DNA of 64,000 nucleotides from Persephonella sp. KM09-Lau-8 (GTDB lineage: Bacteria > Aquificota > Aquificia > Aquificales > Hydrogenothermaceae): positions 1,240,001 through 1,304,000 of the forward strand of contig NZ_JNLL01000001.1 of the NCBI RefSeq assembly GCF_000703085.1, in the 5' to 3' direction. The notes under the pieces are model-generated. The model was given only the letters and a program-made list of their open reading frames with translations. It searched no databases and was not told the origin of the DNA. The translations under genes and the position numbers were made by a program. Each line of letters starts with the position of its first letter. Position 1 is the first letter of the stretch. This document shows, one piece after another, positions 1-64,000 of the stretch.

Positions 1-2
1 GC

Positions 3-107
3 AAATATTACAGTATAGATAAGTTAGCATCCTTAGATAAGGATTTTGAGGATGTCACCCAAAGTGAAGGAATTAAACTAATTCAGAATGTAAGCGACAT
101 AGAATAA
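3..107 (+). CDS. C-terminal end of an unknown protein (partial)
   Basis: An open frame enters from the left edge and reads 34 codons to a TAA at 105-107, ending in NVSDIE. Composition (acidic, Lys/Ile rich) matches real genes nearby and the next start lies 50 bases downstream, so it is probably the tail of a gene in the same orientation. Too short to assign a family. Confidence 0.45.
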   Translation, partial: KYYSIDKLASLDKDFEDVTQSEGIKLIQNVSDIE

Positions 108-157
108 ACGTTGTTTTATGATACAATTAGTAAAAATCCAGCAGGCAGGTGATTATT

Positions 158-607
158 ATGGATATGAATGAAAAAGACCTTATGAAAAATCCTTTTATGA
201 CAAATATGAAATTTCTCCAGCAAGCCGAGGAGGAAACAGAATTCCAGAGAATCCTAAAAATTCTTACAGTCCCTTCCAAAAGCGGTATCTATATATCAAG
301 ATACGACCTGAGAAAAATGGGGGCACTACTTGGTGTTAATCTCCCAATCAGAGAAAGAAAAGAGATGCTTAAAGACCTGTTTATCTATGCAAAGCAGATG
401 GATAAACTAAAGGATTTCCTTGATATTATCATTAATTTTATAGATTACAGAATTTCCCAGTATAATGAAATCACAGACCAGTTTCCCAAAACCCAAAAAC
501 TCACTTCCCAGTGGGTCAAAAAAGCTAATGCTCTAAAACAATTTCTTGAAAACATGAAAAAAGAAGTTGATATTTATAAAGATGTTAAACCAAATCCTCC
601 GTTTTGA
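158..607 (+). CDS. Conserved-looking hypothetical protein, 149 aa
   Basis: No family recognised. The protein is soluble, helical and lysine-rich, with no signal peptide, membrane segment or metal motif. A GTG at 149 is in frame, but AGGTGA at 147-152 sits 5 bases before the ATG at 158, so that ATG is the better start. The middle (about residues 40-100) is rich in amphipathic helices, with a DFLDIIINFIDYR stretch. The last 23 bases overlap convergently with ribD, so the two 3' ends share DNA. It follows a partial gene on the same strand and could be co-transcribed with it. Confidence 0.7.
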   Translation: MDMNEKDLMKNPFMTNMKFLQQAEEETEFQRILKILTVPSKSGIYISRYDLRKMGALLGVNLPIRERKEMLKDLFIYAKQMDKLKDFLDIIINFIDYRISQYNEITDQFPKTQKLTSQWVKKANALKQFLENMKKEVDIYKDVKPNPPF

Positions 608-1706
608 CAGGATATAACTCAAAATAGATATCCGGTGGAAGCCTTTTTATTCCTTCCACCCTTAATTTTAAGGCATCCTGTATATCTTCTACTCCTAATT
701 TTCCAACTGCAGATATACCGTCTTCTCCTATAAGTTTAGGGGCAACAAACAGAGAAATTTTGTCATAAACTCCTGAAGTTATAAACTCGGTTATTATTGA
801 TTTCCCCCCTTCAACAAGCAGATGCATAACCTCAAGTTCATAAAGCTTTTTCAAAATATCATTAATATCAAATCTACCTTCTTTTAGAGGAAGTTTAATT
901 ATTTGTATATTTTCTCTATTTTCAAAAGGTTTTAATTGTTTCTCAGGAATATCCTCTGCCACGAAAACAATAGTTTTTGCATTTCTGTCAAATATGTTGT
1001 AATCAGGAGAGGTTTGTAGATACTTATCTACAAGCACCCTTAAAGGCTGTTTTTTTGATGGATAGTTTCGCACAGTTAATTGAGGATTATCTGATAGGGC
1101 TGTTCCAGCACCAACTAAAACTGCTGTAGCTTCTTTCCTTAACCTGTGGGCAAACTTTCGGGCTTTTTCCCCTGTAATCCATTTAGATGAACCTGTTTTC
1201 GTAGCTATTTTTCCATCTAAAGTCTGGGCTATTTTTAGATGAACAAAAGGTCTTTTTTCCCTTATATAAACAAAAAAATCTTCATTAAGCTTTCTGGCTT
1301 CCTTTTCCAGAATACCAGTTTCCACCTGAATACCCTGTTTTCTTAAAATCTCTATCCCTTTACCTGCCACCTGAGGATTAGGGTCTAAAGTAGCAACTAC
1401 GACTCTTTTTATACGATTATCAATTATTGCCTCTGTGCAGGGTGGAGTTCTTCCATAATGGCAGCATGGCTCAAGGGTTACATACATTGTAGAACCGGTT
1501 ATATCAAAGCCTTTTGAGAGGGCATCCTTTATAGCCTCCCTTTCTGCATGGGGCATTCCAGCCTTTTTATGATAACCTTTCCCTATAATTTTTCTATCTT
1601 TAACTATAACGGCTCCTACTGCAGGATTTGGATGGGTATATCCTTTGCCCTTTTTTGCTTCTTGTAGAGCTATTCTCATAAATTTTTCATCTATATTTTT
1701 CATCAT
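585..1706 (-). CDS. ribD: Bifunctional riboflavin biosynthesis protein RibD (deaminase/reductase)
   Basis: Catalyses two riboflavin steps in the cytoplasm: deamination of the diaminopyrimidine product of GTP cyclohydrolase II, then NADPH reduction of the ribosyl side chain. The N-terminal half has the zinc deaminase motifs PHAERE (His and Glu near residue 55) and PCCHYGRTPPC (two Cys zinc ligands). The C-terminal reductase half begins near residue 145 with RPFVHLKIAQTLDGKIA, and VEGG lies near residue 300. Length of about 373 aa is normal for full RibD. The start is uncertain: GTG 1712, ATG 1706 and ATG 1703 are all in frame with a weak GGTG upstream; I chose 1706. It is divergent from polX. 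No other riboflavin gene is in the window. Confidence 0.95.
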   Translation of the reverse strand: MMKNIDEKFMRIALQEAKKGKGYTHPNPAVGAVIVKDRKIIGKGYHKKAGMPHAEREAIKDALSKGFDITGSTMYVTLEPCCHYGRTPPCTEAIIDNRIKRVVVATLDPNPQVAGKGIEILRKQGIQVETGILEKEARKLNEDFFVYIREKRPFVHLKIAQTLDGKIATKTGSSKWITGEKARKFAHRLRKEATAVLVGAGTALSDNPQLTVRNYPSKKQPLRVLVDKYLQTSPDYNIFDRNAKTIVFVAEDIPEKQLKPFENRENIQIIKLPLKEGRFDINDILKKLYELEVMHLLVEGGKSIITEFITSGVYDKISLFVAPKLIGEDGISAVGKLGVEDIQDALKLRVEGIKRLPPDIYFELYPVKTEDLV

Positions 1707-1767
1707 TTGCACCAGATTTTCATTAGAGCTATCTTAATTTTATCTAAAAAATAAACAGGGAGAAAAA

Positions 1768-3534
1768 ATGTATAACATCAACAAAGACCTTGCAAATATT
1801 TTCAAAAAAATGGCCGCAATTTATGAGTTTTTAGATGATAGATTCAGGGCTATGGCATATCAGAGGGCAGCCCACATAATAGAAGACCTTCCAGACGATG
1901 TCAGAAACTACATAGCCACAGGTAAACTATACACTATCAGGGGAATAGGTCCATCTATCGCCTCAAAAATAGAAGAGTATGTCCAGACAGGAAAAATCCA
2001 GAAATATGAAGAGCTAAAAAAGCAGGTTCCAGAAGATTTCATAGAGCTTATAGATTTGCCAGGATTTGGCCCTAAAACATTAAAAAGAATTTATGAAGAA
2101 TTAGGAATAACCACAAAAGAAGAACTAATCAAAGCCCTTAAAGATGGTAGAATTGAACAGCTTGAAGGATTTGGGCCCAAAAAAGTAGAAAATATGCTAA
2201 AAGGCCTTCAGATGTATGAGATATCCAAAAGAAGAATACTTCTGTGGGAAGCCCTCCAGATATCAAAATATCTTATTGAAAAACTAAAATCCAATTTAAA
2301 AGAAATACACAAAATAGAGGTTGTAGGTAGCACACGAAGAAGAAAAGAAACCATAGGAGATCTGGATATTCTTGTAACAGCAGATGACAAAGACAGGCTT
2401 AAAATAATGGATTTTTTCACATCTCTGGAAGAGGTTTCAGAAATTTTAGTAAAAGGTCCCAAAAAATCCTCTGTAATTATGAAATTTGAAGACAAAGAAA
2501 GGCAGGTTGACTTGAGGATATTTAAGGATGAGGAATGGGGAGCAGCCCTTCAGTATTTTACAGGTTCAAAACAGCACAATATCCACCTGAGAGAAATAGC
2601 AAAAGAAAAAGGCTTAAAAATCAATGAATACGGGGTTTTCAAAGTAGATACAGAAGAAAAAATAGCCGGAGAAACAGAAGAAAGCGTTTATAAAGCTGTA
2701 GGAATGGACTGGATACCTCCAGAGCTACGGGAAGACAGAGGCGAAATAGAAGCTGCCATGGCACATAAACTTCCCAAATTAGTAGAACTTAAGGATATAA
2801 AAGGAGATTTACATGTTCATTCCACATGGTCTGATGGGGTTGCATCAATAAAAGATATAGTAGAGTTTGTAAGAAATAACTATAAATATGAGTATATAGT
2901 AATAACAGACCACTCAAAATCACAGAGAGTAGCCCATGGTCTTGATGAAGAAAGACTTCTTGAAGAAATAAAAGAAATAGAACTGATTAATAAAATGGCA
3001 GGTCTGGATTTTGTAAAAAAAGGAATAGAAGTTGATATTTTACTTGATGGTAGCTTAGACCTGTCAGACGAGGTTTTATCCCAGCTTGACTGGGTTGTTG
3101 CATCTGTCCACAGCCATTTTAACAGAGACAATACAGATAGAATTATAAAAGCTATGGAAAATCCTTATGTAAATGTGATTGGACACCCTACAGGTAGACT
3201 TATAGGACTTAGAGATCCATATCCAGTTGATATGGATGCTGTTATAAAAGCTGCAAAAGAAACTGGAACAGCACTGGAAATCAATGCCCAACCAAGGAGA
3301 ATGGATATAGATGATATATGGGTCAGGAAGGCAGTTGAGGAAGGTGTAAAGCTTGTAATCTCAACAGACGCCCACAATTTTGGGAATTTTGCATATATGG
3401 AGATAGGTGTTGCTGTTGCCAGAAGAGGGTGGGCAACTAAAAAGGATATCCTGAATACAAAAAGCTGGAAACAGATTCAAAAATTTGTTAATGCAAAAAG
3501 GAAAAAATTTGGAGCAAAGCTGGTGAGTAAATAA
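1768..3534 (+). CDS. polX: DNA polymerase X family protein with PHP domain
   Basis: Bacterial/archaeal family X polymerase, a gap-filling repair enzyme. N-terminal helix-hairpin-helix motifs (IRGIGPSIASKI near 60, LPGFGPKTL near 98, EGFGPKKVE near 130) contact DNA. The nucleotidyltransferase core has VVGSTRRRKETIGDLDILV (about 183-200), with GS and the DxD metal ligands. The C-terminal PHP domain starts at GDLHVHSTWSDG (about 342) and contains later metal-binding HSH and STDAH motifs; in relatives it carries 3'-5' exonuclease activity. The 588 aa length is typical (570-590). ATG follows AGGGAG by 6 bases. Its TAA overlaps the ATG of the next gene by one base, suggesting coupling. Confidence 0.95.
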   Translation: MYNINKDLANIFKKMAAIYEFLDDRFRAMAYQRAAHIIEDLPDDVRNYIATGKLYTIRGIGPSIASKIEEYVQTGKIQKYEELKKQVPEDFIELIDLPGFGPKTLKRIYEELGITTKEELIKALKDGRIEQLEGFGPKKVENMLKGLQMYEISKRRILLWEALQISKYLIEKLKSNLKEIHKIEVVGSTRRRKETIGDLDILVTADDKDRLKIMDFFTSLEEVSEILVKGPKKSSVIMKFEDKERQVDLRIFKDEEWGAALQYFTGSKQHNIHLREIAKEKGLKINEYGVFKVDTEEKIAGETEESVYKAVGMDWIPPELREDRGEIEAAMAHKLPKLVELKDIKGDLHVHSTWSDGVASIKDIVEFVRNNYKYEYIVITDHSKSQRVAHGLDEERLLEEIKEIELINKMAGLDFVKKGIEVDILLDGSLDLSDEVLSQLDWVVASVHSHFNRDNTDRIIKAMENPYVNVIGHPTGRLIGLRDPYPVDMDAVIKAAKETGTALEINAQPRRMDIDDIWVRKAVEEGVKLVISTDAHNFGNFAYMEIGVAVARRGWATKKDILNTKSWKQIQKFVNAKRKKFGAKLVSK

Positions 3535-3932
3535 TGGCTATTAAGAGTCTCTCCTTTATAGGAGAGGATTTGGATACAAAGGTTTTTCAGATATACAAAG
3601 AAATACTTGGAGATAAAGAATATGAAAAAATACGGGATTTTATATCCTTCTACAAAATAACGATAGAAATTGAGGATGATAAACTAAAAATTCTCCAGTT
3701 CTTTCATAAAGACCAGAAATGGCAGGAAATTTATTGCTTCAATCTAAAAACAAAACAGATTTTAAATAAAATAGAAAAATCTAAGCTTTTAAAGGAATTA
3801 TACTACGAAAATAGTATTATTATTCAAAATGCAGAAGATGAACTAAAAAGAACAGCAAATATAATAATTGCCCTGCTTTCCCTTATTATAGGTGCTGTAG
3901 CTGCTTTGATTTTATTAAATATAAACTGGTGA
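3534..3932 (+). CDS. Hypothetical tail-anchored protein, 132 aa
   Basis: No family recognised. The protein is soluble-looking and charged for 105 residues and ends with a single hydrophobic helix (IIIALLSLIIGAVAALILL) just before the C terminus, which suggests a tail anchor in the inner membrane with the bulk in the cytoplasm. Its ATG shares a base with the polX stop (TAATG), so the two are probably translated from one mRNA. Function unknown; a link to DNA repair is only implied by the operon. Confidence 0.75.
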   Translation: MAIKSLSFIGEDLDTKVFQIYKEILGDKEYEKIRDFISFYKITIEIEDDKLKILQFFHKDQKWQEIYCFNLKTKQILNKIEKSKLLKELYYENSIIIQNAEDELKRTANIIIALLSLIIGAVAALILLNINW

Positions 3933-4020
3933 TTTTATATTACTTTGATTTAAGACTAAAAATTTGAAATCTGGATTGAAAATTTTACAAAGAATTCTAC
4001 GAAAATCTAACTTTAATGAA

Positions 4021-4045
4021 AAGAAAAAAGGGGGCTTAAGCCCCC
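4021..4045 (-). terminator. Rho-independent terminator of the beta-propeller lipoprotein gene
   Basis: GGGGG-CTTAAG-CCCCC at 4030-4045. On the minus strand the stem is followed by TTTTTTCTTTT, so it terminates the minus gene ending at 4052. On the plus strand the 3' side has no T run, so it is a weaker stop for the polX operon. Confidence 0.85.
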
Positions 4046-4051
4046 AGAAGA

Positions 4052-6784
4052 TTATTTAAATGAAGATACATCAAGAAGTAGTAGACCTTTTGAGCCGTCA
4101 GCTACAAATCCAATAGATTTATCTCCATCAATCACAGAAGAATAAGATTCACCTGGAGTATCAAGCATTCCCAGAACCACAGGATTAGCTGGGTCTGATA
4201 TATTTAAGATTACAAGCCCTTTTTCCACGTCAGACACAAAAGCTACCTTTCCATCTGTAGAAATCTTAATAGCATTTGCAAAAATAGGATCTGTAGGATC
4301 TTCTTTATAAGAAAGGCTACCAACTTCATTATAAGACGTTGCATCAAATACCTTAATTCCGTTCCGTCCTGCAGCTACATAGATATAGTTTCCATTTATT
4401 GCTACACTATCTTGAAGACCTATTCCTGTAGAAATCACCTGCTCTTCTGTTGGATTAGCAGGATCAGAAACATCAACTATAACAACACCTCTCTTGATAT
4501 CGCCAAGAATGGCTTTTTGTCCATCAGGTGTGAGTTCAACAGTTCTTATGTCATTTCCACTTGAGGCAGAAGTATTTCCATCATCAAGACTTCCCACTTC
4601 TGAGTTATCAGAAATATTAAAAATTCTCAATCCTGCTGTTCCTTCTGCAACAAATAGCAATCCTTTATTTTCATCTAAATAAACATCATGTGCAGCATCA
4701 CAATTTGCATTTTCATTGTTACATGCATCTCCAGAACTTTGGACGGGAATGTTAGCTATATTGTTAGGTGTTCCTTTTGTAGATACATCGTATACATCTA
4801 TACCTCCTGATAAAGTTGCCACATAAGCTGTATTTCCGTCATTGCTTACAGCAACACTATTAGCATATTTTGTTGGATCCCATCCACAATCATTAAGTGT
4901 TTTTGGATTCGCTGGATCACTTACATCTGCAACCCTAAGACCACAATAAGCATCCGCTATCAATGAATAAAGTTTATCTTTTGTTGTTGTAAGGTCAATA
5001 GCTGCATAAGTACTTGCATATCCAAGAACAATAGGTGGAATAAGGTCTGTTGCTATAGATTTTACCCCCTTGTCATTATCCGTAACTATTGCATAGGTTC
5101 CATTATCTTTTAAAGCAACTCCATTTACAGAACCATCTGTATTTACAAAACCATCAACTTCTGGTTTTGATGGGTCAGATATATCTGCAGAGATTAATCC
5201 ATTATCTCCATCAGGTATAAATAATTTTTCCTTTTCTGGAGAAACCACAATATCTGATGGAACACTTCCCTTTGGAAGGTCTTCAACATTTAACAGAACA
5301 GGATCTTCTGGGTTACATAATGCGTAGGTTAAAAGGTAAGCTTTTGCTTGAGCTGGGTCAGGGTTGTCTTCCTGAACCGTTACATAGGCATATTTTCCAT
5401 CTGGAGAAACCGCTACAGCCTGTGCTTTACCGTATTCTGAGGTATCATCTGTGTTTAAGTTTTCAAGCTTGTTTCCATCTCCGTTTTCATCATTAGGGTC
5501 AATTTTGAATGTTACAAGACCATTTTCTCCGTCAGCAACGTAAGCATATTTACCATCTTCAGATGCAGCGACATCATTTGCATCTGAAGTTGCACCTGTT
5601 GGTTTTGTTTCTATAGTTATTAATTCATTTCCTGTATTGTTCGGGTCAGCTTTGAGGAGTGCAACTCCTTCATCTCCATCAGCAACCACAACATAATCAT
5701 TTGTTCCATTATTAACAACATCAAGTGCTTTAGCTGAACCTTTTGTATTATCTCCATCTGGGTCAACAGTTGCTACATTTGTAGGGTCTATTTTGTCTCC
5801 ATCATTATTATCATCAAGATCAAGCATTGCTACACCATCATCTCCACCTGCAAGGTAAGCATATTCACCATCTGTTGAAGGTTTTAAATCTTTAGGTGTG
5901 GTAACTCCAGTATCAATAGGAGATGGATTTTTCTGTTCCATATTTTCAGGGTCAGAAATATCAAACACACTCATTTTTCCGTCATCATTGACAACATAAG
6001 CATATTTACCATCTGGAGATGTTGCAGCATTCTTTGCATTTCCACCTGTATCTTCCTCATCAAGAACAGGGTTTGCTGCAAGGAGAGGTAATTTACCATC
6101 TTTTATATCTTCAGCAATATCATCAACATGCCCTTTAAAAGGTGGTTTTACAGCATTTTTGTCATTATTATCTGTTGGATCAAAGGTAAGAGTGTCTAAG
6201 TTATCAACTGTTCCATCATTATTGACATCATCAACCAAACCTTTGGCTGTTTTATCTAATTCTTTATCAATGTCTTCTGGATTATAATTTCCCTCATCTG
6301 CAGCTCTCGTAAGATCAGGTAAAACTTTTTCAGCAGCTATTTCACTGATAGGAGAAAGTGAAAAATCATTCTGCGCAGCAGCTGTTTTGATATCCTCTCC
6401 TTTCGCCAACGCTCTAAGTTTACCCTTATTTTCAGAACATGTATTGTTCACACAATCCTGACCATCTGTTGCTTCATAAAGATAAAGTTTATTTGGATCA
6501 AGTTCATCTGCATGGGTATTAAACTTTCCATTAGCATCAGAAGTCTCTGTCCATTTTAAAACAGGATTTCCATTATCATCGATTTCATAAATCTTTACAG
6601 TTGAATCTTTTACAGAACCTGTTAATTTAACACTTCCTTGATATTGAGCAGTAGCACCACCACTATTGTTATCACCAGGTGACTTAGTAGATCCTCCACC
6701 TCCATCACTACAACTGAACATTACAGCCCCTGCCATTGTTAGGGCAAGGAACTTTCCTGTAAATAATGCTTGTTTTAACTTCAT
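4052..6784 (-). CDS. Large secreted LVIVD-repeat beta-propeller lipoprotein, 910 aa
   Basis: Predicted cell-envelope lipoprotein built of beta-propeller blades. The N terminus is a signal peptide with VMFSC, an imperfect lipobox, then a Gly/Ser linker. From about residue 250 onward, repeats recur every 40-50 residues with the pattern DGKYAYV followed by GLxxxDISDPxxP, the LVIVD/YVTN-type blade. Residues 185-215 carry Asp/Asn-rich loops like calcium-binding dockerin/EF-hand loops (VNNDGTVDNLDT), and DDNNDGDKID and DENGDGNK occur between blades. Cys pairs are present (DCVNNTCSE, DACNNENANCD). ATG follows AAGGGGGG. It is a lone gene with its own terminator. Propellers of this type bind proteins or ligands at the surface; the partner is unknown. 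Confidence 0.85.
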   Translation of the reverse strand: MKLKQALFTGKFLALTMAGAVMFSCSDGGGGSTKSPGDNNSGGATAQYQGSVKLTGSVKDSTVKIYEIDDNGNPVLKWTETSDANGKFNTHADELDPNKLYLYEATDGQDCVNNTCSENKGKLRALAKGEDIKTAAAQNDFSLSPISEIAAEKVLPDLTRAADEGNYNPEDIDKELDKTAKGLVDDVNNDGTVDNLDTLTFDPTDNNDKNAVKPPFKGHVDDIAEDIKDGKLPLLAANPVLDEEDTGGNAKNAATSPDGKYAYVVNDDGKMSVFDISDPENMEQKNPSPIDTGVTTPKDLKPSTDGEYAYLAGGDDGVAMLDLDDNNDGDKIDPTNVATVDPDGDNTKGSAKALDVVNNGTNDYVVVADGDEGVALLKADPNNTGNELITIETKPTGATSDANDVAASEDGKYAYVADGENGLVTFKIDPNDENGDGNKLENLNTDDTSEYGKAQAVAVSPDGKYAYVTVQEDNPDPAQAKAYLLTYALCNPEDPVLLNVEDLPKGSVPSDIVVSPEKEKLFIPDGDNGLISADISDPSKPEVDGFVNTDGSVNGVALKDNGTYAIVTDNDKGVKSIATDLIPPIVLGYASTYAAIDLTTTKDKLYSLIADAYCGLRVADVSDPANPKTLNDCGWDPTKYANSVAVSNDGNTAYVATLSGGIDVYDVSTKGTPNNIANIPVQSSGDACNNENANCDAAHDVYLDENKGLLFVAEGTAGLRIFNISDNSEVGSLDDGNTSASSGNDIRTVELTPDGQKAILGDIKRGVVIVDVSDPANPTEEQVISTGIGLQDSVAINGNYIYVAAGRNGIKVFDATSYNEVGSLSYKEDPTDPIFANAIKISTDGKVAFVSDVEKGLVILNISDPANPVVLGMLDTPGESYSSVIDGDKSIGFVADGSKGLLLLDVSSFK

Positions 6785-6916
6785 GTTATACCCCCCTTCT
6801 TAAGGTTAATAATTCTTATTACTTATTATTAATAATCTTATAACTTATTTATCTGGCAGTATTATACATCTAAAATTTTTAAATTTCTATTATTCCCCCC
6901 AGATGTAGTAAAATAT

Positions 6917-6952
6917 TTATTTCCTGAAATATTTTCGTATTATTTCCTGAAA
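6917..6952. promoter_or_regulatory. Tandem 13-base direct repeat between divergent lipoprotein and gltX genes
   Basis: TTATTTCCTGAAA occurs at 6917-6929 and again at 6940-6952, exactly 23 bases start to start, about two helical turns. It lies in the 200-base divergent intergenic region, close to the gltX start. The spacing suits a dimeric regulator binding one face of the DNA, but this is inference. No consensus -35/-10 pair stands out around it. Confidence 0.4.
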
Positions 6953-6988
6953 AGTTTATAGCTTAATTACTTATAAATGGAGGTCAAG

Positions 6989-8425
6989 TTGATAAGAGTA
7001 AGATTTGCACCAAGTCCAACAGGATACTTGCATTTGGGAAATGCAAGAACAGCCCTGTTTAATTACATATATGCCAGACATACAGGGGGAAAACTTGTTC
7101 TAAGAATTGAGGATACCGACAAAGAAAGGTCAAAAAAAGAATATGAAGAGATGCTAATAGATGACCTTAAATGGCTTGGAATTGAATGGGATGAGGGTCC
7201 AGATGTAGGTGGAGAGTACGGACCTTACAGACAATCTGAAAGAACAAAAATTTATAACGAGTATGTTGAAAAGTTAAAAGAAAGCGGACATATATATAAA
7301 TGCTTCTGCACTCCTGAAGAACTTGAGGAAGAAAGAAAAAAAGCACTTGCAGAAGGAAGGCCTCCAAGATACTCAGGAAAATGTAGAAATCTTACACCTG
7401 AGGAAATAAAAAAATATGAAGAGGAAGGCAAACCTTACGTATGGAGATTTAGGGTGCCTGATGGAGAATATATTGTTTTTGAAGATTTAATAAAAGGAAC
7501 AGTTGAAATAAATGTTGATGAGTTTGGGGATTTTGTGATAGTCAGGTCTGATGGCTCACCTGTTTATAACTTTGTTGTGGTTGTTGATGATGCTCTAATG
7601 AAAATTACCCATGTTATAAGGGGAGAAGACCATTTATCAAATACTCCAAAGCAGATTCTTATTTATAGGGCTCTGGGATTTAAAGAGCCTAAATTTGCCC
7701 ATCTGCCGATTATTTTAGGAGAAGATAGAAGTAAGTTATCCAAAAGACATGGTGCTGTTTCAGTCAGAGCATTTAGAGATGACGGATATGTTTCAGAAGC
7801 AATGTTCAATGGGCTTGCCCTTCTTGGCTGGCACCCAAAAGGAGATAACGAGGTTTTATCAAAAGAAGAAATAATTGCTGAATTTGATATTGAGGATGTT
7901 CATAATGCCCCTGCAGTTTTTGATAGGGCAAAACTAAAATGGCTTAATGGTGTTTATATCAGGGAAAAATTAGACCTTGAAGACCTTACCAGAAGGGCTA
8001 TTCCATTTTTTGAGGGATTTGGATATAAGGCAGATTTTGAGTATTACAAGAAGGTAATGGAAGCTATCAGAGATAGCCTTGAAACATTAATGGATATAGA
8101 AGAAAGGGCAAAACCATTCTTTGTTGATGATTTCCATTACTCAGAAGAAGGTAAAAAATTTCTTGAGGATGAAAGTGGATACAAAGTTGTTCAGTTATTC
8201 TATGAAAAAATAAAGGACAGAAATCAGATTACAAAAGAAGATTTCAAAAAGATTACAAAAGAGATACAAAAAGAACTTGGAGTAAAAGGAAAAGGATTAT
8301 TCATGCCTATTAGAGTAGCACTTACAGGAGAAACCTCAGGTGTAGATATCGCAACATTGGTAGAAGTTATAGGCATCGAAAGGGTAAAACACAGACTCCA
8401 AAGGGCACTGGAGTATTTTGGATGA
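6989..8425 (+). CDS. gltX: Glutamyl-tRNA synthetase
   Basis: Charges tRNA with glutamate; a tRNA-Glu gene is also in this window. The class I signatures are FAPSPTGYLHLGNAR (HIGH-type motif near residue 16) and DRSKLSKRHG (KMSKS-type, near 245). CFC and GKC in the 105-135 region are possible zinc ligands. Length of 478 aa is normal. ATG 6977 is in frame, but GGAGGT at 6979-6984 lies inside that extension and sits 5 bases before TTG 6989, giving MIRVRFAPSPTG, the usual N terminus; TTG is therefore preferred. The 3' end overlaps the next gene by ATGA. Confidence 0.96.
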   Translation: MIRVRFAPSPTGYLHLGNARTALFNYIYARHTGGKLVLRIEDTDKERSKKEYEEMLIDDLKWLGIEWDEGPDVGGEYGPYRQSERTKIYNEYVEKLKESGHIYKCFCTPEELEEERKKALAEGRPPRYSGKCRNLTPEEIKKYEEEGKPYVWRFRVPDGEYIVFEDLIKGTVEINVDEFGDFVIVRSDGSPVYNFVVVVDDALMKITHVIRGEDHLSNTPKQILIYRALGFKEPKFAHLPIILGEDRSKLSKRHGAVSVRAFRDDGYVSEAMFNGLALLGWHPKGDNEVLSKEEIIAEFDIEDVHNAPAVFDRAKLKWLNGVYIREKLDLEDLTRRAIPFFEGFGYKADFEYYKKVMEAIRDSLETLMDIEERAKPFFVDDFHYSEEGKKFLEDESGYKVVQLFYEKIKDRNQITKEDFKKITKEIQKELGVKGKGLFMPIRVALTGETSGVDIATLVEVIGIERVKHRLQRALEYFG

Positions 8426-8850
8426 TACGCTGGATTACAGATTATCTTGGGGGCAGTAGAGCCCCTGAACCAGAAGAACTAAAAATCTGGAAAGAAGAAG
8501 GGGTCGATACGATTATAAACTTGCTAAAAGGAGATTATGGGGATTTTATTGCCCAAAAACAAAAAGAAATGGGATTTGAGGTTATAAGAATTCCTTTTGA
8601 TATGTATCAGATTATTCCTGAGGAAGATTTCCTGGCTGTTTATCAGTATATTGATGAGATAAAAGACAATAAAAAAGTGGTTGTCCACTGCAAATACGGT
8701 CAGGCAAGAAGTGGAACATTTCTGGCAGGTTATCTTATCCACTCTGGCAAAAGCTATGAAGAAGCTTTAAACACAGTAATGGCAAAAGAATTTCAGCCTT
8801 CAACTTTTCATCAGATTAACTTTTTACAAAATCTTGCCAAGAAAAAATGA
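8422..8850 (+). CDS. Dual-specificity-type protein tyrosine phosphatase
   Basis: Small cytoplasmic phosphatase of the cysteine-based superfamily. The signature loop HCKYGQARSGT holds the nucleophile Cys90 and Arg96 (CX5R). The N-terminal GGSRAPEPEELKIWKEEGVDTIINL resembles DSP/atypical archaeal PTPs. It overlaps gltX by 4 bases and the next gene by 4 bases, so it is part of a gltX operon. Its substrate could be a phosphotyrosine or phosphoserine protein; nothing in the neighbourhood names it. No bacterial Tyr kinase is nearby. Confidence 0.88.
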   Translation: MIRWITDYLGGSRAPEPEELKIWKEEGVDTIINLLKGDYGDFIAQKQKEMGFEVIRIPFDMYQIIPEEDFLAVYQYIDEIKDNKKVVVHCKYGQARSGTFLAGYLIHSGKSYEEALNTVMAKEFQPSTFHQINFLQNLAKKK

Positions 8851-9182
8851 TAGACCCTCAAAAACTAAAGAAGCTTAAGTTTTTAGTAGACGAAAATAGT
8901 ATAAAACAGGCTGACGAAAATTTTTTAAAAGGTATAAGGCATATTAAAGAAAGGCATTACACAGAAGCAATAAAATGGTTTCAGCTTTCTGAATGTCCAG
9001 AAAGTCCATTAATTATTGCCGCTCTTGCATTTAAAGTTGGTGATGAGTTTTTATTTGGAGAATATATAGAAGAACCGTTCGTTAAAAAATGCGGTGGAGA
9101 CATTTACTTGATTTATAATGATAACAAAATTCCTTTAACTAAAGAAAATCTGTTAAAACTTAGAGAAAGTTTAAAAGGCTAA
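8847..9182 (+). CDS. Small TPR-like hypothetical protein, 111 aa
   Basis: No named family. About residues 22-60 look like one or two tetratricopeptide-like helices (GIRHIKERHYTEAIKWFQLSE), and the rest is a compact alpha/beta segment. There is no signal peptide. ATG overlaps the phosphatase stop (ATGA), so it is likely the third gene of the gltX operon and may act with the phosphatase. Its 3' end overlaps the convergent Yip1-like gene by 12 bases. Confidence 0.75.
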   Translation: MIDPQKLKKLKFLVDENSIKQADENFLKGIRHIKERHYTEAIKWFQLSECPESPLIIAALAFKVGDEFLFGEYIEEPFVKKCGGDIYLIYNDNKIPLTKENLLKLRESLKG

Positions 9183-9701
9183 GATTTTTATCATTTTTTT
9201 TAGAATTGGATTTGTGGCTATTACTTCAGACAAAACAGCGTTTAATACATACAAAACTAAATGAATAACAAAAACAGGCAAGATATATTTTTCTTTTTTG
9301 AAAAATCTTAAACCTGTGTACAAAAGGTAAAAACTATACAAAAATCCTATATTGCTTAAAACCCGTAATGGCTGGTATATATCAAAAACATCAGACAGCC
9401 ATATTGGAATATTAACCAGAATATAAAACTTCATAATAGTTGAAAAATCCATTCTCAACAGTTTTGCAGTAAAAAAAGAAAAAACGAACAAAACGGTCAT
9501 ATCTGCTATATAAGTGGCTGGTGCATAAATAATAGCTTTCTGGAAAGAAATATCTTTAAGGCTAATAAAGGATAAAACAGGCCCTATAAGACCGAAAGTT
9601 AAGGCATACCTGAAAAAATACTCCTGCCAGCTGCTTCTATCCTTTTCAAATTCTGGCCAGTATTCTGAAGGTTTAAAAATTAGCTTAAATATAAACATCA
9701 T
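9171..9701 (-). CDS. Yip1-family multi-pass membrane protein
   Basis: Inner-membrane protein of 176 aa. The N terminus FKPSEYWPEFEKDRSSW is the usual soluble lead of Yip1-domain (PF04893-like) proteins, followed by about five hydrophobic helices (near 30-50, 60-80, 90-105, 115-130, 140-160). Bacterial members have no settled role. The ATG overlaps the helicase stop (ATGATG), so it is co-translated as the last gene of the minus-strand operon starting near 13179. Confidence 0.75.
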   Translation of the reverse strand: MMFIFKLIFKPSEYWPEFEKDRSSWQEYFFRYALTFGLIGPVLSFISLKDISFQKAIIYAPATYIADMTVLFVFSFFTAKLLRMDFSTIMKFYILVNIPIWLSDVFDIYQPLRVLSNIGFLYSFYLLYTGLRFFKKEKYILPVFVIHLVLYVLNAVLSEVIATNPILKKMIKILAF

Positions 9702-11659
9702 TCCTCTAATATCTTTTCCACAGGAAAAAATCCATTTTTTTCTCTAACAAATTGCAGAAATTTTCTGTATATTTCGTTTGAGGAAAGGGTATTTGCATCT
9801 CCTATCACAATTAGTTTTCTTTTTGCACGGGTTAAAGCAACATTTAATCTTCTCAGGTCATCTAAAAATCCTATTTCCTCATCTGGATTAGAACGAACCA
9901 GCGATATTATGATTACCTCTTTTTCCCTGCCCTGAAATCCATCAACAGTTTTCACCTCAACATCTGGCACAAGTTTTTTCAGATACTCTTCATGGTCTTT
10001 GTATGGTGTTATTACCCCAATATCTTCAGGTGGAACGCCTAATTCCTTTAGTTTATTTATGATAAGCTGGACAATTTTTGCCTCTTCTGGATTATATTTT
10101 GAACGGCTGCCTTTTTTCTGTTTTTCCATAAATCTACCATGGGTGTCAATGAAAACAACAGGTGTGTCATTTGTTATAGGGTCTTTCCCTGTTTTCCCTG
10201 TAATATCAGATAGTTTTTTGTCTTTTACTTCTTCTGCAGATACCAGTTCGCCGTTATAAAATTCTTCTGAGGGAAACTCTTTTATAACATCATTCATCCT
10301 GTATTGAATTTTCAGCATGTAGGCACTTTCAGGATAGATTTTTATAAATCTCTCAAACATTGTGAAAGATAAGCCTTTGGCTTCAGGGTGTAAAACCGTA
10401 GGTGGAAGCTGTTTATGGTCTCCGGCGAGAATTGCCTTTTTACCTTTTATCAGAGGTATTAAACAGGAAGGTTCTGTAGCCTGAGATGCTTCATCTATAA
10501 AAATAACATCAAATATATCCTCAAACAGAAAATCTGAGCCTGCCCCTGAGTTAGTAGCACAAACCACATCAGCTTCTTCAAGTATATCCTCAATAATCTG
10601 TTCTTCCAGATTTTTCTTCTGGTTTACAAGTTTCTGGATATCCTTTTGAAGTCTTATCCATTCTGCCATTTTTTTCAGGGTTTCTAATTTGTGCCCTCTA
10701 ACCTTTTTACCGGCTTTTGCGTATTTCAGGATTTCATCATAGGAAAGGCCTCTTCTTCTCTGGGGAATAGGTTTTAAATAGTTTTCTTGCAAAGATTTCA
10801 GCTTGTTTATCTTTTTTTCAATACTTTTAATCTCTGCATATTTAGGGTGTGTTTCCACTTTTGCATCTAAAGAAACAGAAAGCAGTTCTTTTTTTAGCCG
10901 TGCAGGATGTCCAATTCTGACAACATTTACATCATATCTCAATAGTCCCTCAACTATATTATCAACTGCCGTATTACTATCTGCCGTCGCAAGAATTTTT
11001 TGACCTTTTTTGATATGTTGAAGTATTACTTCTATCAGCGTCGTGGTTTTTCCTGTCCCTGGGGGACCATGTATAAGAAATAGTTGTGGTGAACAAACTG
11101 CCCTTTTTACTGCTTCCTTTTGGAACTGGTTTAGATTTTCATTTACAAACTCTAAATCCTCTTCACAAACTTCTGGTTTTTTATGCCCCAGAATAATTTG
11201 TTCATCATAAAGGGAGTATCCTTTCTCAAAAAATTCCAGACTTCCAAGCATTCTTTTAAAGGTTATATCATTTACAAACAGGTCTATACGCCATTTTTTA
11301 GCAGGAGGTAATTTCTGGGAAAAAACAACAGTCAGAAAATATTTTCCTTTTTCAAAAACGGTGCCTTCTATCCCATCCTTTAGTGGATGTTTTCTGCTGA
11401 CCAGAACAACATCACCAACATTAATCTGATGATCAGGCATATCATCCCTGTAAAATCTGTAAACAAGGAAATCTCCAATTATTGTTCCTAAAAAGGATGC
11501 TTTAAGCCCTAATATTGCTCTGCCTTTTTTCTCCCTTTCCTTTCCTGATAAAGAAACTATTTCATTAAGATGAAATTCTTTCTCCGCATCACGTTCCAGT
11601 TCAACTAAATGCTCCCAGTAATGTCTATATTCTGTTTTATCCTTAAATTTTAGTCTCAA
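9698..11659 (-). CDS. Superfamily 1 DNA/RNA helicase, UPF1/IGHMBP2-like
   Basis: A 653 aa SF1B helicase of the UPF1-like group shared with archaea and eukaryotes. Motif I GPPGTGKTT lies near residue 195, motif Ia ATADSNTAVDN near 222, motif II DEASQATEPS near 388, motif III AGDHKQLPPT near 411, motif V VDGFQGREKE near 571, and motif VI NVALTRAKRKL near 600. The N-terminal 190 residues contain the OB/beta-barrel-like insert (GDVVLVSRKHPL). TTG at 11659 follows AAGGAGAG by about 5 bases. It sits 13 bases after the protoglobin-PsiE gene in the same operon. Likely role is nucleic-acid unwinding in repair or RNA processing. Confidence 0.93.
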   Translation of the reverse strand: MRLKFKDKTEYRHYWEHLVELERDAEKEFHLNEIVSLSGKEREKKGRAILGLKASFLGTIIGDFLVYRFYRDDMPDHQINVGDVVLVSRKHPLKDGIEGTVFEKGKYFLTVVFSQKLPPAKKWRIDLFVNDITFKRMLGSLEFFEKGYSLYDEQIILGHKKPEVCEEDLEFVNENLNQFQKEAVKRAVCSPQLFLIHGPPGTGKTTTLIEVILQHIKKGQKILATADSNTAVDNIVEGLLRYDVNVVRIGHPARLKKELLSVSLDAKVETHPKYAEIKSIEKKINKLKSLQENYLKPIPQRRRGLSYDEILKYAKAGKKVRGHKLETLKKMAEWIRLQKDIQKLVNQKKNLEEQIIEDILEEADVVCATNSGAGSDFLFEDIFDVIFIDEASQATEPSCLIPLIKGKKAILAGDHKQLPPTVLHPEAKGLSFTMFERFIKIYPESAYMLKIQYRMNDVIKEFPSEEFYNGELVSAEEVKDKKLSDITGKTGKDPITNDTPVVFIDTHGRFMEKQKKGSRSKYNPEEAKIVQLIINKLKELGVPPEDIGVITPYKDHEEYLKKLVPDVEVKTVDGFQGREKEVIIISLVRSNPDEEIGFLDDLRRLNVALTRAKRKLIVIGDANTLSSNEIYRKFLQFVREKNGFFPVEKILEE

Positions 11660-11672
11660 TTTCTCTCCTTAA

Positions 11673-12563
11673 TTATTTTCTTTTGGATAATAGCCAGTAG
11701 ACTATACCAAGGGATAACACTATAGCTCCATAGCTGAGAAGTTGCAAGGATTTTTCAACAGAAAGGGAAACAATGAGGATTTTTCTGATTAATGCGGCAA
11801 GGGCAACACCAATAAAAGCACCTATTGCAAAGCCACCACCTTTAAGATGTTTTATCTCTTCTTGCATAAGTTCTGAAACAGCCCACAGAACCAGAAGTGT
11901 ACCCAGTGCCATTAAAATTCCTTTGTCTATTGGCACAATTCCAAATACAAGCTGGTATATATCATAAAGAAAAAGGCCAACAACAAATAAAGATACCAGT
12001 ATTAATGCTCCCACAAGGGCAAAATCCAGCATATCTGAAAACTTTTTAGCGGTTGTGAATAGAACCTTTTCAAACTTTGACATTACTTGATAACGGCTAA
12101 GCTCCTGTTCCCTGTATGCTGCTGTTAAAACATCAAGATTGATATCAAGTAGTTTTCCGATAGATGCAACAAGCTGATTTCTTTTTTCTGACAGACCAAA
12201 TTCCTGATTAATCTTTTCAATAAAAAACCTTCTTATAAAGTTAAATGAGGCATTAACATAATGGGTAGGAAGTCCTATATCCACATGTTTTTCACCAATT
12301 CTGTAAAGCTTTTGGAAATATTTGTAGTCATATTTTCCGGAAAAAAGGTCATCATACCATTCTCTTAATTTTTCTTGATGTCTGTTTATGATTTCTTCGG
12401 ATTTTAAATATTTAAAAGTTTCTGGAAAACGGGATATAAATTTGTAAAATCTATCTATAAATTCATCTTTGTATTTTTCCATAACAGGTTTAAGAATCAA
12501 AATATTCTGAACATCCTTTTCTGTAAAATCAAAATCCCTTTTAATCTGCTCAAAACTTTCCAT
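11673..12563 (-). CDS. Protoglobin-like heme sensor fused to a PsiE-like membrane domain
   Basis: A two-part protein of 296 aa. Residues 1-155 match the globin-coupled-sensor/protoglobin fold, with RIGEKHVDIGLPTHYV carrying the expected proximal heme ligand His93. Residues 180-293 have four hydrophobic helices (about 181-208, 215-232, 245-260, 275-292) with the MQEEIKHLKGGG and RKILIVSL segments typical of the phosphate-starvation-inducible PsiE-like membrane domain. The known part is that such globins bind O2, NO or CO; coupling the signal to a membrane domain instead of a kinase, cyclase or chemotaxis output is inferred. It lies between the PIN toxin (24 bases upstream) and the helicase (13 bases downstream). 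Confidence 0.82.
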   Translation of the reverse strand: MESFEQIKRDFDFTEKDVQNILILKPVMEKYKDEFIDRFYKFISRFPETFKYLKSEEIINRHQEKLREWYDDLFSGKYDYKYFQKLYRIGEKHVDIGLPTHYVNASFNFIRRFFIEKINQEFGLSEKRNQLVASIGKLLDINLDVLTAAYREQELSRYQVMSKFEKVLFTTAKKFSDMLDFALVGALILVSLFVVGLFLYDIYQLVFGIVPIDKGILMALGTLLVLWAVSELMQEEIKHLKGGGFAIGAFIGVALAALIRKILIVSLSVEKSLQLLSYGAIVLSLGIVYWLLSKRK

Positions 12564-12587
12564 TTTAGCTTTAGCTCCTCAAGTTTT

Positions 12588-13010
12588 TTAATAATCATTG
12601 ATGAAAGGATTGATTATTCTGAGTTTGCTTTCTACCATAAGATTATGGTGCATATCCTCTAAATATAAAACATTGCATTCATTATTTAAAGCAGAAGAAA
12701 CGATAAGGCTATCCCAATATGAAAAGGAATATCTTGTTCTTAATTGAGAAGCCAGTAGAATATCTTCAACTTTTAAAGAATATATTTCAAATGCATCGTT
12801 TAAATTTTTAATCAACTGTTGGATTTCTTCTTCTGTATAAAATGCTTTTTTTATGAGATTAACGCAGATTTCATTTACAATTTGCACATTTAGACATACA
12901 TACTCCTTATTGCTATCTATTATTTCTCTGGCTATTTGTGATTTTTCTGTATCCTGTTCCATAAAAGCATACAACCAAATATTCGTATCAATAAATATTT
13001 TATCTATCAT
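12588..13010 (-). CDS. PIN-domain ribonuclease toxin (VapC-like)
   Basis: A 140 aa PIN domain. The acidic cluster is visible as FIDTNIWLYAF (Asp near residue 8), NEICVN (Glu near 46), and YWDSLIVSSAL (Asp near 99), with a last acidic region at LEDMHH. Such toxins cleave RNA, often tRNA or rRNA. Its ATG lies inside the 3' end of the antitoxin gene upstream (11-base overlap), the classical toxin-antitoxin arrangement. The toxin is followed closely by the protoglobin gene on the same strand. Confidence 0.9.
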   Translation of the reverse strand: MIDKIFIDTNIWLYAFMEQDTEKSQIAREIIDSNKEYVCLNVQIVNEICVNLIKKAFYTEEEIQQLIKNLNDAFEIYSLKVEDILLASQLRTRYSFSYWDSLIVSSALNNECNVLYLEDMHHNLMVESKLRIINPFINDY

Positions 13011-13179
13011 ATATTTCTTCTCTTTTTAGAGGTTTAAAAGGCTTTACTTTTTTAGGGATAATTTCGTCAACTGTTTTTTTTATCCTTTTTTTAGCATATT
13101 TTTGAAGCAAAAATTCATAAAAATCAATTAATTCTTTTTTTGCTTCTTCTGGAAGCTTTTCCAGATTAATTTCCTTCAT
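13000..13179 (-). CDS. Small antitoxin partner of the PIN toxin (DUF2281-like), 59 aa
   Basis: Read on the minus strand from ATG 13179 to TAA 13000. It begins MKEINLEKLPEEAKKELIDF, and the LPEEAKKELIDFYEFLLQK helix resembles the DUF2281 antitoxin motif (LPxxxxxEVxDFxxFL). The C-terminal half is basic and proline-containing (IPKKVKPFKPLK), suited to wrap around a PIN toxin. It overlaps the toxin start by 11 bases. The pair probably autoregulates from the AT-rich region at 13180-13250, but no operator is obvious. Confidence 0.82.
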   Translation of the reverse strand: MKEINLEKLPEEAKKELIDFYEFLLQKYAKKRIKKTVDEIIPKKVKPFKPLKREEIYDR

Positions 13180-13264
13180 TTAAATTAACTCCAAAATTAT
13201 GATTTTTTTTATAACATTAAATATTTTCATACATTAATTTATAGAAAAAATGAGGTTTTGTGCA

Positions 13265-13468
13265 ATGGACAGAATTAAAAGCTTAAAAAATCTAAAAAAA
13301 TTAGAAGGAAAAGACACAGAATGTTATAAATGCGGTGCAAAGGGTGTTCCTGTTTATGAAGACCCGAATATAGAAGATATGTATTTCTGTGAAAAATGCT
13401 GGGAAGAAAGGCTTAAAACAGAAGAAATAGAAGATTGGGGATTTGAGGAAGAAATCCCCTACGAATAG
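13265..13468 (+). CDS. Small zinc-ribbon protein, 67 aa
   Basis: Contains CYKCGAKG and YFCEKCWEER, a CxxC-CxxC pair that should hold one zinc ion, followed by an acidic tail. No specific family is recognised. ATG 13250 is in frame, but the GAGG at 13252-13255 lies inside that extension and is 9 bases before ATG 13265, which is preferred. It stands alone between two minus-strand operons. Possibly an adaptor or nucleic-acid binding protein. Confidence 0.75.
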   Translation: MDRIKSLKNLKKLEGKDTECYKCGAKGVPVYEDPNIEDMYFCEKCWEERLKTEEIEDWGFEEEIPYE

Positions 13469-13471
13469 AAG

Positions 13472-13494
13472 GCTGCAGGAAAAAATCCTACAGC
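13472..13494 (+). terminator. Possible terminator hairpin after the zinc-ribbon gene
   Basis: GCTGCAGG and CCTACAGC form an 8-base stem with one mismatch around a 7-base A-rich loop. Downstream on the plus strand comes TTACTTAGATTTTTTC, a weak T tract that starts several bases late. It also precedes the end of secA, so it may serve both directions. Weak evidence. Confidence 0.35.
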
Positions 13495-16317
13495 TTACTT
13501 AGATTTTTTCTTTTTCCTTCTTTCAATCCTGTTTTTGTATTTTATAACTTTTTTCTTCTTTTTCCTTTTGGCTTTTTCTTCTTCCTCTTGTGTTGAGAGC
13601 TCAGCTTCTTCAAGAAGTTTTTGTGTCTCTTCTTCTAATTTCCTTTTTTCTTCTTCAACTTCCTCTTCCGAGGTGATATCTGTTTTGAATAAATACTCAA
13701 GGGAGTGTTGTTTTAGCCTAAACAGCATATCTTCAAACAGATTAAATGATTCCTTTTTATACTCAACAAGTGGATCTCTCTGTGCATATCCTCTGAGATA
13801 TACACTTTCCCTTAATCTATCTAATAGGTGAAGGTGCTCTTTCCACAGGTTATCTAACACTTGCAGAGTAATATATCTTTCAAATTCTCTCATCAAGCCA
13901 GAGCCGTAATACTCCTCTTTCCTGTTGTAAACTTTTTCTACCTCAGAGAAAATAAACTCTTCCAGTTCTTTCCTGTCCCACTCTTTATCCCTTGGTATTT
14001 TTATATCAACGTTAAGCCACTCTTTAAATGTTTTCTCCAGTTCATCAAAATCCCATTTTTCCTGATATTCCTCTGCAGGTGCGTATTTGTCTATGTAATA
14101 AAGGGCAACATCGTAGAACCACTGTTTAAGCTCGTCTTTAAGGTTTGCCCCTGCAAGAATGTCTCTCCTGAGGGAGTAAATAACCTGTCTTTGTCTGTTC
14201 ATCACATCATCAAATTCAAGGAGTCTTTTCCTAATCTGGAAGTTCTGGGCTTCTATTCTTTTCTGGGCATTTTCAATGGCCTTTGTTACCATTGAACTTT
14301 CTATAGGCTCTCCTTCAGGGATTTTAAGTCTGTCCATAAGATTTTTAAGCTTTTCCCCACCAAACAGCCTTAAAAGGTCATCTTCCAGAGAGAGATAAAA
14401 TCTTGAAGAACCTGGGTCTCCCTGTCTTCCTGCCCTACCTCTCAGCTGATTGTCAATCCTTCTACTTTCATGTCTTTCTGTTCCTATTACAGCAAGTCCA
14501 CCAAGTTCTATAACTTTTTTCTTTTCTTCTGCTGTTATTTTTTGTGCTTCTTTTAATGCTTCTTTGAACTGTTCTTCTGTAGCTTCTTCCGGAGTTAATC
14601 CCTTTTTCTTAAGGATTTCTTTTGCAAGAAACTCAGGGTTTCCACCAAGGAGAATATCTGTTCCCCTACCTGCCATATTTGTGGCTATTGTTACAGCACC
14701 TATTCTTCCTGCCTGTGCTATGATTTCAGCCTCTTTTTCGTGATGTTTTGCGTTAAGAACGTGGTGTTTTATTCCCCTTTTCTTAAGTAAGGCTGAAAGC
14801 TGCTCCGAGGTCTCAATTGATGCTGTTCCTACCAGTATTGGCCTTCCCTGTTTGTGAAGCTCTTCTATTTCTTTCAGAGCTGCTTCAAATTTTTCTTTTT
14901 TGGTTTTATAAACGAGATCTGGATAGTCTTTTCTAATAACAGGTTTGTTTGTTGGTATAACCAGAACATCAAGGCCGTAAATCTCTTTGAACTCCTCAGC
15001 CTCAGTTTCTGCTGTTCCTGTCATACCTGCAAGTTTGTCATACATGCGGAAGTAGTTCTGGAATGTAATTGAGGCTAAAGTCTGGTTTTCTGCCTCTATT
15101 TTTACACCTTCTTTTGCCTCTATTGCCTGATGCAGACCATCAGACCATCTTCTACCAGGCATAAGACGACCTGTAAATTCATCAACAATGATTACCTGTC
15201 CATCTTTTACAACATAATCAACGTCCCTGTGGAATAGTGTGTTTGCCCTGAGGGACTGGGTTATAGCATGGAGTATATCTATATTTTTAGGGTCGTATAG
15301 ATTTTCCAGATTAAAATATTTTTCTGCTTTTTCTGCTCCTTTCTCTGTTAAAACTGCAGTTTTATTTTTTTCATCAACCATATAATCTTCTTCAGGGACA
15401 AGGGTTTTTACAAAGGCATCTGCCATATAGTAAATGGAGACATCTTCACCGGAGGGTCCCGATATAATAAGAGGTGTTCTTGCTTCATCAATCAGAATTG
15501 AGTCAACCTCGTCAACGATTGCAAAGTGATGTCCTTTTACCTGAACAACTTGATCTATTGAAAAGACCATATTATCCCTTAGATAATCAAATCCAAACTC
15601 ATTGTTTGTTCCATAGGTTATATCTGCTTCATAGGCTTCTTTTCTTTCTGCTTCAACAGCATGGGTAAAGAAATTTTTCCTTGCTTCTATGTTATATTTT
15701 TCCGATGGAAGAAGTTCTCCCTCAAAGCCTTTAGGCCATACCCTCATATCTTTTTCAATAGCTTCATTAAACTTGTCCTCATCTACCCACTCAACCTTAA
15801 AGGATTGGTGATTTGTATTAATAACCCCAACATCAAGACCAAGAAACTTATAAATAGAACCCATCCATACGGCATCCCTTTTTGCCAGATAATCGTTAAC
15901 TGTTACCAGATGGACACCCTTTCCGGTAAGGGCATTCAGGTATATTGCTATTGAGGCAACAAGGGTTTTTCCTTCCCCTGTTTTCATCTCAGCAACATTA
16001 CCTTTATGAAGGGCTAAAGCGCCTATAAGCTGAACATCAAAAGGTCTTAGACCCAGTGTCCTTTTGGCTGCTTCTTTTACGAGGGCAAATGCTTCAGGGA
16101 GTATATCTACTATTTCTCCTCTGGTAATCGCATCGCTAAGCTCTTTATCTGAACGGACTTTTTCTATAAGCTGAAGGCTTCTTTCTCTGATTTCTTTGTT
16201 GGAAAGCTGGTCTAACTCTTTTTCTATCTGATTTATTTTCTGGACAATTGGTTTTAATTTTTTTATTTCCCTTTCGTTTTTGGTTCCAAAAATCTTTTTA
16301 AATACATAACCTATCAT
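13495..16317 (-). CDS. secA: Preprotein translocase ATPase SecA
   Basis: The motor that pushes unfolded preproteins through SecYEG. Walker A lies at MKTGEGKTLVA (about residue 110), the DEAD-like motif at AIVDEVDSILIDEA, the second nucleotide-binding fold at ATNMAGRGTDI and GRAGRQGDPG, and the preprotein cross-linking region in between. At 940 aa it is slightly longer than E. coli SecA. The C terminus is a Lys/Arg-rich tail and lacks the Cys-rich zinc/SecB motif seen in many proteobacteria. ATG follows AAGGGA. The lspA gene lies 61 bases upstream in the same direction. Confidence 0.97.
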   Translation of the reverse strand: MIGYVFKKIFGTKNEREIKKLKPIVQKINQIEKELDQLSNKEIRERSLQLIEKVRSDKELSDAITRGEIVDILPEAFALVKEAAKRTLGLRPFDVQLIGALALHKGNVAEMKTGEGKTLVASIAIYLNALTGKGVHLVTVNDYLAKRDAVWMGSIYKFLGLDVGVINTNHQSFKVEWVDEDKFNEAIEKDMRVWPKGFEGELLPSEKYNIEARKNFFTHAVEAERKEAYEADITYGTNNEFGFDYLRDNMVFSIDQVVQVKGHHFAIVDEVDSILIDEARTPLIISGPSGEDVSIYYMADAFVKTLVPEEDYMVDEKNKTAVLTEKGAEKAEKYFNLENLYDPKNIDILHAITQSLRANTLFHRDVDYVVKDGQVIIVDEFTGRLMPGRRWSDGLHQAIEAKEGVKIEAENQTLASITFQNYFRMYDKLAGMTGTAETEAEEFKEIYGLDVLVIPTNKPVIRKDYPDLVYKTKKEKFEAALKEIEELHKQGRPILVGTASIETSEQLSALLKKRGIKHHVLNAKHHEKEAEIIAQAGRIGAVTIATNMAGRGTDILLGGNPEFLAKEILKKKGLTPEEATEEQFKEALKEAQKITAEEKKKVIELGGLAVIGTERHESRRIDNQLRGRAGRQGDPGSSRFYLSLEDDLLRLFGGEKLKNLMDRLKIPEGEPIESSMVTKAIENAQKRIEAQNFQIRKRLLEFDDVMNRQRQVIYSLRRDILAGANLKDELKQWFYDVALYYIDKYAPAEEYQEKWDFDELEKTFKEWLNVDIKIPRDKEWDRKELEEFIFSEVEKVYNRKEEYYGSGLMREFERYITLQVLDNLWKEHLHLLDRLRESVYLRGYAQRDPLVEYKKESFNLFEDMLFRLKQHSLEYLFKTDITSEEEVEEEKRKLEEETQKLLEEAELSTQEEEEKAKRKKKKKVIKYKNRIERRKKKKSK

Positions 16318-16378
16318 CTTATTCCCTTTTCCTCCGTTATTAACAGATTAATTATATCAGGTTTGTAATTATGAAAAT

Positions 16379-16864
16379 TTATGACCTTTTTTTGAAAAAT
16401 AATTCATAAATAATAAATAATCCAATACCTACTGTGATAGCACTATCGGCAATATTAAACGCAGGCCAGTGGTATGAGTGAATATGAACATCAATAAAAT
16501 CCCTTACTTTGCCAATAAAAATTCTATCGTAGAGATTTCCGATAGCTCCCCCTGCTATTAAAGCAAGAGCAACAAGTTCAAATGTGGACAATCTGGTATT
16601 TTTAAAATATGCATAGGCAATTGTAAGGATAGCTGCCACAGAAGAAGCACCAATAAGTATTAGCTTTCTGATATATTCAGGTGCCTGTCCGAATATCCCG
16701 AAAGCAGCTCCCCTGTTCCATACAAGTGTAAGGTCAAAATAGTTTGGAATAATAATAACCCTTTCTATATCAGACAAATATCTTACAGCCAGTTCTTTTG
16801 TAATCAGGTCTAAACCTATTACACCAACTACTATTCCAAAAAATAAAATAAGTCGTTTGTTCAT
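16379..16864 (-). CDS. lspA: Lipoprotein signal peptidase (signal peptidase II)
   Basis: An inner-membrane aspartyl protease that removes the signal peptide of lipoproteins. Four membrane helices are seen. The conserved boxes are LDLITKELA, VWNRGAAFG, GGAIGNLYDRI, VRDFID and FNIADSAI; the two catalytic Asp are in the last two. The 161 aa length is normal. Its natural clients in this window include the lipoproteins at 4052, 18994, 42264 and 54884. Its ATG shares one base with the stop of the DksA-like gene. Confidence 0.97.
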   Translation of the reverse strand: MNKRLILFFGIVVGVIGLDLITKELAVRYLSDIERVIIIPNYFDLTLVWNRGAAFGIFGQAPEYIRKLILIGASSVAAILTIAYAYFKNTRLSTFELVALALIAGGAIGNLYDRIFIGKVRDFIDVHIHSYHWPAFNIADSAITVGIGLFIIYELFFKKRS

Positions 16865-17289
16865 TACTCGGGTATTTTTCCTGTGTCCTCGTCTTCCATA
16901 GTTCCTGGAATAATATGGTAAAATCCAAGGTCATCAGACCTGTTGGAAAAGGATTTCATAACTTCTTCATTCTGGCTACAATCTATACATAATCTAACCC
17001 ATGGAATTGCCTGTAGCCTTTTTTCTCCAATCTGAGCACCACACTCCTCACAAACGCCATAGGTTCCATTTTCTATTTTTTTAAGGGCTATATCAATCTG
17101 AAATAATGTTTCCCTTTCTGCCTGTGAAAGTTTATAAATAGTTTCTCTACTTAGCTCAGAAGTAACAACATCAGCAGCATCTTCAACACCACTTTTCTCG
17201 TTAAGGTCTTCGCTGTTGTTGTTTGCCAGTGATTCAAGGATTTCTGCTCTTTTTTTCAGAAGCTCTTCTCTGATTTTTTCAATATCCAT
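16864..17289 (-). CDS. DksA/TraR-family zinc-finger protein
   Basis: The C4 zinc finger is GVCEECGAQIGEKRLQAIP followed by RLCIDC, preceded by a long coiled coil (residues 1-75), as in DksA-type factors that enter the RNA polymerase secondary channel. A conserved acidic coil tip is seen as GVEDAADVVTSE. The 141 aa length fits. ATG follows GGGAGG. It is coupled to lspA (TAATG). Whether it acts as a ppGpp co-regulator or as a YteA/YocK-type homologue cannot be told from the sequence. Confidence 0.88.
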   Translation of the reverse strand: MDIEKIREELLKKRAEILESLANNNSEDLNEKSGVEDAADVVTSELSRETIYKLSQAERETLFQIDIALKKIENGTYGVCEECGAQIGEKRLQAIPWVRLCIDCSQNEEVMKSFSNRSDDLGFYHIIPGTMEDEDTGKIPE

Positions 17290-17365
17290 AACAATCCTCC
17301 CATTCTTAAATGAGGATACTAAATATAATTTTTTTTCATAAAAGTCAAGAGTTTTGTTAAAATTG

Positions 17366-17384
17366 TTTGCGATTAAATCGCAAA
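17366..17384. promoter_or_regulatory. Perfect 19-base palindrome upstream of the nuclease-like gene
   Basis: TTTGCGATT-A-AATCGCAAA is a perfect inverted repeat with 9-base arms, ending 3 bases before the AGGGAG ribosome binding site at 17388-17393. It could be an operator for a dimeric repressor or a hairpin limiting ribosome access. It lies between the divergent DksA-like gene and the nuclease-like gene. Confidence 0.55.
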
Positions 17385-17399
17385 ATAAGGGAGAAAAAA

Positions 17400-17912
17400 T
17401 TGTATCAAAATTTCTTAGAAGAGCTTATTTACGAATATCTTGACTTTAAGGGTTGTTTTGTCAAAAGAAATATAAAACTCCGCAAAAGAAAAAAAGGAGG
17501 TTTTGATAGAGAAATAGATATTCTTGCCCTCGATACTAGAAATTGCATTGTTTATCACATCGAAACCTCTTTTGCTACAAATAAGAGTTGGGATCAAACT
17601 ATAGAAGATTTTAAAAGGAAAAAATTTGACATTAAGAAAAAAGAATACGCTCAACTTGTTGGTTTAAAAACCAATAAAATTCAAATAATAAAAGTAGCTA
17701 TTCTATTAAATGTGCCTAAACAAAAAGAAGAAAGAAATCGTTTTAAAAAAGAAAGGAAATCCATACTTTATTCAGTTGAGGAAATTATAAAAGAAATTAA
17801 GGAATATATTACTTCTTGTTTTGAAAACCCCCTTAAGGAAGCCATACCTGAAAAATACCCTTTACTACGAACAATACAATTTATTCATCATTTTACTGAA
17901 TCTAATAATTAA
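17400..17912 (+). CDS. Predicted PD-(D/E)XK nuclease-like protein, 170 aa
   Basis: Not a named family, but the layout suggests a restriction-endonuclease-like fold: N-terminal helix with Glu (NFLEELIYEYL), a basic strand FVKRNIKLRKRKKGGF, then REIDILALD and VYHIETSFATNKSW, in the places of the D and ExK active-site strands, though the final Lys is replaced by Ser. TTG 17400 lies 6 bases after AGGGAG; an upstream TTG at 17367 lies inside the palindrome and has no binding site. It may be a standalone nuclease or an orphan defence gene. No methylase is nearby. Confidence 0.65.
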   Translation: MYQNFLEELIYEYLDFKGCFVKRNIKLRKRKKGGFDREIDILALDTRNCIVYHIETSFATNKSWDQTIEDFKRKKFDIKKKEYAQLVGLKTNKIQIIKVAILLNVPKQKEERNRFKKERKSILYSVEEIIKEIKEYITSCFENPLKEAIPEKYPLLRTIQFIHHFTESNN

Positions 17913-17915
17913 ATG

Positions 17916-17944
17916 TTGACAAATACTCCCAATATACATATAAT
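17916..17944 (+). promoter_or_regulatory. Consensus sigma-70 promoter of the tRNA-Lys/tRNA-Glu genes
   Basis: TTGACA (17916-17921), a 17-base spacer, and TATAAT (17939-17944) form a perfect consensus promoter. Transcription would start near 17951, 9 bases before tRNA-Lys. The -35 box lies just after the stop of the nuclease-like gene. Confidence 0.88.
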
Positions 17945-17959
17945 ATTCTCCCGTTGGTT

Positions 17960-18035
17960 GAGCCGCTAGCTCAGTCGGTAGAGCACCGGTCTTTTAAACC
18001 GGTGGTCCTGGGTTCGACCCCCAGGCGGCTCACCA
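17960..18035 (+). tRNA. tRNA-Lys (anticodon TTT)
   Basis: The acceptor stem GAGCCGC/GCGGCTC pairs perfectly. The anticodon stem CCGGT/ACCGG encloses CTTTTAA, with anticodon TTT. The T arm is CTGGG-TTCGACC-CCCAG. The discriminator A and CCA (18033-18035) are encoded. The GC-rich stems contrast with the AT-rich genome, as in thermophiles. Confidence 0.97.
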
Positions 18036-18039
18036 TAAC

Positions 18040-18114
<75 letters not shown>

Positions 18115-18117
18115 TTT

Positions 18118-18558
18118 TTATTTTAAATACTCTAAAACATCTTCCACCTTTTCTATCTCAATAACACCATCTACTTTATGGGTTTTATATCCCAGAACCG
18201 TTTTCCCATAAACAAGGCTGTATGCTATCTCTGACAGAGTTCCATAATTTCCACCTACGGCAATCACCAGTTCTCCTGAAGCTACTACAATAGGATTTCT
18301 GGCAAAACCTATACCTGTATTTATTTTTATATCTACATACCTGTTAGCATCATTTCCATCAAGAGAAGGCATTATCCCTATTGTTAATCCTCCTTTTTCT
18401 TTGGCACCTTTGCATACTGCTTCCATTATGCCGGTTCTACCACCACAAACAACACCAAAACCTTTTTCTGCTATTAGCTGTCCTAATCTATAGGCAAACT
18501 GATATTCATCACTGTCAGGTGTGGCCGTTGAACTGCCAATTACAGAGATAAGCCTCAA
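18118..18558 (-). CDS. LOG-family / TIGR00725-type Rossmann-fold protein
   Basis: Begins LRLISVIGSSTATPDSDEY and contains VVCGGRTGIMEAVCKGAKEKGG (the GGRxGxM nucleotide-binding element) and AVGGNYGTLSEIA (GGxGTxxE), the hallmark of the LOG/putative lysine-decarboxylase-like group, often annotated TIGR00725. Relatives include phosphoribohydrolases for nucleotide 5'-monophosphates, but this subgroup is not settled. TTG 18558 lies just after GGAGGAGGG and overlaps the previous stop as TTGA; longer upstream starts would run deep into that gene. It is the last gene of the five-gene minus operon. Confidence 0.85.
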   Translation of the reverse strand: MRLISVIGSSTATPDSDEYQFAYRLGQLIAEKGFGVVCGGRTGIMEAVCKGAKEKGGLTIGIMPSLDGNDANRYVDIKINTGIGFARNPIVVASGELVIAVGGNYGTLSEIAYSLVYGKTVLGYKTHKVDGVIEIEKVEDVLEYLK

Positions 18559-19007
18559 TTTCCCTCCTCCGGTGGTTTGTAAAAAAATGCAAGTGTTGTT
18601 CCCCAAAATAGATGAAGTATAAAAAGTGTTATATGCCGATTAATATCCATATTGATTATTCCTGAAAGCCATTTTGCCCCGCCAAGTCCGAAAACAAAGG
18701 CAACAATTAACACCAAAATATGCCAGCCAATAGAAAATAAAACTCCTTTCAATAGCTTAAAACCGGGAATGTATTGATAAATATAAGCAAACACAAATCC
18801 AAACAGAATACTATTTAACTGATGGCCAATAAAAAGTGCTATATCTTCATACCCTTTAAATAGGTTTTCCTGAACAAGCCATTCCTTGTAAATCTTGTAA
18901 GAGCCAAACAGACCAAACCAGCCTTCTAATGCAAGGTCAATAACATACATAACATATCCGGCTATAAAGCCTGCAATAAGCAAAGAACTAAAGTTAATTC
19001 TGCCCAA
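18555..19007 (-). CDS. Four-helix membrane protein of unknown function
   Basis: A 150 aa protein with four hydrophobic helices (about 8-28, 60-80, 87-108, 125-142). No family is firmly recognised. TTG 19007 follows AAGGA by 5 bases and overlaps the end of the TPR lipoprotein gene by 14 bases; its stop overlaps the next start. The tight overlaps suggest a conserved operon and co-translation. Confidence 0.72.
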   Translation of the reverse strand: MGRINFSSLLIAGFIAGYVMYVIDLALEGWFGLFGSYKIYKEWLVQENLFKGYEDIALFIGHQLNSILFGFVFAYIYQYIPGFKLLKGVLFSIGWHILVLIVAFVFGLGGAKWLSGIINMDINRHITLFILHLFWGTTLAFFYKPPEEGN

Positions 19008-19455
19008 TTTTTTCCTTAATCTTATTATATGTATCTATATACTCAGGTTTTTGTTTTATTTTAAGGGCTTTCTGGATATACTCCCATGCCTCTTTGTATC
19101 TCCCCTCAAGATAAAGTAGATAAGCCAGATTATTTAGAGCATCTGAGTTTTTAGGATTTATTGATATTGCTTTTTTGTAATACTCCTCTGCCTTTTTATA
19201 CTCCTTCTTTTGATAATAAAGATTCCCCAGATTAAAATAAGGAATATCCCAGTTCCTATCTCTTGCTATTGCCTTTTTATATTCCTTTTCTGCAAGGTCT
19301 AAATTCCCCTTTTTTTGATAAGCAACAGCAAGGTCATTATGCTCTTTTGCAGAAAGAGGGTCATCATAAACTATAATTCTGGGCATACTACAAGAGGTTA
19401 AAAATATCAGTCCTATTGATATACAACCAAGTAAACATTTCCTGCCTTTTCCCAT
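18994..19455 (-). CDS. TPR-repeat lipoprotein
   Basis: The signal peptide has the lipobox LTSC (Cys near residue 22), so it is an exported lipid-anchored protein. Three TPR units follow (NDLAVAYQKKGNLDLAEKEY, FNLGNLYYQKKEYKKAEEYY, NNLAYLLYLEGRYKEAWEYI). In Pseudomonas PA2778-type proteins a C39-like peptidase is followed by TPRs in the same chain; here the two parts are adjacent genes overlapping by 43 bases. It probably scaffolds the peptidase at the outer membrane or periplasm (inference). Confidence 0.88.
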   Translation of the reverse strand: MGKGRKCLLGCISIGLIFLTSCSMPRIIVYDDPLSAKEHNDLAVAYQKKGNLDLAEKEYKKAIARDRNWDIPYFNLGNLYYQKKEYKKAEEYYKKAISINPKNSDALNNLAYLLYLEGRYKEAWEYIQKALKIKQKPEYIDTYNKIKEKIGQN

Positions 19456-19895
19456 ATCTTGTTAAACTTCCTGTAATTTATTTTTTGAAATTTTTCATAT
19501 CCTGTATGAACAATAAATCCATCTTTATCATACCCTACTACGACAATATAATGGGGCTTTGATATCACCCAAAAACCTAAATCCACAAGGACAATAACAG
19601 GAATATTTTTATCAATATATTTTTTTATATCTTCAAGATTACCTTTTTTCAAAATAGTTTTAAAGCCTTTTTCTCTGGCATAGTTTTGCAGACTTGTGAT
19701 AAGAGCACCTTTTAGTTTGGGAATATAAACCTTTTTGCCGATTTCTTCCTGAGATATATTCTTTCCATAATACTTAAAAACAGAAGAAAGGGCAGCGGGT
19801 CCACAAAAACCCGACTGCTGCTTGACAAATGGAACATCTAAAACCTTACCAAATGAAAAAAATACAACAAGTAAAACAGGTAATATTCTTATCAA
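19413..19895 (-). CDS. C39-like papain-fold cysteine peptidase, PA2778 type
   Basis: After a signal peptide comes VPFVKQQSGFCGPAALSSV, with the oxyanion Gln and the catalytic Cys (near residue 31), and then KPHYIVVVGYD with the catalytic His and TGYEKFQ, as in C39 bacteriocin-processing peptidases. The 160 aa length covers only the peptidase fold, without an ABC transporter. ATG overlaps the PA2779-like gene (ATGA). It is predicted to act in the periplasm; the substrate is unknown but may be the small membrane partner encoded upstream. Confidence 0.85.
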   Translation of the reverse strand: MIRILPVLLVVFFSFGKVLDVPFVKQQSGFCGPAALSSVFKYYGKNISQEEIGKKVYIPKLKGALITSLQNYAREKGFKTILKKGNLEDIKKYIDKNIPVIVLVDLGFWVISKPHYIVVVGYDKDGFIVHTGYEKFQKINYRKFNKIWEKAGNVYLVVYQ

Positions 19896-20290
19896 GCTAT
19901 GATTATTTCTTTTCCAAGAAGTTTAAGTATTAAAACAATTAAAAGTACAATTATTAAAACAGCTATGATTGCACCAAATATATCACCACCGGCAAGAACT
20001 CTGTCTGAAGCCTGTGCTAACATATGAATTTGCTCATCTGACATATTAGCCAATTCCCTGTTAACCTCTTCTGGTGTAAGCCCATAAGCTCTGAGTTTTT
20101 CCCTTACAAGCTGGTTTTCAAGGGCACGCTGGATTTTGTTAATTTCCATTTCTCTAAGGGACTGAACCTGAGTTGTTCCGTCAGACATTACAGAACCAAC
20201 CATACCGGCAATAGCAGGGGAAGTCTGCAAGAATATAAAATAAACTGCAACAGCAAGAACTATAACTGGATGTGCTACTTTCTTTATCAT
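19892..20290 (-). CDS. PA2779-family small exported membrane protein
   Basis: A signal peptide ending SPAIAGMVGS is followed by a helical segment with LREKLRAYGLTPEEVNREL and MSDEQIHMLAQASDRVLAGGD, then a C-terminal membrane helix IFGAIIAVLIIVLLIVLIL. This layout (AGM start, GLTPEEV, LSDEQI, AGGD, then TM) is the PA2779 family, known to sit next to PA2778-type cysteine peptidases. It could be the substrate or membrane anchor of the peptidase; this is inference. First gene of the operon, with an rbs AAGGAGGG before ATG. Confidence 0.85.
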   Translation of the reverse strand: MIKKVAHPVIVLAVAVYFIFLQTSPAIAGMVGSVMSDGTTQVQSLREMEINKIQRALENQLVREKLRAYGLTPEEVNRELANMSDEQIHMLAQASDRVLAGGDIFGAIIAVLIIVLLIVLILKLLGKEIIIA

Positions 20291-20351
20291 ATTGCCCTCC
20301 TTTTGATTTTATTTATAATATCTTTCGGTATTTAATATAGCGGAGGTTTAA

Positions 20352-20765
20352 TTGGAATACAATCTTGTCCATGCAATGATTGGAAGGTTTGCAGTGCTTA
20401 TTCCACTGCTGGGATTGTTCTTTGAAATTGCAACCTTAATAACACAAAAAGAACTGGTTTTTAGGCTTGCAGGTGGAATAGTTATTCTTGGGAGTATTCT
20501 TGCAATAATAGCAGGGCTTACAGGTGCACAGGAATATTTTTATCTGATGGAAGAAGCAGAAGCGTCAGTTTATTTCTGGCATGCGGTAGCAGCTTCAGTA
20601 ATAACATTTTCATTTGTGTTAATTCTAATCATGAGAATAACCCTGTTTTTCAAGAAAAAAGAGGCTTTATTTGTGATTTATATGATTATTTATGTGCTTA
20701 CGGTAATAGCAAATCTTTTCAGTAATGAGGTTGTAGTCCATACCTTAAGGGAGCATCTGACTTGA
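20352..20765 (+). CDS. Four-helix membrane protein (DUF2231-like)
   Basis: A 137 aa inner-membrane protein with four helices (about 13-30, 38-58, 72-95, 103-122). VHAMIGRFAVLIPLLGLFFEI with a conserved His at the start, and YFWHAVAA with a second His at the third helix, resemble DUF2231-type membrane proteins that may bind heme or metal. TTG 20352 lies after GGAGG. The end overlaps kamA (TTGA). Divergent from the PA2779 operon. Confidence 0.72.
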   Translation: MEYNLVHAMIGRFAVLIPLLGLFFEIATLITQKELVFRLAGGIVILGSILAIIAGLTGAQEYFYLMEEAEASVYFWHAVAASVITFSFVLILIMRITLFFKKKEALFVIYMIIYVLTVIANLFSNEVVVHTLREHLT

Positions 20766-21886
20766 GGGTTTTACCTGAAAACCACTGGAAAAAATTATGG
20801 AATGTTGAGGAAAAAGACTGGAAAAACTGGCACTGGCAAGTCAAAAACAGGATAAAAAGCCTTTCAGAACTTGAGAAAATCACAGGAAAGGATTTTTCAA
20901 AAGAAAAAATAACAGAGAAAGTTTTTAAGGTCGGAACTACTCCCTATTACTTAAGTCTTGCAAAAGATTTTTCAAAAAATGACCCTATTTTCAGACAGAT
21001 AATTCCTGACCTTGCAGAAATAGATGAAACAATCCAATCCTACGGTAGTTTTGACCCTTTTAATGAAGAAACCTTAAGCCCAGTTGAAGGACTGACCCAT
21101 AGATATCCTGATAGGGTTTTGTTCAGGGCTACGAACTTTTGTTCTGTTTATTGCCGACATTGTATGAGAAAAAGAATTTTCCTTGAAGGAGAAAAGGCAA
21201 GGACTTATCAGGAATATGACCGTATGTTTGAGTATATTAAAAAAAACAAAAATATAAAAGAAGTGCTTATCTCAGGGGGAGACCCTTTAACTCTACCTAA
21301 CAAAAAAATTGGGTATATCCTTGAAAATCTTTACAGGATTGAGCATATAGACATAATCAGAATAGGAAGTCGGGAGCTTGTTGTAAATCCATTTAGATTT
21401 TATGATGAAAAACTCCTTAAGCTTTTTGAAAAATATGAAAAAATCTGGCTTGTAACCCATTTCAACCATCCTGATGAGATTACACAGGAAACAAAACAGG
21501 CTGTAAAAAATATCCTTTCCACAGGAACACCTGTTTTAAACCAGACAGTTTTGCTTAAAGGTATAAACGATAATGAAAAAATAATGGAAAAACTAATGAG
21601 AAGCCTTCTAAAAGTAAAGATTAAACCCTATTATTTATTTTTCTGTGACCCAACTAAAGGAGTTCTCCATTTTAAAACATCTCTAAAAAAAGGCATAAGA
21701 ATAATGGAGTATCTAAGGGGAAGGGTTTCCGGCCTTGGAATACCAACCTATGCAATAGACCTGCCAGCTGGAATGGGAAAAGTTCCTCTGCTTCCTGACT
21801 ACATTGTCGGAGAAGATGAAAATTATATAATTTTCAAAAATTATGAAGGAAAAACAGTAAAAGTGAGTAAATCTTATCTGATATAA
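20762..21886 (+). CDS. KamA-family radical SAM lysine 2,3-aminomutase-like enzyme
   Basis: The radical SAM cluster motif is CSVYCRHCMRKR (CxxxCxxC, near residue 127) and the SAM-binding GGDP is at ISGGDPLTL. The PLP lysine region is DLPAGMGKVPLLPDYI near 340, matching the PxGxGK motif of KamA. The 374 aa length is between EpmB (about 340) and clostridial KamA (416). Products could be beta-lysine (a solute or cofactor) or a modified protein lysine. The neighbours do not decide. TTG start overlaps the previous stop. First enzyme of a run to slyD at 25510. Confidence 0.88.
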   Translation: MRVLPENHWKKLWNVEEKDWKNWHWQVKNRIKSLSELEKITGKDFSKEKITEKVFKVGTTPYYLSLAKDFSKNDPIFRQIIPDLAEIDETIQSYGSFDPFNEETLSPVEGLTHRYPDRVLFRATNFCSVYCRHCMRKRIFLEGEKARTYQEYDRMFEYIKKNKNIKEVLISGGDPLTLPNKKIGYILENLYRIEHIDIIRIGSRELVVNPFRFYDEKLLKLFEKYEKIWLVTHFNHPDEITQETKQAVKNILSTGTPVLNQTVLLKGINDNEKIMEKLMRSLLKVKIKPYYLFFCDPTKGVLHFKTSLKKGIRIMEYLRGRVSGLGIPTYAIDLPAGMGKVPLLPDYIVGEDENYIIFKNYEGKTVKVSKSYLI

Positions 21887-21921
21887 TAGATAAAAGCTCA
21901 AAATCTATTTCCGGAGGATGT

Positions 21922-23064
21922 ATGTTAATAAAGGAAAGACTATTTACACCGGGACCTGTTCCATTACCACCACAGGTTATTAAAGCACTGGGACAGCAGA
22001 TAATTCACCATAGAACCCCAGAGTTTACACAAATCTTCAACGATGTTCGCCAGAAACTCCAGAAACTCCTTAAAACCGAAAGAGATGTTATTATGTTTGC
22101 CTCTTCAGGCACAGGAGCAATGGAAGCCTCAGTTCTAAACTTCTTTAAGAAAAAAGATAAAGTTCTTGTTATAAATGCCGGAAAATTTGGTCAAAGATGG
22201 AAAGAACTTGGAACTACTTTTGAGCTTAATGTTATTGATTATCAGATAGAATGGGGAAAAACATACAGCAAAGAAAAAATTGAGGAAATTATAAAAGAAA
22301 ATCCAGACATAAAAGGTATTTTTGTCCAGCAATCAGAAACCTCAACAACAACATACCATGATGTTAAATTTTTAGGAGAAATATCAAAAAAACTTGATGA
22401 TTGTCTTCTTGTGGTTGATGGGATAACATCTGTTGGAGTTTATGAGGTTTACCCTGAAGAATTAGGCATAGACGTCCTTGTAACAGGTTCACAAAAGGCT
22501 TTAATGCTCCCGCCGGGACTTGCTGTTTTATATTTCAGCAAAAAGGCAGAAAAAAGACTTTCAACAAGTGATATTCCTAAATACTACTTTGATGTTGCAA
22601 AGGAAGCAAAAAAACAGAAAAACGGCCAGACAGCATATACTCCAGCAATAAATCTGATTATTGCTTTAAATGAAAGCCTTAATCTTATACTTGATGAAGG
22701 ACTTTCTCAGCTTGCAAAAAGACATGAAATTATGGCAGAAGCCACAAGGGAAGCCGTAAAAGAACTGGGTCTTAAGCTTCTATCAGAAAGTCCTTCAAAC
22801 TCTGCAACAGGAGTTTATGCACCTGAAGGAATAAATGCAGATGATTTAAGAAAGCAACTGCTTAAAATAGGATTTAGAGTTGCAGGTGGACAAGACCATC
22901 TAAAAGGTAAAATATTTAGAATTGCCCACATGGGATACTTTGATTTTAATGATGTTATTCAGGTTATAGCAGGTCTTGAACTTGCTTTGGTAAAGGTCGG
23001 TTATCCTGTTGAATTAGGTAAAGGTGTCAAAAAGGCACAGGAAATAATTCTCAAAAATATATAA
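21922..23064 (+). CDS. Class V PLP aminotransferase (alanine/serine-glyoxylate or phosphoserine type)
   Basis: A 380 aa fold-type I enzyme. It starts LFTPGPVPLPPQV, has SSGTGAMEA near residue 60, DGITSVG, and GSQKALMLPPG with the PLP lysine near 193. This family includes serine-pyruvate and alanine-glyoxylate aminotransferases and the old soluble-hydrogenase 42 kDa subunit annotation. Lying directly before a histidine-type phosphatase, it may supply phosphoserine for serine synthesis (inference); serA is at 33200. ATG follows GGAGG. 12 bases separate it from the phosphatase gene. Confidence 0.9.
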   Translation: MLIKERLFTPGPVPLPPQVIKALGQQIIHHRTPEFTQIFNDVRQKLQKLLKTERDVIMFASSGTGAMEASVLNFFKKKDKVLVINAGKFGQRWKELGTTFELNVIDYQIEWGKTYSKEKIEEIIKENPDIKGIFVQQSETSTTTYHDVKFLGEISKKLDDCLLVVDGITSVGVYEVYPEELGIDVLVTGSQKALMLPPGLAVLYFSKKAEKRLSTSDIPKYYFDVAKEAKKQKNGQTAYTPAINLIIALNESLNLILDEGLSQLAKRHEIMAEATREAVKELGLKLLSESPSNSATGVYAPEGINADDLRKQLLKIGFRVAGGQDHLKGKIFRIAHMGYFDFNDVIQVIAGLELALVKVGYPVELGKGVKKAQEIILKNI

Positions 23065-23076
23065 GGAGCGGTCAAA

Positions 23077-23715
23077 GTGGCAGTAAGAATTATATATGTT
23101 AGACATGCAGAAAGTTTATGGAACCCAATTGGAAAATATCAGGGAAGATTAGACCCTGAACTATCAGAAAGGGGACACAAACAGGCACAACTTCTTGCTT
23201 TAACACTGAAAAAATACTCTCCCACTGCTTTATATACAAGTCCGCTTAAAAGAACATATATGACAGCTGAGTATATTGCAAAAGAGCTTGGACTGGAAAT
23301 AAATATTGATGAGGACATTATTGAAATAGACCACGGGGAATGGTCTGGAATGCTTGTAGACGAGGTAAAAGAAAAATACCCAGATATGTTCCGCCAGTGG
23401 CTTTATGAACCTGAAACAATAAAATTTCCCCACGGGGAAACCCTTCTTGATGTTTATAACAGGGTAAAAAGATTTCAGGAAAAAATGCTGGAAAAACATG
23501 ATGGAGAAACTGTTATAGCAGTTTCCCATACAGTTCCAATTAGAGCCTCATTTGTTGCAGGTCTGGATATTCCCCTTTCAAAATTCTGGAGTTTTGGGTG
23601 CGATAATGCATCTTACTCTATACTGGATTATGACAAAGTCAGACCAATACTTTATAAACTGAATAATACATACTTTTTAGGTGATTTATTTATACCTGCA
23701 TTAGATGCACTATAA
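23077..23715 (+). CDS. Histidine phosphatase, possible metal-independent phosphoserine phosphatase
   Basis: A 212 aa phosphoglycerate-mutase-like fold. The catalytic VRHAES (His near residue 10) is followed by ELSERGHKQA, YTSPLKRTYMTAEYI, the acidic EIDHGEWSG and the second His in AVSHTVPIRA. Cofactor-dependent mutase homologues in Hydrogenobacter thermophilus were shown to be phosphoserine phosphatases, and this gene sits next to an aminotransferase that could make phosphoserine. Alternatives are alpha-ribazole phosphatase or a general phosphatase. GTG start behind AAGGAG. Confidence 0.88.
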   Translation: MAVRIIYVRHAESLWNPIGKYQGRLDPELSERGHKQAQLLALTLKKYSPTALYTSPLKRTYMTAEYIAKELGLEINIDEDIIEIDHGEWSGMLVDEVKEKYPDMFRQWLYEPETIKFPHGETLLDVYNRVKRFQEKMLEKHDGETVIAVSHTVPIRASFVAGLDIPLSKFWSFGCDNASYSILDYDKVRPILYKLNNTYFLGDLFIPALDAL

Positions 23716-23723
23716 GGTGAGAT

Positions 23724-24983
23724 ATGGATATAGAAATTCCTGCCGGTGTTAAGGTTTTTAATCGGGCTGAAACCTATCAGTTAAACACCATAATAAACAA
23801 AATAACTAACACTTTTGAAAAATGGGCTTATGAAGAGATAAAACTACCGGTTTTTGAGTATCTTAATGTCCACAAAAAAGCCCTTGATGAAAATATAGCA
23901 GGTAAAAGTTTTAAAATTGTTGATAGGACAACAGGGGATATCCTTTCTTTAAGAGCAGACTTTACAGCCCAGATTGCAAGATATTTTTCCTCTCTTAAAA
24001 GAAAAGAGCTGCCCAAAAGATACTACTACAAAGGAAGTATATTCCGTTATTCTCCACCGAAAACAGGAGATTTATGGGAGATATTACAGACTGGCATTGA
24101 ACTGATTGGTTCAGACAGACTTGAAGCTGATGCAGAGGTTATAACAATAGCCTGTAATGCTCTAAGTAATATTGGAATTAAAGATTTCCAGATAGACCTG
24201 AATAATATAAAAATTTTCACTGGTTTAAAAAATATTCTCCAGCTATCAGAAAAGGAATACCAGCAGTTTATGCAGTTTATAAAAAACAGGGAGATATTTA
24301 ATCTGAAAAAATTTGTTTTCCAGTATGAAATTCCGCAGGAATTAAAAGAGTTTATTATAAATATCCCTAAATATCAGGGTAGATTAGAGCTTATTCAGGA
24401 TTTGAAAAAATTCGTAACTGATTATCCCCAGCTTTTAGAACCATTTGAAGAACTTGAGAATATATACAACATCCTTACAGAATACGGAGTGGCAGACAAA
24501 GTTGTTTTTGACCTTGGAGAGCCAAAAGAGTTTTCTTACTACACAGGAATAGTTTTTGAGATTTTCCTGAAAAATTTTCCAAAATCAGTAGGACAGGGGG
24601 GCAGATACGATAATCTAATCTCAAGATATAACGGAGACGTTCCTGCAACAGGATTTGCTTTTTATATTCTGAATATCTGGCAGTATGCAAAAGAAAACAA
24701 ACTGCTGGAAGAAAAAAAGCTCAAAGACTTTTTTATAATAGACCTTACCCCAGATAAAAAAACTGCATACCAGCTTGGAAAAGCATTAAGAGAAAAAGGA
24801 TATATAGTAGGAAGGGATATAATTGATAGAGACTACAAGAAATCTTTGGAATTTGCCTTTAACAACAGATATAAAAAAGCAATAGTTATTGGACTGGACA
24901 CAGACCCAAAAACTGTATATATTTATTCAACCCCAGAAAAATACGAAAAAATAAAAATACAGGATTTACTGGAAAAAATATAG
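23724..24983 (+). CDS. hisZ: ATP phosphoribosyltransferase regulatory subunit HisZ
   Basis: A HisRS-like paralogue of 419 aa that activates the short form of HisG in histidine biosynthesis. Class II synthetase motif 2 is seen as KRYYYKGSIFRYSPPKTGDLWEILQTG and motif 3 as VGQGGRYDNLI. The C-terminal domain is not a normal anticodon-binding domain, and the N terminus (AGVKVFNRAETYQLNTI) fits HisZ better than HisS. ATG follows AAGGTGAG. HisA is at 56686; hisG is not in the window. Confidence 0.88.
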   Translation: MDIEIPAGVKVFNRAETYQLNTIINKITNTFEKWAYEEIKLPVFEYLNVHKKALDENIAGKSFKIVDRTTGDILSLRADFTAQIARYFSSLKRKELPKRYYYKGSIFRYSPPKTGDLWEILQTGIELIGSDRLEADAEVITIACNALSNIGIKDFQIDLNNIKIFTGLKNILQLSEKEYQQFMQFIKNREIFNLKKFVFQYEIPQELKEFIINIPKYQGRLELIQDLKKFVTDYPQLLEPFEELENIYNILTEYGVADKVVFDLGEPKEFSYYTGIVFEIFLKNFPKSVGQGGRYDNLISRYNGDVPATGFAFYILNIWQYAKENKLLEEKKLKDFFIIDLTPDKKTAYQLGKALREKGYIVGRDIIDRDYKKSLEFAFNNRYKKAIVIGLDTDPKTVYIYSTPEKYEKIKIQDLLEKI

Positions 24984-24996
24984 CACCTCAGGTGCT
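24982..24996. other. Short perfect palindrome between hisZ and slyD
   Basis: AGCACCT-C-AGGTGCT begins within the hisZ stop codon (TAG at 24981-24983). No T tract follows directly, so a full terminator is unlikely. It could damp read-through or control slyD expression. Confidence 0.35.
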
Positions 24997-25021
24997 AAAT
25001 ACACATAAAGGAGTTTTTTTT

Positions 25022-25510
25022 ATGAAGGCTACAAACAACAAAGTGGTAACATTCCACTACACACTCAAGGACAAAGAAACAGGAGAAGTTCTTGACAGCA
25101 GTCAGGAGTATGGGCAACCTTTAACAGTTTTATTCGGTGCTCAAAACATCATTCCTGGACTGGAAAACAGAATGGAAGGTATGGAAGCAGGGGAAAAAAG
25201 AACTATTGAAGTTCCTGCTGCAGAAGCTTACGGAGAGAAAAATCCAGAATTAATTCAGAAAGTTCCAAGGGAATACTTCCAGGGAATTGAACTGGAAAAA
25301 GGAATGCCTCTTCAGGCGCAAACTCCAGACGGACAAATCATAAATATGATTGTTGTTGATTTTGATGATAATGAAGTTACTGTTGATATGAACCACCCGT
25401 TAGCCGGAAAAGACCTTGTTTTTGAAGTAGAAGTTGTAAACGTTAGAGATGCTTCCCTTGAAGAAATCCAACACGGACACGCACACGGCGAAGGCGGAGT
25501 TCATCATTAA
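25022..25510 (+). CDS. slyD: SlyD-type FKBP peptidyl-prolyl isomerase
   Basis: A 162 aa FKBP-like isomerase with an inserted IF chaperone domain. VTFHYTLKDKETGEVLDSS and PGLENRMEGMEAGEKRTIEVPAAEAYGE are typical of SlyD, and NHPLAGKDLVFEVEV closes the FKBP fold. The His-rich tail HGHAHGEGGVHH can bind nickel or other metals, in line with SlyD roles in hydrogenase maturation. ATG 25022 follows AAGGAG; an upstream TTG at 24992 gives an unlikely extension. A terminator follows at once. Confidence 0.95.
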   Translation: MKATNNKVVTFHYTLKDKETGEVLDSSQEYGQPLTVLFGAQNIIPGLENRMEGMEAGEKRTIEVPAAEAYGEKNPELIQKVPREYFQGIELEKGMPLQAQTPDGQIINMIVVDFDDNEVTVDMNHPLAGKDLVFEVEVVNVRDASLEEIQHGHAHGEGGVHH

Positions 25511-25514
25511 ATAT

Positions 25515-25537
25515 AAGGGGCTTATAAGCCCCTTTTT
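25515..25537. terminator. Bidirectional terminator between slyD and the glycerophosphodiesterase gene
   Basis: AAGGGGCTTATAAGCCCCTT has an 8-base stem followed by TTTTTAT on the plus strand, and the minus side is followed by TTATATTTAA. The TAA of the minus-strand gene (25522-25524) lies inside the hairpin. Confidence 0.85.
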
Positions 25538-26247
25538 ATCTCTTCTCTCCACTTAACCATAAGGTCAGGATAGTCGGTTGCTATCCCATCACTACCTCTT
25601 TCTGCAAAAATTCTGGCAGTATCTTTGTCATTTATGATCCAGGACACAACCTTTAATTTTAGCCTGTGGGCAAATCTTATTGCCTTTTCTGTGGCAAGTT
25701 TATAGTAAGGCAAAACAAACTCACAATTTATATCTTTAGCCTCAAGTATTTTTCCCGGGGGTTTCATATAGATTAATCCTGTTACAAGGGAATTATCTAT
25801 TTGTTTTACCTGCGCAAGAGCTTCTTCATAAAAAGAGATAAAAGCCACCCATTCCTGTGCAAAGTGTTCAAAAACTTTATTTACAACATCCTGAGTTGTT
25901 TCAGGCTCTTTGATTTCTATGAATAAACCTGCTTTACCGTTAACTGTTTGCAGCGCTTCATCAAGGGTAGCTACAGGCTCACCATCAATGGTTATATTTT
26001 CCCTTATAAACTCAAAATCTACCTGTGAAGGTGGAATAGCTCTACCTGTTAGCCTTTTAAAATCTTTGTCATGTAATAAAATAAGCTGTCCATCTTTTGT
26101 TTTTCTAATATCTATCTCAACAATATCAGCTCCGGATTTTACCCCATATTCAATGGCAACAATTGTATTCTCAGGTTTTACCCCTTTGGCACCTCTGTGT
26201 CCTATAATTGCAAAAGGCTTAACAGAAAGCTTTTTTAGAATAAGCAT
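25522..26247 (-). CDS. Glycerophosphodiester phosphodiesterase
   Basis: A TIM-barrel enzyme that hydrolyses glycerophosphodiesters to glycerol 3-phosphate and an alcohol. IIGHRGAKGVKPENTI (His and Arg), EIDIRKTKDGQLILLHDKDFKRLT (metal-binding Glu and Asp, catalytic His), and FIEIKEP are the active-site motifs. 241 aa, with no signal peptide, so probably cytoplasmic (UgpQ-like). Its ATG lies one base after the copA stop, so it is translationally coupled to the copper pump. Confidence 0.93.
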   Translation of the reverse strand: MLILKKLSVKPFAIIGHRGAKGVKPENTIVAIEYGVKSGADIVEIDIRKTKDGQLILLHDKDFKRLTGRAIPPSQVDFEFIRENITIDGEPVATLDEALQTVNGKAGLFIEIKEPETTQDVVNKVFEHFAQEWVAFISFYEEALAQVKQIDNSLVTGLIYMKPPGKILEAKDINCEFVLPYYKLATEKAIRFAHRLKLKVVSWIINDKDTARIFAERGSDGIATDYPDLMVKWREEIKRGL

Positions 26248-26248
26248 A

Positions 26249-28195
26249 TCAATCTCCTAATCTGGCATTATTTATTCTAAGGGCATTTAGAACAACACTT
26301 ACAGAACTAAAAGACATTGCAACTCCTGCAATAACAGGCTTAAGAAGTATTCCTGCAGCAGGATATAAAATCCCTGCTGCAACAGGTATTCCAATAATGT
26401 TATAAATAAATGCCCAGAACAGATTTTGTTTTATAACATTCATACTAAATGAAGAAAGATTTATAGCTTTTAAAACTAAATTTAGCTCATTCTTTAAAAG
26501 CAGAATATCCCCTGTTTCTTTTGTTATATCAGTAGCCTGGACAACTGCTATTCCAACGTTTGAAGATGCCATGGCAGGAGCATCATTTATTCCGTCCCCG
26601 ATAAACATCACCTTTTCACCTTTTTGTTGCAGTTCCTTCACAATCCTGTATTTATCCTCAGGTTTTAGCTGGGCAAAGCATTCATCAAAACCAGCCTCGG
26701 CACATATTTTCTCTGCTACTTCTTTTTTATCTCCTGTCAGTAAAACCGTTTTTATCCCTCTTTCTTTTAATTTATTCAAAACAACCTTTGCCTCCGGTTT
26801 GAGGTTATCACTAAGATAAAAAGCAGCAACAAGTTTATCGTCAACAGCAATTAAAAGCTCTGTTTTTTCAGAGTTTTCTTCAATAACAAATCCGTGTTCC
26901 TCTAATAAAGTTTTATTTCCTGCTACAACTCTTTTTCCTTCAACTATAGCAATAATTCCTTTTCCAGCCATTGATTTAAAATTTTCAGGTTTTGCTTCAT
27001 ATTCAGGGATTTTTTTCAAAACAGCTTTTGCAACAGGATGGTTAGAGTTTTTCAAAGCAGGATAAGCATATTTTAAAAGCTGTTTATCAAATATTTTTTC
27101 TTCTATAACAGAGAGCTTTCCTTCTGTTATTGTTCCGGTTTTGTCAAAAACAGCAACGGTAATATCCTTAATCCCTTCAATAATTTCTGGATTTTTAATC
27201 AGTATTTTTTCTTTTGCTCCTTTACTAACTGCAACAACAATTGCAATCGGCGTGGCAATTCCAAGGGCACATGGACAGGCAATTATTAAAACGGAAACAG
27301 AGGACAAAAATGCTATATCAGGTTTATCCAGCAAATACCATACATCAAAAGTCAGAATAGAAATAATAAGAATAGCAGGGACAAAAACTGCAACAACTTT
27401 GTCAGCAAGTCTTCCAACAGGTGGTTTTTTTTCTTGTGCCTGTGATACCAGTTTTGCCAGTTGGGATATAAATGCATCTTTTCCTGTTTTTGTGGCTTTG
27501 ATTAAGATATAACCATCAACAAGAAGGCTTCCGCCTAAGACAGTATCACCTGCCTTTTTCAAAACAGGCAGGCTTTCTCCTGTAAGAATTGACTGGTCAA
27601 TCTCTCCGGAGCCCTCAATAACTACGCCATCAACAGGAATTCTTTCACCTGCCTTGACCACAACAATATCACCAACTACTATACTATCTGCAGGCACCTC
27701 TACCTCTTTCCCATCCACGATTATTAATGCTTTCTGGGGTTTTAGCTTGAGTAGTTTTCTCAAAAATCCTGTTGCCTTATTTCTGGAACGGCTTTCCAGA
27801 TATCGGCCAAGTAAGACAAATGTGATAATAGCAGCTGCACCACCAAAATAGGTAGACCTCATATTCTCAGGAAAAAGGAAAGGAAAAAATATAACAAAAA
27901 CTGAATAAAAATAAGCAGCAGAAGTCCCTATAACGACAAGCAGGTTCATATCAGCAATTCTGTTTTTCAGACCACCTATTGCAGACCTGTAAAACTCCCA
28001 ACCTGCCCCGAATTGAACAATAGAGGCAAATATCAGAGAAAGTATATTTTTCAGGTTTAAAAATTCATTAGACTGGATTAGAGGCTTCTCCAGAAAAGGT
28101 AGTTTTAAAAATTCAAATAAAAATACCAGGAGTGTAAAGATAAGAGCTATAAAAAATCTAATTTTAAGGCTTTTTTCTTCCTCTAACTTTTTTTT
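26249..28195 (-). CDS. copA: Copper P1B-type ATPase CopA, body reached by a -1 frame change
   Basis: A Cu(I)-exporting ATPase. Motifs are TGES (ILTGESLPV), the CPC membrane site (IACPCALGIATP), DKTGT phosphorylation site, HP (NSNHPVAKA), and GDGINDAPAM, ending in helices with FIYN and MSFSS. The first ATG, at 27949 (MNLLVVIG), would drop the first two helices, but the frame stays open upstream to 28195 and codes for FEFLKLPFLEK and FGAGWEFYRSAIGGLKNRIAD, standard CopA helices MA/MB and linker. There is no ATG, GTG or TTG in that stretch. The upstream HMA gene runs into it in the other frame across nine A residues, so expression of the full pump appears to need a -1 shift. A real disruptive mutation is the alternative. 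Confidence 0.85.
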   Translation of the reverse strand, partial: KKKLEEEKSLKIRFFIALIFTLLVFLFEFLKLPFLEKPLIQSNEFLNLKNILSLIFASIVQFGAGWEFYRSAIGGLKNRIADMNLLVVIGTSAAYFYSVFVIFFPFLFPENMRSTYFGGAAAIITFVLLGRYLESRSRNKATGFLRKLLKLKPQKALIIVDGKEVEVPADSIVVGDIVVVKAGERIPVDGVVIEGSGEIDQSILTGESLPVLKKAGDTVLGGSLLVDGYILIKATKTGKDAFISQLAKLVSQAQEKKPPVGRLADKVVAVFVPAILIISILTFDVWYLLDKPDIAFLSSVSVLIIACPCALGIATPIAIVVAVSKGAKEKILIKNPEIIEGIKDITVAVFDKTGTITEGKLSVIEEKIFDKQLLKYAYPALKNSNHPVAKAVLKKIPEYEAKPENFKSMAGKGIIAIVEGKRVVAGNKTLLEEHGFVIEENSEKTELLIAVDDKLVAAFYLSDNLKPEAKVVLNKLKERGIKTVLLTGDKKEVAEKICAEAGFDECFAQLKPEDKYRIVKELQQKGEKVMFIGDGINDAPAMASSNVGIAVVQATDITKETGDILLLKNELNLVLKAINLSSFSMNVIKQNLFWAFIYNIIGIPVAAGILYPAAGILLKPVIAGVAMSFSSVSVVLNALRINNARLGD

Positions 28196-28530
28196 TCAAA
28201 ATTTTCTAAATCTTCTGAGGCATCATAACCGAGCTCTTTTATCTTGGCTATTATCTGTTCTTTGGTTATTTTTGCAGGGTCGTATTCAAAAACACCCTTT
28301 GAGGTGGCAAGATTTACTGAGGCAGAAATTACTCCATCGGTGGCTTTTAAAGTTGCCTCTATGCCGGCAACACAACCGGCACAATGCATTCCTGATATGT
28401 TAAGTTCTACTGTTTCCGTTTTTCCTGTATTTTCTTTCTTTTTATTCTTATCATCTTTTCCACCGAAGAAAAACCAGCTTATACCACCTATCATTAACGC
28501 AGATACCGATAGAACAGCGAATTTATCCAA
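28183..28530 (-). CDS. Membrane-anchored HMA copper-binding protein (N-terminal part of copA)
   Basis: 115 aa in the zero frame. An N-terminal helix (VLSVSALMIGGISWFFF) and charged linker are followed by a complete heavy-metal-associated domain with GMHCAGCVAGIE (CxxC near residues 50-53) and KIKELGYDASEDL. Stop TAG lies immediately after the A9 run. TTG 28530 is 7 bases after AGGAGG. On its own it would be a CopZ-like, membrane-tethered copper chaperone; joined in frame it is the metal-binding N terminus of CopA. E. coli copA is known to make both a chaperone and a pump through -1 frameshifting, an established precedent. Confidence 0.88.
   Translation of the reverse strand: MDKFAVLSVSALMIGGISWFFFGGKDDKNKKKENTGKTETVELNISGMHCAGCVAGIEATLKATDGVISASVNLATSKGVFEYDPAKITKEQIIAKIKELGYDASEDLENFEKKS
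28188..28196 (-). other. A9 slippery run at the HMA/CopA frame junction
   Basis: The mRNA reads TTTTG-AAAAAAAAA-GTTAG. In the HMA frame the run leads to AGT TAG (stop at 28183). In the ATPase frame it reads AAA AAA AAG TTA GAG and stays open to 26249, while a TGA lies just upstream at 28196-28198. The two frames overlap only around this run. Adding one A (transcript slippage) or -1 ribosomal slippage joins them. Confidence 0.75.
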
Positions 28531-28646
28531 CTTTCTGCCTCCTGAATATGATACAGAATAATTTATTCCAAACTATGCGAAAAGTGAACTCTTTTATTAT
28601 AAAATGTTTAGGCCGAAAATATTAAAAAGCTCGGAGGTAAACCTAC

Positions 28647-29723
28647 CTGAAAGGATATAGAAGCTGGGCAGAAATCAGCAAAGACCGAGTTGAATATAAT
28701 CTAAAAACAATACATAACTATGTGAAAAAAGATATATTTGCTGTAGTAAAGGCAGATGCCTATGGGCATGGTGCAAAAAATATATCCAGAATTCTCCAGC
28801 AGTATCCATTCATAAAATATCTATGCGTTGCAACAGCAGAGGAAGGAAAAGAGCTAAGGCAGGCAGGCATAAAAAAAGATATTCTTGTTTTAGGTGGGAT
28901 TCTTCCTGATGAAATCAAATGCTTTAAAGATTATGACCTTGTCCCTGTAATCTCCGATTTTGACCAGCTTAAAATAGTCCAGAAACATAACCTATCCCGT
29001 ATCCATATAAAATTTGATACAGGAATGCATAGACTTGGGTTCTTACCGGAAGAAATAAGTAAAGTATTAAATAACCTGAACAGTTTAAGTGTAGAAGGAA
29101 TTTTATCCCATTTTCCCTCTGCAGATATTGACCCTGAACTTACACAAAAACAAATAATTCAGTTTCAAAAAATAGTTGAAACGGTAAAAAAAGTCGGAAT
29201 AGACCCCCAATATATACATCTGCAAAACAGTGCAGGACTTATGTATAAGTGTGATTATTGCAATGCCGTAAGGATAGGCATTTCCATATATGGAGAGAAA
29301 CCTGCCCCTGATTTTCCAATTCCTGTTAAAACAGTTATGTCTGTCAAATCTAAGGTAATTGCTATTAAAAATCTGAAAAAAGGTGAAACAGTGTCCTATG
29401 CAGGCACTTTCACAGCTCCAAAAGACATGAAAATAGCAATTGTTTCCTTTGGATATGCAGATGGTCTGCCACGGGATTTATCCAATAAAGGATACTTCCT
29501 GATTAATCATCAAAAAGCAAATATAGTAGGTAATGTAACGATGGATATGACTATAGTTGATGTCTCCCATATACCAGATATAAAAATCGGAGACACAGTA
29601 ACAGTTGTTGGCAAAGACAACGGAAATGAAATATATTTTGAGGATATAGCAAGGTTGTGCGGCACAATACCTTATGAGATAATGTGCAGAATATCAAAAA
29701 GGGTTAAAAGGGTTGTTATCTAA
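28647..29723 (+). CDS. alr: Alanine racemase with apparent CTG start
   Basis: A PLP enzyme making D-alanine for peptidoglycan. VVKADAYGHGAKN holds the PLP Lys, and VSYAGTF, FGYADGLPR and NVTMDMTIVD are the other active-site boxes. A GTG at 28722 would remove the conserved N terminus GYRSWAEISKDRVEYNL, which is present in frame from 28653. Between the in-frame TAA (28638) and 28722 there is no ATG, GTG or TTG. CTG 28647 lies 9 bases after GGAGG (28633-28637), so CTG initiation is the simplest reading. The protein is then 358 aa, normal for Alr. Its stop overlaps the regulator start (TAATG). Confidence 0.9.
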   Translation: MKGYRSWAEISKDRVEYNLKTIHNYVKKDIFAVVKADAYGHGAKNISRILQQYPFIKYLCVATAEEGKELRQAGIKKDILVLGGILPDEIKCFKDYDLVPVISDFDQLKIVQKHNLSRIHIKFDTGMHRLGFLPEEISKVLNNLNSLSVEGILSHFPSADIDPELTQKQIIQFQKIVETVKKVGIDPQYIHLQNSAGLMYKCDYCNAVRIGISIYGEKPAPDFPIPVKTVMSVKSKVIAIKNLKKGETVSYAGTFTAPKDMKIAIVSFGYADGLPRDLSNKGYFLINHQKANIVGNVTMDMTIVDVSHIPDIKIGDTVTVVGKDNGNEIYFEDIARLCGTIPYEIMCRISKRVKRVVI

Positions 29724-31084
29724 TGGAACATCAAAACTTTTCCATACTTGTTGTTGATGATGAGGAAAACATAACAAGTCTGTTAAAAGACATACTGGAA
29801 GACGAAGGGTTTAATGTTGATGTTGCATATTCCCTTCATTCTGCAAAGGAAAAACTAAGAGAAAGAGATTACGATATTGTTTTTCTTGATGTCTGGCTTC
29901 CTGACGGTGAAGGAACAGACCTTATACATTTCATAAAAGAAATAAATCCTATAACCAAAATTATTATGATTTCTGGCCATGCAAATATCCCAATTGCCGT
30001 AAAAGCCCTGAAAGAAGGAGCTTTTGATTTTCTTGAAAAGCCCATTTCAACAGACACAATCCTTGCAGTTTTAGAAAAAGCCATAAAAGAAATCAAAAAG
30101 GATTTAGAATACACATTCTTAAAACAGGAATTAACCAAAGATATAGAAATCATAGGAAACAGCCCACCTATCCAGAAATTAAAAAAACAGATTGAAAAAG
30201 TGGCACGAACAAATGCATGGGTGATGATTTTTGGCGAAAACGGAACAGGTAAAGAGCTTGTAGCCCGTTCCATTCATTTTCTAAGTGACAGGGCAAACAA
30301 ACCATTTGTTGATATTAACTGTGCTGCCCTACCAGATGACCTGATAGAAGCAGAGCTTTTTGGATATGAAAAAGGAGCATTTACCGGGGCAATGACAAGG
30401 AAACCAGGAAAACTGGAAATAGCAGACGGGGGAACACTATTTTTAGATGAAGTCACAGATATGAGCCTTGCAGCACAGGCAAAGTTATTAAGAGTTCTGG
30501 AAGAAAAGGAATTTACAAGACTTGGTAGTAATCAGAAAATAAAAGTGGATATTCGGGTTATCTCAGCCACAAATAAAGACCTTGAAAAAGAGATTGAAGA
30601 AGGACGGTTTCGTCAGGATTTAGCATTCAGACTGGCTGTTGTTCCAATTTACGTTCCACCTTTAAGGGAAAGGGGAGAAGATATAATCCTCCTTGCAGAG
30701 CATTTCCTTAAAAAATCATGTATAGAAAATAAAATTCCCACTGTAAAACTCTCAGAAGAAGTCAAAAAAGCTCTCCTCAAATATGACTGGCCGGGGAATG
30801 TCAGAGAGCTTAAAAATCTGATGGAAAGATTATGTATTTTTGCCTCAGGAGAAGAAATTACCCTTGAGGACTTACCACCGTATATTTTCAAAGGAAAATC
30901 CCCTGTTGGAAAGAAAAAAATAGAAATAAAACCCCTCAAAAAAGTAAGAGAAGAGGTAGAAAAAGAGGTCATAAAACTTGCCCTTGAGAAATACAACCGT
31001 AATCTTAAAGAAGTGGCAAAAGCCCTTGAGATAGACCTTTCCTCACTTTATAGAAAACTAAAACAGTATAATCTGGAGGAGTGA
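29723..31084 (+). CDS. NtrC-family sigma-54 response regulator
   Basis: 453 aa: receiver domain (residues 1-120, phospho-acceptor Asp in VFLDVWLPDG near 55, Lys in LEKPIS), an AAA+ sigma-54 activation domain (Walker A GENGTGKE near 175, GAFTGA loop present as GYEKGAFTGAM, DEVTD Walker B), and a C-terminal Fis-type helix-turn-helix (LKEVAKALEIDLSSLYRKLKQ). It activates sigma-54 promoters when phosphorylated. No histidine kinase is adjacent. ATG overlaps the alr stop by one base, and its own stop overlaps the tautomerase leader. Confidence 0.95.
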   Translation: MEHQNFSILVVDDEENITSLLKDILEDEGFNVDVAYSLHSAKEKLRERDYDIVFLDVWLPDGEGTDLIHFIKEINPITKIIMISGHANIPIAVKALKEGAFDFLEKPISTDTILAVLEKAIKEIKKDLEYTFLKQELTKDIEIIGNSPPIQKLKKQIEKVARTNAWVMIFGENGTGKELVARSIHFLSDRANKPFVDINCAALPDDLIEAELFGYEKGAFTGAMTRKPGKLEIADGGTLFLDEVTDMSLAAQAKLLRVLEEKEFTRLGSNQKIKVDIRVISATNKDLEKEIEEGRFRQDLAFRLAVVPIYVPPLRERGEDIILLAEHFLKKSCIENKIPTVKLSEEVKKALLKYDWPGNVRELKNLMERLCIFASGEEITLEDLPPYIFKGKSPVGKKKIEIKPLKKVREEVEKEVIKLALEKYNRNLKEVAKALEIDLSSLYRKLKQYNLEE

Positions 31085-31086
31085 AA

Positions 31087-31272
31087 ATGCCTTATGTAAA
31101 TGTAAAAGTAGCCGGAGAGCTAACAAGGGAGCAAAAACAAAAAATTGTTGAAGGTATTACAAAAGTTTTGGAAGAAGTTGCAAACAAACCTCCATCTGCA
31201 ACCTACGTGGTTATTGAAGAAGTTGATAGAGATAACTGGGGAAAAGGTGGGAAATTGTTATCAAACAAATAA
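31087..31272 (+). CDS. 4-oxalocrotonate tautomerase-family protein
   Basis: 61 aa. ATG 31087 puts Pro directly after Met (MPYVNVKVAG), the catalytic base of this superfamily; the GTG at 31081 would bury it. TREQKQKIVEGITKVLEEV and VVIEEVDRDNWGKGGKLL match the short tautomerase fold, which forms hexamers. The in vivo substrate is unknown. GGAGG lies inside the end of the ntrC-type gene. Ends at a terminator. Confidence 0.9.
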   Translation: MPYVNVKVAGELTREQKQKIVEGITKVLEEVANKPPSATYVVIEEVDRDNWGKGGKLLSNK

Positions 31273-31274
31273 AG

Positions 31275-31295
31275 AAAGGCGGCTAAGCCGCCTTT
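31275..31295. terminator. Bidirectional terminator GGCGGC-TAA-GCCGCC
   Basis: A perfect 6-base GC stem (31278-31292) is extended by AAA/TTT flanks. It lies between the convergent tautomerase gene and the beta-barrel gene and can act on both strands. Confidence 0.8.
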
Positions 31296-31300
31296 GATAT

Positions 31301-32068
31301 TTAGAATAAAATTCCTGCCTCTACAAAAGGCTGTTTTATCTTGATATCAGCAGAAACATCATCAATATCATCTATTTTGATTTTTTCGTATTTATATCCA
31401 ACACCTATAAATGGCTTTGCCATTATTGTTTGAACAGGTTTTATTCTAAGTTCACCTGTTATATCGTAGAAATGATGTCCATCATAGGCTATAGCATTTC
31501 CTTCCACGAGGATAGAGAAATAACCAACAGGTTTGAATTCAACAGAACCATGGAGCATTGGGATAGGAATTGTAAGGGATTTTGAATCTTCATCTCCGGT
31601 AGTTAAGTCTTTAACTTTTGCATAAAAATCAACAACTCTAATATTAAGCCCAAGTTCGGCATCTAAAACCTGAGTAAGATTTATAAATGGAAGATTGTAG
31701 AAAAGAACTGCATCATAGTGGTCTAAGCGAAGTTTAGAGTAAACCCTGTCATTTATTGTAATTGTGATATTACCGAATGTATAGTTATCCTTAACAGTTC
31801 CGGTTCCTTCAAATCTCATTTTTTCATACATAAATTTGATATTTGGAAGGATAGGAATAGGATGTTCTATTTTTGCCTTCAGGAAGAAAGAATTTTCATC
31901 ATCAAGTCCCAACTCATCCACATCAATATCACTTCCTTTATAGCTTCCTGAACCGTCAATACTTTGTTTGATATAACCGGCAGAAATTTCTCCATCTACC
32001 CCTGGGACAGCTATAGCTGAAGTGGCTGCAAAAATAGATGATAATGCGGCAAAAAACAGTTTTTTCAT
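31301..32068 (-). CDS. Outer-membrane beta-barrel protein (TIGR04219-like)
   Basis: 255 aa with a signal peptide (AATSAIA). EISAGYIKQSIDGSGSY and the DVDELGLDDENSFF segment, followed by alternating beta strands such as NIKFMYEKMRFEGTG and ending FVEAGILF with terminal Phe, fit an outer-membrane barrel and resemble the TIGR04219 group. The role is unknown; possibly a small porin. ATG follows GGAGGG. It is 11 bases after the inositol phosphate synthase gene. Confidence 0.8.
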   Translation of the reverse strand: MKKLFFAALSSIFAATSAIAVPGVDGEISAGYIKQSIDGSGSYKGSDIDVDELGLDDENSFFLKAKIEHPIPILPNIKFMYEKMRFEGTGTVKDNYTFGNITITINDRVYSKLRLDHYDAVLFYNLPFINLTQVLDAELGLNIRVVDFYAKVKDLTTGDEDSKSLTIPIPMLHGSVEFKPVGYFSILVEGNAIAYDGHHFYDITGELRIKPVQTIMAKPFIGVGYKYEKIKIDDIDDVSADIKIKQPFVEAGILF

Positions 32069-32079
32069 AATGACCCTCC

Positions 32080-33189
32080 TTATCTTTCTCTTATTCCTGC
32101 TATGAATTCTTCAACCATTTCTCTGGCCTGCCAGTCTTTATACTGGATAGGTGGATGTTTCATTGTGTATGCAGAAATAGAATATAAAGGTCCTCCTATC
32201 CCTCTATCCTGAGCAAGTTTTGCACATCTAATCGCATCTATAGCAACACCTGCACTGTTTGGAGAATCTTCAACGTCCAGTCTAAGTTCTATATGCATAG
32301 GAACATCTCCGAACAATCTTCCTTCCAGTCTGATAAATGCAACTTTTCTATCTTTTAGCCATGGAACATAGTCAGATGGTCCAATATGTATGTTCCTTGG
32401 GTCCATCCCATAAGGAATAAGAGATGAAACTGCCTCTGTTTTTGATTTTTTCTTTGTGGCAAGTCTGCTTCTTTCAAGCATGTTTAAAAAGTCAGTATTT
32501 CCACCGACGTTAAGCTGATAGGTTCTATCTATCTTCACTCCTCTGTCTAAAAGAAGCTGTGTTAAAACCCTATGGGTTATTGTGGCACCAACCTGTGATT
32601 TTATATCATCCCCAACAGCAGGAATACCTTCTGCTTCAAATCTCTTTGCCCATTTATCATCTGAAACAATAAAGGTTGGCATACAATTTATAAATGCCAC
32701 TCCTGCCTTTAAGCAGGCTTCTGCATAATACCTTGCTGCCTGTTCTGCTCCAACAGGCACATAATTTATAAGAACATCTGCTCCACTTTCTATAAGAACT
32801 TTAGCAACTGTATCTACACTATCCTCTTTAGCATCAGATAAAACAAATGCATTTTCAGGGGGATAGTTTTTCATATGTTCAGGAAATCCGTCTAAAACTT
32901 TTCCTTTTCTAACCTTTACACCTGTTTTTGGGATATCCCTCTGAAAAATAGCTGTGCAGTTTGGAGGATTAAATATAGCCTCTGATACATCATATCCAAC
33001 TTTTCTTTCATCAATATCCCATGCTGCAACAACTTCTATATCCCAGGGCTTATATCCCCCGATATCTTCATGCATAAGACCACTTGCTTCAATATTCTGT
33101 TTTTCCTTGTAGTAATAAATCCCCTGAATTAATGCACTGGCACAGTTTCCTACGCCAGCTATTGCTATTTTTATTTTTCTGTCTGGCAC
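32080..33189 (-). CDS. Myo-inositol-1-phosphate synthase
   Basis: NAD-dependent enzyme converting glucose 6-phosphate to inositol 1-phosphate. [17 protein letters not shown] is the NAD-binding loop; [23 protein letters not shown] and [14 protein letters not shown] are core motifs. 369 aa is the shorter prokaryotic form. GTG start lies 6 bases after AGGAGG. Product leads to inositol lipids or di-myo-inositol phosphate, a solute of hyperthermophiles including Aquificota; no DIP synthase is in the window. It lies 10 bases after serA in the same direction. Confidence 0.95.
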
Positions 33190-33199
33190 CTCTTTCCTC

Positions 33200-34789
33200 C
33201 TAAAGTATTATCTGTTTTGCTTTTAAAATTTCTGGAATATCAAGGATTTCTTCCAGAATTACATCTGTGATTTTTTCGTCAAGCTGAAGAGCTCCAAGGG
33301 CAACTTTACCTTTTTCAAGTCTTCCAAGCCTAAATCCTGCAATATTTATGTTATGTCTTGCAAGGATTTCTCCTATTTTTGCTATCACTCCGGGAACATC
33401 TTTATTTTCAAACATTAGAATTACACCTTCAGGATCTATATCTATCCAGTATCCATCAACCAGCATTATTTTTGGTATCTGATTATAAAATGCTGTTCCC
33501 CCAACTACATGCTCTTTTCCATTTTCTACAGCTGTTATTTTTATAAAGTCCTTAAATACAAGGCCTTCTTCTCTGGAGCTTTCAACAACATTTATTCCCC
33601 TTTCTTTAGCCAAAAATGGAGCATTAATAATATTTACAGGCCTATCTAATATAGGTTCTAAAAATCCTTTTAAAACATAAGCAGCAATAGGTTTAATATG
33701 TTCAGAGATAGAACCTCTAACTTCTATATTAAGCTCCTTAAAGTTTCCGCCTGCATACTGGGTAAGGAAACTGCCTAATTTTTCGGCAAGTTGCAGGAAT
33801 GCTTTTATCTTTTCAAAGCCTTCTGTTATGGTAAATGGTGCATTTACAGCAGCTTCAACAAACTGACCTTTAAGGGCAGCTATTACCTGCTGTGCTATTT
33901 TTATTGCAACCTTATCCTGAGACTCATAAGTGTTTGCTCCAATATGTGGAGACAGGCTTATATTTGGAAATTCAAAAAGTCTTCTTATTCTATCATCAGG
34001 CGGTTCTTTTCCAAAAACATCAAGTCCAATTCCGGCAAATTTACCTTTTTTCATATATTCATACATGGCGTCTTCATCAACTATGCCACCTCTGGCACAA
34101 TTAATGAAATAAACACCATCTTTCATAAGTTCAAATTCTTTTTCTCCTATCATTCCTTTGGTTTCTTCTGTGAGGGGACAGTGAAGAGAGATAATATCTG
34201 ACCTTTTTATGAGCTCATGAAGGGTGTCAACAAGCTCTACTCCTAGTCTGTCTCCTTTTTCTCTTGGAATATATGGGTCATAGGCTATTACTGTGGCTCC
34301 AGATGCTTTACATCTGATTGCTACCTGAGAACCAACATTACCAAGCCCAACAATTCCAACCACTTTTCCATCTAATTCTTCACCCATGAATCTTTTTCTA
34401 TCCCATTCACCTCTCATCATGGATTCATGGGCAAGATGGAGCTTTCTAAGAACAGCGTAAAGGTGAGCCATAGTAAGTTCAGCAGCTCCAACAGTGTTTG
34501 CCCCAGGAGTGTTTACTACTAATATTCCTCTTTTTGAACATGCATCAAGGTCAACATTATCTACACCGACACCTGCTCTACCAACAACTTTCAGTTTTTC
34601 TGCTCTTTCAAGGAGTTCTTCATTTACGGGGGTTCTACTTCTTGTGATTATTGCATCATAATCTTTGATTATTTCCAGAAGTTCTTCCCATCTGATTTCA
34701 GGTTGATAATCAAGGTCTATATCAGGGTCATTATTGAGGATATCTAATCCTTTACTGGATAAATGGTCAGTTACCAGAACTTTGAACAT
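33200..34789 (-). CDS. serA: D-3-phosphoglycerate dehydrogenase
   Basis: First enzyme of serine synthesis. [17 protein letters not shown] is the NAD-binding loop near residue 140; the catalytic Arg, Glu and His are in ARGGIVDE, and LSPHIGANT. About 529 aa is the long form with an intervening domain and a C-terminal ACT domain ([30 protein letters not shown]), which may give serine feedback. Start is ambiguous: ATG 34789 or TTG 34798, both behind AGGAGG; ATG gives the usual MFKVLVTD. Works with the aminotransferase and phosphatase near 22-23.7 kb (inferred). Confidence 0.95.
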
Positions 34790-34945
34790 TTTAAACAAAT
34801 TCCTCCTTTGAGAAAGTTATGAAATATTATTATATATTGAATATGGTAGAAAGTGTTAATATATCTGCTATTGAGATTTTGAGTTCAGACTGGCAAGAAC
34901 TTATGAAATTACTAAAATTAAGACAAAATCCTGAAAACTCTTTAC

Positions 34946-35305
34946 AAGAAAATCCCATATAGTTCAGACAAAACTGTGGTCAGGAGCTTCAGAACTAAAG
35001 ACCATAGATAGCTTTCAATCCCATATAGTTCAGATAAAACTTAAAGAAGGAGAATTATTTAACAAGAAGTATAGGGCAATCTTTCTATCCCATATAGTTC
35101 AGATAAAACAAAATGAAATAGACATAGAGAAAACAAACGAGTATACTTTCTATCCCATATAGTTCAGATAAAACTACTTGTCCTACCATATACGGAGAGG
35201 ATTGTGTCTTACTTTCTATCCCATATAGTTCAGATAAAACTTCTACTAAGCCCTTTGGTTCTATTTTTTCAAACCACTTTCTATCCCATATAGTTCAGAT
35301 AAAAC
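34946..35305 (-). CRISPR. CRISPR array 1: six 29-base repeats, five spacers
   Basis: Plus-strand repeat starts CTTTCTATCCCATATAG and ends TTCAGATAAAAC. Copies: 34946-34974 (degenerate 5' side), 35012-35040 (one change, CTTTCAATCCC), 35081-35109, 35146-35174, 35212-35240, 35277-35305. Spacers are 36-40 bases: 34975-35011, 35041-35080, 35110-35145, 35175-35211, 35241-35276. The reverse complement ends ATAGAAAG, like the ATTGAAAC/G crRNA 5' handle of type I-B and III systems, so the array is probably read from the minus strand with the leader at 35306 and rightward. The degenerate repeat then lies at the old, distal end, which agrees. No cas gene is in the window. Confidence 0.95.
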
Positions 35306-35638
35306 CCGTTAATTAGGTTAAATAAAAAAATTTAATCTGGCAAGTGTATTTCAAGGGTTAGCAAAGGTTTAAAAATTTTTTTCAAACCTTCGCTGGAGGT
35401 ATTAAGTTGCATCAGACCTCCATTAATGCAAATATATTTTCTATTATATTCTCGCTAGCGCTTATAAAAAGCCAACTTACACAAAAATATATTTTCTATT
35501 CAAAATGCAAAATTTAACAATAATTATTATTAATTTCTTACCATAGGCAGTTTAGCAACTTATGTTTATTAAACCATATTCTTTTTCCATATAGCCATTT
35601 ATTGAACAAATAATTTATCATAAATTTTTAAATATTAA
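35306..35638. other. AT-rich leader region of CRISPR array 1 with two hairpins
   Basis: Non-coding. Contains two strong inverted repeats in a row: AAGGTTT (35364-35370) with AAACCTT (35384-35390), and TGGAGGT (35394-35400) with ACCTCCA (35416-35422). It also holds the palindrome CGCTAGCG (35453-35460) and a direct repeat AAATATATTTTCTATT (about 35430-35445 and 35485-35500). No consensus promoter on the minus strand could be fixed. May be array leader, a small RNA, or integration-factor sites. Confidence 0.5.
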
Positions 35639-35716
35639 TTACTTTTTCATACCAATTATTATACTAGCAACAACAAGAAGCAAGAAAATAACCATTATTG
35701 CCACAAGTTTTAGCAT
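35639..35716 (-). CDS. Tiny single-span membrane protein, 25 aa
   Basis: Reads MLKLVAIMVIFLLLVVASII and ends GMKK. AGGAGG lies 5 bases before the ATG, the best ribosome binding site in this region, which supports translation. One hydrophobic helix and a positive C terminus. It is divergent from the 50 aa membrane protein at 35801. Could be a small subunit of a membrane complex or a stress-type miniprotein; no family can be assigned. Confidence 0.6.
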   Translation of the reverse strand: MLKLVAIMVIFLLLVVASIIIGMKK

Positions 35717-35728
35717 CCTTACCTCCTG

Positions 35729-35750
35729 TGGTTAATGTTTACTAACCATA
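35729..35750. promoter_or_regulatory. Inverted repeat between divergent small membrane genes
   Basis: TGGTTA-ATGTTTAC-TAACCA at 35729-35748, within a related sequence ATGTTTACTAACCATA (35735-35750) that recurs as ATGTTTATTAAACCATA at 35562-35578 beyond the 25 aa gene. Sits over the likely promoters of both divergent genes. Candidate operator; inference only. Confidence 0.4.
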
Positions 35751-35800
35751 GTATATCTTATTATGTTAAAATTTATATTAATTATCCGGAGGTTTCAAAA

Positions 35801-35953
35801 ATGGAAAATACCTGGTGGGAATTAGCAGGAATAATATTCTTTACATTTATGGTTATTACAGTTGGTCTTATCTGGGGTCTGGCTGTAAAAGCAAGCTATA
35901 ACGAAGAAAAACAGAAACAGAAACAACAGGCACAGGAAAGGGAAAATCAATGA
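35801..35953 (+). CDS. Small single-span membrane protein, 50 aa
   Basis: Begins MENTWWELAGIIFFTFMVIT, one membrane helix (about 7-30), then a Lys/Gln/Glu-rich cytoplasmic tail. ATG 35801 follows GGAGG by 8 bases. Overlaps the next gene by ATGA. The W-rich start and CcoQ/CtaF-like size recall small subunits of respiratory complexes, but no specific match is claimed. Confidence 0.75.
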   Translation: MENTWWELAGIIFFTFMVITVGLIWGLAVKASYNEEKQKQKQQAQERENQ

Positions 35954-36441
35954 AAAGAAACTGGCCTTTTATAATTATCACAGGGGTTGGAATATTTTCC
36001 ACACTAATTTTTCTATATATTTTTGTTTATGGCCTTGCTACACGGACAGTTAAATCTTCCGTCTTACTGGAAAAAGCCTACCCCCATGTAAAACCTCAAG
36101 AATACATAAATTTACTGCAAAGAAAAGCAAAAGCAAACAATCTGAAAATCATACAACTTCGTTCAGATAGAGGATACTTCCTTATTCAGATGATAAATGA
36201 AAAAAAACTTGATGAGGTCCTATCAATAGCACCACAGGTTGCACCACTTGCGATTGTAAATCTTGTGATATATGACCTTGGAGATGGCACAGGAATAGTA
36301 GGAAATAATCCTTACGTATGGGATATAGTTATTGATAGTCCCAAAATAGATGAAATAGCTGAGGATTATGCCAATGAACTTTCTGATATACTTGATAGTA
36401 TTTACTGGGATTATAAAAAAGAACAGGAGCTACTTAAATAA
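35950..36441 (+). CDS. Membrane-anchored protein, possibly DUF302-like, 163 aa
   Basis: An N-terminal helix (FIIITGVGIFSTLIFLYIFVYG) anchors a domain of about 125 residues with RKAKANNLKIIQLRS, IAPQVAPLAIVNLVIYDLGDGT and ANELSDILDSIYWD. The order of a helix, a conserved cofactor-like strand and an acidic tail is like DUF302 proteins. Start overlaps the preceding small protein; the stop shares a base with the next ATG (TAATG), so three genes are coupled. Probably periplasm-facing. Confidence 0.68.
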   Translation: MKRNWPFIIITGVGIFSTLIFLYIFVYGLATRTVKSSVLLEKAYPHVKPQEYINLLQRKAKANNLKIIQLRSDRGYFLIQMINEKKLDEVLSIAPQVAPLAIVNLVIYDLGDGTGIVGNNPYVWDIVIDSPKIDEIAEDYANELSDILDSIYWDYKKEQELLK

Positions 36442-36788
36442 TGCCATATATTGTAAGAGTCCGTAGAGAATTTCAGGCAGCCCATTATTTAACCGATTAT
36501 CACGGAAAACCTGAACCCCTTCATGGACATACATGGGAAGTAGAACTTTTTATCCGTGCGGATAAACTGGATAAAGGTGGAATGGGATTTGATTTTGTAG
36601 AAATACATAAATTTTTAGATGAAATACTCCCAGATTATCAATGTATGAATGATATCTATGATTTTTCTCCAAGTGCTGAAAATGTTGCCAGATATATATA
36701 CAACAAAGTAAAAGAAAAATATCCCACCCTCCAGAAAGTTGTAGTGTGGGAAACAAAACATGGTGGCGCTGAATACTTTGAAGAATAA
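36441..36788 (+). CDS. 6-pyruvoyl-tetrahydropterin synthase / QueD-family protein lacking the usual Cys
   Basis: 115 aa T-fold enzyme. Zinc-binding His are in FQAAHYL and LHGHTWEV, and the catalytic-relay Asp and His are in DFVEIHKFLD and ETKHGGAEY. The catalytic Cys expected four residues before HGH (CxxLHGH) is Pro in PEPLHGH, with Glu one residue later. Variants with Glu in this region (PTPS-III type) work in folate synthesis instead of queuosine; here the Glu is shifted. QueF is at 42814, so a queuosine role is still possible. Function therefore open. Confidence 0.85.
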   Translation: MPYIVRVRREFQAAHYLTDYHGKPEPLHGHTWEVELFIRADKLDKGGMGFDFVEIHKFLDEILPDYQCMNDIYDFSPSAENVARYIYNKVKEKYPTLQKVVVWETKHGGAEYFEE

Positions 36789-36791
36789 ATA

Positions 36792-36819
36792 TTGACAGGG
36801 ATTATCCCAGTAATATATT
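36792..36819 (+). promoter_or_regulatory. Likely sigma-70 promoter of the KaiC-like operon
   Basis: TTGACA (36792-36797), 16-base spacer, TATATT (36814-36819). It begins 3 bases after the PTPS-like gene stop and lies 35 bases before the KaiC-like ATG, giving a short 5' leader with AAGGAGG. Confidence 0.7.
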
Positions 36820-36853
36820 GATTTATGTAGGAATAAGACAAAAGGAGGGTGGA

Positions 36854-37753
36854 ATGGCTGAAGATCCAAAATTTCATGAAGAGGGAGAAAGAGTCCACGA
36901 GTATCGGGAGCCCAAGGTAGTCAAAGAAAGTATCTTCACAGGTAGCAAAGCACTTGAAAAAGCCCCAAAAATCTACGGAATTCCCACAGGAATTGAAGGA
37001 TTAGATGATTTATTCTTTATTGTAGAAAGTGAAAATGGAAAAATTGTTAAAAAATCTTTAGGCGGAATTCCTGCTTACTCAGTTTTCAACATCACCGGTG
37101 TTAATGATACCGGTAAATCCCTTATGGTTGAACAATTCACTGTGGAACAGGCAAGAAAAGGTCATAAAGTAGCCTTTATCACAGTTGAATCTCCGGCAAA
37201 TTTTGTGATTGCTTCAATCAAAATGAGAGCAGCTGCTATGGGATATAACTTTGATGAATTTGAGGATAATGTTATTCTCATAGACGCTGCATCACACTCC
37301 ACACTTAGAGAGAATATCCCAGACCTGCTGGCAACCCTTGCCTATGCAATCAAGACCTATCATATCAAGTTCACAGTAATTGATTCTATAACAGGGCTGT
37401 TTGAAAACAGGGAAATGATGGCAAGGGGAATTGTTAGAAGGCTATTTAACTTCATGAAAAAATGGTATCAGACAGCACTCTTTGTATCCCAGAAAAGAAG
37501 CGGACATGAGGAGCTAACGGCTGAAGCAGCCGGTGGATATGCTGTTGGGCATATAGTTGATGGAACAATGGTTCTGGCAAAAGAGCTTATAGACAGCTCA
37601 TTTAAAGCAAAGCTATACAAAAAAGAAATTGGTGAAATAGTAAGATTATTTAGAATTGACGGCTGTAGAATGTCCGGCCACGACACAAGGACACATTATC
37701 TCGAAATAACAGAAACAGGACTGGTCAGGATATTAGGTCCAATTGGAAAATAA
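36854..37753 (+). CDS. Archaeal-type KaiC/RecA-fold ATPase
   Basis: 299 aa single KaiC domain. Walker A GVNDTGKS near residue 87, Walker B FTVIDSITGLFE near 169, and a RecA-like tail with EIVRLFRIDG and RTHYLEIT. It resembles archaeal KaiC-domain families of the AF_0351/AF_0795 type, which are found beside a dedicated helix-turn-helix partner, and exactly such a partner follows 27 bases later. The active-site Ser/Thr pair of circadian KaiC is not evident. ATG 36854 follows AAGGAGG by 6 bases; an upstream TTG-type start at 36818 is unlikely. Likely signal-transduction or repair regulator. Confidence 0.88.
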   Translation: MAEDPKFHEEGERVHEYREPKVVKESIFTGSKALEKAPKIYGIPTGIEGLDDLFFIVESENGKIVKKSLGGIPAYSVFNITGVNDTGKSLMVEQFTVEQARKGHKVAFITVESPANFVIASIKMRAAAMGYNFDEFEDNVILIDAASHSTLRENIPDLLATLAYAIKTYHIKFTVIDSITGLFENREMMARGIVRRLFNFMKKWYQTALFVSQKRSGHEELTAEAAGGYAVGHIVDGTMVLAKELIDSSFKAKLYKKEIGEIVRLFRIDGCRMSGHDTRTHYLEITETGLVRILGPIGK

Positions 37754-37780
37754 AAAATTAAATAAAAAGGAGGGCTGAAA

Positions 37781-38437
37781 ATGGTAGTATTAATCACTTC
37801 AAAACCGGTAGACGAGCATGACCTTGAAAATTTAGTTGGAAGAGTATTTTTCAAAGCAATAGACTTACTGGGAGGACTACATAAACTTGCTGAATACAGA
37901 ACATTAACATGGCTGCCATCACTGGCAAGGGCAGCATTTGCAATTGTTCTCCGTGAAGAATATCTAAAAACAGAAGAAGAAATCGCAGAAATTGTAGGTC
38001 TCACAAGAAACACAGTAAGAAACATTCTCAGAGCTGACCCAAACGCTGCAATGTTTAAAATTGAGCATATGGATGAGCTCACAAAAGAAGAGAAAAAAGA
38101 ACTGAGAGTTCATACTGCCGGTGGGGTTGCAAAACTGGCTTATAAACTGGTCAAAGAGGGTGAAGAAGCTCAAACACTACTTGAGTTCTGCAGAGAGATG
38201 TCTGCTAAAGCTGTTCAGGTATGTGAAGCACCATGGGCTTACACAGTGCTTAAGCACAGCAAAGGTCTCAAATATCCAGTAGAAAGCCCAGAAGCATTAA
38301 AAGAAAAATTAGATGGAATAACCATAAAAGGCCTTTCAGCTTCAGAAGTAGCTGATGGCTTATCTTATCCAATCAAAAACCCAGCACAACTTCTCCATGA
38401 AATAAAAGAATTCTTACAAATGAAAGGTATAGAATAA
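37781..38437 (+). CDS. KaiC-partner regulatory protein with helix-turn-helix
   Basis: 218 aa. The N-terminal half has YLKTEEEIAEIVGLTRNTVRNIL, a helix-turn-helix resembling the TIGR03879 near-KaiC domain; the rest (residues 100-218) is helical with REMSAKAVQVCEAPWAY and a C-terminal PAQLLHEIKEFL helix. Such proteins regularly accompany archaeal KaiC-like ATPases. Starts ATG behind GGAGGG and is followed at once by a strong terminator, so the two genes form a closed bicistron. May read the ATPase state and bind DNA (inference). Confidence 0.82.
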   Translation: MVVLITSKPVDEHDLENLVGRVFFKAIDLLGGLHKLAEYRTLTWLPSLARAAFAIVLREEYLKTEEEIAEIVGLTRNTVRNILRADPNAAMFKIEHMDELTKEEKKELRVHTAGGVAKLAYKLVKEGEEAQTLLEFCREMSAKAVQVCEAPWAYTVLKHSKGLKYPVESPEALKEKLDGITIKGLSASEVADGLSYPIKNPAQLLHEIKEFLQMKGIE

Positions 38438-38446
38438 AAAATCAAA

Positions 38447-38470
38447 GCGGGCTTAAGCCCGCTTTTTTTT
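38447..38470 (+). terminator. Rho-independent terminator after the KaiC-like operon
   Basis: GCGGGCTTAAGCCCGC followed by eight T residues. It separates the KaiC pair from reverse gyrase, whose GGAGAGG binding site begins about 15 bases later. Confidence 0.93.
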
Positions 38471-38493
38471 ATTTCAAAGCACAGGAGAGGAAA

Positions 38494-41400
38494 ATGGAAA
38501 GCAAAGTTATACCCCTTATATACAAAAATATGTGTCCAAACTGCGGAGGAGATATTACTTCTGAAAGGCTCTTTAAAGGTCTTGTGTGTGAAAATTGCCT
38601 TCCTGATGAGGTTCCACGGGAGGATTTATGTGATTTCTTAGGCTACGGAAAGTTCCTTGATGTTTGCCAGCTATGGAGCAAAGTCAGGGACTTTAAGGAG
38701 TTTTTCAGACAAATCATAAAAAATGATTTATGGTCTATACAAGAAACATGGGCAACAAGATTTTTCCTGAATATCTCTTATGCATTACTTGCCCCAACAG
38801 GAATAGGAAAAACCACATTTGGACTTGTTTTATCAAAATATCTGAAAGACAAAGAAAATAAAAAAGCATATTTAATCTTCCCTACCCAGATGCTTGTTAA
38901 TCAGGCACACGAAAGACTGGTATCCTTCGGCGTTCCTGAAGAGGATATCCTGGCATACACTTCAAAATTTGCCAAAACAAAGAAAAAACAGGAAGAATAC
39001 AAAGAAAGAATAAAGAATAATGATTTTAAAATTCTCCTGACCACAACAATGTTCCTTTACAAAAATATAGATATTATCCCCAAAGGAGAATATGGCCTTG
39101 TTTTTGTTGATGATGTTGATAGTATCCTGAAATCTGCAAAAAATATAGATAAAGTTCTTATGCTTCTTGGATTTACACAGGAAGACATTGATTACACATT
39201 AAAATTCATAACATTTAAACAAAATCTATTCAAAAAAGGACAACCAACAGAGGAAGATTTTGAATTATTCCAGCACTGGCAGGCAAAAATCCAGAAAATA
39301 GCAGAAAAAAGAAAAGGTGTTCTTATAGTTTCCTCAGCAACATCAAATCCAAGGTCAAAAAGGGTAAATCTATTCAGGGAATTACTTGGTTTTGAAGTAG
39401 GAAGACCATCTTTAACTCTGCGAAATATAGAAGATGTGTATGAAAAACCTGAAAAAGTATGGGAAAAAAGTATTGATGTAATTAAAAAACTTGGGAAAGG
39501 TGGACTGGCATTTTTATCTTCATCAGAAACAAGGGAAACACTGGAAAAATATGTGGAATTTCTAAACCAGAACGGCATTTCGGCAGTATCATATGAAGAA
39601 CTTATGGACAGGCTTGATGAATACAAAGAAGGCAAAATTCAGGTTGCCGTCGGATTTGCAAGCTACAGAAATCCTCTTGCAAGGGGAATTGACCTGCCTG
39701 ATGTTATTAGATATGCAGTTTTTGTCGGTGTTCCAAAACTCCAGTTTAATATCAGATTTGAGGAAGAGTTTATTCATCTTTATTACTTTATGTTGTCCCT
39801 AACCCCATTCCTTGCAAGGAAAAAACTATTAGACCCTCTGGAAGTAAAACAGCTCTATGATTACATAAACTACCTGAAGATATACACCTTTATCCCTCCT
39901 GAAAAGCTTGAGCCTGAAAAACTGAATAAAATGCGTCAGATACAGCAATATGTCAAAAAACTGATAGAAAAACCTGAGATTTTCTCAGCTGTCCAGCAAT
40001 CTCCAGAAATCACCCTTAGAAAAGAAGGAGATACATTTATACTAACAACTGCCGACGTAACAGGTTATATTCAGGCTTCAGGAAGAACTTCCAGATTATA
40101 TGCAGGCGGTTTAACAAAAGGACTGGCATATCTGCTGGTAGATGATGACAAAGCATTTTATTCTCTGCAGAAAAAGGTAAGATGGTTCAGTGAGGATATA
40201 GAGTTTAAGCCCGTCGAAGAGGTTAATCTTGAGGAAATTTTAAAGCAAATTGATGAAGACAGAGAAAAAGTCAAAAAAGTCCTGTCTGGAGAATTCATAA
40301 AAGAAGAAAGACAATCATTCCTTACAACAGTTGTTATTGTTGAATCTCCCAATAAAGCAAGAACAATAGCAAACTTTTTTGGAAAACCACTTAGAAGAAA
40401 ACTAAAAAATCTGGATGCTTACGAAATAGCTATCGGTGAAAGATTTCTGACCATCGTTGCAAGTAAAGGACATGTTTATGACCTGAATAAAGAAGAATAT
40501 TACTTTGGTGTAAAGAAAAACGGAGAGCTTGTTCCAATATTTGAGCCAATAGATGAAAGCAAAAACAATATCATCCAGAGTATAAGGGAACTTGACCTTG
40601 AGGTTAATGAGATATTCATTGCCACAGACCCTGACACAGAAGGAGAAAAGATTAGTTATGACCTGTTTTTAAACTCTCTGCCCTATAACTACAATGTAAA
40701 AAGGGCTGAGTTCCACGAAGTTACAAAAAGGGCGTTTTTAGAGGCAATTAAAAACTACAGGGATTTTGATGTAAATCTGGTAAAAGCCCAGCTTGTTAGA
40801 AGGGTTGCAGATAGATGGATTGGATTTACCATTTCCCAATATATCCAGAAAAAACTCCATAGACACTGGCTATCGGCAGGTAGAGTTCAGACCCCTGTTT
40901 TAGAATGGGTAATTAATAGAACAGACGAAGCAAAACAAAAAATTGCAATAGTAAGAGTTGAAATAAACGGATATCCATTTGAGTTCCAGTTTGAAGACAG
41001 GAAAAAGGCCAAATGGTTCTATGACCATCTTGAATTCGTAATAGTCAAAGCCCTTGAAAAAGAAGAGGAACACCTGTTTGTTAAACCATTCACCACAGAT
41101 GTTATGCTGTCTGAAGCTGCACGAGAGCTTAGATTTTCCCCTCAGGAAACAATGCAGCTGGCACAGGACTTATTTGAGGCAGGACTTATCACATACCACA
41201 GAACAGATAGTATAAGGGTTTCTGAAGCAGGAGTATTCGTTGCAAAAGAATACATTACCGAAAACTTTGGTGAGGAATACTTTAAACCAAGAACTTTCTC
41301 TACAGCCGGCGGAGCCCATGAATGTATCCGACCTACAAGACCTATGGATGCTGATGATTTAAGGTCAATGATTTATACAATGAACCTGCAGGGAATAACA

Positions 41401-41997
41401 AATAAACATATCCGCCTTTATGACCTGATATTCAGAAGATTTATGGCTTCACAGATGAGGGAAACGGTAGTTGAAAAAACAATTTATGATATAAGAGCTT
41501 TTGATGAGGAATTACAGGAAGGAGTTTTAACAAGAATAATTGAACATGGATATGACCTGATAATGCCTGTTAAGGTTTATTCAATTCCAGAAGGAAAGAT
41601 AGATGTAAAAGATAAAAAATCATATCATCTAAAGCCTAAAGTCCCTTACTATACATTTGCAACACTTATTCAAGATATGAAAGAAAAAGGAATAGGACGA
41701 CCTTCAACCTATGCAGTAACAGTGCAAAAACTTTTAGACAGGCATTACATAATAGAAAGAAGGGGATATCTCTTCCCAACCAAACTGGGAAGAACAGTAA
41801 TGGCTCTAATTAAGAAAAGGGAAGATATATACAAATTTGTCAATGAAAACTACACAAAACAGCTTGAAGAAATTATGGACAAAGTAGAAAAAGGAGAAGC
41901 AGATTATCAGGAAGAACTGGAAAAACTGTTTAATGAACTAAAAGAGAAAAAGCTATTTTTTAAAGTGGAACTGGGGAAATATGCCTATGAAGAATGA
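38494..41997 (+). CDS. rgy: Reverse gyrase
   Basis: ATP-dependent positive supercoiling enzyme, a marker of hyperthermophiles. Order: N-terminal zinc finger (Cys14, 17, 32, 35), a helicase-like module with Walker A APTGIGKTT (about 100-108) and VFVDDVDSIL (about 203-212), then the topoisomerase IA module starting VVIVESPNKARTIANFF (about 612), FIATDPDTEGEKISYDL, and the catalytic Tyr901 in GLITYHRTDSIRVS. IGRPSTYA and the C-terminal topo part are intact. 1167 aa in one chain is the usual size; a second zinc finger before the topo module is not obvious. ATG follows GGAGAGG. Confidence 0.98.
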   Translation: MESKVIPLIYKNMCPNCGGDITSERLFKGLVCENCLPDEVPREDLCDFLGYGKFLDVCQLWSKVRDFKEFFRQIIKNDLWSIQETWATRFFLNISYALLAPTGIGKTTFGLVLSKYLKDKENKKAYLIFPTQMLVNQAHERLVSFGVPEEDILAYTSKFAKTKKKQEEYKERIKNNDFKILLTTTMFLYKNIDIIPKGEYGLVFVDDVDSILKSAKNIDKVLMLLGFTQEDIDYTLKFITFKQNLFKKGQPTEEDFELFQHWQAKIQKIAEKRKGVLIVSSATSNPRSKRVNLFRELLGFEVGRPSLTLRNIEDVYEKPEKVWEKSIDVIKKLGKGGLAFLSSSETRETLEKYVEFLNQNGISAVSYEELMDRLDEYKEGKIQVAVGFASYRNPLARGIDLPDVIRYAVFVGVPKLQFNIRFEEEFIHLYYFMLSLTPFLARKKLLDPLEVKQLYDYINYLKIYTFIPPEKLEPEKLNKMRQIQQYVKKLIEKPEIFSAVQQSPEITLRKEGDTFILTTADVTGYIQASGRTSRLYAGGLTKGLAYLLVDDDKAFYSLQKKVRWFSEDIEFKPVEEVNLEEILKQIDEDREKVKKVLSGEFIKEERQSFLTTVVIVESPNKARTIANFFGKPLRRKLKNLDAYEIAIGERFLTIVASKGHVYDLNKEEYYFGVKKNGELVPIFEPIDESKNNIIQSIRELDLEVNEIFIATDPDTEGEKISYDLFLNSLPYNYNVKRAEFHEVTKRAFLEAIKNYRDFDVNLVKAQLVRRVADRWIGFTISQYIQKKLHRHWLSAGRVQTPVLEWVINRTDEAKQKIAIVRVEINGYPFEFQFEDRKKAKWFYDHLEFVIVKALEKEEEHLFVKPFTTDVMLSEAARELRFSPQETMQLAQDLFEAGLITYHRTDSIRVSEAGVFVAKEYITENFGEEYFKPRTFSTAGGAHECIRPTRPMDADDLRSMIYTMNLQGITNKHIRLYDLIFRRFMASQMRETVVEKTIYDIRAFDEELQEGVLTRIIEHGYDLIMPVKVYSIPEGKIDVKDKKSYHLKPKVPYYTFATLIQDMKEKGIGRPSTYAVTVQKLLDRHYIIERRGYLFPTKLGRTVMALIKKREDIYKFVNENYTKQLEEIMDKVEKGEADYQEELEKLFNELKEKKLFFKVELGKYAYEE

Positions 41998-42063
41998 AAA
42001 TCATATTTTTCTGCCCAAATTGGATATAGAATTTTATAAAAATTAAAGGCAGCAGGTAGAAAG

Positions 42064-42267
42064 ATGAAACTGAAGGTAAACGGAGAATACAGGGAATTTA
42101 ATAAAAACCAGCTTACAATAAAAGAGCTTGTTCAGGAGCTTGGTATAAAAGCACCAAACTATGCCGTTGCTGTGGGAATGGAAGTTATCCCCAAAAGTGA
42201 GTATGAAACATACCAGCTAAAGGATGGGGACGTGGTTGAGATAGTTACTTTTGTAGGTGGAGGCTAA
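42064..42267 (+). CDS. thiS: ThiS sulfur carrier protein
   Basis: 67 aa ubiquitin-like protein ending VTFVGGG; the C-terminal Gly-Gly is adenylated and thiocarboxylated to carry sulfur for the thiazole ring of thiamin. MKLKVNGEYREFN and TIKELVQEL are typical. No other thiamin gene or thi-box riboswitch is seen next to it. The 3' end overlaps the convergent lipoprotein gene by 4 bases. Confidence 0.92.
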   Translation: MKLKVNGEYREFNKNQLTIKELVQELGIKAPNYAVAVGMEVIPKSEYETYQLKDGDVVEIVTFVGGG

Positions 42268-42803
42268 AGTCCAAATCTCAGGACAAGCTTCCCGTCCTCT
42301 GCCTTTATATCTTTTAGAAAGCGATACATTAGTTTTTTGTTATCAAATCTATAAACCGGAACTGTGCTGAATACTTCTCCAATAAATCCAAACAGGGTTT
42401 TTCTGTGGTTTTCAGGTATAAAAGAAACAAGATTTTTTCTGAAAAATTCCAGCTTTTCAATAACAGGGTCTTTTAGATATATAGCCCTTTTTTCCGGGTC
42501 GTATTTGATACCACCTGATATAAGAACCTTTCCTTTTACCTCAGGAAGCATATCAACAGAATAAATCACTTCTGAACCTATTTTAATCCTATCTTTTTGG
42601 ATATTTAGCACATCAGGATTATACAGTCTTACATGGACAAATTTATACTTTTTCTCAATAGGAAATTCCTTTTTTAGAAAATCATTAAGTTCTTTTGTGG
42701 AAAGGGTGAGTGTTAATCCTGGTGTTCCTCCCTGATTTCCTGTCTGGACACAACCGGTAATAACAAAGGCAAACATAAAAAATACGAAAAATATTTTTCT
42801 CAT
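42264..42803 (-). CDS. DUF1439-like lipoprotein
   Basis: 179 aa with a lipobox VITGC (Cys near 18), so periplasmic and lipid-anchored. LTLSTKELNDFLKKEFPIEKKY and a beta-rich middle (KGKVLISGGIKYDPEKRAIYLKDP) match the DUF1439 (YceB-like) lipoprotein layout, in which a hydrophobic pocket may bind lipid. ATG follows AAGGGGAG. Last of the yraN-ispA-queF run. Confidence 0.8.
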   Translation of the reverse strand: MRKIFFVFFMFAFVITGCVQTGNQGGTPGLTLTLSTKELNDFLKKEFPIEKKYKFVHVRLYNPDVLNIQKDRIKIGSEVIYSVDMLPEVKGKVLISGGIKYDPEKRAIYLKDPVIEKLEFFRKNLVSFIPENHRKTLFGFIGEVFSTVPVYRFDNKKLMYRFLKDIKAEDGKLVLRFGL

Positions 42804-42813
42804 TACTCTCCCC

Positions 42814-43194
42814 TTATTTATTGTCTTCAGAAGATACGGTTATTATTGTTTTGACATTTCCCCTTGGATTCCAGTCCCCTATAACTTCTAAAAATCTCGG
42901 TTGAAGCAAATTATACAGATCATCATATATCTTGTTTGTGGCTTCCTCATGGGATATATACTGATTTCTGTATTTGTTCAGGTAAAGTTTAAGGGATTTC
43001 AGCTCAACAATATACTGATCAGGGATATATCTGATTTTTATTGTTGCAAAATCCGGATATCCTGAACGGGGACATAAACAGGTAAACTCAGGAAAGGTTA
43101 TATCAATTGTGTAATTTTTTTCTGGATTTGGGTTAGGCCATCTTTCTAATTTTGCTTCCTGTATTTCCTTTTCTCCATATTTTAACTGGCTCAT
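42814..43194 (-). CDS. queF: NADPH-dependent preQ0 reductase QueF
   Basis: 126 aa short (YkvM-type) T-fold enzyme that reduces 7-cyano-7-deazaguanine to preQ1 in queuosine synthesis. [14 protein letters not shown] holds the catalytic Cys and [21 protein letters not shown] is the QueF family motif. ATG is placed directly after the ispA stop, with GAGAGGTG inside the ispA end. The PTPS-like protein at 36441 is a possible earlier step. Confidence 0.95.
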
Positions 43195-44067
43195 TTACAC
43201 CTCTCTGCTTATTATGTATTTTGCAATTTCCTGCAAAATTTCAGGAGATTTTAATATTTTAATCTCTTCTATTGCTTTTTCAATATAATCTTTTGCTATT
43301 TTTTTAGATTTTTCAATACCATACAGAGCTGGATATGTAAGTTTATTTTTCTCTCTGTCTTTTCTGGTTTTCTTACCTAATTTTTTCTCATCTCCTATCT
43401 CATCAAGCACATCATCCCATATCTGAAATGCCAGTCCTATATAAAGGCCATAGTTTTTCAATGCCTCTTCTTCTTCTGCAGTTGCATCTGCAAGGACAGC
43501 TCCTATCTGACAGCAGGACTGGATAAACTTTGCTGTTTTATGGGTATGTATAAACTGGATATCATCAAAGGCATTTTCTTTCTCATGAAGTATATCAGCT
43601 GCCTGACCACCTACCATTCCGTAAATTCCTGTGCCGTGGGCAATGAGATTAATGACCTTTACAAGCTTTTCAGGTGGAACACTTTTATTCTGGGATATCA
43701 GTTCAAAGGCATAAGACTGGAGACCATCACCTGCAAGGATGGCAATTGCCTCTCCAAAAACCTTATGGCAGGTCGGCTTTCCTCTCCGAAGGTCATCATC
43801 ATCCATAGCAGGAAGGTCATCATGTATCAGAGAATATGTATGGATAAACTCTGAAGCAACGGCAATGTCAACTATGTCATTTATATCTTTTTTACCTGCT
43901 GCTTTTGCACTTTCCAATATCAAAACAGGTCTCAGTCTTTTGCCACCTGCATTCAGGGAGTAAGCCATTGCTTCAAAAAGTTTTTCAGGTATTCCCAACG
44001 GGATATATTCCTGAATCTTCCTATTGATAAATTCTGCCTGCTGCTTAAGATAAGCCTTTATATCCAT
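43195..44067 (-). CDS. ispA: Polyprenyl diphosphate synthase (FPP/GGPP type)
   Basis: 290 aa all-helical prenyl transferase. The first Asp-rich motif is LIHDDLPAMDDDDLRRGKPTCH, the second FQIWDDVLDEIGD, with GGKRLRP near residue 45. The CxxxSLIHDDLPAMD type matches farnesyl/geranylgeranyl synthases (IspA). ATG 44067 follows GAGAGG by 5 bases; an upstream ATG at 44097 extends the protein without a binding site. Located between yraN and queF, all minus. Confidence 0.92.
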   Translation of the reverse strand: MDIKAYLKQQAEFINRKIQEYIPLGIPEKLFEAMAYSLNAGGKRLRPVLILESAKAAGKKDINDIVDIAVASEFIHTYSLIHDDLPAMDDDDLRRGKPTCHKVFGEAIAILAGDGLQSYAFELISQNKSVPPEKLVKVINLIAHGTGIYGMVGGQAADILHEKENAFDDIQFIHTHKTAKFIQSCCQIGAVLADATAEEEEALKNYGLYIGLAFQIWDDVLDEIGDEKKLGKKTRKDREKNKLTYPALYGIEKSKKIAKDYIEKAIEEIKILKSPEILQEIAKYIISREV

Positions 44068-44112
44068 ATATCCTCTCAAATTTTGTATTAACTTCAAAAA
44101 TATAAAATATTT

Positions 44113-44457
44113 TCACATAATATCAAAGGCATTTTCTATATGTCTTATCTGGTTTTTGTCAATGGCTATTACATCAAATCGGATATTTTCATAACTGGTT
44201 GTTGTTTTTGTTAGATAAGCATTTGCAGTTTTTATTATCCTCTGGACTTTTCGGTGGTCTATACTTTCCTCAGGGGAGATAAAACTGCCACTTCTAAATC
44301 TAACCTCTACAAACACAAGAGTTTTATCCTTACTGGCTATAATATCTATTTCTCCATATCTTGTTCTAAAATTTCTGTCCAGAATGGTATAACCCTTTTG
44401 CTTCAAAAAATTTACAGCTTTTTCTTCTGCTATTTTCCCAATATCAGAGCTACTCAT
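44113..44457 (-). CDS. yraN: YraN-family (UPF0102) nuclease-fold protein
   Basis: 114 aa small endonuclease-like protein. GKIAEEKAVNFLKQKGYTILDRNFRTRYGEIDIIASKD followed by VFVEVRFRS shows the PD-(D/E)XK strand order (D in GEIDII, ExR where Lys is usual). YraN/RNase HII-associated proteins are assigned to Holliday-junction-like metabolism, but the role is not settled. Divergent from purB; the short intergenic region holds a TATAAT at 44483-44488. Confidence 0.9.
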   Translation of the reverse strand: MSSSDIGKIAEEKAVNFLKQKGYTILDRNFRTRYGEIDIIASKDKTLVFVEVRFRSGSFISPEESIDHRKVQRIIKTANAYLTKTTTSYENIRFDVIAIDKNQIRHIENAFDIM

Positions 44458-44519
44458 AAAAATGATTATACCAGCAAGCTGATATAATAGTTTTCAAAAA
44501 TATTTTTGAGGAGTGGCAG

Positions 44520-45830
44520 ATGATAAAAAGATACACCCTTGAAAGAATGGGAAATGTATGGAGCGAGGTTAACAAGTTTCAGAAATGGCTTGATGTTGAG
44601 ATTGCCATTTGTAGAGCGTGGAATAAACTTGGAAAAATTCCAGATGATGCCCTGAGAGAAATAGAAGAAAAAACATACATTGATGAAAGCGTTGTTGAAA
44701 GAATTCACCAGCTTGACAAGATTTACAACCATGATGTTCTGGCTTTTGTAACAGCAATAGCCGAACAGGTTGGAGAAAACGGTAGATATATCCATTTGGG
44801 TGTTACATCCTCAGATGTCATAGATACTGCTCTGGGACTATTAATGAGAGAAGCGATTGATATTCTTATTCAGGATATAGATGCACTGCTGCCGGTTCTT
44901 ATGGAAAATGCATTTAAATACAAAAAGACAGTTATGATGGGAAGAACCCATGGTGTTCATGCAGAACCTATGGTGTTCGGACTAAAATTTGCACTCTGGT
45001 ATGAAGAGATGAAAAGAAACAGAAAAAGGCTGGAGCATGCCAGAGAGGTTGTTTCTGTAGGGGCAATTTCTGGAGCCGTCGGAACATACTCAAATATTCC
45101 ACCAGAAGTGGAAAAATACGCCCTTGAAGAGCTTGGACTGAAACCTGAACCTGTATCAAATCAGGTTGTTCAAAGGGACAGGCATGCAGAATTTATGACA
45201 GCCATGGCTATAACAGCATCATCCCTTGAAAAAATAGCAGTTGAGATAAGACATCTCCAGAGAACTGAGGTTCTTGAGGCACAGGAGCCATTCAAAAAAG
45301 GTCAAAGAGGCTCCTCTGCAATGCCACACAAGAAAAATCCAATAACCTGTGAAAGAATAACAGGACTTGCCAGAGTAATCAGGGCTAATGCAATTCCTGC
45401 AATGGAAGATATAGCACTCTGGCATGAAAGGGATATCTCCCACTCCTCAGTTGAAAGGGTTGTTATGCCTGATAGTGCAATAGCTCTGGATTATATCCTT
45501 TATCTCACAAAGAAAGTTCTGGAAGGTCTCGTTGTATACCCTGAAAACATGAAAAGAAACATGGATTTATCCAAAGGACTCTATTTTTCATCAAAAGTGC
45601 TTGTTGCCCTTGTTGAAAAAGGATTATCCAGAGATGAGGCTTACGATATAGTCCAGAGAAATGCTATGAAAGCATGGGACACACCGGGATTAATGTTTAA
45701 AGATGCCCTTTTACAAGACCCAGAAGTAACATCAAGGCTTTCACCTGAAGAATTAGACAAAATTTTTGATGTTAATGCCTTTTTAAAAAATGTTCCTTAT
45801 ATTTATGAAAGGGTATTTGGAAAATATTAG
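44520..45830 (+). CDS. purB: Adenylosuccinate lyase
   Basis: 436 aa fumarase-superfamily enzyme that splits adenylosuccinate and SAICAR in purine synthesis. The signature GSSAMPHKKNPITCERI is near residue 264, and HLGVTSSDVIDTA and RTHGVHAEP form the other active-site boxes. ATG follows GAGGAG. It lies 8 bases before the DUF4139 gene. Confidence 0.97.
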   Translation: MIKRYTLERMGNVWSEVNKFQKWLDVEIAICRAWNKLGKIPDDALREIEEKTYIDESVVERIHQLDKIYNHDVLAFVTAIAEQVGENGRYIHLGVTSSDVIDTALGLLMREAIDILIQDIDALLPVLMENAFKYKKTVMMGRTHGVHAEPMVFGLKFALWYEEMKRNRKRLEHAREVVSVGAISGAVGTYSNIPPEVEKYALEELGLKPEPVSNQVVQRDRHAEFMTAMAITASSLEKIAVEIRHLQRTEVLEAQEPFKKGQRGSSAMPHKKNPITCERITGLARVIRANAIPAMEDIALWHERDISHSSVERVVMPDSAIALDYILYLTKKVLEGLVVYPENMKRNMDLSKGLYFSSKVLVALVEKGLSRDEAYDIVQRNAMKAWDTPGLMFKDALLQDPEVTSRLSPEELDKIFDVNAFLKNVPYIYERVFGKY

Positions 45831-45838
45831 GGGAAGCC

Positions 45839-47197
45839 ATGAGAAAAATCTTAACAGGACTGGCTGTTTTGATTATCGGCCAGTCCTTTGCACAAACCAT
45901 TTTTCCACAAATAACAGGACTGGAAATCCACAGAAACACCGCCTTTATTAAAGAAAAAGTATCAGCAACCAGCACTGCCACAATAATTCTTCCACATAAT
46001 ATAGACATAAACCGCCTAAATATTTCTCTTCAACCAGACACCTGTAATATTCTCCAGATTACACAGACAAAACCGGAATATCCTCAGGAATACAAAAATC
46101 TTCAGAACCAAATAGAGCAGTTAAACCAGAAACTGCAGACTATAGACAGCCAGCTAAGAGCACTGGAAAAAATCCAGTTAGACCCAAAGGGATTAGATGA
46201 AAACATAAGCAAAATTGGAAATATTTATGAGGAAAAAATAAAGGAAAGGGAAAAAACAAAAAAACAGATTTCCCAATTACAGAAAAAATTAGAAAAAATC
46301 AGGAAAAAATACCAGACAGCAATAAAACTAAAAACGGACTGCCAGACACCCCAGCTAAAGCTAAAAATACCTGAGAAAATCACAGGCCAACAGCAATACA
46401 GCATTTATGCGTCAACATTTAATAAAAAAATTAAGATATTGAACCATCTTTCTATAAAAAACCAGACAGATTTTGAGTTTAGAAATATATCTGTTGAATA
46501 CTATCCATATATGAAAACACCAGCTATCCAACCACCACCATTTAACAGACCTGTTTTTAGAACACCAAAACTTTATATGAAACAGGCAGAGGCACTACCC
46601 CAAACCCAAATAATAGAAACAGAAACTAAATTTTTCTATACGGTAAAAAGTGTAAATATTCCCGCAAAAAGTTCAGTAAAAGTAAGCGTTCAGAAAAAAG
46701 AGTATCCTGCTGAATTCAGTATTTTTATTGACGGCTATGCTACAGCCACACCATTTTTAATGGCTGTGTTTAAACCTGACCAGAATTTTCCACCTTCAAT
46801 GGCCAGTTTTTATGTGGATGGAGTTTTTATAGGAAAAGGTAGATTAAAACCTCTATCTGAAGGAGAAAAAAATAAACTTTATTTAGGTGAGGATGTTTTT
46901 GTAAAGGTAAATAAATATCTAAAAGAAAATAAAATTGAAAAGGCATTTTTAGGAAAGATAGTAACCACAAAGATATGGCATTACACAATAAAAAATAAGC
47001 ACAAAAAAGCTATGAAGATTGTCCTCGTTGACAGAGTTCCCGTTCAGAGAACAGAAGAAGAAGAAATCCAGCCAATTTCTTCAAAAAAATGGAAAAAAAT
47101 AGAAGCAAATGGCAAAATTATCTGGGAGTTTACTCTCCAACCAGATAGCACTCTGGAACTGGATTTTGGATACAAAATCATAAGAACAAAAGAATAA
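45839..47197 (+). CDS. Exported DUF4139/DUF4140-like protein with coiled coil
   Basis: 452 aa with a signal peptide ending SFAQ. The N-terminal third contains a strong coiled coil (about residues 75-160, heptads such as LQNQIEQLNQKLQTIDSQLRAL). The C-terminal half (about 250-450) is beta-rich and has YVDGVFIGKGRLKPLSEGEKNKLYLGED, ending with a DxFGYKI sandwich, matching DUF4139 (mucoidy-inhibitor-A-like). Probably periplasmic or secreted; role unknown. Coupled behind purB. Confidence 0.82.
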   Translation: MRKILTGLAVLIIGQSFAQTIFPQITGLEIHRNTAFIKEKVSATSTATIILPHNIDINRLNISLQPDTCNILQITQTKPEYPQEYKNLQNQIEQLNQKLQTIDSQLRALEKIQLDPKGLDENISKIGNIYEEKIKEREKTKKQISQLQKKLEKIRKKYQTAIKLKTDCQTPQLKLKIPEKITGQQQYSIYASTFNKKIKILNHLSIKNQTDFEFRNISVEYYPYMKTPAIQPPPFNRPVFRTPKLYMKQAEALPQTQIIETETKFFYTVKSVNIPAKSSVKVSVQKKEYPAEFSIFIDGYATATPFLMAVFKPDQNFPPSMASFYVDGVFIGKGRLKPLSEGEKNKLYLGEDVFVKVNKYLKENKIEKAFLGKIVTTKIWHYTIKNKHKKAMKIVLVDRVPVQRTEEEEIQPISSKKWKKIEANGKIIWEFTLQPDSTLELDFGYKIIRTKE

Positions 47198-47264
47198 AGC
47201 AAATATTATAAAAACATAGAAAGTTCCTTACTGAGTATTCAGAAATATATCAAAATTTAACCAA

Positions 47265-47702
47265 GTTTTTGAAAGTAATAGGCACGCTAAGAACACTAAG
47301 AAACATACAGAAAGACTATATCAGCTATCAAGAGTTTCAATTCCTTATAGGCACTCTAAAAACTAAGCATAAACAAGTATTGTATTTATATTATCATCTT
47401 GTTTCAATTCCTTATAGGCACTCTAAAAACTACTGGCTACCTGTTTTATATACAAAGACACAGTTTGAGTTTCAATTCCTTATAGGCACTCTAAAAACAG
47501 GAACTTAAGAGCCGACAGGGTTGATGAATTTTTGAGTTTCAATTCCTTATAGGCACTCTAAAAACCTTTCTGTTGAAGAACATAAATCTTTTGATTTGGT
47601 TGGTTTCAATTCCTTATAGGCACTCTAAAAACTCATATAAGCCTCATAAATTGGTTTTCTGACATAATTAATGTTTCAATTCCTTATAGGCACTCTAAAA
47701 AC
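47265..47702 (-). CRISPR. CRISPR array 2: seven 30-base repeats (one degenerate), six spacers
   Basis: Plus-strand repeat starts GTTTCAATTCCTTATAGGCA and ends CTCTAAAAAC. Copies: degenerate 47265-47294, then identical at 47334-47363, 47401-47430, 47469-47498, 47536-47565, 47603-47632, 47673-47702. Spacers 37-40 bases: 47295-47333, 47364-47400, 47431-47468, 47499-47535, 47566-47602, 47633-47672. The reverse complement ends AATTGAAAC, so crRNAs carry the ATTGAAAC handle typical of type I-B/III repeats. Minus transcription puts the leader at 47703 and beyond, agreeing with the degenerate repeat at the far end. No cas gene is in the window. Confidence 0.97.
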
Positions 47703-48035
47703 CCCTGAATTGATTTCATATTCTATTGTCAAATAACCATTGATATATCTTGTTGGAAATAAATATACGAAAAATTTGAATTGCTGTCAAATTGAGATAA
47801 TTTTCAGTCGACCTCTAATCCCGCAAAAACCCTTGGGGATCGACAAATTGTTGATACACTAAGCCAGAATTTAATTTTTGGCCAATTTTTTTATGAGATT
47901 TTGTCTCAATTAAAGCTCAAAAATCTGTGATCGACAGACTCAAATTTTCAAAAATTGACAAAAACCTAAGTAATTGAAGAAAATTAAAAAATAATATAAA
48001 TTGTATAACCTGTATAAATTCTATTTTAAGAGGTG
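47703..48035. other. Non-coding AT-rich leader between CRISPR array 2 and miaB
   Basis: No coding region is seen. Contains the minus-strand array promoter and GTCGAC-type motifs near 47808-47842 (GTCGACC and GGGATCGAC). AT-rich throughout. A plus TTGACA at 47955-47960 lacks a good -10 at 17 bases. The start of miaB at 48041 is a TTG behind AAGAGGTGG. Confidence 0.6.
47762..47790 (-). promoter_or_regulatory. Promoter in the leader of CRISPR array 2
   Basis: On the minus strand: TTGACA (complement of 47785-47790), 17-base spacer, TATATT (complement of 47762-47767). Transcription would start near 47755 and enter the first leader-proximal repeat about 50 bases later. It supports the minus-strand reading of the array. 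Confidence 0.75.
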
Positions 48036-48040
48036 GAAAA

Positions 48041-49357
48041 TTGAAAAAATATTACATAAGAACATTCGGCTGTCAGATGAACGTAAATGACAGTCAAAAA
48101 ATGGCAGGAATTCTAAAAAGTTTAGGTTATGAACCAGCAAGAGACTGGGAAGAAGCCGATGTTATTCTGGTCAATACCTGCTCCGTCCGTGAAAAACCAG
48201 ACCAAAAGGTTTTATCGGCACTGGGAGAATTCAAAAAAATAAAAAATAAAAATCCAGATGCAATTATAGGTGTTTGTGGTTGTCTGGCACAAAGAGCAGG
48301 TTATGAAATTCTCCAGAAAGCACCATTTATTGATATGGTATTTGGGACAACCAATATTCATCATCTTCCACAGCTTCTAAAAGAAGCAGAAGCAGGAAAC
48401 AAAGCAGTTGAAATCATAGAAGATATAGATGCAAATGAAACAGAATTAGACAAATACCCAACTGTCAGAGATAACAAATACACAGCTTATGTAACAATTA
48501 TAAGAGGCTGTGATAAGAAATGCACATACTGTATAGTCCCTTACACCAGAGGAAAAGAAAGAAGCAGAAGAATTGGGGAAATACTACAGGAAGTTCAGTG
48601 GCTTGTTGAAGATGGTGTCAAAGAAATACACCTGATAGGCCAGAATGTAACTGCTTACGGTAAAGACCTTGGAGATGTTAAGTTTTATGAACTGCTTTAC
48701 GCAGTTGCTAATATAGATGGTGTAGAAAGAATTAGATTCACAACAGGACACCCAAGGGATTTAGATGAAGAAACTATAAAAGCAATGGCAGAAATCCCTC
48801 AGGTTTGTGAACATCTCCACCTTCCAATACAGGCAGGTTCAGATAGAATTTTAAAAGCTATGGATAGAGGGTATACCCAGAAGGAATATCTTCATAAAAT
48901 AGAACTTCTAAAAAAATACATTCCAAATATAGCCCTTTCCACAGACATAATAGTTGGATTTCCTGGAGAAACTTATGAAGACTACCTTGAAACAATTAAA
49001 GTTCTAAAAGAAGTAGAATATGACCAGGTTTTTGCCTTTAAATACTCCCCAAGACCAGGAACACCAGCAGCACAAATGAAAATGACAGAGAAACCGGAAA
49101 CTGTAAGCAAATGGCTGAATGACTTGATAAATCTCCAAAAAGACATTAGTTTTAAGAAAAATAGGGAATATGAGAATAAAATAGTTGAAGTTCTGGTTGA
49201 AGAAGAAAAAGACGGAAAATTTGTAGGAAGAACCAGAACAAATAAACTTGTTCATTTTGAAAGCAGGCATAACTTATTAGGAGAAATAGTTAATCTCAGA
49301 ATAAGCAAAGCCAACAGATTTAGTCTTGAAGGAGAATTAGTAGAGGAATTAGTATAA
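48041..49357 (+). CDS. miaB: tRNA-2-methylthio-N6-isopentenyladenosine synthase MiaB
   Basis: 438 aa methylthiotransferase for tRNA A37. N-terminal UPF0004 Cys are in TFGCQMN (near 11), VNTCSVREKP (near 47) and GVCGCLAQ; the radical SAM cluster is RGCDKKCTYCIVPYTRG near 150, and a TRAM domain ends the chain. FGC, NTC and CGC show the three-Cys auxiliary cluster. TTG start behind GAGGTGG. It lies next to CRISPR array 2 by position only. Confidence 0.96.
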   Translation: MKKYYIRTFGCQMNVNDSQKMAGILKSLGYEPARDWEEADVILVNTCSVREKPDQKVLSALGEFKKIKNKNPDAIIGVCGCLAQRAGYEILQKAPFIDMVFGTTNIHHLPQLLKEAEAGNKAVEIIEDIDANETELDKYPTVRDNKYTAYVTIIRGCDKKCTYCIVPYTRGKERSRRIGEILQEVQWLVEDGVKEIHLIGQNVTAYGKDLGDVKFYELLYAVANIDGVERIRFTTGHPRDLDEETIKAMAEIPQVCEHLHLPIQAGSDRILKAMDRGYTQKEYLHKIELLKKYIPNIALSTDIIVGFPGETYEDYLETIKVLKEVEYDQVFAFKYSPRPGTPAAQMKMTEKPETVSKWLNDLINLQKDISFKKNREYENKIVEVLVEEEKDGKFVGRTRTNKLVHFESRHNLLGEIVNLRISKANRFSLEGELVEELV

Positions 49358-49375
49358 ACTGAGGAGGCCAATATC

Positions 49376-49852
49376 ATGATTGAAATGAATGTGCAGGGAA
49401 TAACTTTAGACCCTGTAACAAATATGCCTATAGTCATTCTTAGAGGGAAAGAAACTGACCATGTTCTTCCAATATGGATTGGGATTTTTGAAGCAAATGC
49501 CATTGCAATGCAGCTTGAAGGTATTACAAGACCACGACCAATGACCCATGACCTGATTAACAGTATTATCAACTCTTTAAATGGAGTTGTTGAATACATT
49601 TATATCCATGATTTAAGGGATAATACATACTACGCAGAAATTTCTATTAAAACAGAAAGCACTCCTTTAAAAATTGATGCAAGACCAAGTGATGCTATCA
49701 ATATCGCCCTTAGAAGCGGAGCACCTATCTTTGTTTCTGAAGAAGTTCTACAGAAATCACAATCAGATGAAAGCAAATTAGATGCCTCTGAAGAAGAAAT
49801 CAAAGAATGGCTTGAATCTATAAAACCTGAAGATTTTGAGTCTTCACTCTAA
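49376..49852 (+). CDS. Bifunctional nuclease (BFN/DUF151) family protein
   Basis: 158 aa. [17 protein letters not shown] and [20 protein letters not shown] form the characteristic BFN/DUF151 domain found across bacteria, archaea and plants; the [24 protein letters not shown] segment continues it. The acidic tail is divergent. ATG follows GGAGG by 8 bases. Nuclease activity is established for plant and some thermophile members only. Convergent overlap of 4 bases with fabH. Confidence 0.9.
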
Positions 49853-50787
49853 AACTGGAGGACAATTGCTCCCCAGGTAAGTCCTCCTCCAAATGCAGTG
49901 AGGAGGATATAATCTCCTTTCTTAATTTTTCCTTCTTTCCAGGCCTCATACATTGCTATTGGGATTGAGGCTGCACTTGTATTTCCGTATTTATGAATAT
50001 TACTGAAAACCTTATCTTCAGGAAGTCCTAATTTTTCAGCAAGAGCGTTTATAATTCTGATATTTGCCTGATGGGGTATAACAAGAGATATATCAGCTAA
50101 AGTAATTCCAGCCTCATGAAGCGCTTTTAAAGAAGCATTTTCCATTGATTTAATTGCCAGTTTAAATGTTTCTCTTCCTCTCATTCTAAGTTTTTCCCCA
50201 ACAGGACAATAGAGTGAACCCCAGTGGGAACCGTCAGATTTCATAACTGCAGATAAAATACCACTTCCATTCTCAGTAGCCGATAACACTACAGCCCCAG
50301 CACCATCTCCGAATATAACAGCCGTTGATCTATCTGACCAGTCTATTATATGGGAAAAAACTTCAGCACCAACCACAAGAACATTTTTAAACTGACCTGA
50401 AGTGATAAAAGAGTTTCCTATTGTAAGACCATAAATAAAACCACTGCAGGCAGCTGATATATCAAAAGCCATAGGTTTAGAACAACCCAGCTTATCAGCA
50501 AGAAAACATGCAGTTGATGGAAATGTCATATCAGGAGTAGATGTTGCTACTATTACAGCATCTATGTCTTTGGGGGACATTCCTGCATTTTCTAAAGCTT
50601 CTTTGCAGGCTGGAAGTGCCAAATCACTGGCTTTTTCCCATTCCTCTGCTATATGTCTCTCTTTTATTCCTGTTCTGGTTGTTATCCATTCATCTGATGT
50701 ATCAAGAATTTTTTCTAAATCATAATTTGTGAGAACACGGGGTGGGACATACATCCCAATACCTTTGATTTCAGCCTTTATAGCCAT
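49849..50787 (-). CDS. fabH: 3-oxoacyl-ACP synthase III
   Basis: 312 aa condensing enzyme starting fatty-acid synthesis from acetyl-CoA and malonyl-ACP. The active Cys is in [12 protein letters not shown] near 110, the His in PHQANIRII near 240 and the Asn in KYGNTSAAS. Directly follows plsX with no gap, in the classical rpmF-plsX-fabH order. Length is normal. Confidence 0.97.
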
Positions 50788-51804
50788 CTACTCCCTTAGC
50801 TCCTCAGGTAATAGATTTGTGAGGTTTTCCCTTAGTTTATCATTAAAATGGGTTTCTTCAAACTGGGAAGCTACTTTTAAAGCATTTTTTATAGCTTTTG
50901 CGTCTGCTCTTCCGTGGGTTATGATACATGTTCCCTTTGTCCCTAAAAGCGGAGCCCCACCATATTCTGCAAAATCAGCCTTTTTCTTAAATCTTTTAAG
51001 AGCTGGTAGCATTAAAGCAGCACCAATTTTTGATATAAAACTTTTTTCAACTTCCTGTTTTATCATTTCAACTATAATCGTTCCAAGGCTCTCGCTTGTT
51101 TTAAGCACTATATTTCCAACAAATCCATCACATACGATTACATCAAAATCACCGGTAAAGATATCTCTACCTTCAGCATTACCTACAAAATTCAACCCTG
51201 TCATTTTTAAAAGAGGGTATGTGTCTTTAACAAGGTCATTACCTTTTCCCTCTTCTTCTCCAATGCTGAGTATTCCAACTTTTGGAGAGTCTGAACTCTT
51301 TAAGATTTCCTTTACATAGGTATGTCCCATTACTGCAAAATAAAGAAGATGTTTTGGACGGCAATCAACATTAGCTCCGACATCTATGAGAACTGTTGGT
51401 TTTCCTTTCTTTGTAGGAAAGGCAACAGCAATACCTGGTCTTTCTATTCCTTCTGCTGCACCAACAACAAATTTGGAGATAGCCATTGCCGCACCGGTAT
51501 TTCCTGCTGAAACAAAGGCCTGAGCTTTGCCTTCTCGGACAAGTTTTCCAGCAATATACATTGAAGATTTTCTTTTTTTACGGACAGCAACAGATGGCGG
51601 TTCGTCCATACCTATGACTTCTTCTGCATGGACAATCTCAATAGGAAGGCCTTTTCCTCCTGCTTTTTCCAGTTCCTTTTCTAATATTTCCTTATTACCT
51701 ACTAAATAAACGCCAATATTATATTCTTTTGCAAATAATACGGCACCTTTTACATTGCTCTGAGGGGCATAATCACCCCCCATAGCATCAAGAGCTATAT
51801 ACAA
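50788..51804 (-). CDS. plsX: Phosphate acyltransferase PlsX
   Basis: 338 aa enzyme forming acyl-phosphate from acyl-ACP for phospholipid synthesis. The MYIALDAMGGDYAP start and SAGNTGAAMA and CDGFVGNIVLK motifs identify it. The stop abuts fabH; rpmF ends one base before its start. The three genes link ribosome and lipid synthesis as in many bacteria. Confidence 0.97.
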   Translation of the reverse strand: MYIALDAMGGDYAPQSNVKGAVLFAKEYNIGVYLVGNKEILEKELEKAGGKGLPIEIVHAEEVIGMDEPPSVAVRKKRKSSMYIAGKLVREGKAQAFVSAGNTGAAMAISKFVVGAAEGIERPGIAVAFPTKKGKPTVLIDVGANVDCRPKHLLYFAVMGHTYVKEILKSSDSPKVGILSIGEEEGKGNDLVKDTYPLLKMTGLNFVGNAEGRDIFTGDFDVIVCDGFVGNIVLKTSESLGTIIVEMIKQEVEKSFISKIGAALMLPALKRFKKKADFAEYGGAPLLGTKGTCIITHGRADAKAIKNALKVASQFEETHFNDKLRENLTNLLPEELRE

Positions 51805-51805
51805 G

Positions 51806-51988
51806 TTATACTACCTCTATTACCTCTTTGTCTTTGTAATATCCACAATGTGGGCATACTCTATGTGGTGCCTTTGGCTGTCCACATTCAGGACAAAGTG
51901 AAAGTCCTGGTATATTTACTTTTTTGAGCCAGTGTGCCTTTCTCATCGCTGTTTTAGCTTTAGATTTCTTTCTCTTAGGTGCTGCCAT
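51806..51988 (-). CDS. rpmF: Ribosomal protein L32
   Basis: 60 aa. MAAPKRKKSKAKTAMRKAHW is the typical basic start, and CPECGQPKAPHRVCPHCG is a four-Cys zinc ribbon, the zinc form of L32. ATG follows AAGGAGG. Usually linked to yceD, which here lies beyond the diguanylate cyclase gene on the same strand. Confidence 0.97.
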   Translation of the reverse strand: MAAPKRKKSKAKTAMRKAHWLKKVNIPGLSLCPECGQPKAPHRVCPHCGYYKDKEVIEVV

Positions 51989-52143
51989 ATTTTAACCTCC
52001 TTAAAACTCGAAATACGAAACTGATATTATACCAGAAAAGTTAAATATTAGAAAGACCTGCACATTGGCATTTATCTAATATAGTTTCTTTTTATCTTTT
52101 TGTGTAAAATTTATTAAGAATTATTAATCTTTAATGGGAAATT

Positions 52144-53163
52144 ATGAATGATATAGTCAGATTTGAAATTGACAGAAAAACTGCCATTTTCACAGTAATA
52201 TCTTTTTTAGGAATTGCATCGCTACTATTTTTTTCTATTGCTAATTTTCTGTTATATTCAAAATTAGTAGGAGTTATAGATTTTTCTTTTTCTGTATTGT
52301 TTTTGCTTAATTATTTAGTTTTTATAAAAAAAAGGAATATAGATTTATCATCAAACATTTTTGTATTCCTCGCATTCATATTACTAATACTCCTATTTGT
52401 CACAGGAGGTTTTTATAAAAACGGTATATTCTGGATTTACACTTTTCCATTAATTTCCTTTTATCTTTTAAATACATATAGAGCTTTTGTTTTAAACATT
52501 GCTTTTATCCTTGGATTATTACTTTCATTGGGTATTAATTATGTGCTCTTTTCCAAAATCCCTTATTCTTTATACACCGTGATGGAAGCTATATTTTCAT
52601 ATACAGTTGTTTTCTTGGTATCATTTCATTTCTCGAAAACAACTGAAGAACTGATTAACAAAATAAAAGATAGATTGATCTATGATCCCTTAACAGGTTT
52701 ATTTAACAGAAATTTTGTATTTCCATATATGGAAAAATTCTTAGAAAAATTTAAGCGAAATCCTGAATATAAGTTTTGTGTAGCATACGTGGATCTGGAT
52801 AATTTCAAAAAAGTAAATGATACAAAGGGACATCTGGAAGGGGATAGGGTCTTAAAAGAAGTTGCAGATATCTTTCAAAAAAATATAAGGAAATATGATG
52901 TGATAGCAAGGATAGGCGGGGATGAATTTTTAATTGTGTTCGATTCTTGCGAGGAGGATGTAATTAAAGAAAGATTAGAAAAAATAAAAAAAGAAGTAGA
53001 AAATAAATTTCGAGAATATGGTATATCCATAAGCTATGGTATAGTAACCATCCCAAAGGATGGTTGCACAGATCCAGATGATATTTTATCTAAAGCCGAC
53101 TCCCGTATGTATGAACAAAAGAATGAAAAGCTCAGAAAAAAATTAATAGCCACTTTGAACTAA
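52144..53163 (+). CDS. Membrane-bound diguanylate cyclase (GGDEF)
   Basis: 339 aa. Five to six membrane helices (residues 15-170), then a GGDEF domain with IYDPLTGLFNRN, YVDLDNFKKVNDTKGHLEGD and the intact active-site motif ARIGGDEFLIVF. The inhibitory site RKYD lies five residues before GGDEF, so product feedback is likely. Makes c-di-GMP. The sensing part is the helical membrane region; no PAS or MASE family is firmly assigned. Only weak ribosome binding site (GGGA). It is the only plus gene between rpmF and yceD. Confidence 0.95.
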   Translation: MNDIVRFEIDRKTAIFTVISFLGIASLLFFSIANFLLYSKLVGVIDFSFSVLFLLNYLVFIKKRNIDLSSNIFVFLAFILLILLFVTGGFYKNGIFWIYTFPLISFYLLNTYRAFVLNIAFILGLLLSLGINYVLFSKIPYSLYTVMEAIFSYTVVFLVSFHFSKTTEELINKIKDRLIYDPLTGLFNRNFVFPYMEKFLEKFKRNPEYKFCVAYVDLDNFKKVNDTKGHLEGDRVLKEVADIFQKNIRKYDVIARIGGDEFLIVFDSCEEDVIKERLEKIKKEVENKFREYGISISYGIVTIPKDGCTDPDDILSKADSRMYEQKNEKLRKKLIATLN

Positions 53164-53165
53164 AA

Positions 53166-53702
53166 TTACTTTTTCTTTTCAAGTAAAGTCTGAAGTTTTG
53201 CAAAAGGAGACATTTCTCTTTTTAGTTTTTTCTCGCAATCACATGGATTTTCATTTTTGTTTGCACCACATACAGGACATATACCTTTGCAATTTTCATC
53301 ACAAAGAGCTTTCATCGGTGTTTGAACAAGTATTTCTTCCCTTAAAAGCTCTGATACATTGAATTTTTCTTCATCTTCAAGATATCTTGCTATAAGGTCA
53401 TCTTCGTGGAGTTCTCCACCTTCAAGTTTCTTTTTAGAAAGAAAAATATTACTTGTTCCTTCTAAATCCATATTAAACGGCTCAAGGCATCTGTCGCATT
53501 CCATCTGGATATCACTTTTTATAGACAAAGATACCAGATATCCATCTTTTTCTTTAAAAATGAACATATGAACTTTTACATCTTTTTCTTTTGAGGAATA
53601 CTCCTCAGGTAAATCTAAGCTATCAAATGGGACAGAAAAATCCCTTTCAATATAATCCTCATTCTTAAGCTCATTTTTTAAATTTATAAATAACTCAGAC
53701 AC
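53166..53702 (-). CDS. yceD: YceD (DUF177) family protein
   Basis: About 178 aa, thought to influence ribosome/rRNA production and acyl metabolism in many bacteria. CDRCLEPF, CDENCKGICPVC and NPCDC give several Cys, the last group being the YceD zinc-like motif. The start is uncertain: GTG 53702 follows GAGAGGTGAGG and gives MSELFINL; ATG 53735 and a longer start exist upstream. Usually found directly before rpmF; here a plus-strand cyclase separates them. Confidence 0.82.
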   Translation of the reverse strand: MSELFINLKNELKNEDYIERDFSVPFDSLDLPEEYSSKEKDVKVHMFIFKEKDGYLVSLSIKSDIQMECDRCLEPFNMDLEGTSNIFLSKKKLEGGELHEDDLIARYLEDEEKFNVSELLREEILVQTPMKALCDENCKGICPVCGANKNENPCDCEKKLKREMSPFAKLQTLLEKKK

Positions 53703-53848
53703 TTGCCTCACCTCTCTATCTAAATTTTTCGGCATTAATTTATGCTGTAATAATTTTATTGCAATAGGAAAGAAAATAAAGTGAAAAAGTTTGCAATTGA
53801 ACTCTAAACAAATCAACTTAATTATAAATCAATTTAAAGGAGATAATT

Positions 53849-54331
53849 ATGAGACTTTCAAAAACCTTGCTAACCTTCTTAACTTTTTCAATTCTTGCAT
53901 TTGCCGGAAGTTATAAAGATTTGTACCCAATGCTTATTGATATTTCTGGTTGGAAGGCAGAAAAGGCTGAAGGTGGAGAATTTATGACACCTCAAGGTAA
54001 GATGATTTCTGTAGAAAGGGACTATCAAAAGGGTGAAAAGAGTATAATAGTTACTATTATGAAAGGCCCTGTAGCTTCAGCAATGACTTCAACTTTCACA
54101 TATACTCATGAAATAGACACACCTGAAGAATATGTAAAAGTATTCAAAATTGGAAAATACAGAGCAGGCTTATCCCATGACAAAACAGACAACTCAGGAA
54201 GTATAGTAATCATTCTAAATAGTGATAGTATCATGAATATGGAATATCATAATATGTCATATAAAGAGGCAGAAAAACTAATAAATGAGTTTCCTCTGGA
54301 CAAGATAGCCCATAAGCTATCCCAGTTATGA
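53849..54331 (+). CDS. Exported hypothetical protein, 160 aa
   Basis: A signal peptide (LTFLTFSILAFAG) is followed by a soluble domain of about 140 residues with no recognised family (LYPMLIDISGWKAEKAEGGEF, then beta strands, then AEKLINEFPLDKIAHKLSQL). ATG follows AAAGGAGA. Probably periplasmic. Followed closely by dcd. Confidence 0.75.
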   Translation: MRLSKTLLTFLTFSILAFAGSYKDLYPMLIDISGWKAEKAEGGEFMTPQGKMISVERDYQKGEKSIIVTIMKGPVASAMTSTFTYTHEIDTPEEYVKVFKIGKYRAGLSHDKTDNSGSIVIILNSDSIMNMEYHNMSYKEAEKLINEFPLDKIAHKLSQL

Positions 54332-54344
54332 TATCATAGTATTT

Positions 54345-54887
54345 ATGATATTAAGCGACAGAAAGATAAAAGAACTTTTAGATAAGAAAGAGCTTGTTAT
54401 AGAGCCTCTTGATGAAGTTCAGATACAGCCTTCTTCGGTAGATTTAAGACTGGGGAATGAATTCCTTATCTATCCAGAAGAAATAGAAATTCTTGATGTA
54501 AAAAATCCAGACCTTGGAAATCAGTTAAAAAAGGTTGTTGCAGATGAAGAAGGTTTTGTAATACAGCCTAAACATTTTATACTTGCAACAACCCGTGAGT
54601 ATATAAAACTTCCGGATTATTTAACTGCTTTTGTTGAAGGAAGGTCTTCGTTAGGGAGATTAGGGCTGTTTATAGAAAATGCAGGCTGGGTTGATGCCGG
54701 TTTTGAGGGGAATATAACACTTGAGTTTTATAATGCCAACTCAAGACCTTTGAAAATCTATCCAGGAATGAGGATATGTCAGCTTGTTTTTGCCAGAATG
54801 GAAACTCCAGCAGAAAATCCATACAGAGGAAAATATCAAGGACAGAGAGGCACAACGGCCTCCCGTATTTATATGGATAAGGATTAA
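54345..54887 (+). CDS. dcd: dCTP deaminase
   Basis: 180 aa trimeric enzyme converting dCTP to dUTP, feeding dUMP/thymidylate synthesis; ThyX is at 60483. QPSSVDLRLGNEF and EGRSSLGRLGLFIENAGWVDAGFEGNITLEF carry the catalytic Glu and substrate-binding motifs. Some relatives are also dUTPases and this cannot be excluded. The start has no strong binding site; it may be coupled to the gene before. Convergent overlap of 4 bases with the next gene. Confidence 0.93.
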   Translation: MILSDRKIKELLDKKELVIEPLDEVQIQPSSVDLRLGNEFLIYPEEIEILDVKNPDLGNQLKKVVADEEGFVIQPKHFILATTREYIKLPDYLTAFVEGRSSLGRLGLFIENAGWVDAGFEGNITLEFYNANSRPLKIYPGMRICQLVFARMETPAENPYRGKYQGQRGTTASRIYMDKD

Positions 54888-56296
54888 TTTTCGTTTTCTG
54901 CTTCCCAAGGTGGAGTTCCACATTTTTCCTGTCCGTATTCGTTGACACATAAAGAGTAAATCAGATAGTTATATGCAGGTTTAGCACAGTTAGGATGATC
55001 AAGATAACCTGTTCCAAATAACTCTTCAGGATTTACAAATTCTGTAGTTACTCCATGGTTTTTGAAGTTTTCATAAGTAAGATATGAAAGCTGGTAAGGT
55101 AGTATATTGTCCCCTTCACAATGGACAAATGTTATAGGGAACGCAGGTATCCAGTTATCAACATTGTTATTTCTCAGATCTGTTCTAAATGGGTTGTTTT
55201 CGTTTGTAAGGAAGTCTTGAATCATAGTTTGTTTGAATAAATAGGATACTTTAAAGTTAGGAATAATACTTGGGTCTGAGCAATAAGCAGGAGGAGGATT
55301 TATTATTCCGCATACGGTAACTAACATATCTTTGTAAATGGTTTCTCCATCTTTTGTTTTATCAAAATACAAGGGTATCTTCTGGTCAAATGGAGGATTT
55401 ATAAGGTCTGAGAGTGTTATGTTGTCATAGCTTTCAGCATAAGCATAGGCTACATAAGCTATAAATGGAGGGAATGGCATATTTTCTTGTTGAAGAAGTC
55501 CCAGGGCAAGTATTTCAAGATTATATGTTCCACCCATCGGGAAAACAGCTTTTACCTTAAACCTTTGATTTGTTTCCTGTATTTTCTTGGCTGTTGCTAA
55601 AGTTGCATATCCTCCTTCAGAATATCCTGCCAGATAAACTTCTCTTTTCACTGCTTCACCATTTTGTTCTGCATAATCTAAAGCAGCATTTATTAGATCT
55701 ATCGCAGAATTTGCAAGGGAATTAGCTATCATATATGGATGATAATGGTCTTTTGACACGCCATACCCAATATAATCAGGCATTAATGTTACAAAACCAA
55801 GTCTACCTGTATAACTGAGGGCTATTATTGTTTCAGGATTTATTTGTGGAGGGGTGCCCTGTGGATTTTTCAGATAAGCTACAATTTCCTGTATGTTTTT
55901 GGGAATTACATTAGAAGGAGCTTCAGTATCCAGAAAGATAGTTCCATGCTGGTCTGATATTATAGGAGCCGAATATAAATCTTTTATTGCCGGGTCTTCT
56001 ACAACAGGCAGTAGCATTACTCCTGAGGCTTTAACCTTATTCCCTTTATCATCTGTCGTCCAGTAAAGCACTTTATAGATTTTTGCCCCGAATTTGGCTA
56101 TTTTTTCCGCTGCAGCAGTAGGCTGAGGGTTTTGTGCCGCTAATAAAACTGTATTTACAACATCACTATCAAGTGTGGCTACTTCCTGTGCCTGAATAAG
56201 AGTGGATTCTCTTTCTCCGCTTGTGTCATTATGACAGCTTATAAATGAAAAAACAGCAAATACTAGAAATAAAAATGAAAAATACCTTTTTCTCAT
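54884..56296 (-). CDS. Lipoprotein alpha/beta-hydrolase (lipase/esterase-like)
   Basis: 470 aa with lipobox FISC (Cys near 21), then an alpha/beta-hydrolase. The nucleophile elbow is LAGYSEGGYAT (GxSxG, Ser near 220), preceded by GFVTLMPDYIGYGVSKDHYHPY, as in secretory lipases. Later Asp and His are in HCEGDNILPYQ and LDHPNCAKP. Four to six Cys near the end may form disulfides. ATG follows AAGGAGGG. It probably hydrolyses esters at the cell surface; the substrate is unknown. Last gene after hisA-ridA. Confidence 0.85.
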   Translation of the reverse strand: MRKRYFSFLFLVFAVFSFISCHNDTSGERESTLIQAQEVATLDSDVVNTVLLAAQNPQPTAAAEKIAKFGAKIYKVLYWTTDDKGNKVKASGVMLLPVVEDPAIKDLYSAPIISDQHGTIFLDTEAPSNVIPKNIQEIVAYLKNPQGTPPQINPETIIALSYTGRLGFVTLMPDYIGYGVSKDHYHPYMIANSLANSAIDLINAALDYAEQNGEAVKREVYLAGYSEGGYATLATAKKIQETNQRFKVKAVFPMGGTYNLEILALGLLQQENMPFPPFIAYVAYAYAESYDNITLSDLINPPFDQKIPLYFDKTKDGETIYKDMLVTVCGIINPPPAYCSDPSIIPNFKVSYLFKQTMIQDFLTNENNPFRTDLRNNNVDNWIPAFPITFVHCEGDNILPYQLSYLTYENFKNHGVTTEFVNPEELFGTGYLDHPNCAKPAYNYLIYSLCVNEYGQEKCGTPPWEAENEN

Positions 56297-56308
56297 GACT
56301 CCCTCCTT

Positions 56309-56683
56309 TTATATTCCTGCGATTACTTCTATTTCCACCAGAGCTCCTTTGGGTAAATTACTTACCTCAACAGTAGCTCTGGCAGGTTTATGCTCTGTAA
56401 AATATCTACCGTAAACTTCGTTGACCTTTTCAAAATCATTTATATCCTTCAGATAAATTGTTGTCTTAACAACATGATTCATGTTAAGTCCTGCTTCTTC
56501 AAGAATAGCCTTTATATTTTCCATTACCCTTTCTGTTTGCTTTTCTACACTTCCTCCGATAAACTCCTGTGTTTCAGGGTCAATGGCAATCTGGCCAGAT
56601 ACAAACACAAAGCTTTCATATTTTATAGCCTGTGAGTAGGGACCAATAGCCTTTGGTGCTTTGTCTGTTTCTATTATTTGCAT
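56309..56683 (-). CDS. ridA: RidA-family imine/enamine deaminase
   Basis: 124 aa. [28 protein letters not shown] and [24 protein letters not shown] with the conserved Arg are the RidA/YjgF signatures; it removes reactive 2-aminoacrylate. GGAGGACT lies at the end of hisA. Coupled with hisA and the hydrolase gene. Confidence 0.96.
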
Positions 56684-56685
56684 TT

Positions 56686-57411
56686 TCAGTCCTCCAACTC
56701 CTCTAATTTTATTTTTCCTTCATAAAGGGCTTTACCTACAACAACACCGTAAACTCCGTATTCTTTAAGCTGATATAGTTTTATCACATCCTCAACACTT
56801 CCAACTCCACCTGAGGCAATTACAGGATGCTTAAGGTTCTCTGCCAGTTTTTTTGTTCCTTCAATATTGGGACCTACCATAGCCCCGTCCCTGTTAACAT
56901 CCGTATATAAAAATCCCCAAATATCAAGCTCATCATACTGCTTTGCAAACTCAAGTGGGGTATATTCAGTTTTCTCAAGCCAGCCTTTTATTGCCACTTT
57001 GCCATCTTTGGCATCTATACCAACTATAACTTTATTTGGAAAAGCATCAATTATTTTCATGAATTCATCTTTATTGGTATAAGCAAGGCTACCGATAACT
57101 ATTCTCTCTACGCCTATATCAAGCATTGTCTTTGCAGCCTCAAAACTTCTAAGACCGCCTCCAAACTCAACAGGGATAGAAACTGAAGACACAATTTTTT
57201 CAACTATTTTGTAGTTTTTAGGTTTCCCTTCAAATGCACCGTCAAGGTCAACGATATGGAGATGCTGTGCTCCTTTTTCTTCCCACTGCTTCGCCACAGA
57301 AACAGGGTCATCTCCGTAAATGGTTACAGCATTAGGGTCTCCTTTAAAAAGCCTTACTGCTTTTCCATCTTTTATATCAACTGCTGGAATAATAAAGGAT
57401 TTCAGTCCCAT
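56686..57411 (-). CDS. hisA: ProFAR isomerase HisA
   Basis: 241 aa TIM barrel for the fourth step of histidine synthesis. [19 protein letters not shown] has the catalytic Asp near residue 11, VEFGGGLRS the first phosphate site, and [16 protein letters not shown] the second Asp and phosphate site. ATG follows GGAGGAG. hisZ is at 23724; no other his gene is adjacent. Confidence 0.96.
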
Positions 57412-57486
57412 ATCTCCTCCTTGACACCAACCCTAAAATTCTCTTTAATTCATTATAAAACAACGAAAAATATAAAAAAGTATCTA

Positions 57487-58869
57487 ATGAACAGTATAAC
57501 ACTGACCCTCAGTATTCAAATAAGCAAAAAATCAGCAGTTAATAAATTACAAAGAGCTTCAAAAACATTTCAGCATTTTAAAAATTTAGTCTACATAACA
57601 GCATTAGAATACTTTAAACATACAAAAAGCATAAAACCTTTCCTATATGTTAGCTTTTTAGAGAAATACATAAAAGGAAAAGAAAGGCTACCATTTGAGA
57701 ATGAAAAAATAAGAGAAATACAAATTCAGTTGATAAACCTGTGGCAAACACAAATTGGTTCAGACACAGCCAAAATGCTTGTTAATGTATTGGTTAGAGA
57801 ATTTAAATCCATAGTAGAAAAATGGAAAAAAGGAGAGAAGGCAAGTTTGCCACTGCCAAGAAAACTATCAAAACTGCACTATTACACAATAGAAACAAAT
57901 CCAAATATGATTGTAGATAAAAGAAGTTTAAAAGGAAAAAGAAAATCAAACCATATAGTAGTTAGAATAGGAAAAGCTTTCGGTGCACTAAGGATTAAAA
58001 TACCAGAAGGAATAAATGCAAATCATCTAAAACTAATCTGGAGAGAGGAAGGATATATAGATGTTTTATTGAACTATGAACAACCATTAGAAAATCAGCA
58101 ATTAGACAAAGAGCAGTTTATTTCAATAGACATAGGAATAAACAACTTTATATCAGCAGTATCAAATAAAGAAAATATAAGAAGTTTCATAGTAAATGGA
58201 AATCCACTAAAAGCATTTAACCAGTGGGTAAACAAACTATCAGCAAAACTGCAAAGGGAGGGGAAAGAAAAAGAGCATAAAATACTTTGGAGATACAGAA
58301 ATAAGAGAGTAAACCAGTTTTTTGCAAGCATAACAAACTTACTTGTTTCACTGTCTTTAAGAGAAAACATAGGAACAATAGTAATATCAAAAGGCTTAAT
58401 GGAAGAATATCAGAAAGAAGGAACAAAAGGAAAAAAATTTAATCAAACATTTAGAACTATTCCATTAGGAAAATTCATCCAAATGCTTAAGTATAAATGT
58501 GATATAGCAGATATAGATTTAAAAATAGCAGAAGAAGAAAGCTATACATCAAAAACATCGTCTATAACTGGAGATTTAGAAAAGAAAGAATTTAACGGCA
58601 AAAGAGTAAAAAGAGGTCTTTTCAAAGATCATAAGACGGGTAAGGTTTACAATGCAGATTTAAACGGGGCATTAAACATAGCAATTAAGGAGTTAGGAGA
58701 AAAAGCAAGGGAGCAGTTTTTAAAACTACCAAACTGGTTAGACAAGTTATCAAGGCCAATAAAACTCAATTTATTCAGCAAGTATTCGGCGAGTGTTTTA
58801 AAGGACATAGCCGATAGTAATTCCCTATCAGATGATAGGCGAAGGACACTTTCAGAAACATTTTGTTAG
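57487..58869 (+). mobile_element. tnpB: Orphan IS1341-type tnpB gene (RNA-guided nuclease family)
   Basis: 460 aa IS200/IS605-family TnpB without tnpA. RuvC residues look intact: Asp215 in SIDIGINNF, Glu351 in AEEESYTS, Asp391 in YNADLNGALNI. The zinc-finger-like region has YTSKTSSIT in place of the YTSKCS seen in close relatives, so the usual Cys are missing. Start ATG 57487 gives MNSITLTLSIQ; upstream in-frame sequence has no start. TnpB proteins are known RNA-guided DNA nucleases; its guide RNA usually spans the gene 3' end. The left end must lie in 57412-57486, between hisA and the gene. Confidence 0.9.
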
Positions 58870-58904
58870 GTTTTATTATATTTTATAGTGTTTCTGAGGT
58901 GTCC
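58823..58904. other. Hairpins at the 3' end of tnpB, candidate guide RNA/right-end structure and terminator
   Basis: Two inverted repeats: CCTATCA and TGATAGG around a 2-base centre (about 58823-58838), and GGACACTTTCAGAAACA (58844-58860) pairing with TGTTTCTGAGGTGTCC (58889-58904) around a T-rich loop. The larger one covers the stop codons of both tnpB (58867-58869) and the convergent kinase gene (58904-58906). It is in the place where IS605 elements have their right end and TnpB guide scaffold. Confidence 0.6.
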
Positions 58905-60490
58905 TAAAATCTGAAAGCTCTGTATAAAGATATTATTCCTGTTATAAATGCTAAAATCAAAATTATTAGTCCTATGGTTTCTTTTTGAACGCTGTAAAAA
59001 AGGGCAGAAGCAATTAATAGTCCTACAAATAGAATCGCAAAAGCTATTTTACCAGTCTGAAGTTTATAAAATGTCTGGAGTTCTTCCAAATCCTTGAAAA
59101 CAATCTGGAAGGTCATTCTTTCTCTTAGAATTAGCCTGTATAAATGCTCAATCTTAAAAATCAGGTAAAAATAAAGTTCCGCTGCATCTCGGACTTCAGA
59201 CACCTTTTCCAGAATATAATCTTTTGTAGATACTCCTATAAAATTTTTAAGCCTTTCTGTTGGATTAAATGAAGGGTCAAGTTTTCTTACTGTTCCTTCC
59301 AGATTTAGAGCAGCTTTTCCCAGATAAGCCACATCATTGGGTAGTCTTAATCTGTTTTCCCGCACAAACTCAATAATATCCTCAATCATTTCTTTCAGGT
59401 CTATCTCTTCAAGCTTTTTGTTATGGTATTTTTCGAGGAAAAACTGCAGGTCTGTTTCAAATGTGTTGAAATCCGTATATGGAGTAAACATGTTAAAGCC
59501 TTCATAAAACTGAATTGCAAGGTTCAAATCCAGTGTAATAACGGCAATAATATAATCAAAAAAGTATTTTTTCTTTGTTTTGGAAAGAAATCCAATCATA
59601 CCAAAGTCAACCGCTACGATAGTGCCATCATCTAAAACAAAAAGATTTCCTGGGTGGGGGTCTGCATGGTATACGCCGTCTTTGAAAACCATTTTGAAAT
59701 ATGCATCTGTTAGCCTTTTGGCCAGTTCAACCCTGTCAAGTCCTTTTTTTTCAAGGGTTTCAACATCAGATATTTTTGTTCCTTCTATAAACTCTGTTAT
59801 TAGAACTTCTGGAGTAGATATATCGTAATAGCATTTTGGAATTTTAAAACCCCCATAATCTTTAAAATTTTCCTGAAATATTTTTATATTTTGAGCTTCA
59901 ATAGAAAAATCAGCTTCTTGAAGTGTAACCCTTCTAAACTGGTGTATTACTCCTTTTAGATTAAAATCTTTGACAGATGGGAAATGCTTTTCCAGAAAGT
60001 TTACAACCATTTCCATAAGTTGAGCGTCAAGTTCTATTAGCTCTTCAAGACCAGGTCTTCTTACTTTAACGGCAACCTTATCCCCATTTTGTAAATATCC
60101 AATATGCACCTGTGATATCGATGCTGAGGCAAGGGGTTTAGGGTCAATATGGGAAAATATTTCATAAAGCCTATCTCCGTAATTTCTTTTTAAAATTTCC
60201 TCAATGATTTCAAAATCTATCGGTGCAACTCTGTCTTGGAGCTTTATCAACTCATCTATTATGTAAACAGGAACAATATCAGGTCTCGTGCTAAGAATCT
60301 GCCCCAGTTTTATGAAAGAGGGTCCCAGTTTTTCCAATGCTTCCCTGATTTTTCTGGGTTTTACCCCAGGTTCAACTTCCAGACCAAAAAGTAGTTTGAA
60401 ATATTCATAAATATTGTAAAAACCCAGTTTTGAGAGGGTTAAGGATATCTCTTTAAATCGCTTAGCCAGTTTAATCTTTTTCTTAAACAT
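58904..60490 (-). CDS. UbiB/ABC1-family atypical kinase
   Basis: 528 aa. The family motifs are KLGPSFIKLGQILSTRPDI (KxGQ, near 55), AVKVRRPGLEELI, HADPHPGNLFVLDDG near 285 and VAVDFGMIG near 300. C-terminal hydrophobic helices (about 480-520) anchor it in the membrane. UbiB members support quinone synthesis; Aquificota use demethylmenaquinone/menaquinone-like quinones. ATG overlaps the thyX stop by 8 bases. Its stop lies inside the tnpB hairpin. Confidence 0.92.
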   Translation of the reverse strand: MFKKKIKLAKRFKEISLTLSKLGFYNIYEYFKLLFGLEVEPGVKPRKIREALEKLGPSFIKLGQILSTRPDIVPVYIIDELIKLQDRVAPIDFEIIEEILKRNYGDRLYEIFSHIDPKPLASASISQVHIGYLQNGDKVAVKVRRPGLEELIELDAQLMEMVVNFLEKHFPSVKDFNLKGVIHQFRRVTLQEADFSIEAQNIKIFQENFKDYGGFKIPKCYYDISTPEVLITEFIEGTKISDVETLEKKGLDRVELAKRLTDAYFKMVFKDGVYHADPHPGNLFVLDDGTIVAVDFGMIGFLSKTKKKYFFDYIIAVITLDLNLAIQFYEGFNMFTPYTDFNTFETDLQFFLEKYHNKKLEEIDLKEMIEDIIEFVRENRLRLPNDVAYLGKAALNLEGTVRKLDPSFNPTERLKNFIGVSTKDYILEKVSEVRDAAELYFYLIFKIEHLYRLILRERMTFQIVFKDLEELQTFYKLQTGKIAFAILFVGLLIASALFYSVQKETIGLIILILAFITGIISLYRAFRF

Positions 60491-61574
60491 CTATCCCCTG
60501 CTCATTAAGAAGCTCTTTCATCTGCTTTGCTACTTTCTGGATTTCCCACTGGGCATGGGGGTCTGTTCTTTTTGTTATAAAATCTTTTATCCAGCTTAGT
60601 GTTCCAGAAACAACTATTGTTGTTTTTCTTCCGTGGGGTAGTATAAATCTGGCATCTTCTCTTTTTATCTTACCGTTATAAACAGCAAAATCATAAACAG
60701 CCTCAGAAAGCTGGTCTGTAAGGAGAAATAGGTCTTTGAGGGTTATATCCTGCTTATTTTTAAATTCTTCTAAAAATTTATTTATACGCTCTACTGCCTG
60801 AGATTTCAGGCTTTCTTTTGCGTCGCTGCTGTTTATCTGCTCTTTCAGGTATGAAATAATAGATAAAAAGTTATCTTTTAAGTTATTCCCATCTACAGAA
60901 ATTTTAGCCTCTTCAACAGATGGAGGAATTATAAGTAAATTCTGATCTTCCCGAACATACCTCTGACTTCTCTGGCTATAGTTTAATGCTGTATGTCTTA
61001 CAAGCTGATGGGTCATTGTTCTGGAAACATTGTCTATATAAAAAACTGCATAGCCGTCGTATTCTTTTAACAGTCCTATAAGGGTGGTATTTTCCCTTTG
61101 TCCAAGGGGCTGTATCGGTATATCAAATTCTGCCATTTTTTCAAAGGTTTTAAAATATTCCTCTTCGCTTTTTTCCAGCATATCTTCAAGATAATGTCTT
61201 AGAGAAACTCCTATAACAGTTGGATATTCAGGATTGTAATGGGATTTGAATTTCGTTGCGGCAATTAAAGTGGCAAGTACCCTTGCCTTTTCTTCTTTTG
61301 GAAGATTTTTTACTGTTGCCGGTATGTATTTGTTTAGCAATTCTTCAGGTAATTGGGATAAGTCCTTGTAGGCAAACGAGTGCCCAAAAACACTGAAATG
61401 CTTGTAGTTTCCAAGTTTTGATAAAAATTTTGCCCTGTCTTCACGGCTAACGACCCGTGGGTCGTTTAGCAGATAATTTAAATCTCCTGAAGAATAACAT
61501 GTCCTTGCACCTATAGCAGTAAAAGGAATACTCTCCCTGAAATCCTCTAAAGAAAAAATCTCTGTTATTAGCAT
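60483..61574 (-). CDS. thyX: Divergent flavin-dependent thymidylate synthase (ThyX family)
   Basis: 363 aa, longer than standard ThyX (220-250). The fold is recognisable from IGARTCYSSGDLN, HFSVFGHSFAYK, HQLVRHTALNYSQRSQRYV near 190-206, and ARFILPHGRKTTIVVSGTLSWI with AQWEIQKVAKQM. The ThyX RHRx7S motif is RHTx7S here: Arg193, His194, Thr195 and Ser203. The long insert lies before the motif (about 75-150) and after (about 215-260). Could be a working variant or a paralogue. Its ATG shares a base with the previous stop (TAATG). Confidence 0.85.
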   Translation of the reverse strand: MLITEIFSLEDFRESIPFTAIGARTCYSSGDLNYLLNDPRVVSREDRAKFLSKLGNYKHFSVFGHSFAYKDLSQLPEELLNKYIPATVKNLPKEEKARVLATLIAATKFKSHYNPEYPTVIGVSLRHYLEDMLEKSEEEYFKTFEKMAEFDIPIQPLGQRENTTLIGLLKEYDGYAVFYIDNVSRTMTHQLVRHTALNYSQRSQRYVREDQNLLIIPPSVEEAKISVDGNNLKDNFLSIISYLKEQINSSDAKESLKSQAVERINKFLEEFKNKQDITLKDLFLLTDQLSEAVYDFAVYNGKIKREDARFILPHGRKTTIVVSGTLSWIKDFITKRTDPHAQWEIQKVAKQMKELLNEQGIDV

Positions 61575-62815
61575 TAATTTACCCCTTTTAAAACCTGTCT
61601 TTTTATATTTTCAACAAAAAATATTGCTTCCTCTTCAGCCTTATAAAAATCTTTCAGGCTAATATTTTTTTCTTTAAGATTTTTCTTTAGCTCATCAAAT
61701 TTTTCCATTTCCAGCAGATAACATAATTTTAGCATTTCTCCCAGATATCCTTCTTCATTAATAAGGGCTTTTTTCATTTCCTCATCTATATTCAGGTCTG
61801 AGAGAACCTCTTCTTTAGGTATCCCAAGGAGAACATCCAGCAAAGATAAAACTCCTGTTAAAAAAGCCATCTCTGATAGATTATTATCTTCAGATTTTAG
61901 TTTTGTTAAGGTTTCCAATAGTTTTCCCCTTAAAAGTGCTGTTTCCAATAATGGACTATCTATTCCTCCCATTTTTGCGTCTGCATAAAGCATTAACAAT
62001 ACCCATATTTTCAGGTTATGTGCACCAAGCATCATAATGGCATGTCTTATATTTTTAATTTTTGATTTCAGGGAAAAATAAGCCGAGTTTACAAATTTCA
62101 GGAGATTATAAGTCATATGAACATCAGCCTTTATTATGTTTTCTATTTTGTCTATTGATGGGTTTTCTGTGTTAAGTTCTTTTAGGAGATTTAGAAGTGT
62201 AACTTCGTAGGGGTCAAACCTTTTGTGTGAAATTATCATAGGCTGGGCGAAGAAATAACCCTGGAACAGATCAAATCCAATATGATAAGTTCTATCAAAA
62301 GTGTCATAATCTTCTACCTTTTCTGCAATTAGTTTTTTGTTGTATTTTTTCAGAAATTCTGTTGTTTTTTCCAAACCTAAACCATGTGTCTGTAGGAGAT
62401 CTATTTTTACATAATCTACATAAGGCAGTAGTTTAACGCTATCTGCTGTGATTAAGAAATCATCAAGGGCAAATTCAAATCCTTTTTCTTTTAAGGTTTT
62501 TATTCTTTTAATCAGGGTTTCATCAGCAGGAGTATTCTCCAATATTTCTAAAACAATGTTCTGAGTAGGTATAAAATCGAAAATATCATAAAAAAGTAAA
62601 TCATAATTAACATTTATAAATGTTTTCTTTCCAGAAGAGAGTTTTTGTATACCAATGTTGTTGAAAATATTAATAAGCACCCGTGAGGTTGCTACATTAT
62701 CACTTTCTATCTGGGCAAAATCTTCAAAACTTTTTCTATAAAGAATTTCATAAGCTGCTATTTTCTTTTTTCTATCTAAAATAGGTTGTCTTCCTATGAA
62801 TATGAAATTTTCCAT
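61574..62815 (-). CDS. EAL-HDOD signalling protein (YuxH type)
   Basis: About 413 aa. N-terminal EAL-like domain begins FIFIGRQPILDRKKKIAAYEILYR, in which EAL is replaced by EIL, and continues ALDDFLITADSVKLLPYVDYVKIDLL and LIAEKVEDYDTF, so the active-site metal ligands look altered; it is likely a c-di-GMP binding or structural domain. C-terminal HDOD domain has HMTYNLLKFVNSAYFSLKSKIKNIRHAIMMLG. ATG 62815 (MENFIFIGRQP) is preferred over TTG 62827. First gene of the run to ubiB. Confidence 0.9.
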   Translation of the reverse strand: MENFIFIGRQPILDRKKKIAAYEILYRKSFEDFAQIESDNVATSRVLINIFNNIGIQKLSSGKKTFINVNYDLLFYDIFDFIPTQNIVLEILENTPADETLIKRIKTLKEKGFEFALDDFLITADSVKLLPYVDYVKIDLLQTHGLGLEKTTEFLKKYNKKLIAEKVEDYDTFDRTYHIGFDLFQGYFFAQPMIISHKRFDPYEVTLLNLLKELNTENPSIDKIENIIKADVHMTYNLLKFVNSAYFSLKSKIKNIRHAIMMLGAHNLKIWVLLMLYADAKMGGIDSPLLETALLRGKLLETLTKLKSEDNNLSEMAFLTGVLSLLDVLLGIPKEEVLSDLNIDEEMKKALINEEGYLGEMLKLCYLLEMEKFDELKKNLKEKNISLKDFYKAEEEAIFFVENIKRQVLKGVN

Positions 62816-62840
62816 ACAACCAACCAATTTTTAAAATTGA

Positions 62841-62846
62841 TATAAT
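62841..62846 (+). promoter_or_regulatory. -10 box close to the macro-domain start
   Basis: TATAAT lies 8 bases before ATG 62855, so the transcript would begin at or within a few bases of the start codon. No ribosome binding site is seen. This suggests a leaderless mRNA. The -35 is weak. Confidence 0.45.
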
Positions 62847-62854
62847 TATATTTG

Positions 62855-63418
62855 ATGAAAGAAATTAAGTCAGGCAACACAAAAATAGTCTTAAAAATAG
62901 GAGATATCACAGAAGAAAACACAGATGCAATAGTTAATGCTGCAAATTCCACCCTTATGGGTGGTGGTGGAGTTGATGGGGCTATTCATAGCAAAGGAGG
63001 CCCCCAGATATTAGAAGAATGTAAAAAGATACGCCAGACCCAGTATCCTGATGGATTGCCTACAGGGGAAGCTGTTATTACTACAGGTGGAAATCTAAAA
63101 GCAAAGTATGTGATACACACTGTTGGTCCAATATGCGGTGGAAAATTCAATGATACAAAAAGAAAACTTCTGTATAACGCATATTACAACAGTTTAAAAT
63201 TAGCAAAACAAAATGGGATAAAAACAATTGCTTTTCCTTCTATAGGCACAGGTGCATATAGATGTCCTGCTGATGAAGCTGCAAGAATTGCATTAAAGGC
63301 AGCCATTGATTTCATAAAAAATGAGAACTTTATAGAAGAAATAAGATTTGTTCTCTTTACTCCAGATATTTATGAATATTACAACCAGGCATTGAAGGAA
63401 GTTTTGAATGAAACCTGA
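62855..63418 (+). CDS. Macro-domain ADP-ribose hydrolase (MacroD-type)
   Basis: 187 aa. GDITEENTDAIVNAANSTLMGGGGVDGAIHSKGG is the MacroD/YmdB signature with Asn and Asp at the ADP-ribose site, and FPSIGTGAYRCPADEAA the second loop. Hydrolyses O-acetyl-ADP-ribose and mono-ADP-ribosyl protein links. TTG 62852 is in frame but ATG 62855 is preferred. Its end overlaps the next gene by 11 bases. Confidence 0.93.
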   Translation: MKEIKSGNTKIVLKIGDITEENTDAIVNAANSTLMGGGGVDGAIHSKGGPQILEECKKIRQTQYPDGLPTGEAVITTGGNLKAKYVIHTVGPICGGKFNDTKRKLLYNAYYNSLKLAKQNGIKTIAFPSIGTGAYRCPADEAARIALKAAIDFIKNENFIEEIRFVLFTPDIYEYYNQALKEVLNET

Positions 63419-64000
63419 TATAGTTGATATATTAATAGTCCTGATAATAGCCAGTATTGTTGGCTATTACATCTATCTAAGATACAGGGAAGAAAAAAAG
63501 AAAAAGGAAGAACAGCTTATTCCAACACTTAATTACTACAAAGATAAATTCAGCAAGGAAAAAGTAGAGTATTCAGAAAAAGCCAGAAGGTTTCAGGAAA
63601 AAGTAAAGGAGTATAAAAACAAGCTTAAAGAGATAAAAGAAAATGTATTCAGATACAAATGGAATGATGATGAAAAGCAGCTTTTAAGAAGACTAAAGGG
63701 AACCGATTTTGAGTGGACATTTACCGAGCTTCTAAAAATTCTTGACTTTCAGGTAAATGAACCTCCTGTTTATAAAGACCACAATATAGATTTACTGTTA
63801 AAGATAAATGATAGCCTGATCTGTCTTGATTTTGTTGATTACCAGCAAGCAAAAAAGATAAACGAGAAGTATATTGATACATTGATAAAAGGCCAGGAAA
63901 AATATAACTGCCAAGGTGTGTGGATTATAAGTAATGGACTTTTTGACCAGAAGATAAAAAATTATATGATAGATAAAGGAGTGCAATTTTTTGAGTATAA
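63408..64000 (+). CDS. Membrane-anchored coiled-coil protein with Mrr/nuclease-like domain (partial)
   Basis: Starts ATG 63408 (MKPDIVDILIVLIIASIVGY), one membrane helix, a basic and coiled-coil stretch (about residues 27-80), then GTDFEWTFTELLKILDFQV, NIDLLLKINDSLICLDFVDY and KGQEKYNCQGVWIISNGLF. The order is like the Mrr-cat restriction-endonuclease fold, with NIDLLL as the D strand but LDFVDY in place of the ExK strand, so activity is doubtful. Runs off the window at 64000. Overlaps the macro-domain gene by 11 bases, so likely co-expressed. Confidence 0.7.
   Translation, partial: MKPDIVDILIVLIIASIVGYYIYLRYREEKKKKEEQLIPTLNYYKDKFSKEKVEYSEKARRFQEKVKEYKNKLKEIKENVFRYKWNDDEKQLLRRLKGTDFEWTFTELLKILDFQVNEPPVYKDHNIDLLLKINDSLICLDFVDYQQAKKINEKYIDTLIKGQEKYNCQGVWIISNGLFDQKIKNYMIDKGVQFFEY

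Follow-up and report, generated by a model that had tools for sequence, protein, structure and literature searches.

Organization of the copA locus

The window analyzed here, a stretch of 64,000 nucleotides from Persephonella sp. KM09-Lau-8, contains on its minus strand (28530-26249) a copA gene that is divided between two open reading frames, an HMA ORF and a copper P1B-ATPase ORF, the latter in the -1 frame. The zero-frame ORF (28183..28530, minus strand) starts at TTG, ends at TAG, and encodes a 115-aa protein with an N-terminal membrane anchor and an HMA copper-binding domain (PF00403, E=1.1e-19). Inspection of the sequence places a Shine-Dalgarno element, AGGAGG (28538..28543, minus strand), 7 nt 5' of the TTG, and a strong Shine-Dalgarno also precedes the HMA ORF start in several close relatives. 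The predicted anchor, FAVLSVSALMIGGISWFFF (28465..28521, minus strand), is a 19-aa hydrophobic segment with a mean Kyte-Doolittle hydropathy of 2.0 in 25 orthologues; it is followed by a lysine-rich flank, and a GGISWFFFG-type motif in this region is kept across the Hydrogenothermaceae. The HMA domain (28222..28404, minus strand) is the only PF00403 match in the genome, and its Cu(I) site GMHCAGC (CxxC; 28372..28392, minus strand) is invariant in 11 aligned orthologues.

The two frames meet at a run of nine A's (A9; 28188..28196, minus strand) in the context GAA AAA AAA AGT TAG. The ATPase frame is open from 28195 to 26249, and after a one-nucleotide shift (26249..28189, minus strand) it encodes a KLEEE linker, the MA and MB helices, the actuator domain, and the CPC and DKTGT motifs through to a TGA stop codon. 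Its first ATG, GTG or TTG is at 27949, 3' of MA/MB, and translation from a standard start codon could cover no more of this frame than the segment from there (26249..27949, minus strand); without a shift the pump would therefore lack its HMA domain as well as MA and MB. An internal start was considered and rejected, as no conserved start codon, either standard or ATT, ATC, ATA or CTG, is present 5' of MA/MB in 25 orthologues. The translation from 27949 scores 559 bits against TIGR01511 (copper-translocating ATPase; cut-off 397), and the CPCALG, DKTGT, YN and MSFSS motifs are present, as in a Cu(I) P1B-1 ATPase (CopA). Joining the two frames gives a protein of 760 aa that aligns over its full length with its relatives.

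The original prediction, made from the DNA alone, described an HMA frame and an ATPase frame, each intact and offset by -1 at the A9 run, a membrane helix in the zero-frame product, and the loss of MA/MB from an unshifted pump; all of this was recovered, including the ORFs and their coordinates.

Among the family copA copies, the zero frame ends one to three codons past the A run. The reading frame with two extra A's terminates after VRGRKKP, so the pump is reached by inserting one A (or four) but by no other small insertion. At the neighboring locus, conserved N-terminal codons of an alanine racemase appear to lie upstream (window 28640-28722) of the GTG at 28722 from which its plus-strand ORF is listed; this stretch lacks ATG, GTG and TTG codons, and a CTG start is possible.

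Conservation of the split in the Hydrogenothermaceae

We surveyed genomes of the same family (G000-G064; the named loci are from Persephonella, Sulfurihydrogenibium and Hydrogenothermus) and found 31 copA genes whose sequence extends to the junction; the species counts that follow are given without phylogenetic correction. The A9 split is present in 30 of the 31, in eight genera and including complete genomes, in the context GAAAAAAAAAG and always with a G on both sides. The metagenome-assembled genome (MAG) G008 is one of the 30, and its A9 junction is intact despite many breaks further downstream. The lone exception is MAG G061 (L132, G061:C196; L051), which has A8 and is likewise out of frame. 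Outside the Hydrogenothermaceae, the clear copA relatives are fused in a single frame, with a few loci too short or ambiguous to call, and the linker A runs are no longer than six in the nine fused genes inspected.

All 25 orthologues compared have the same junction codons, GAA AAA AAA AAG, although at the other invariant columns of the same proteins (6 Lys and 4 Glu) both codons are used in every column. AAG is the minority lysine codon, accounting for 18% of lysine codons in a 464-kb sample of this genome (2469/13406), and the G that terminates the run is therefore kept too. These patterns argue for selection on the A9 run itself, as judged from codon usage. Conservation of the run and of both frames within the Hydrogenothermaceae had been set in advance as a check on the original prediction, and it was borne out; the comparison of orthologous sequences confirms the copA split as a real, conserved recoding.

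Long A runs in coding sequence

Run lengths were examined in 464 kb of genome, of which 415 kb is coding sequence, using ORFs called mechanically with a minimum of 120 aa, and expected counts were obtained by shuffling codons with the protein sequences preserved. No run of nine or more A's was observed in the 415 kb of coding sequence in any of the three phases, against about 69 expected, and there were likewise no runs of nine or more T's, against about 13 expected. Runs of eight A's are reduced to 0.3-0.5 of expectation in each of the three codon phases. No phase shows a deficit of A7, with 162 observed against 171 expected in the A_AAA_AAA slip phase, and A_AAA_AAG is hardly reduced (71 observed, 79 expected). 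The 120-aa minimum under-samples genes that are themselves split at A9, a bias guarded against by a pattern search of the whole genome, which found only 21 A9/T9 sites. The avoidance is a length threshold that is independent of reading frame, and the slip-phase heptamers, being present at the expected count, are tolerated on their own in many genes. A length threshold of this sort, derived by the same kind of randomization, has been used to infer slippage-prone run lengths (PMC1088944). Replication slippage could also have helped to remove long runs.

Transcriptional or ribosomal slippage

The original prediction named two routes by which the frames could be joined, a -1 slip and the addition of one A to the transcript. 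Either would do so, with the same junction peptide, EKKKLEEE; on the sequence evidence, the insertion of one A by RNA polymerase fits the A9 copA genes better, with a probability of about 70%. Four considerations lead us to favor the polymerase: long A runs are avoided irrespective of frame with heptamers tolerated, folding energies show no conserved downstream RNA structure and no upstream Shine-Dalgarno-like element is conserved, the outer A's and flanking G are conserved, and further genes of these genomes are split in like manner at runs that stand in other codon phases. The junction itself, a conserved run of about nine A's where two ORFs overlap, and the avoidance of such runs in the sampled coding sequence of this genome are features expected of transcriptional realignment.

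Programmed -1 ribosomal frameshifting on A_AAA_AAA in an unaltered A9 message, as for E. coli copA and dnaX but at another slip site, is the strongest competitor, although we consider it unlikely. The heptamer is in frame in every A9 copA copy, and the E. coli copA gene is known to undergo ribosomal frameshifting (PMC9548414, PMC5009743). Against this, the same heptamer is common and not avoided in coding sequence, and conservation in copA covers more than the heptamer needs, taking in two outer A's and a flanking G. Folding energies gave no evidence for a conserved downstream RNA structure, with mean z about -0.8 to 0, in a search that covers structures other than pseudoknots. At 70 C, close to the temperature at which the Hydrogenothermaceae usually grow, the predictions leave the RNA downstream of the run with hardly any fold (mean MFE about -1 kcal/mol or weaker). 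An upstream Shine-Dalgarno-like element is present in a few species only and is not conserved. The family copA genes never use A_AAA_AAG, the efficient E. coli motif, and heptamers without a stimulator shift little in E. coli, with a motif/no-motif ratio of 2.1-10 over a background of about 0.06% (PMC4066793). Nor does the zero frame encode the full pump, as it would in a frameshift of the E. coli copA kind.

The direction of the shift also bears on the choice. Mixed directions among orthologues have been taken as a criterion of transcriptional slippage, and a single conserved direction as a sign of ribosomal frameshifting (PMC3711429). Almost all of the split genes in the family shift by -1, only the G061 copA with its A8 departing, and the mixture of directions is not seen here. 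This uniformity speaks for a ribosomal slip, but would arise equally from a polymerase whose slips mostly insert just one A.

Other genes with out-of-frame A runs

We scanned A9 sites in G000, G015 (C2, 1,930,284 bp) and G020 (1,838,442 bp), and wherever such a site lies between two coding frames, each 60 codons or longer, the offset is in the -1 direction. Apart from copA, three genes have conserved out-of-frame runs of A9 or A10, nearly all of them short of one A. In ylxR-L7Ae (G000:C1:1708883-1709385; L150, L242; L241-L265) a -1 split at TGT AAA AAA AAA is found in 20 loci, with an in-frame A10 in G001 only. A poly(A) polymerase/CCA-type nucleotidyltransferase gene (G000:C1:196267-197879; L141, L162; relatives L160-L189) has a -1 split with a run such as TTA AAA AAA AAG; the A9-type split is present in 19 loci, A10 restores a single frame in G005, G016, G030 and G020, and G031, G018 and G025 have a single frame without the run. 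The third, a pilus usher gene (G000:C1:1135724-1137372; L148, L271; L272-L279), requires one extra A in all nine loci; seven of them have A9 and the other two A10, and the runs occupy three codon phases.

Runs of this kind were also seen in single genes. A DNA polymerase B-like gene in G015 (L206, G015:C2:1474887-1474895) has a -1 split at A9, a sensor histidine kinase-like gene in G020 (L232, G020:C1:1526786-1526797) has one at A12, and an IS607-like resolvase/MerR-type gene on a small contig (L153, G000:C2:25224-25232) is split at A9.

Some of these genes raise the possibility that an ancestral A10 could lose an A at little cost, because RNA polymerase slips readily on A9, and that splits persist without any regulatory use. 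The nucleotidyltransferase gene is consistent with this, having A9 and a split in G009 and A10 in a single frame in its close relative G005, and having no such run left in G031, G018 and G025. In ylxR, the unslipped frame stops about 15 codons past the conserved RTC motif and its product is a short peptide only, which means that the splits are not in general explained by a useful short product. However, the nucleotidyltransferase gene toggles between split and single frame and copA never does: there are no single-frame copies among the 31, and the run is frozen at synonymous positions. The usher gene likewise needs one extra A in 9/9 copies even though the codon phase differs. We therefore regard a neutral split as an improbable account of copA. 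Phase variation, in which replication slippage would toggle the pump between on (A10) and off (A9), is less probable still; runs of this length are mutable and poly(A) tracts have been proposed to inactivate genes reversibly in other bacteria (PMC2831843), but an A10 copA occurs in none of the 31 genomes, complete ones included. Finally, homopolymers are error-prone and MAG G061 carries A8, but sequencing error or a strain-specific frameshift mutation, which the original prediction had kept as an alternative, is excluded by the conservation of the run and the frozen codon choice, with 30 of 31 genomes from many sources agreeing on A9.

Returning to slippage by RNA polymerase, a broader proposal, on which we are evenly divided, is that A9 is purged from Hydrogenothermaceae coding sequence yet kept out of frame in copA, ylxR-L7Ae, the poly(A) polymerase/CCA-type gene and the usher gene, that these proteins would be made from slipped transcripts only, and that the four would form a family-wide set whose output is governed by RNA polymerase slippage, with the copA split supplying a membrane-anchored copper donor as well.

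A model for copA expression

We propose that faithful A9 transcripts would be translated in the zero frame to give the 115-aa protein, about 12 kDa by its length, with a single membrane anchor, a lysine-rich flank and the HMA domain in the cytosol. In a fraction of transcripts RNA polymerase would slip on the A9 run and add one A, and ribosomes would translate these A10 messages without a break into the Cu(I) P1B-ATPase, giving the 760-aa pump, about 83 kDa by its length, with an anchored HMA domain of its own. Messages with A11 would end after VRGRKKP and yield HMA protein only. A single promoter and a single start site could in this way set the ratio of anchored HMA protein to pump. Here we infer both the slip agent, RNA polymerase, and the slip efficiency.

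The short product may supply the pump with copper or buffer the metal for it. Of the 32 family genomes that encode any HMA domain, 29 encode just one, and the domain in copA is the only one in this genome, so no separate CopZ is evident; the unslipped product is presumably the copper chaperone. Of the chaperone and pump in the original prediction, the analysis supports a pump for copper and a membrane-anchored HMA protein, whose chaperone activity is presumed. The charge difference across the anchor segment is small, and the predicted topology with the HMA domain in the cytosol accordingly rests mainly on the lysine cluster after the helix and on the need of the fusion for a cytosolic HMA domain.

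If this model is correct, there is a second, separate route from one copA gene to a copper-binding protein and a copper pump, with a logic that is the reverse of that in E. coli and a machine that is probably a different one, RNA polymerase. It would also mean that several non-mobile cellular genes of one bacterial family apparently depend on transcript slippage, and standard annotation may label such split genes broken.

Comparison with known systems

We found no prior report of an A9-split copA in the searchable literature, whose coverage is partial as many subscription papers lie outside it, and nothing relevant on Persephonella, frameshifting and copper; the main text of PMC3711429 mentions neither copper nor ATPases.

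In E. coli copA (Meydan et al. 2017; Drees et al. 2017), ribosomal frameshifting involves a slippery sequence, a pseudoknot and the nascent chain, and the zero frame encodes the pump while the shift gives a 70-aa chaperone, as described in PMC5009743, PMC7558416 and PMC9548414. The Hydrogenothermaceae gene is similar in that a single gene gives a copper P-type ATPase and a small HMA protein, with the shift just past the HMA domain. The roles are inverted, however, with the zero frame encoding the short protein and the shift giving the pump; the site here is A9, a stimulator is not seen, and the short protein is membrane-anchored. The E. coli model invoked by the original prediction thus stands for one gene with two products, whereas its ribosomal type is not the better model.

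Single HMA domains with GMxCxxC are also found in the CopZ/Atx1 metallochaperones. CopZ is a soluble protein of about 70 aa, whereas the short copA product carries an N-terminal membrane anchor, and it falls below the curated CopZ cut-offs (NF033794, 65 bits against a cut-off of 95).

In mechanism, the closer likeness is to Thermus thermophilus dnaX, in which RNA polymerase slips at nine A's with a frequency of about 50% (PMC1088944, PMC5009743). Both are cellular genes of thermophiles with exactly nine A's in the sense strand and two products per gene, but slippage shortens the dnaX product, whereas in the Hydrogenothermaceae copA it would be required for the longer one. The fusion of two overlapping ORFs into a longer protein by slippage has parallels in Shigella mxiE and in the A9 transposases of IS elements (PMC1088944). 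Those are plasmid or mobile-element genes, in contrast to the copA described here, a chromosomal metal exporter gene conserved throughout a family in which three more genes are alike. Most likely, then, the Hydrogenothermaceae copA combines a gene as in E. coli copA with a mechanism as in T. thermophilus dnaX.

Follow-up and report, generated by a model that had tools for sequence, protein, structure and literature searches.

The closest described counterparts of the locus considered here are two protein families of thermophiles, thermo_KaiC_2 (TIGR03878) and near_KaiC_dom (TIGR03879, a probable regulatory domain), the latter named for its position near KaiC. Both are catalogued as hypothetical in function and under names that make no reference to reverse gyrase; the short TIGR03879 proteins are about 120–130 aa long. 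The RecA/KaiC ATPase fold with its Walker motifs is also found in the circadian KaiC of cyanobacteria, a double-domain kinase acting with KaiA/KaiB, and in archaeal ArlH, which works with the archaellum motor.

In Pyrococcus furiosus, the KaiC-domain protein PF1931 and the predicted regulator PF1932, which have consecutive locus numbers, are strongly heat-induced as additional targets of the Phr regulon (PMC10746257). By this description they may be likened to the pair treated below, although they are archaeal, unlike it, and the passages concerned in that paper do not tie them to reverse gyrase. Within the literature searched, it is the only paper that names both “reverse gyrase” and “KaiC”, in passages that leave the two unconnected. 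In the campylobacterium Nautilia profundicola, the reverse gyrase gene (rgy) is induced over 100-fold by heat (PMC2628731, where KaiC is not mentioned), and in our rgy tree the genes of vent Campylobacterota (Nautilia, Nitratiruptor) belong to the same large clade as the one studied here. The literature searched yielded neither a description of a KaiC–HTH–rgy arrangement in Nitratiruptor relatives nor a dedicated regulator of reverse gyrase.

Reverse gyrase is the hallmark enzyme of high-temperature life. The window analysed, a stretch of 64,000 nucleotides from the aquificote Persephonella sp. KM09-Lau-8, carries on its + strand a KaiC-like ATPase gene, a gene for a helix-turn-helix (HTH) partner and then rgy, which lies directly 3′ of the partner, as the preliminary description had stated. 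The features of this block are as follows:

36792–36819, + strand: sigma-70-type promoter TTGACA-N16-TATATT of the KaiC–HTH unit (11/12 consensus matches)
36854–37753, + strand: single-domain KaiC-like ATPase (TIGR03878), 299 aa, ATG start (462 bits)
37781–38437, + strand: helix-turn-helix partner (TIGR03879, near_KaiC_dom), 218 aa (128 bits; AlphaFold pLDDT 88.6)
37904–38035, + strand: putative HTH core of the partner, about residues 42–85 (weak HTH_23, sigma-70 region 4 and structural matches)
38228–38428, + strand: putative MTH865/DUF2795-like domain at the C-terminus of the partner, about residues 150–216 (weak MTH865 match, alignment of long and short partners)
38444–38473, + strand: intrinsic terminator (GCGGGC stem and T-run) between partner and rgy (stem conservation)
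38494–41997, + strand: reverse gyrase (rgy), 1167 aa, Hydrogenothermaceae type (TIGR01054, domains, tree)

The ATG of the KaiC gene at 36854 is preceded by AAGGAGGG. Its product matches TIGR03878 with 462 bits over positions 1–258 of 259 (curated cut-off 232) and the Pfam KaiC model PF06745 with 186 bits (E 7e-55). Walker A (GVNDTGKS, 37097–37120) and Walker B (VIDS, 37376–37387) are intact, as the preliminary description had read them, and both are conserved in 12 of 12 aligned relatives. The protein consists of one KaiC domain and belongs to TIGR03878; in contrast to the cyanobacterial double-domain kinase, it gives 31.8 bits against the tandem-domain circadian model TIGR02655 (cut-off 546), and it is far below the cut-offs of both the circadian KaiC and the ArlH models.

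The partner gene follows after a 27-bp gap with a ribosome-binding site of its own, AAGGAGGG. The protein scores 128 bits against TIGR03879 (cut-off 65) and, lying beside a KaiC gene, is a member of that family. Both proteins of the pair score about twice the curated cut-offs, and the pair is the already catalogued thermophile KaiC-2/near-KaiC pair, TIGR03878 with TIGR03879. The profile matches of the partner are to HTH and near_KaiC models only, with the HTH at about residues 42–85, and it resembles neither KaiB nor KaiA in profile searches; on both points the earlier reading of the partner was right. The predicted structure (pLDDT 88.6) suggests a helical N-terminal part of DNA-binding type followed by a small C-terminal domain. 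The N-terminal part weakly resembles sigma region 4, DeoR and DnaA domain IV, the matches that VIA-align returned for it are weak and of a generic HTH or cyclin-like kind (Z about 5–6), and Foldseek gave no match to solved structures at E ≤ 0.001. The C-terminus, an addition relative to the short TIGR03879 partners, reaches 16.2 bits against MTH865, under the Pfam cut-off of 25, while related stand-alone tandem proteins exceed the cut-off of PF11387 (DUF2795); an alignment of long and short partners shows that this domain is missing from the short ones. Stand-alone proteins made of two tandem copies of the partner C-terminal domain are encoded in Aquificaceae (L230:4567-5049, − strand; L231:4485-4991, − strand).

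The promoter of the KaiC unit is kept in all compared members of the window's genus and in the next genus (G044). The terminator, a stem-loop at 38444–38465 followed by a T-run, is kept in 10 of 10 compared species of the genus with the same GCGGGC stem core and a variable loop, and the genome contains just two instances of this stem pattern. The closed bicistron with its own promoter and terminator, proposed earlier, is therefore borne out, with the qualification that the gap between terminator and rgy is tiny. From the T-run to the rgy start there are about 25–45 nt in the window's genus, too short for a separate rgy promoter, so that transcription of rgy would start either at the KaiC promoter, with read-through, or within the partner gene, where a weak candidate promoter (9/12) is located at 38034; with such an internal promoter, read-through would be unnecessary. 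On warming from 37 to 73 °C, the predicted energy of the terminator stem weakens from −14.6 to −6.1 kcal/mol, and at 85 °C it is down to −3.3; this loss of stability is general to GC stems and not peculiar to this terminator. A palindrome in the KaiC promoter, GGGATTATCCC, was considered as an operator and rejected, as it is not conserved in the genus. Queuosine-pathway genes stand on either side of the three-gene block (QueD-like, 36441–36788; QueF, 42814–43194).

The product of rgy matches TIGR01054 with about 1260 bits, over the cut-off, and is a single chain with zf_Rg, DEAD, Toprim and Topoisom_bac domains, which places it among the reverse gyrases. In related genera, rgy is found at a galE–rgy–metK–rpsT site. 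The window's genome retains galE, along with three neighbours, and metK–rpsT at two other places that lack rgy, and the genes upstream of the KaiC–HTH pair are the same as in another genus (g6). These remnants demonstrate that, in the genus of the window, rgy was relocated from an ancestral galE–metK site to a place directly behind a pair that was already there; the earlier suggestion that the three genes could have come together is not supported for this lineage. The alternative that a Persephonella type passed on a finished three-gene cassette in one transfer was rejected, since the galE–rgy–metK order, which other genera share, is the ancestral state and that of the window a derived one. 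The ancestral site in Hydrogenothermaceae is marked by a gene for a 400-aa S-adenosylmethionine synthetase beside rpsT (L254:6072-7695, L194:255-1899), which looks archaeal-type from its sequence.

The preliminary description held pairs of this kind to be known mainly from archaea. A scan of 85,000 species genomes gave 270 confirmed relatives, and the 80 of these 270 that were kept are mostly bacterial, coming from Thermomicrobium, Rhodothermus, Bipolaricaulota, Thermotogota, Aminicenantes and WOR-3, further from Acidobacteriota, Armatimonadota, Calditrichota, Thermodesulfobacteria and Campylobacterota; the archaeal members among them are three DPANN MAGs. In a KaiC tree that covers bacterial and, among archaea, DPANN sequences, the copy from the window has its place among the bacterial ones, in a clade to which the DPANN sequences do not belong. 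The family is thus spread over many thermophilic bacterial phyla, contrary to the earlier view, and an archaeal origin of the window's KaiC copy is not supported by this tree. The three DPANN MAGs (L108, L128 and L133) each have the pair and rgy within one genome. A single-sequence query found no relative in viral contigs.

At most loci outside Aquificota, the partner gene lies directly 3′ of KaiC. Inter-phylum distances among 50 genomes that have KaiC, partner and rgy, compared with 2000 within-phylum permutations, correlate between KaiC and partner at 0.78 (0/2000 permutations as high) and between KaiC and rgy at 0.085 (1370/2000 as high). By these sequence distances, KaiC and its partner have one shared history, and rgy generally a separate one. 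In Aquificaceae and in a further family (f4), KaiC and partner are often apart; in one Aquificaceae genome, which groups with Hydrogenobaculum, a TnpB-like gene stands between them (L049:10709-12238, + strand). Among Campylobacterota, the genome G416 carries an additional, divergent KaiC-2 gene that has no partner gene next to it (L185:6358-7206, + strand).

The order KaiC–HTH–rgy is present in all species of the window's genus with an intact locus; most genera of Aquificota have rgy at a great distance from the pair. The same order recurs in 7 of 11 KaiC-bearing genomes of Campylobacterota, where in the linked cases the stop codon of the partner touches or overlaps the likely start of rgy, a GTG or TTG. 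In the rgy tree, the Campylobacterota sequences form the sister group of the whole Hydrogenothermaceae clade and are not nested in the window's genus, so the arrangement arose independently there. A third case is a Hydrogenothermaceae genome (G008) whose rgy is of a different lineage, sister to Thermodesulfobacterium, and lies divergently beside the KaiC–HTH pair. The juxtaposition of pair and rgy therefore has at least three independent origins. An SDR gene behind rgy in both Campylobacterota and Hydrogenothermaceae was rejected as a shared neighbour, the two being paralogues at about 27% identity.

The distribution of the genes among genomes matches as well. In Thermodesulfobacteriota, KaiC occurs in 10 of 198 genomes and rgy in 10 of 198, and these are the same 10 genomes, with the genes at unlinked places; a long partner stands beside KaiC in 9 of the 10. 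In the Campylobacterota class (298 genomes), all 11 genomes with KaiC are within the 14 with rgy. Of 121 sampled Aquificota, 104 carry KaiC, 106 the partner and 109 an rgy that passes the cut-off; KaiC and rgy are associated here too, though less strongly (99/10/5/7; Fisher p = 1.6e-4, kinship ignored), in part because of incomplete MAGs. Partner length follows rgy too: in 38 genomes of other groups, of which 18 have rgy over the cut-off, rgy accompanies the long partner in 13 cases and is missing in 4, and for the short partner the figures are 2 and 14 (Fisher p = 4e-4, kinship ignored). Thermus composti has both KaiC-2 and rgy.

Repeated re-linkage together with an identical genome distribution argues against chance. 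Under a simple adjacency model with 30–80 independent arrangements, three or more juxtapositions would be expected with a probability of about 1e-5 to 2e-4, to be taken as an order of magnitude. The preliminary description had equated a pair scattered relative to rgy and trees of independent origin with chance linkage. The scattering is indeed the rule in most Aquificota, and KaiC–rgy distances are uncorrelated (0.085), but the three independent juxtapositions and the striking co-occurrence speak against that conclusion, and a linkage beyond coincidence is supported.

What this linkage serves is a question of graded likelihood. A functional link between the pair and rgy, by regulation or co-regulation, has in our estimate nearly even chances. 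By analogy with the KaiC family, the KaiC-like ATPase, driven by ATP and probably forming a ring, would switch the activity of its DNA-binding HTH partner, and heat-adapted bacteria would use the two as a regulatory unit, with reverse gyrase either among its targets or controlled alongside it. In the window's genus, rgy would most likely be transcribed in part by read-through of the terminator from the KaiC promoter; its output would then follow induction of the pair or leakage of the terminator, for instance on heating, and read-through might increase with temperature if the stem loosens. Campylobacterota have reached the same coupling independently in the form of an operon, with the partner stop touching or overlapping the rgy start. 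We count in favour of the link the co-inheritance of KaiC and partner, the three juxtapositions, the co-occurrence and a conserved terminator that leaves no room for a promoter, and take the heat induction of PF1931/PF1932 and of Nautilia rgy as leads from the literature. Against it we count the uncorrelated KaiC–rgy distances, the great separation of the genes in most Aquificota (in many of which KaiC is parted even from its partner), the weak promoter candidate inside the partner gene, the occurrence of the pair without rgy in many moderate thermophiles, the three species Thermotoga maritima, Methanocaldococcus jannaschii and Sulfolobus acidocaldarius, which have rgy but no KaiC-2 over the cut-off, and the failure to find a shared operator. 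As to the last, a shared motif upstream of KaiC and unlinked rgy did not outperform shuffled sequences in the 14 genome pairs compared, and no CIRCE-like heat-shock sites were found upstream of KaiC or rgy. An inverted repeat, TGCAA-N6-TTGCA, is present upstream of KaiC in only 3 of the 7 linked Campylobacterota and was rejected as an operator. A stronger version, in which the pair is a dedicated ATP- or heat-responsive control module of rgy, with the long partner C-terminus associated with rgy, the operon repeatedly rebuilt and a heat-sensitive terminator in the window's genus, is rather unlikely.

The main rival to regulation of rgy is shared heat adaptation, which we hold to be plausible at clearly less than even chances. 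Pair and rgy alike would be genes of high-temperature life that come and go with growth temperature and are carried by the same donors, and their linkage would come from co-transfer or insertion near other heat genes with no mutual regulation. The confinement of pair and rgy to thermophilic clades in two phyla is what such a common ecology predicts, as is their co-occurrence in Thermodesulfobacteriota, where the genes are far apart. KaiC, partner and rgy are all absent together from a complete Aquificaceae genome (G019) and from one that is 99% complete (G051), and of the 38 genomes from other groups, about 20 possess the pair but no rgy. However, ecology fails to predict an intragenomic move of rgy exactly behind the pair, or touching and overlapping partner and rgy genes reached separately in Campylobacterota.

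Plain chance adjacency in the window's genus, kept by descent while the true targets of the pair lie elsewhere, is improbable. The scattering of pair and rgy in most Aquificota genera would suit it, as would the unrelated neighbours in other lineages (a PilB-type ATPase in f4, a PP2C phosphatase in the genera g11 and g14, and TamB in f2), but it has to contend with three independent juxtapositions and near-perfect co-occurrence. In family f2, it is the TamB gene that lies behind the partner.

Some of these neighbours have suggested another role: by analogy with ArlH and archaeal KaiC hubs, the pair might regulate cell-surface or signalling functions (type IV pili, phosphorylation), with rgy a bystander. 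Such a role is quite improbable: the f4 genomes examined have the partner directly before a PilB/T2SSE ATPase gene, and two Aquificaceae genera have KaiC overlapping with a gene for a PP2C phosphatase, yet these neighbours are lineage-specific, each involving one member of the pair. In f4 (L064–L068, L076), the partner gene stands alone, directly before genes for a PilB/GspE-type ATPase and DUF190. The PP2C-type gene lies directly 3′ of KaiC (L051:10866-11591, + strand; L052:9424-10155, − strand) and overlaps the KaiC end by 4 nt in L051; this adjacency in two genera hints that KaiC may be phosphorylated. Finally, a circadian or other KaiC-type clock, which the KaiC fold and intact Walker motifs might bring to mind, is scarcely credible for a single-domain protein with 31.8 of the 546 bits of the circadian model and a partner like neither KaiA nor KaiB.

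Returning to the regulation of rgy, the near one-for-one sharing of genomes in two phyla and at least three relocations make the pair a testable candidate regulator. The regulatory tie of the KaiC–HTH pair to DNA topology is our hypothesis, under which the pair is a concrete candidate for the missing connection of DNA topology with heat or energy state. If this is true, a widespread KaiC-like family, so far named as hypothetical only, would gain a likely function.
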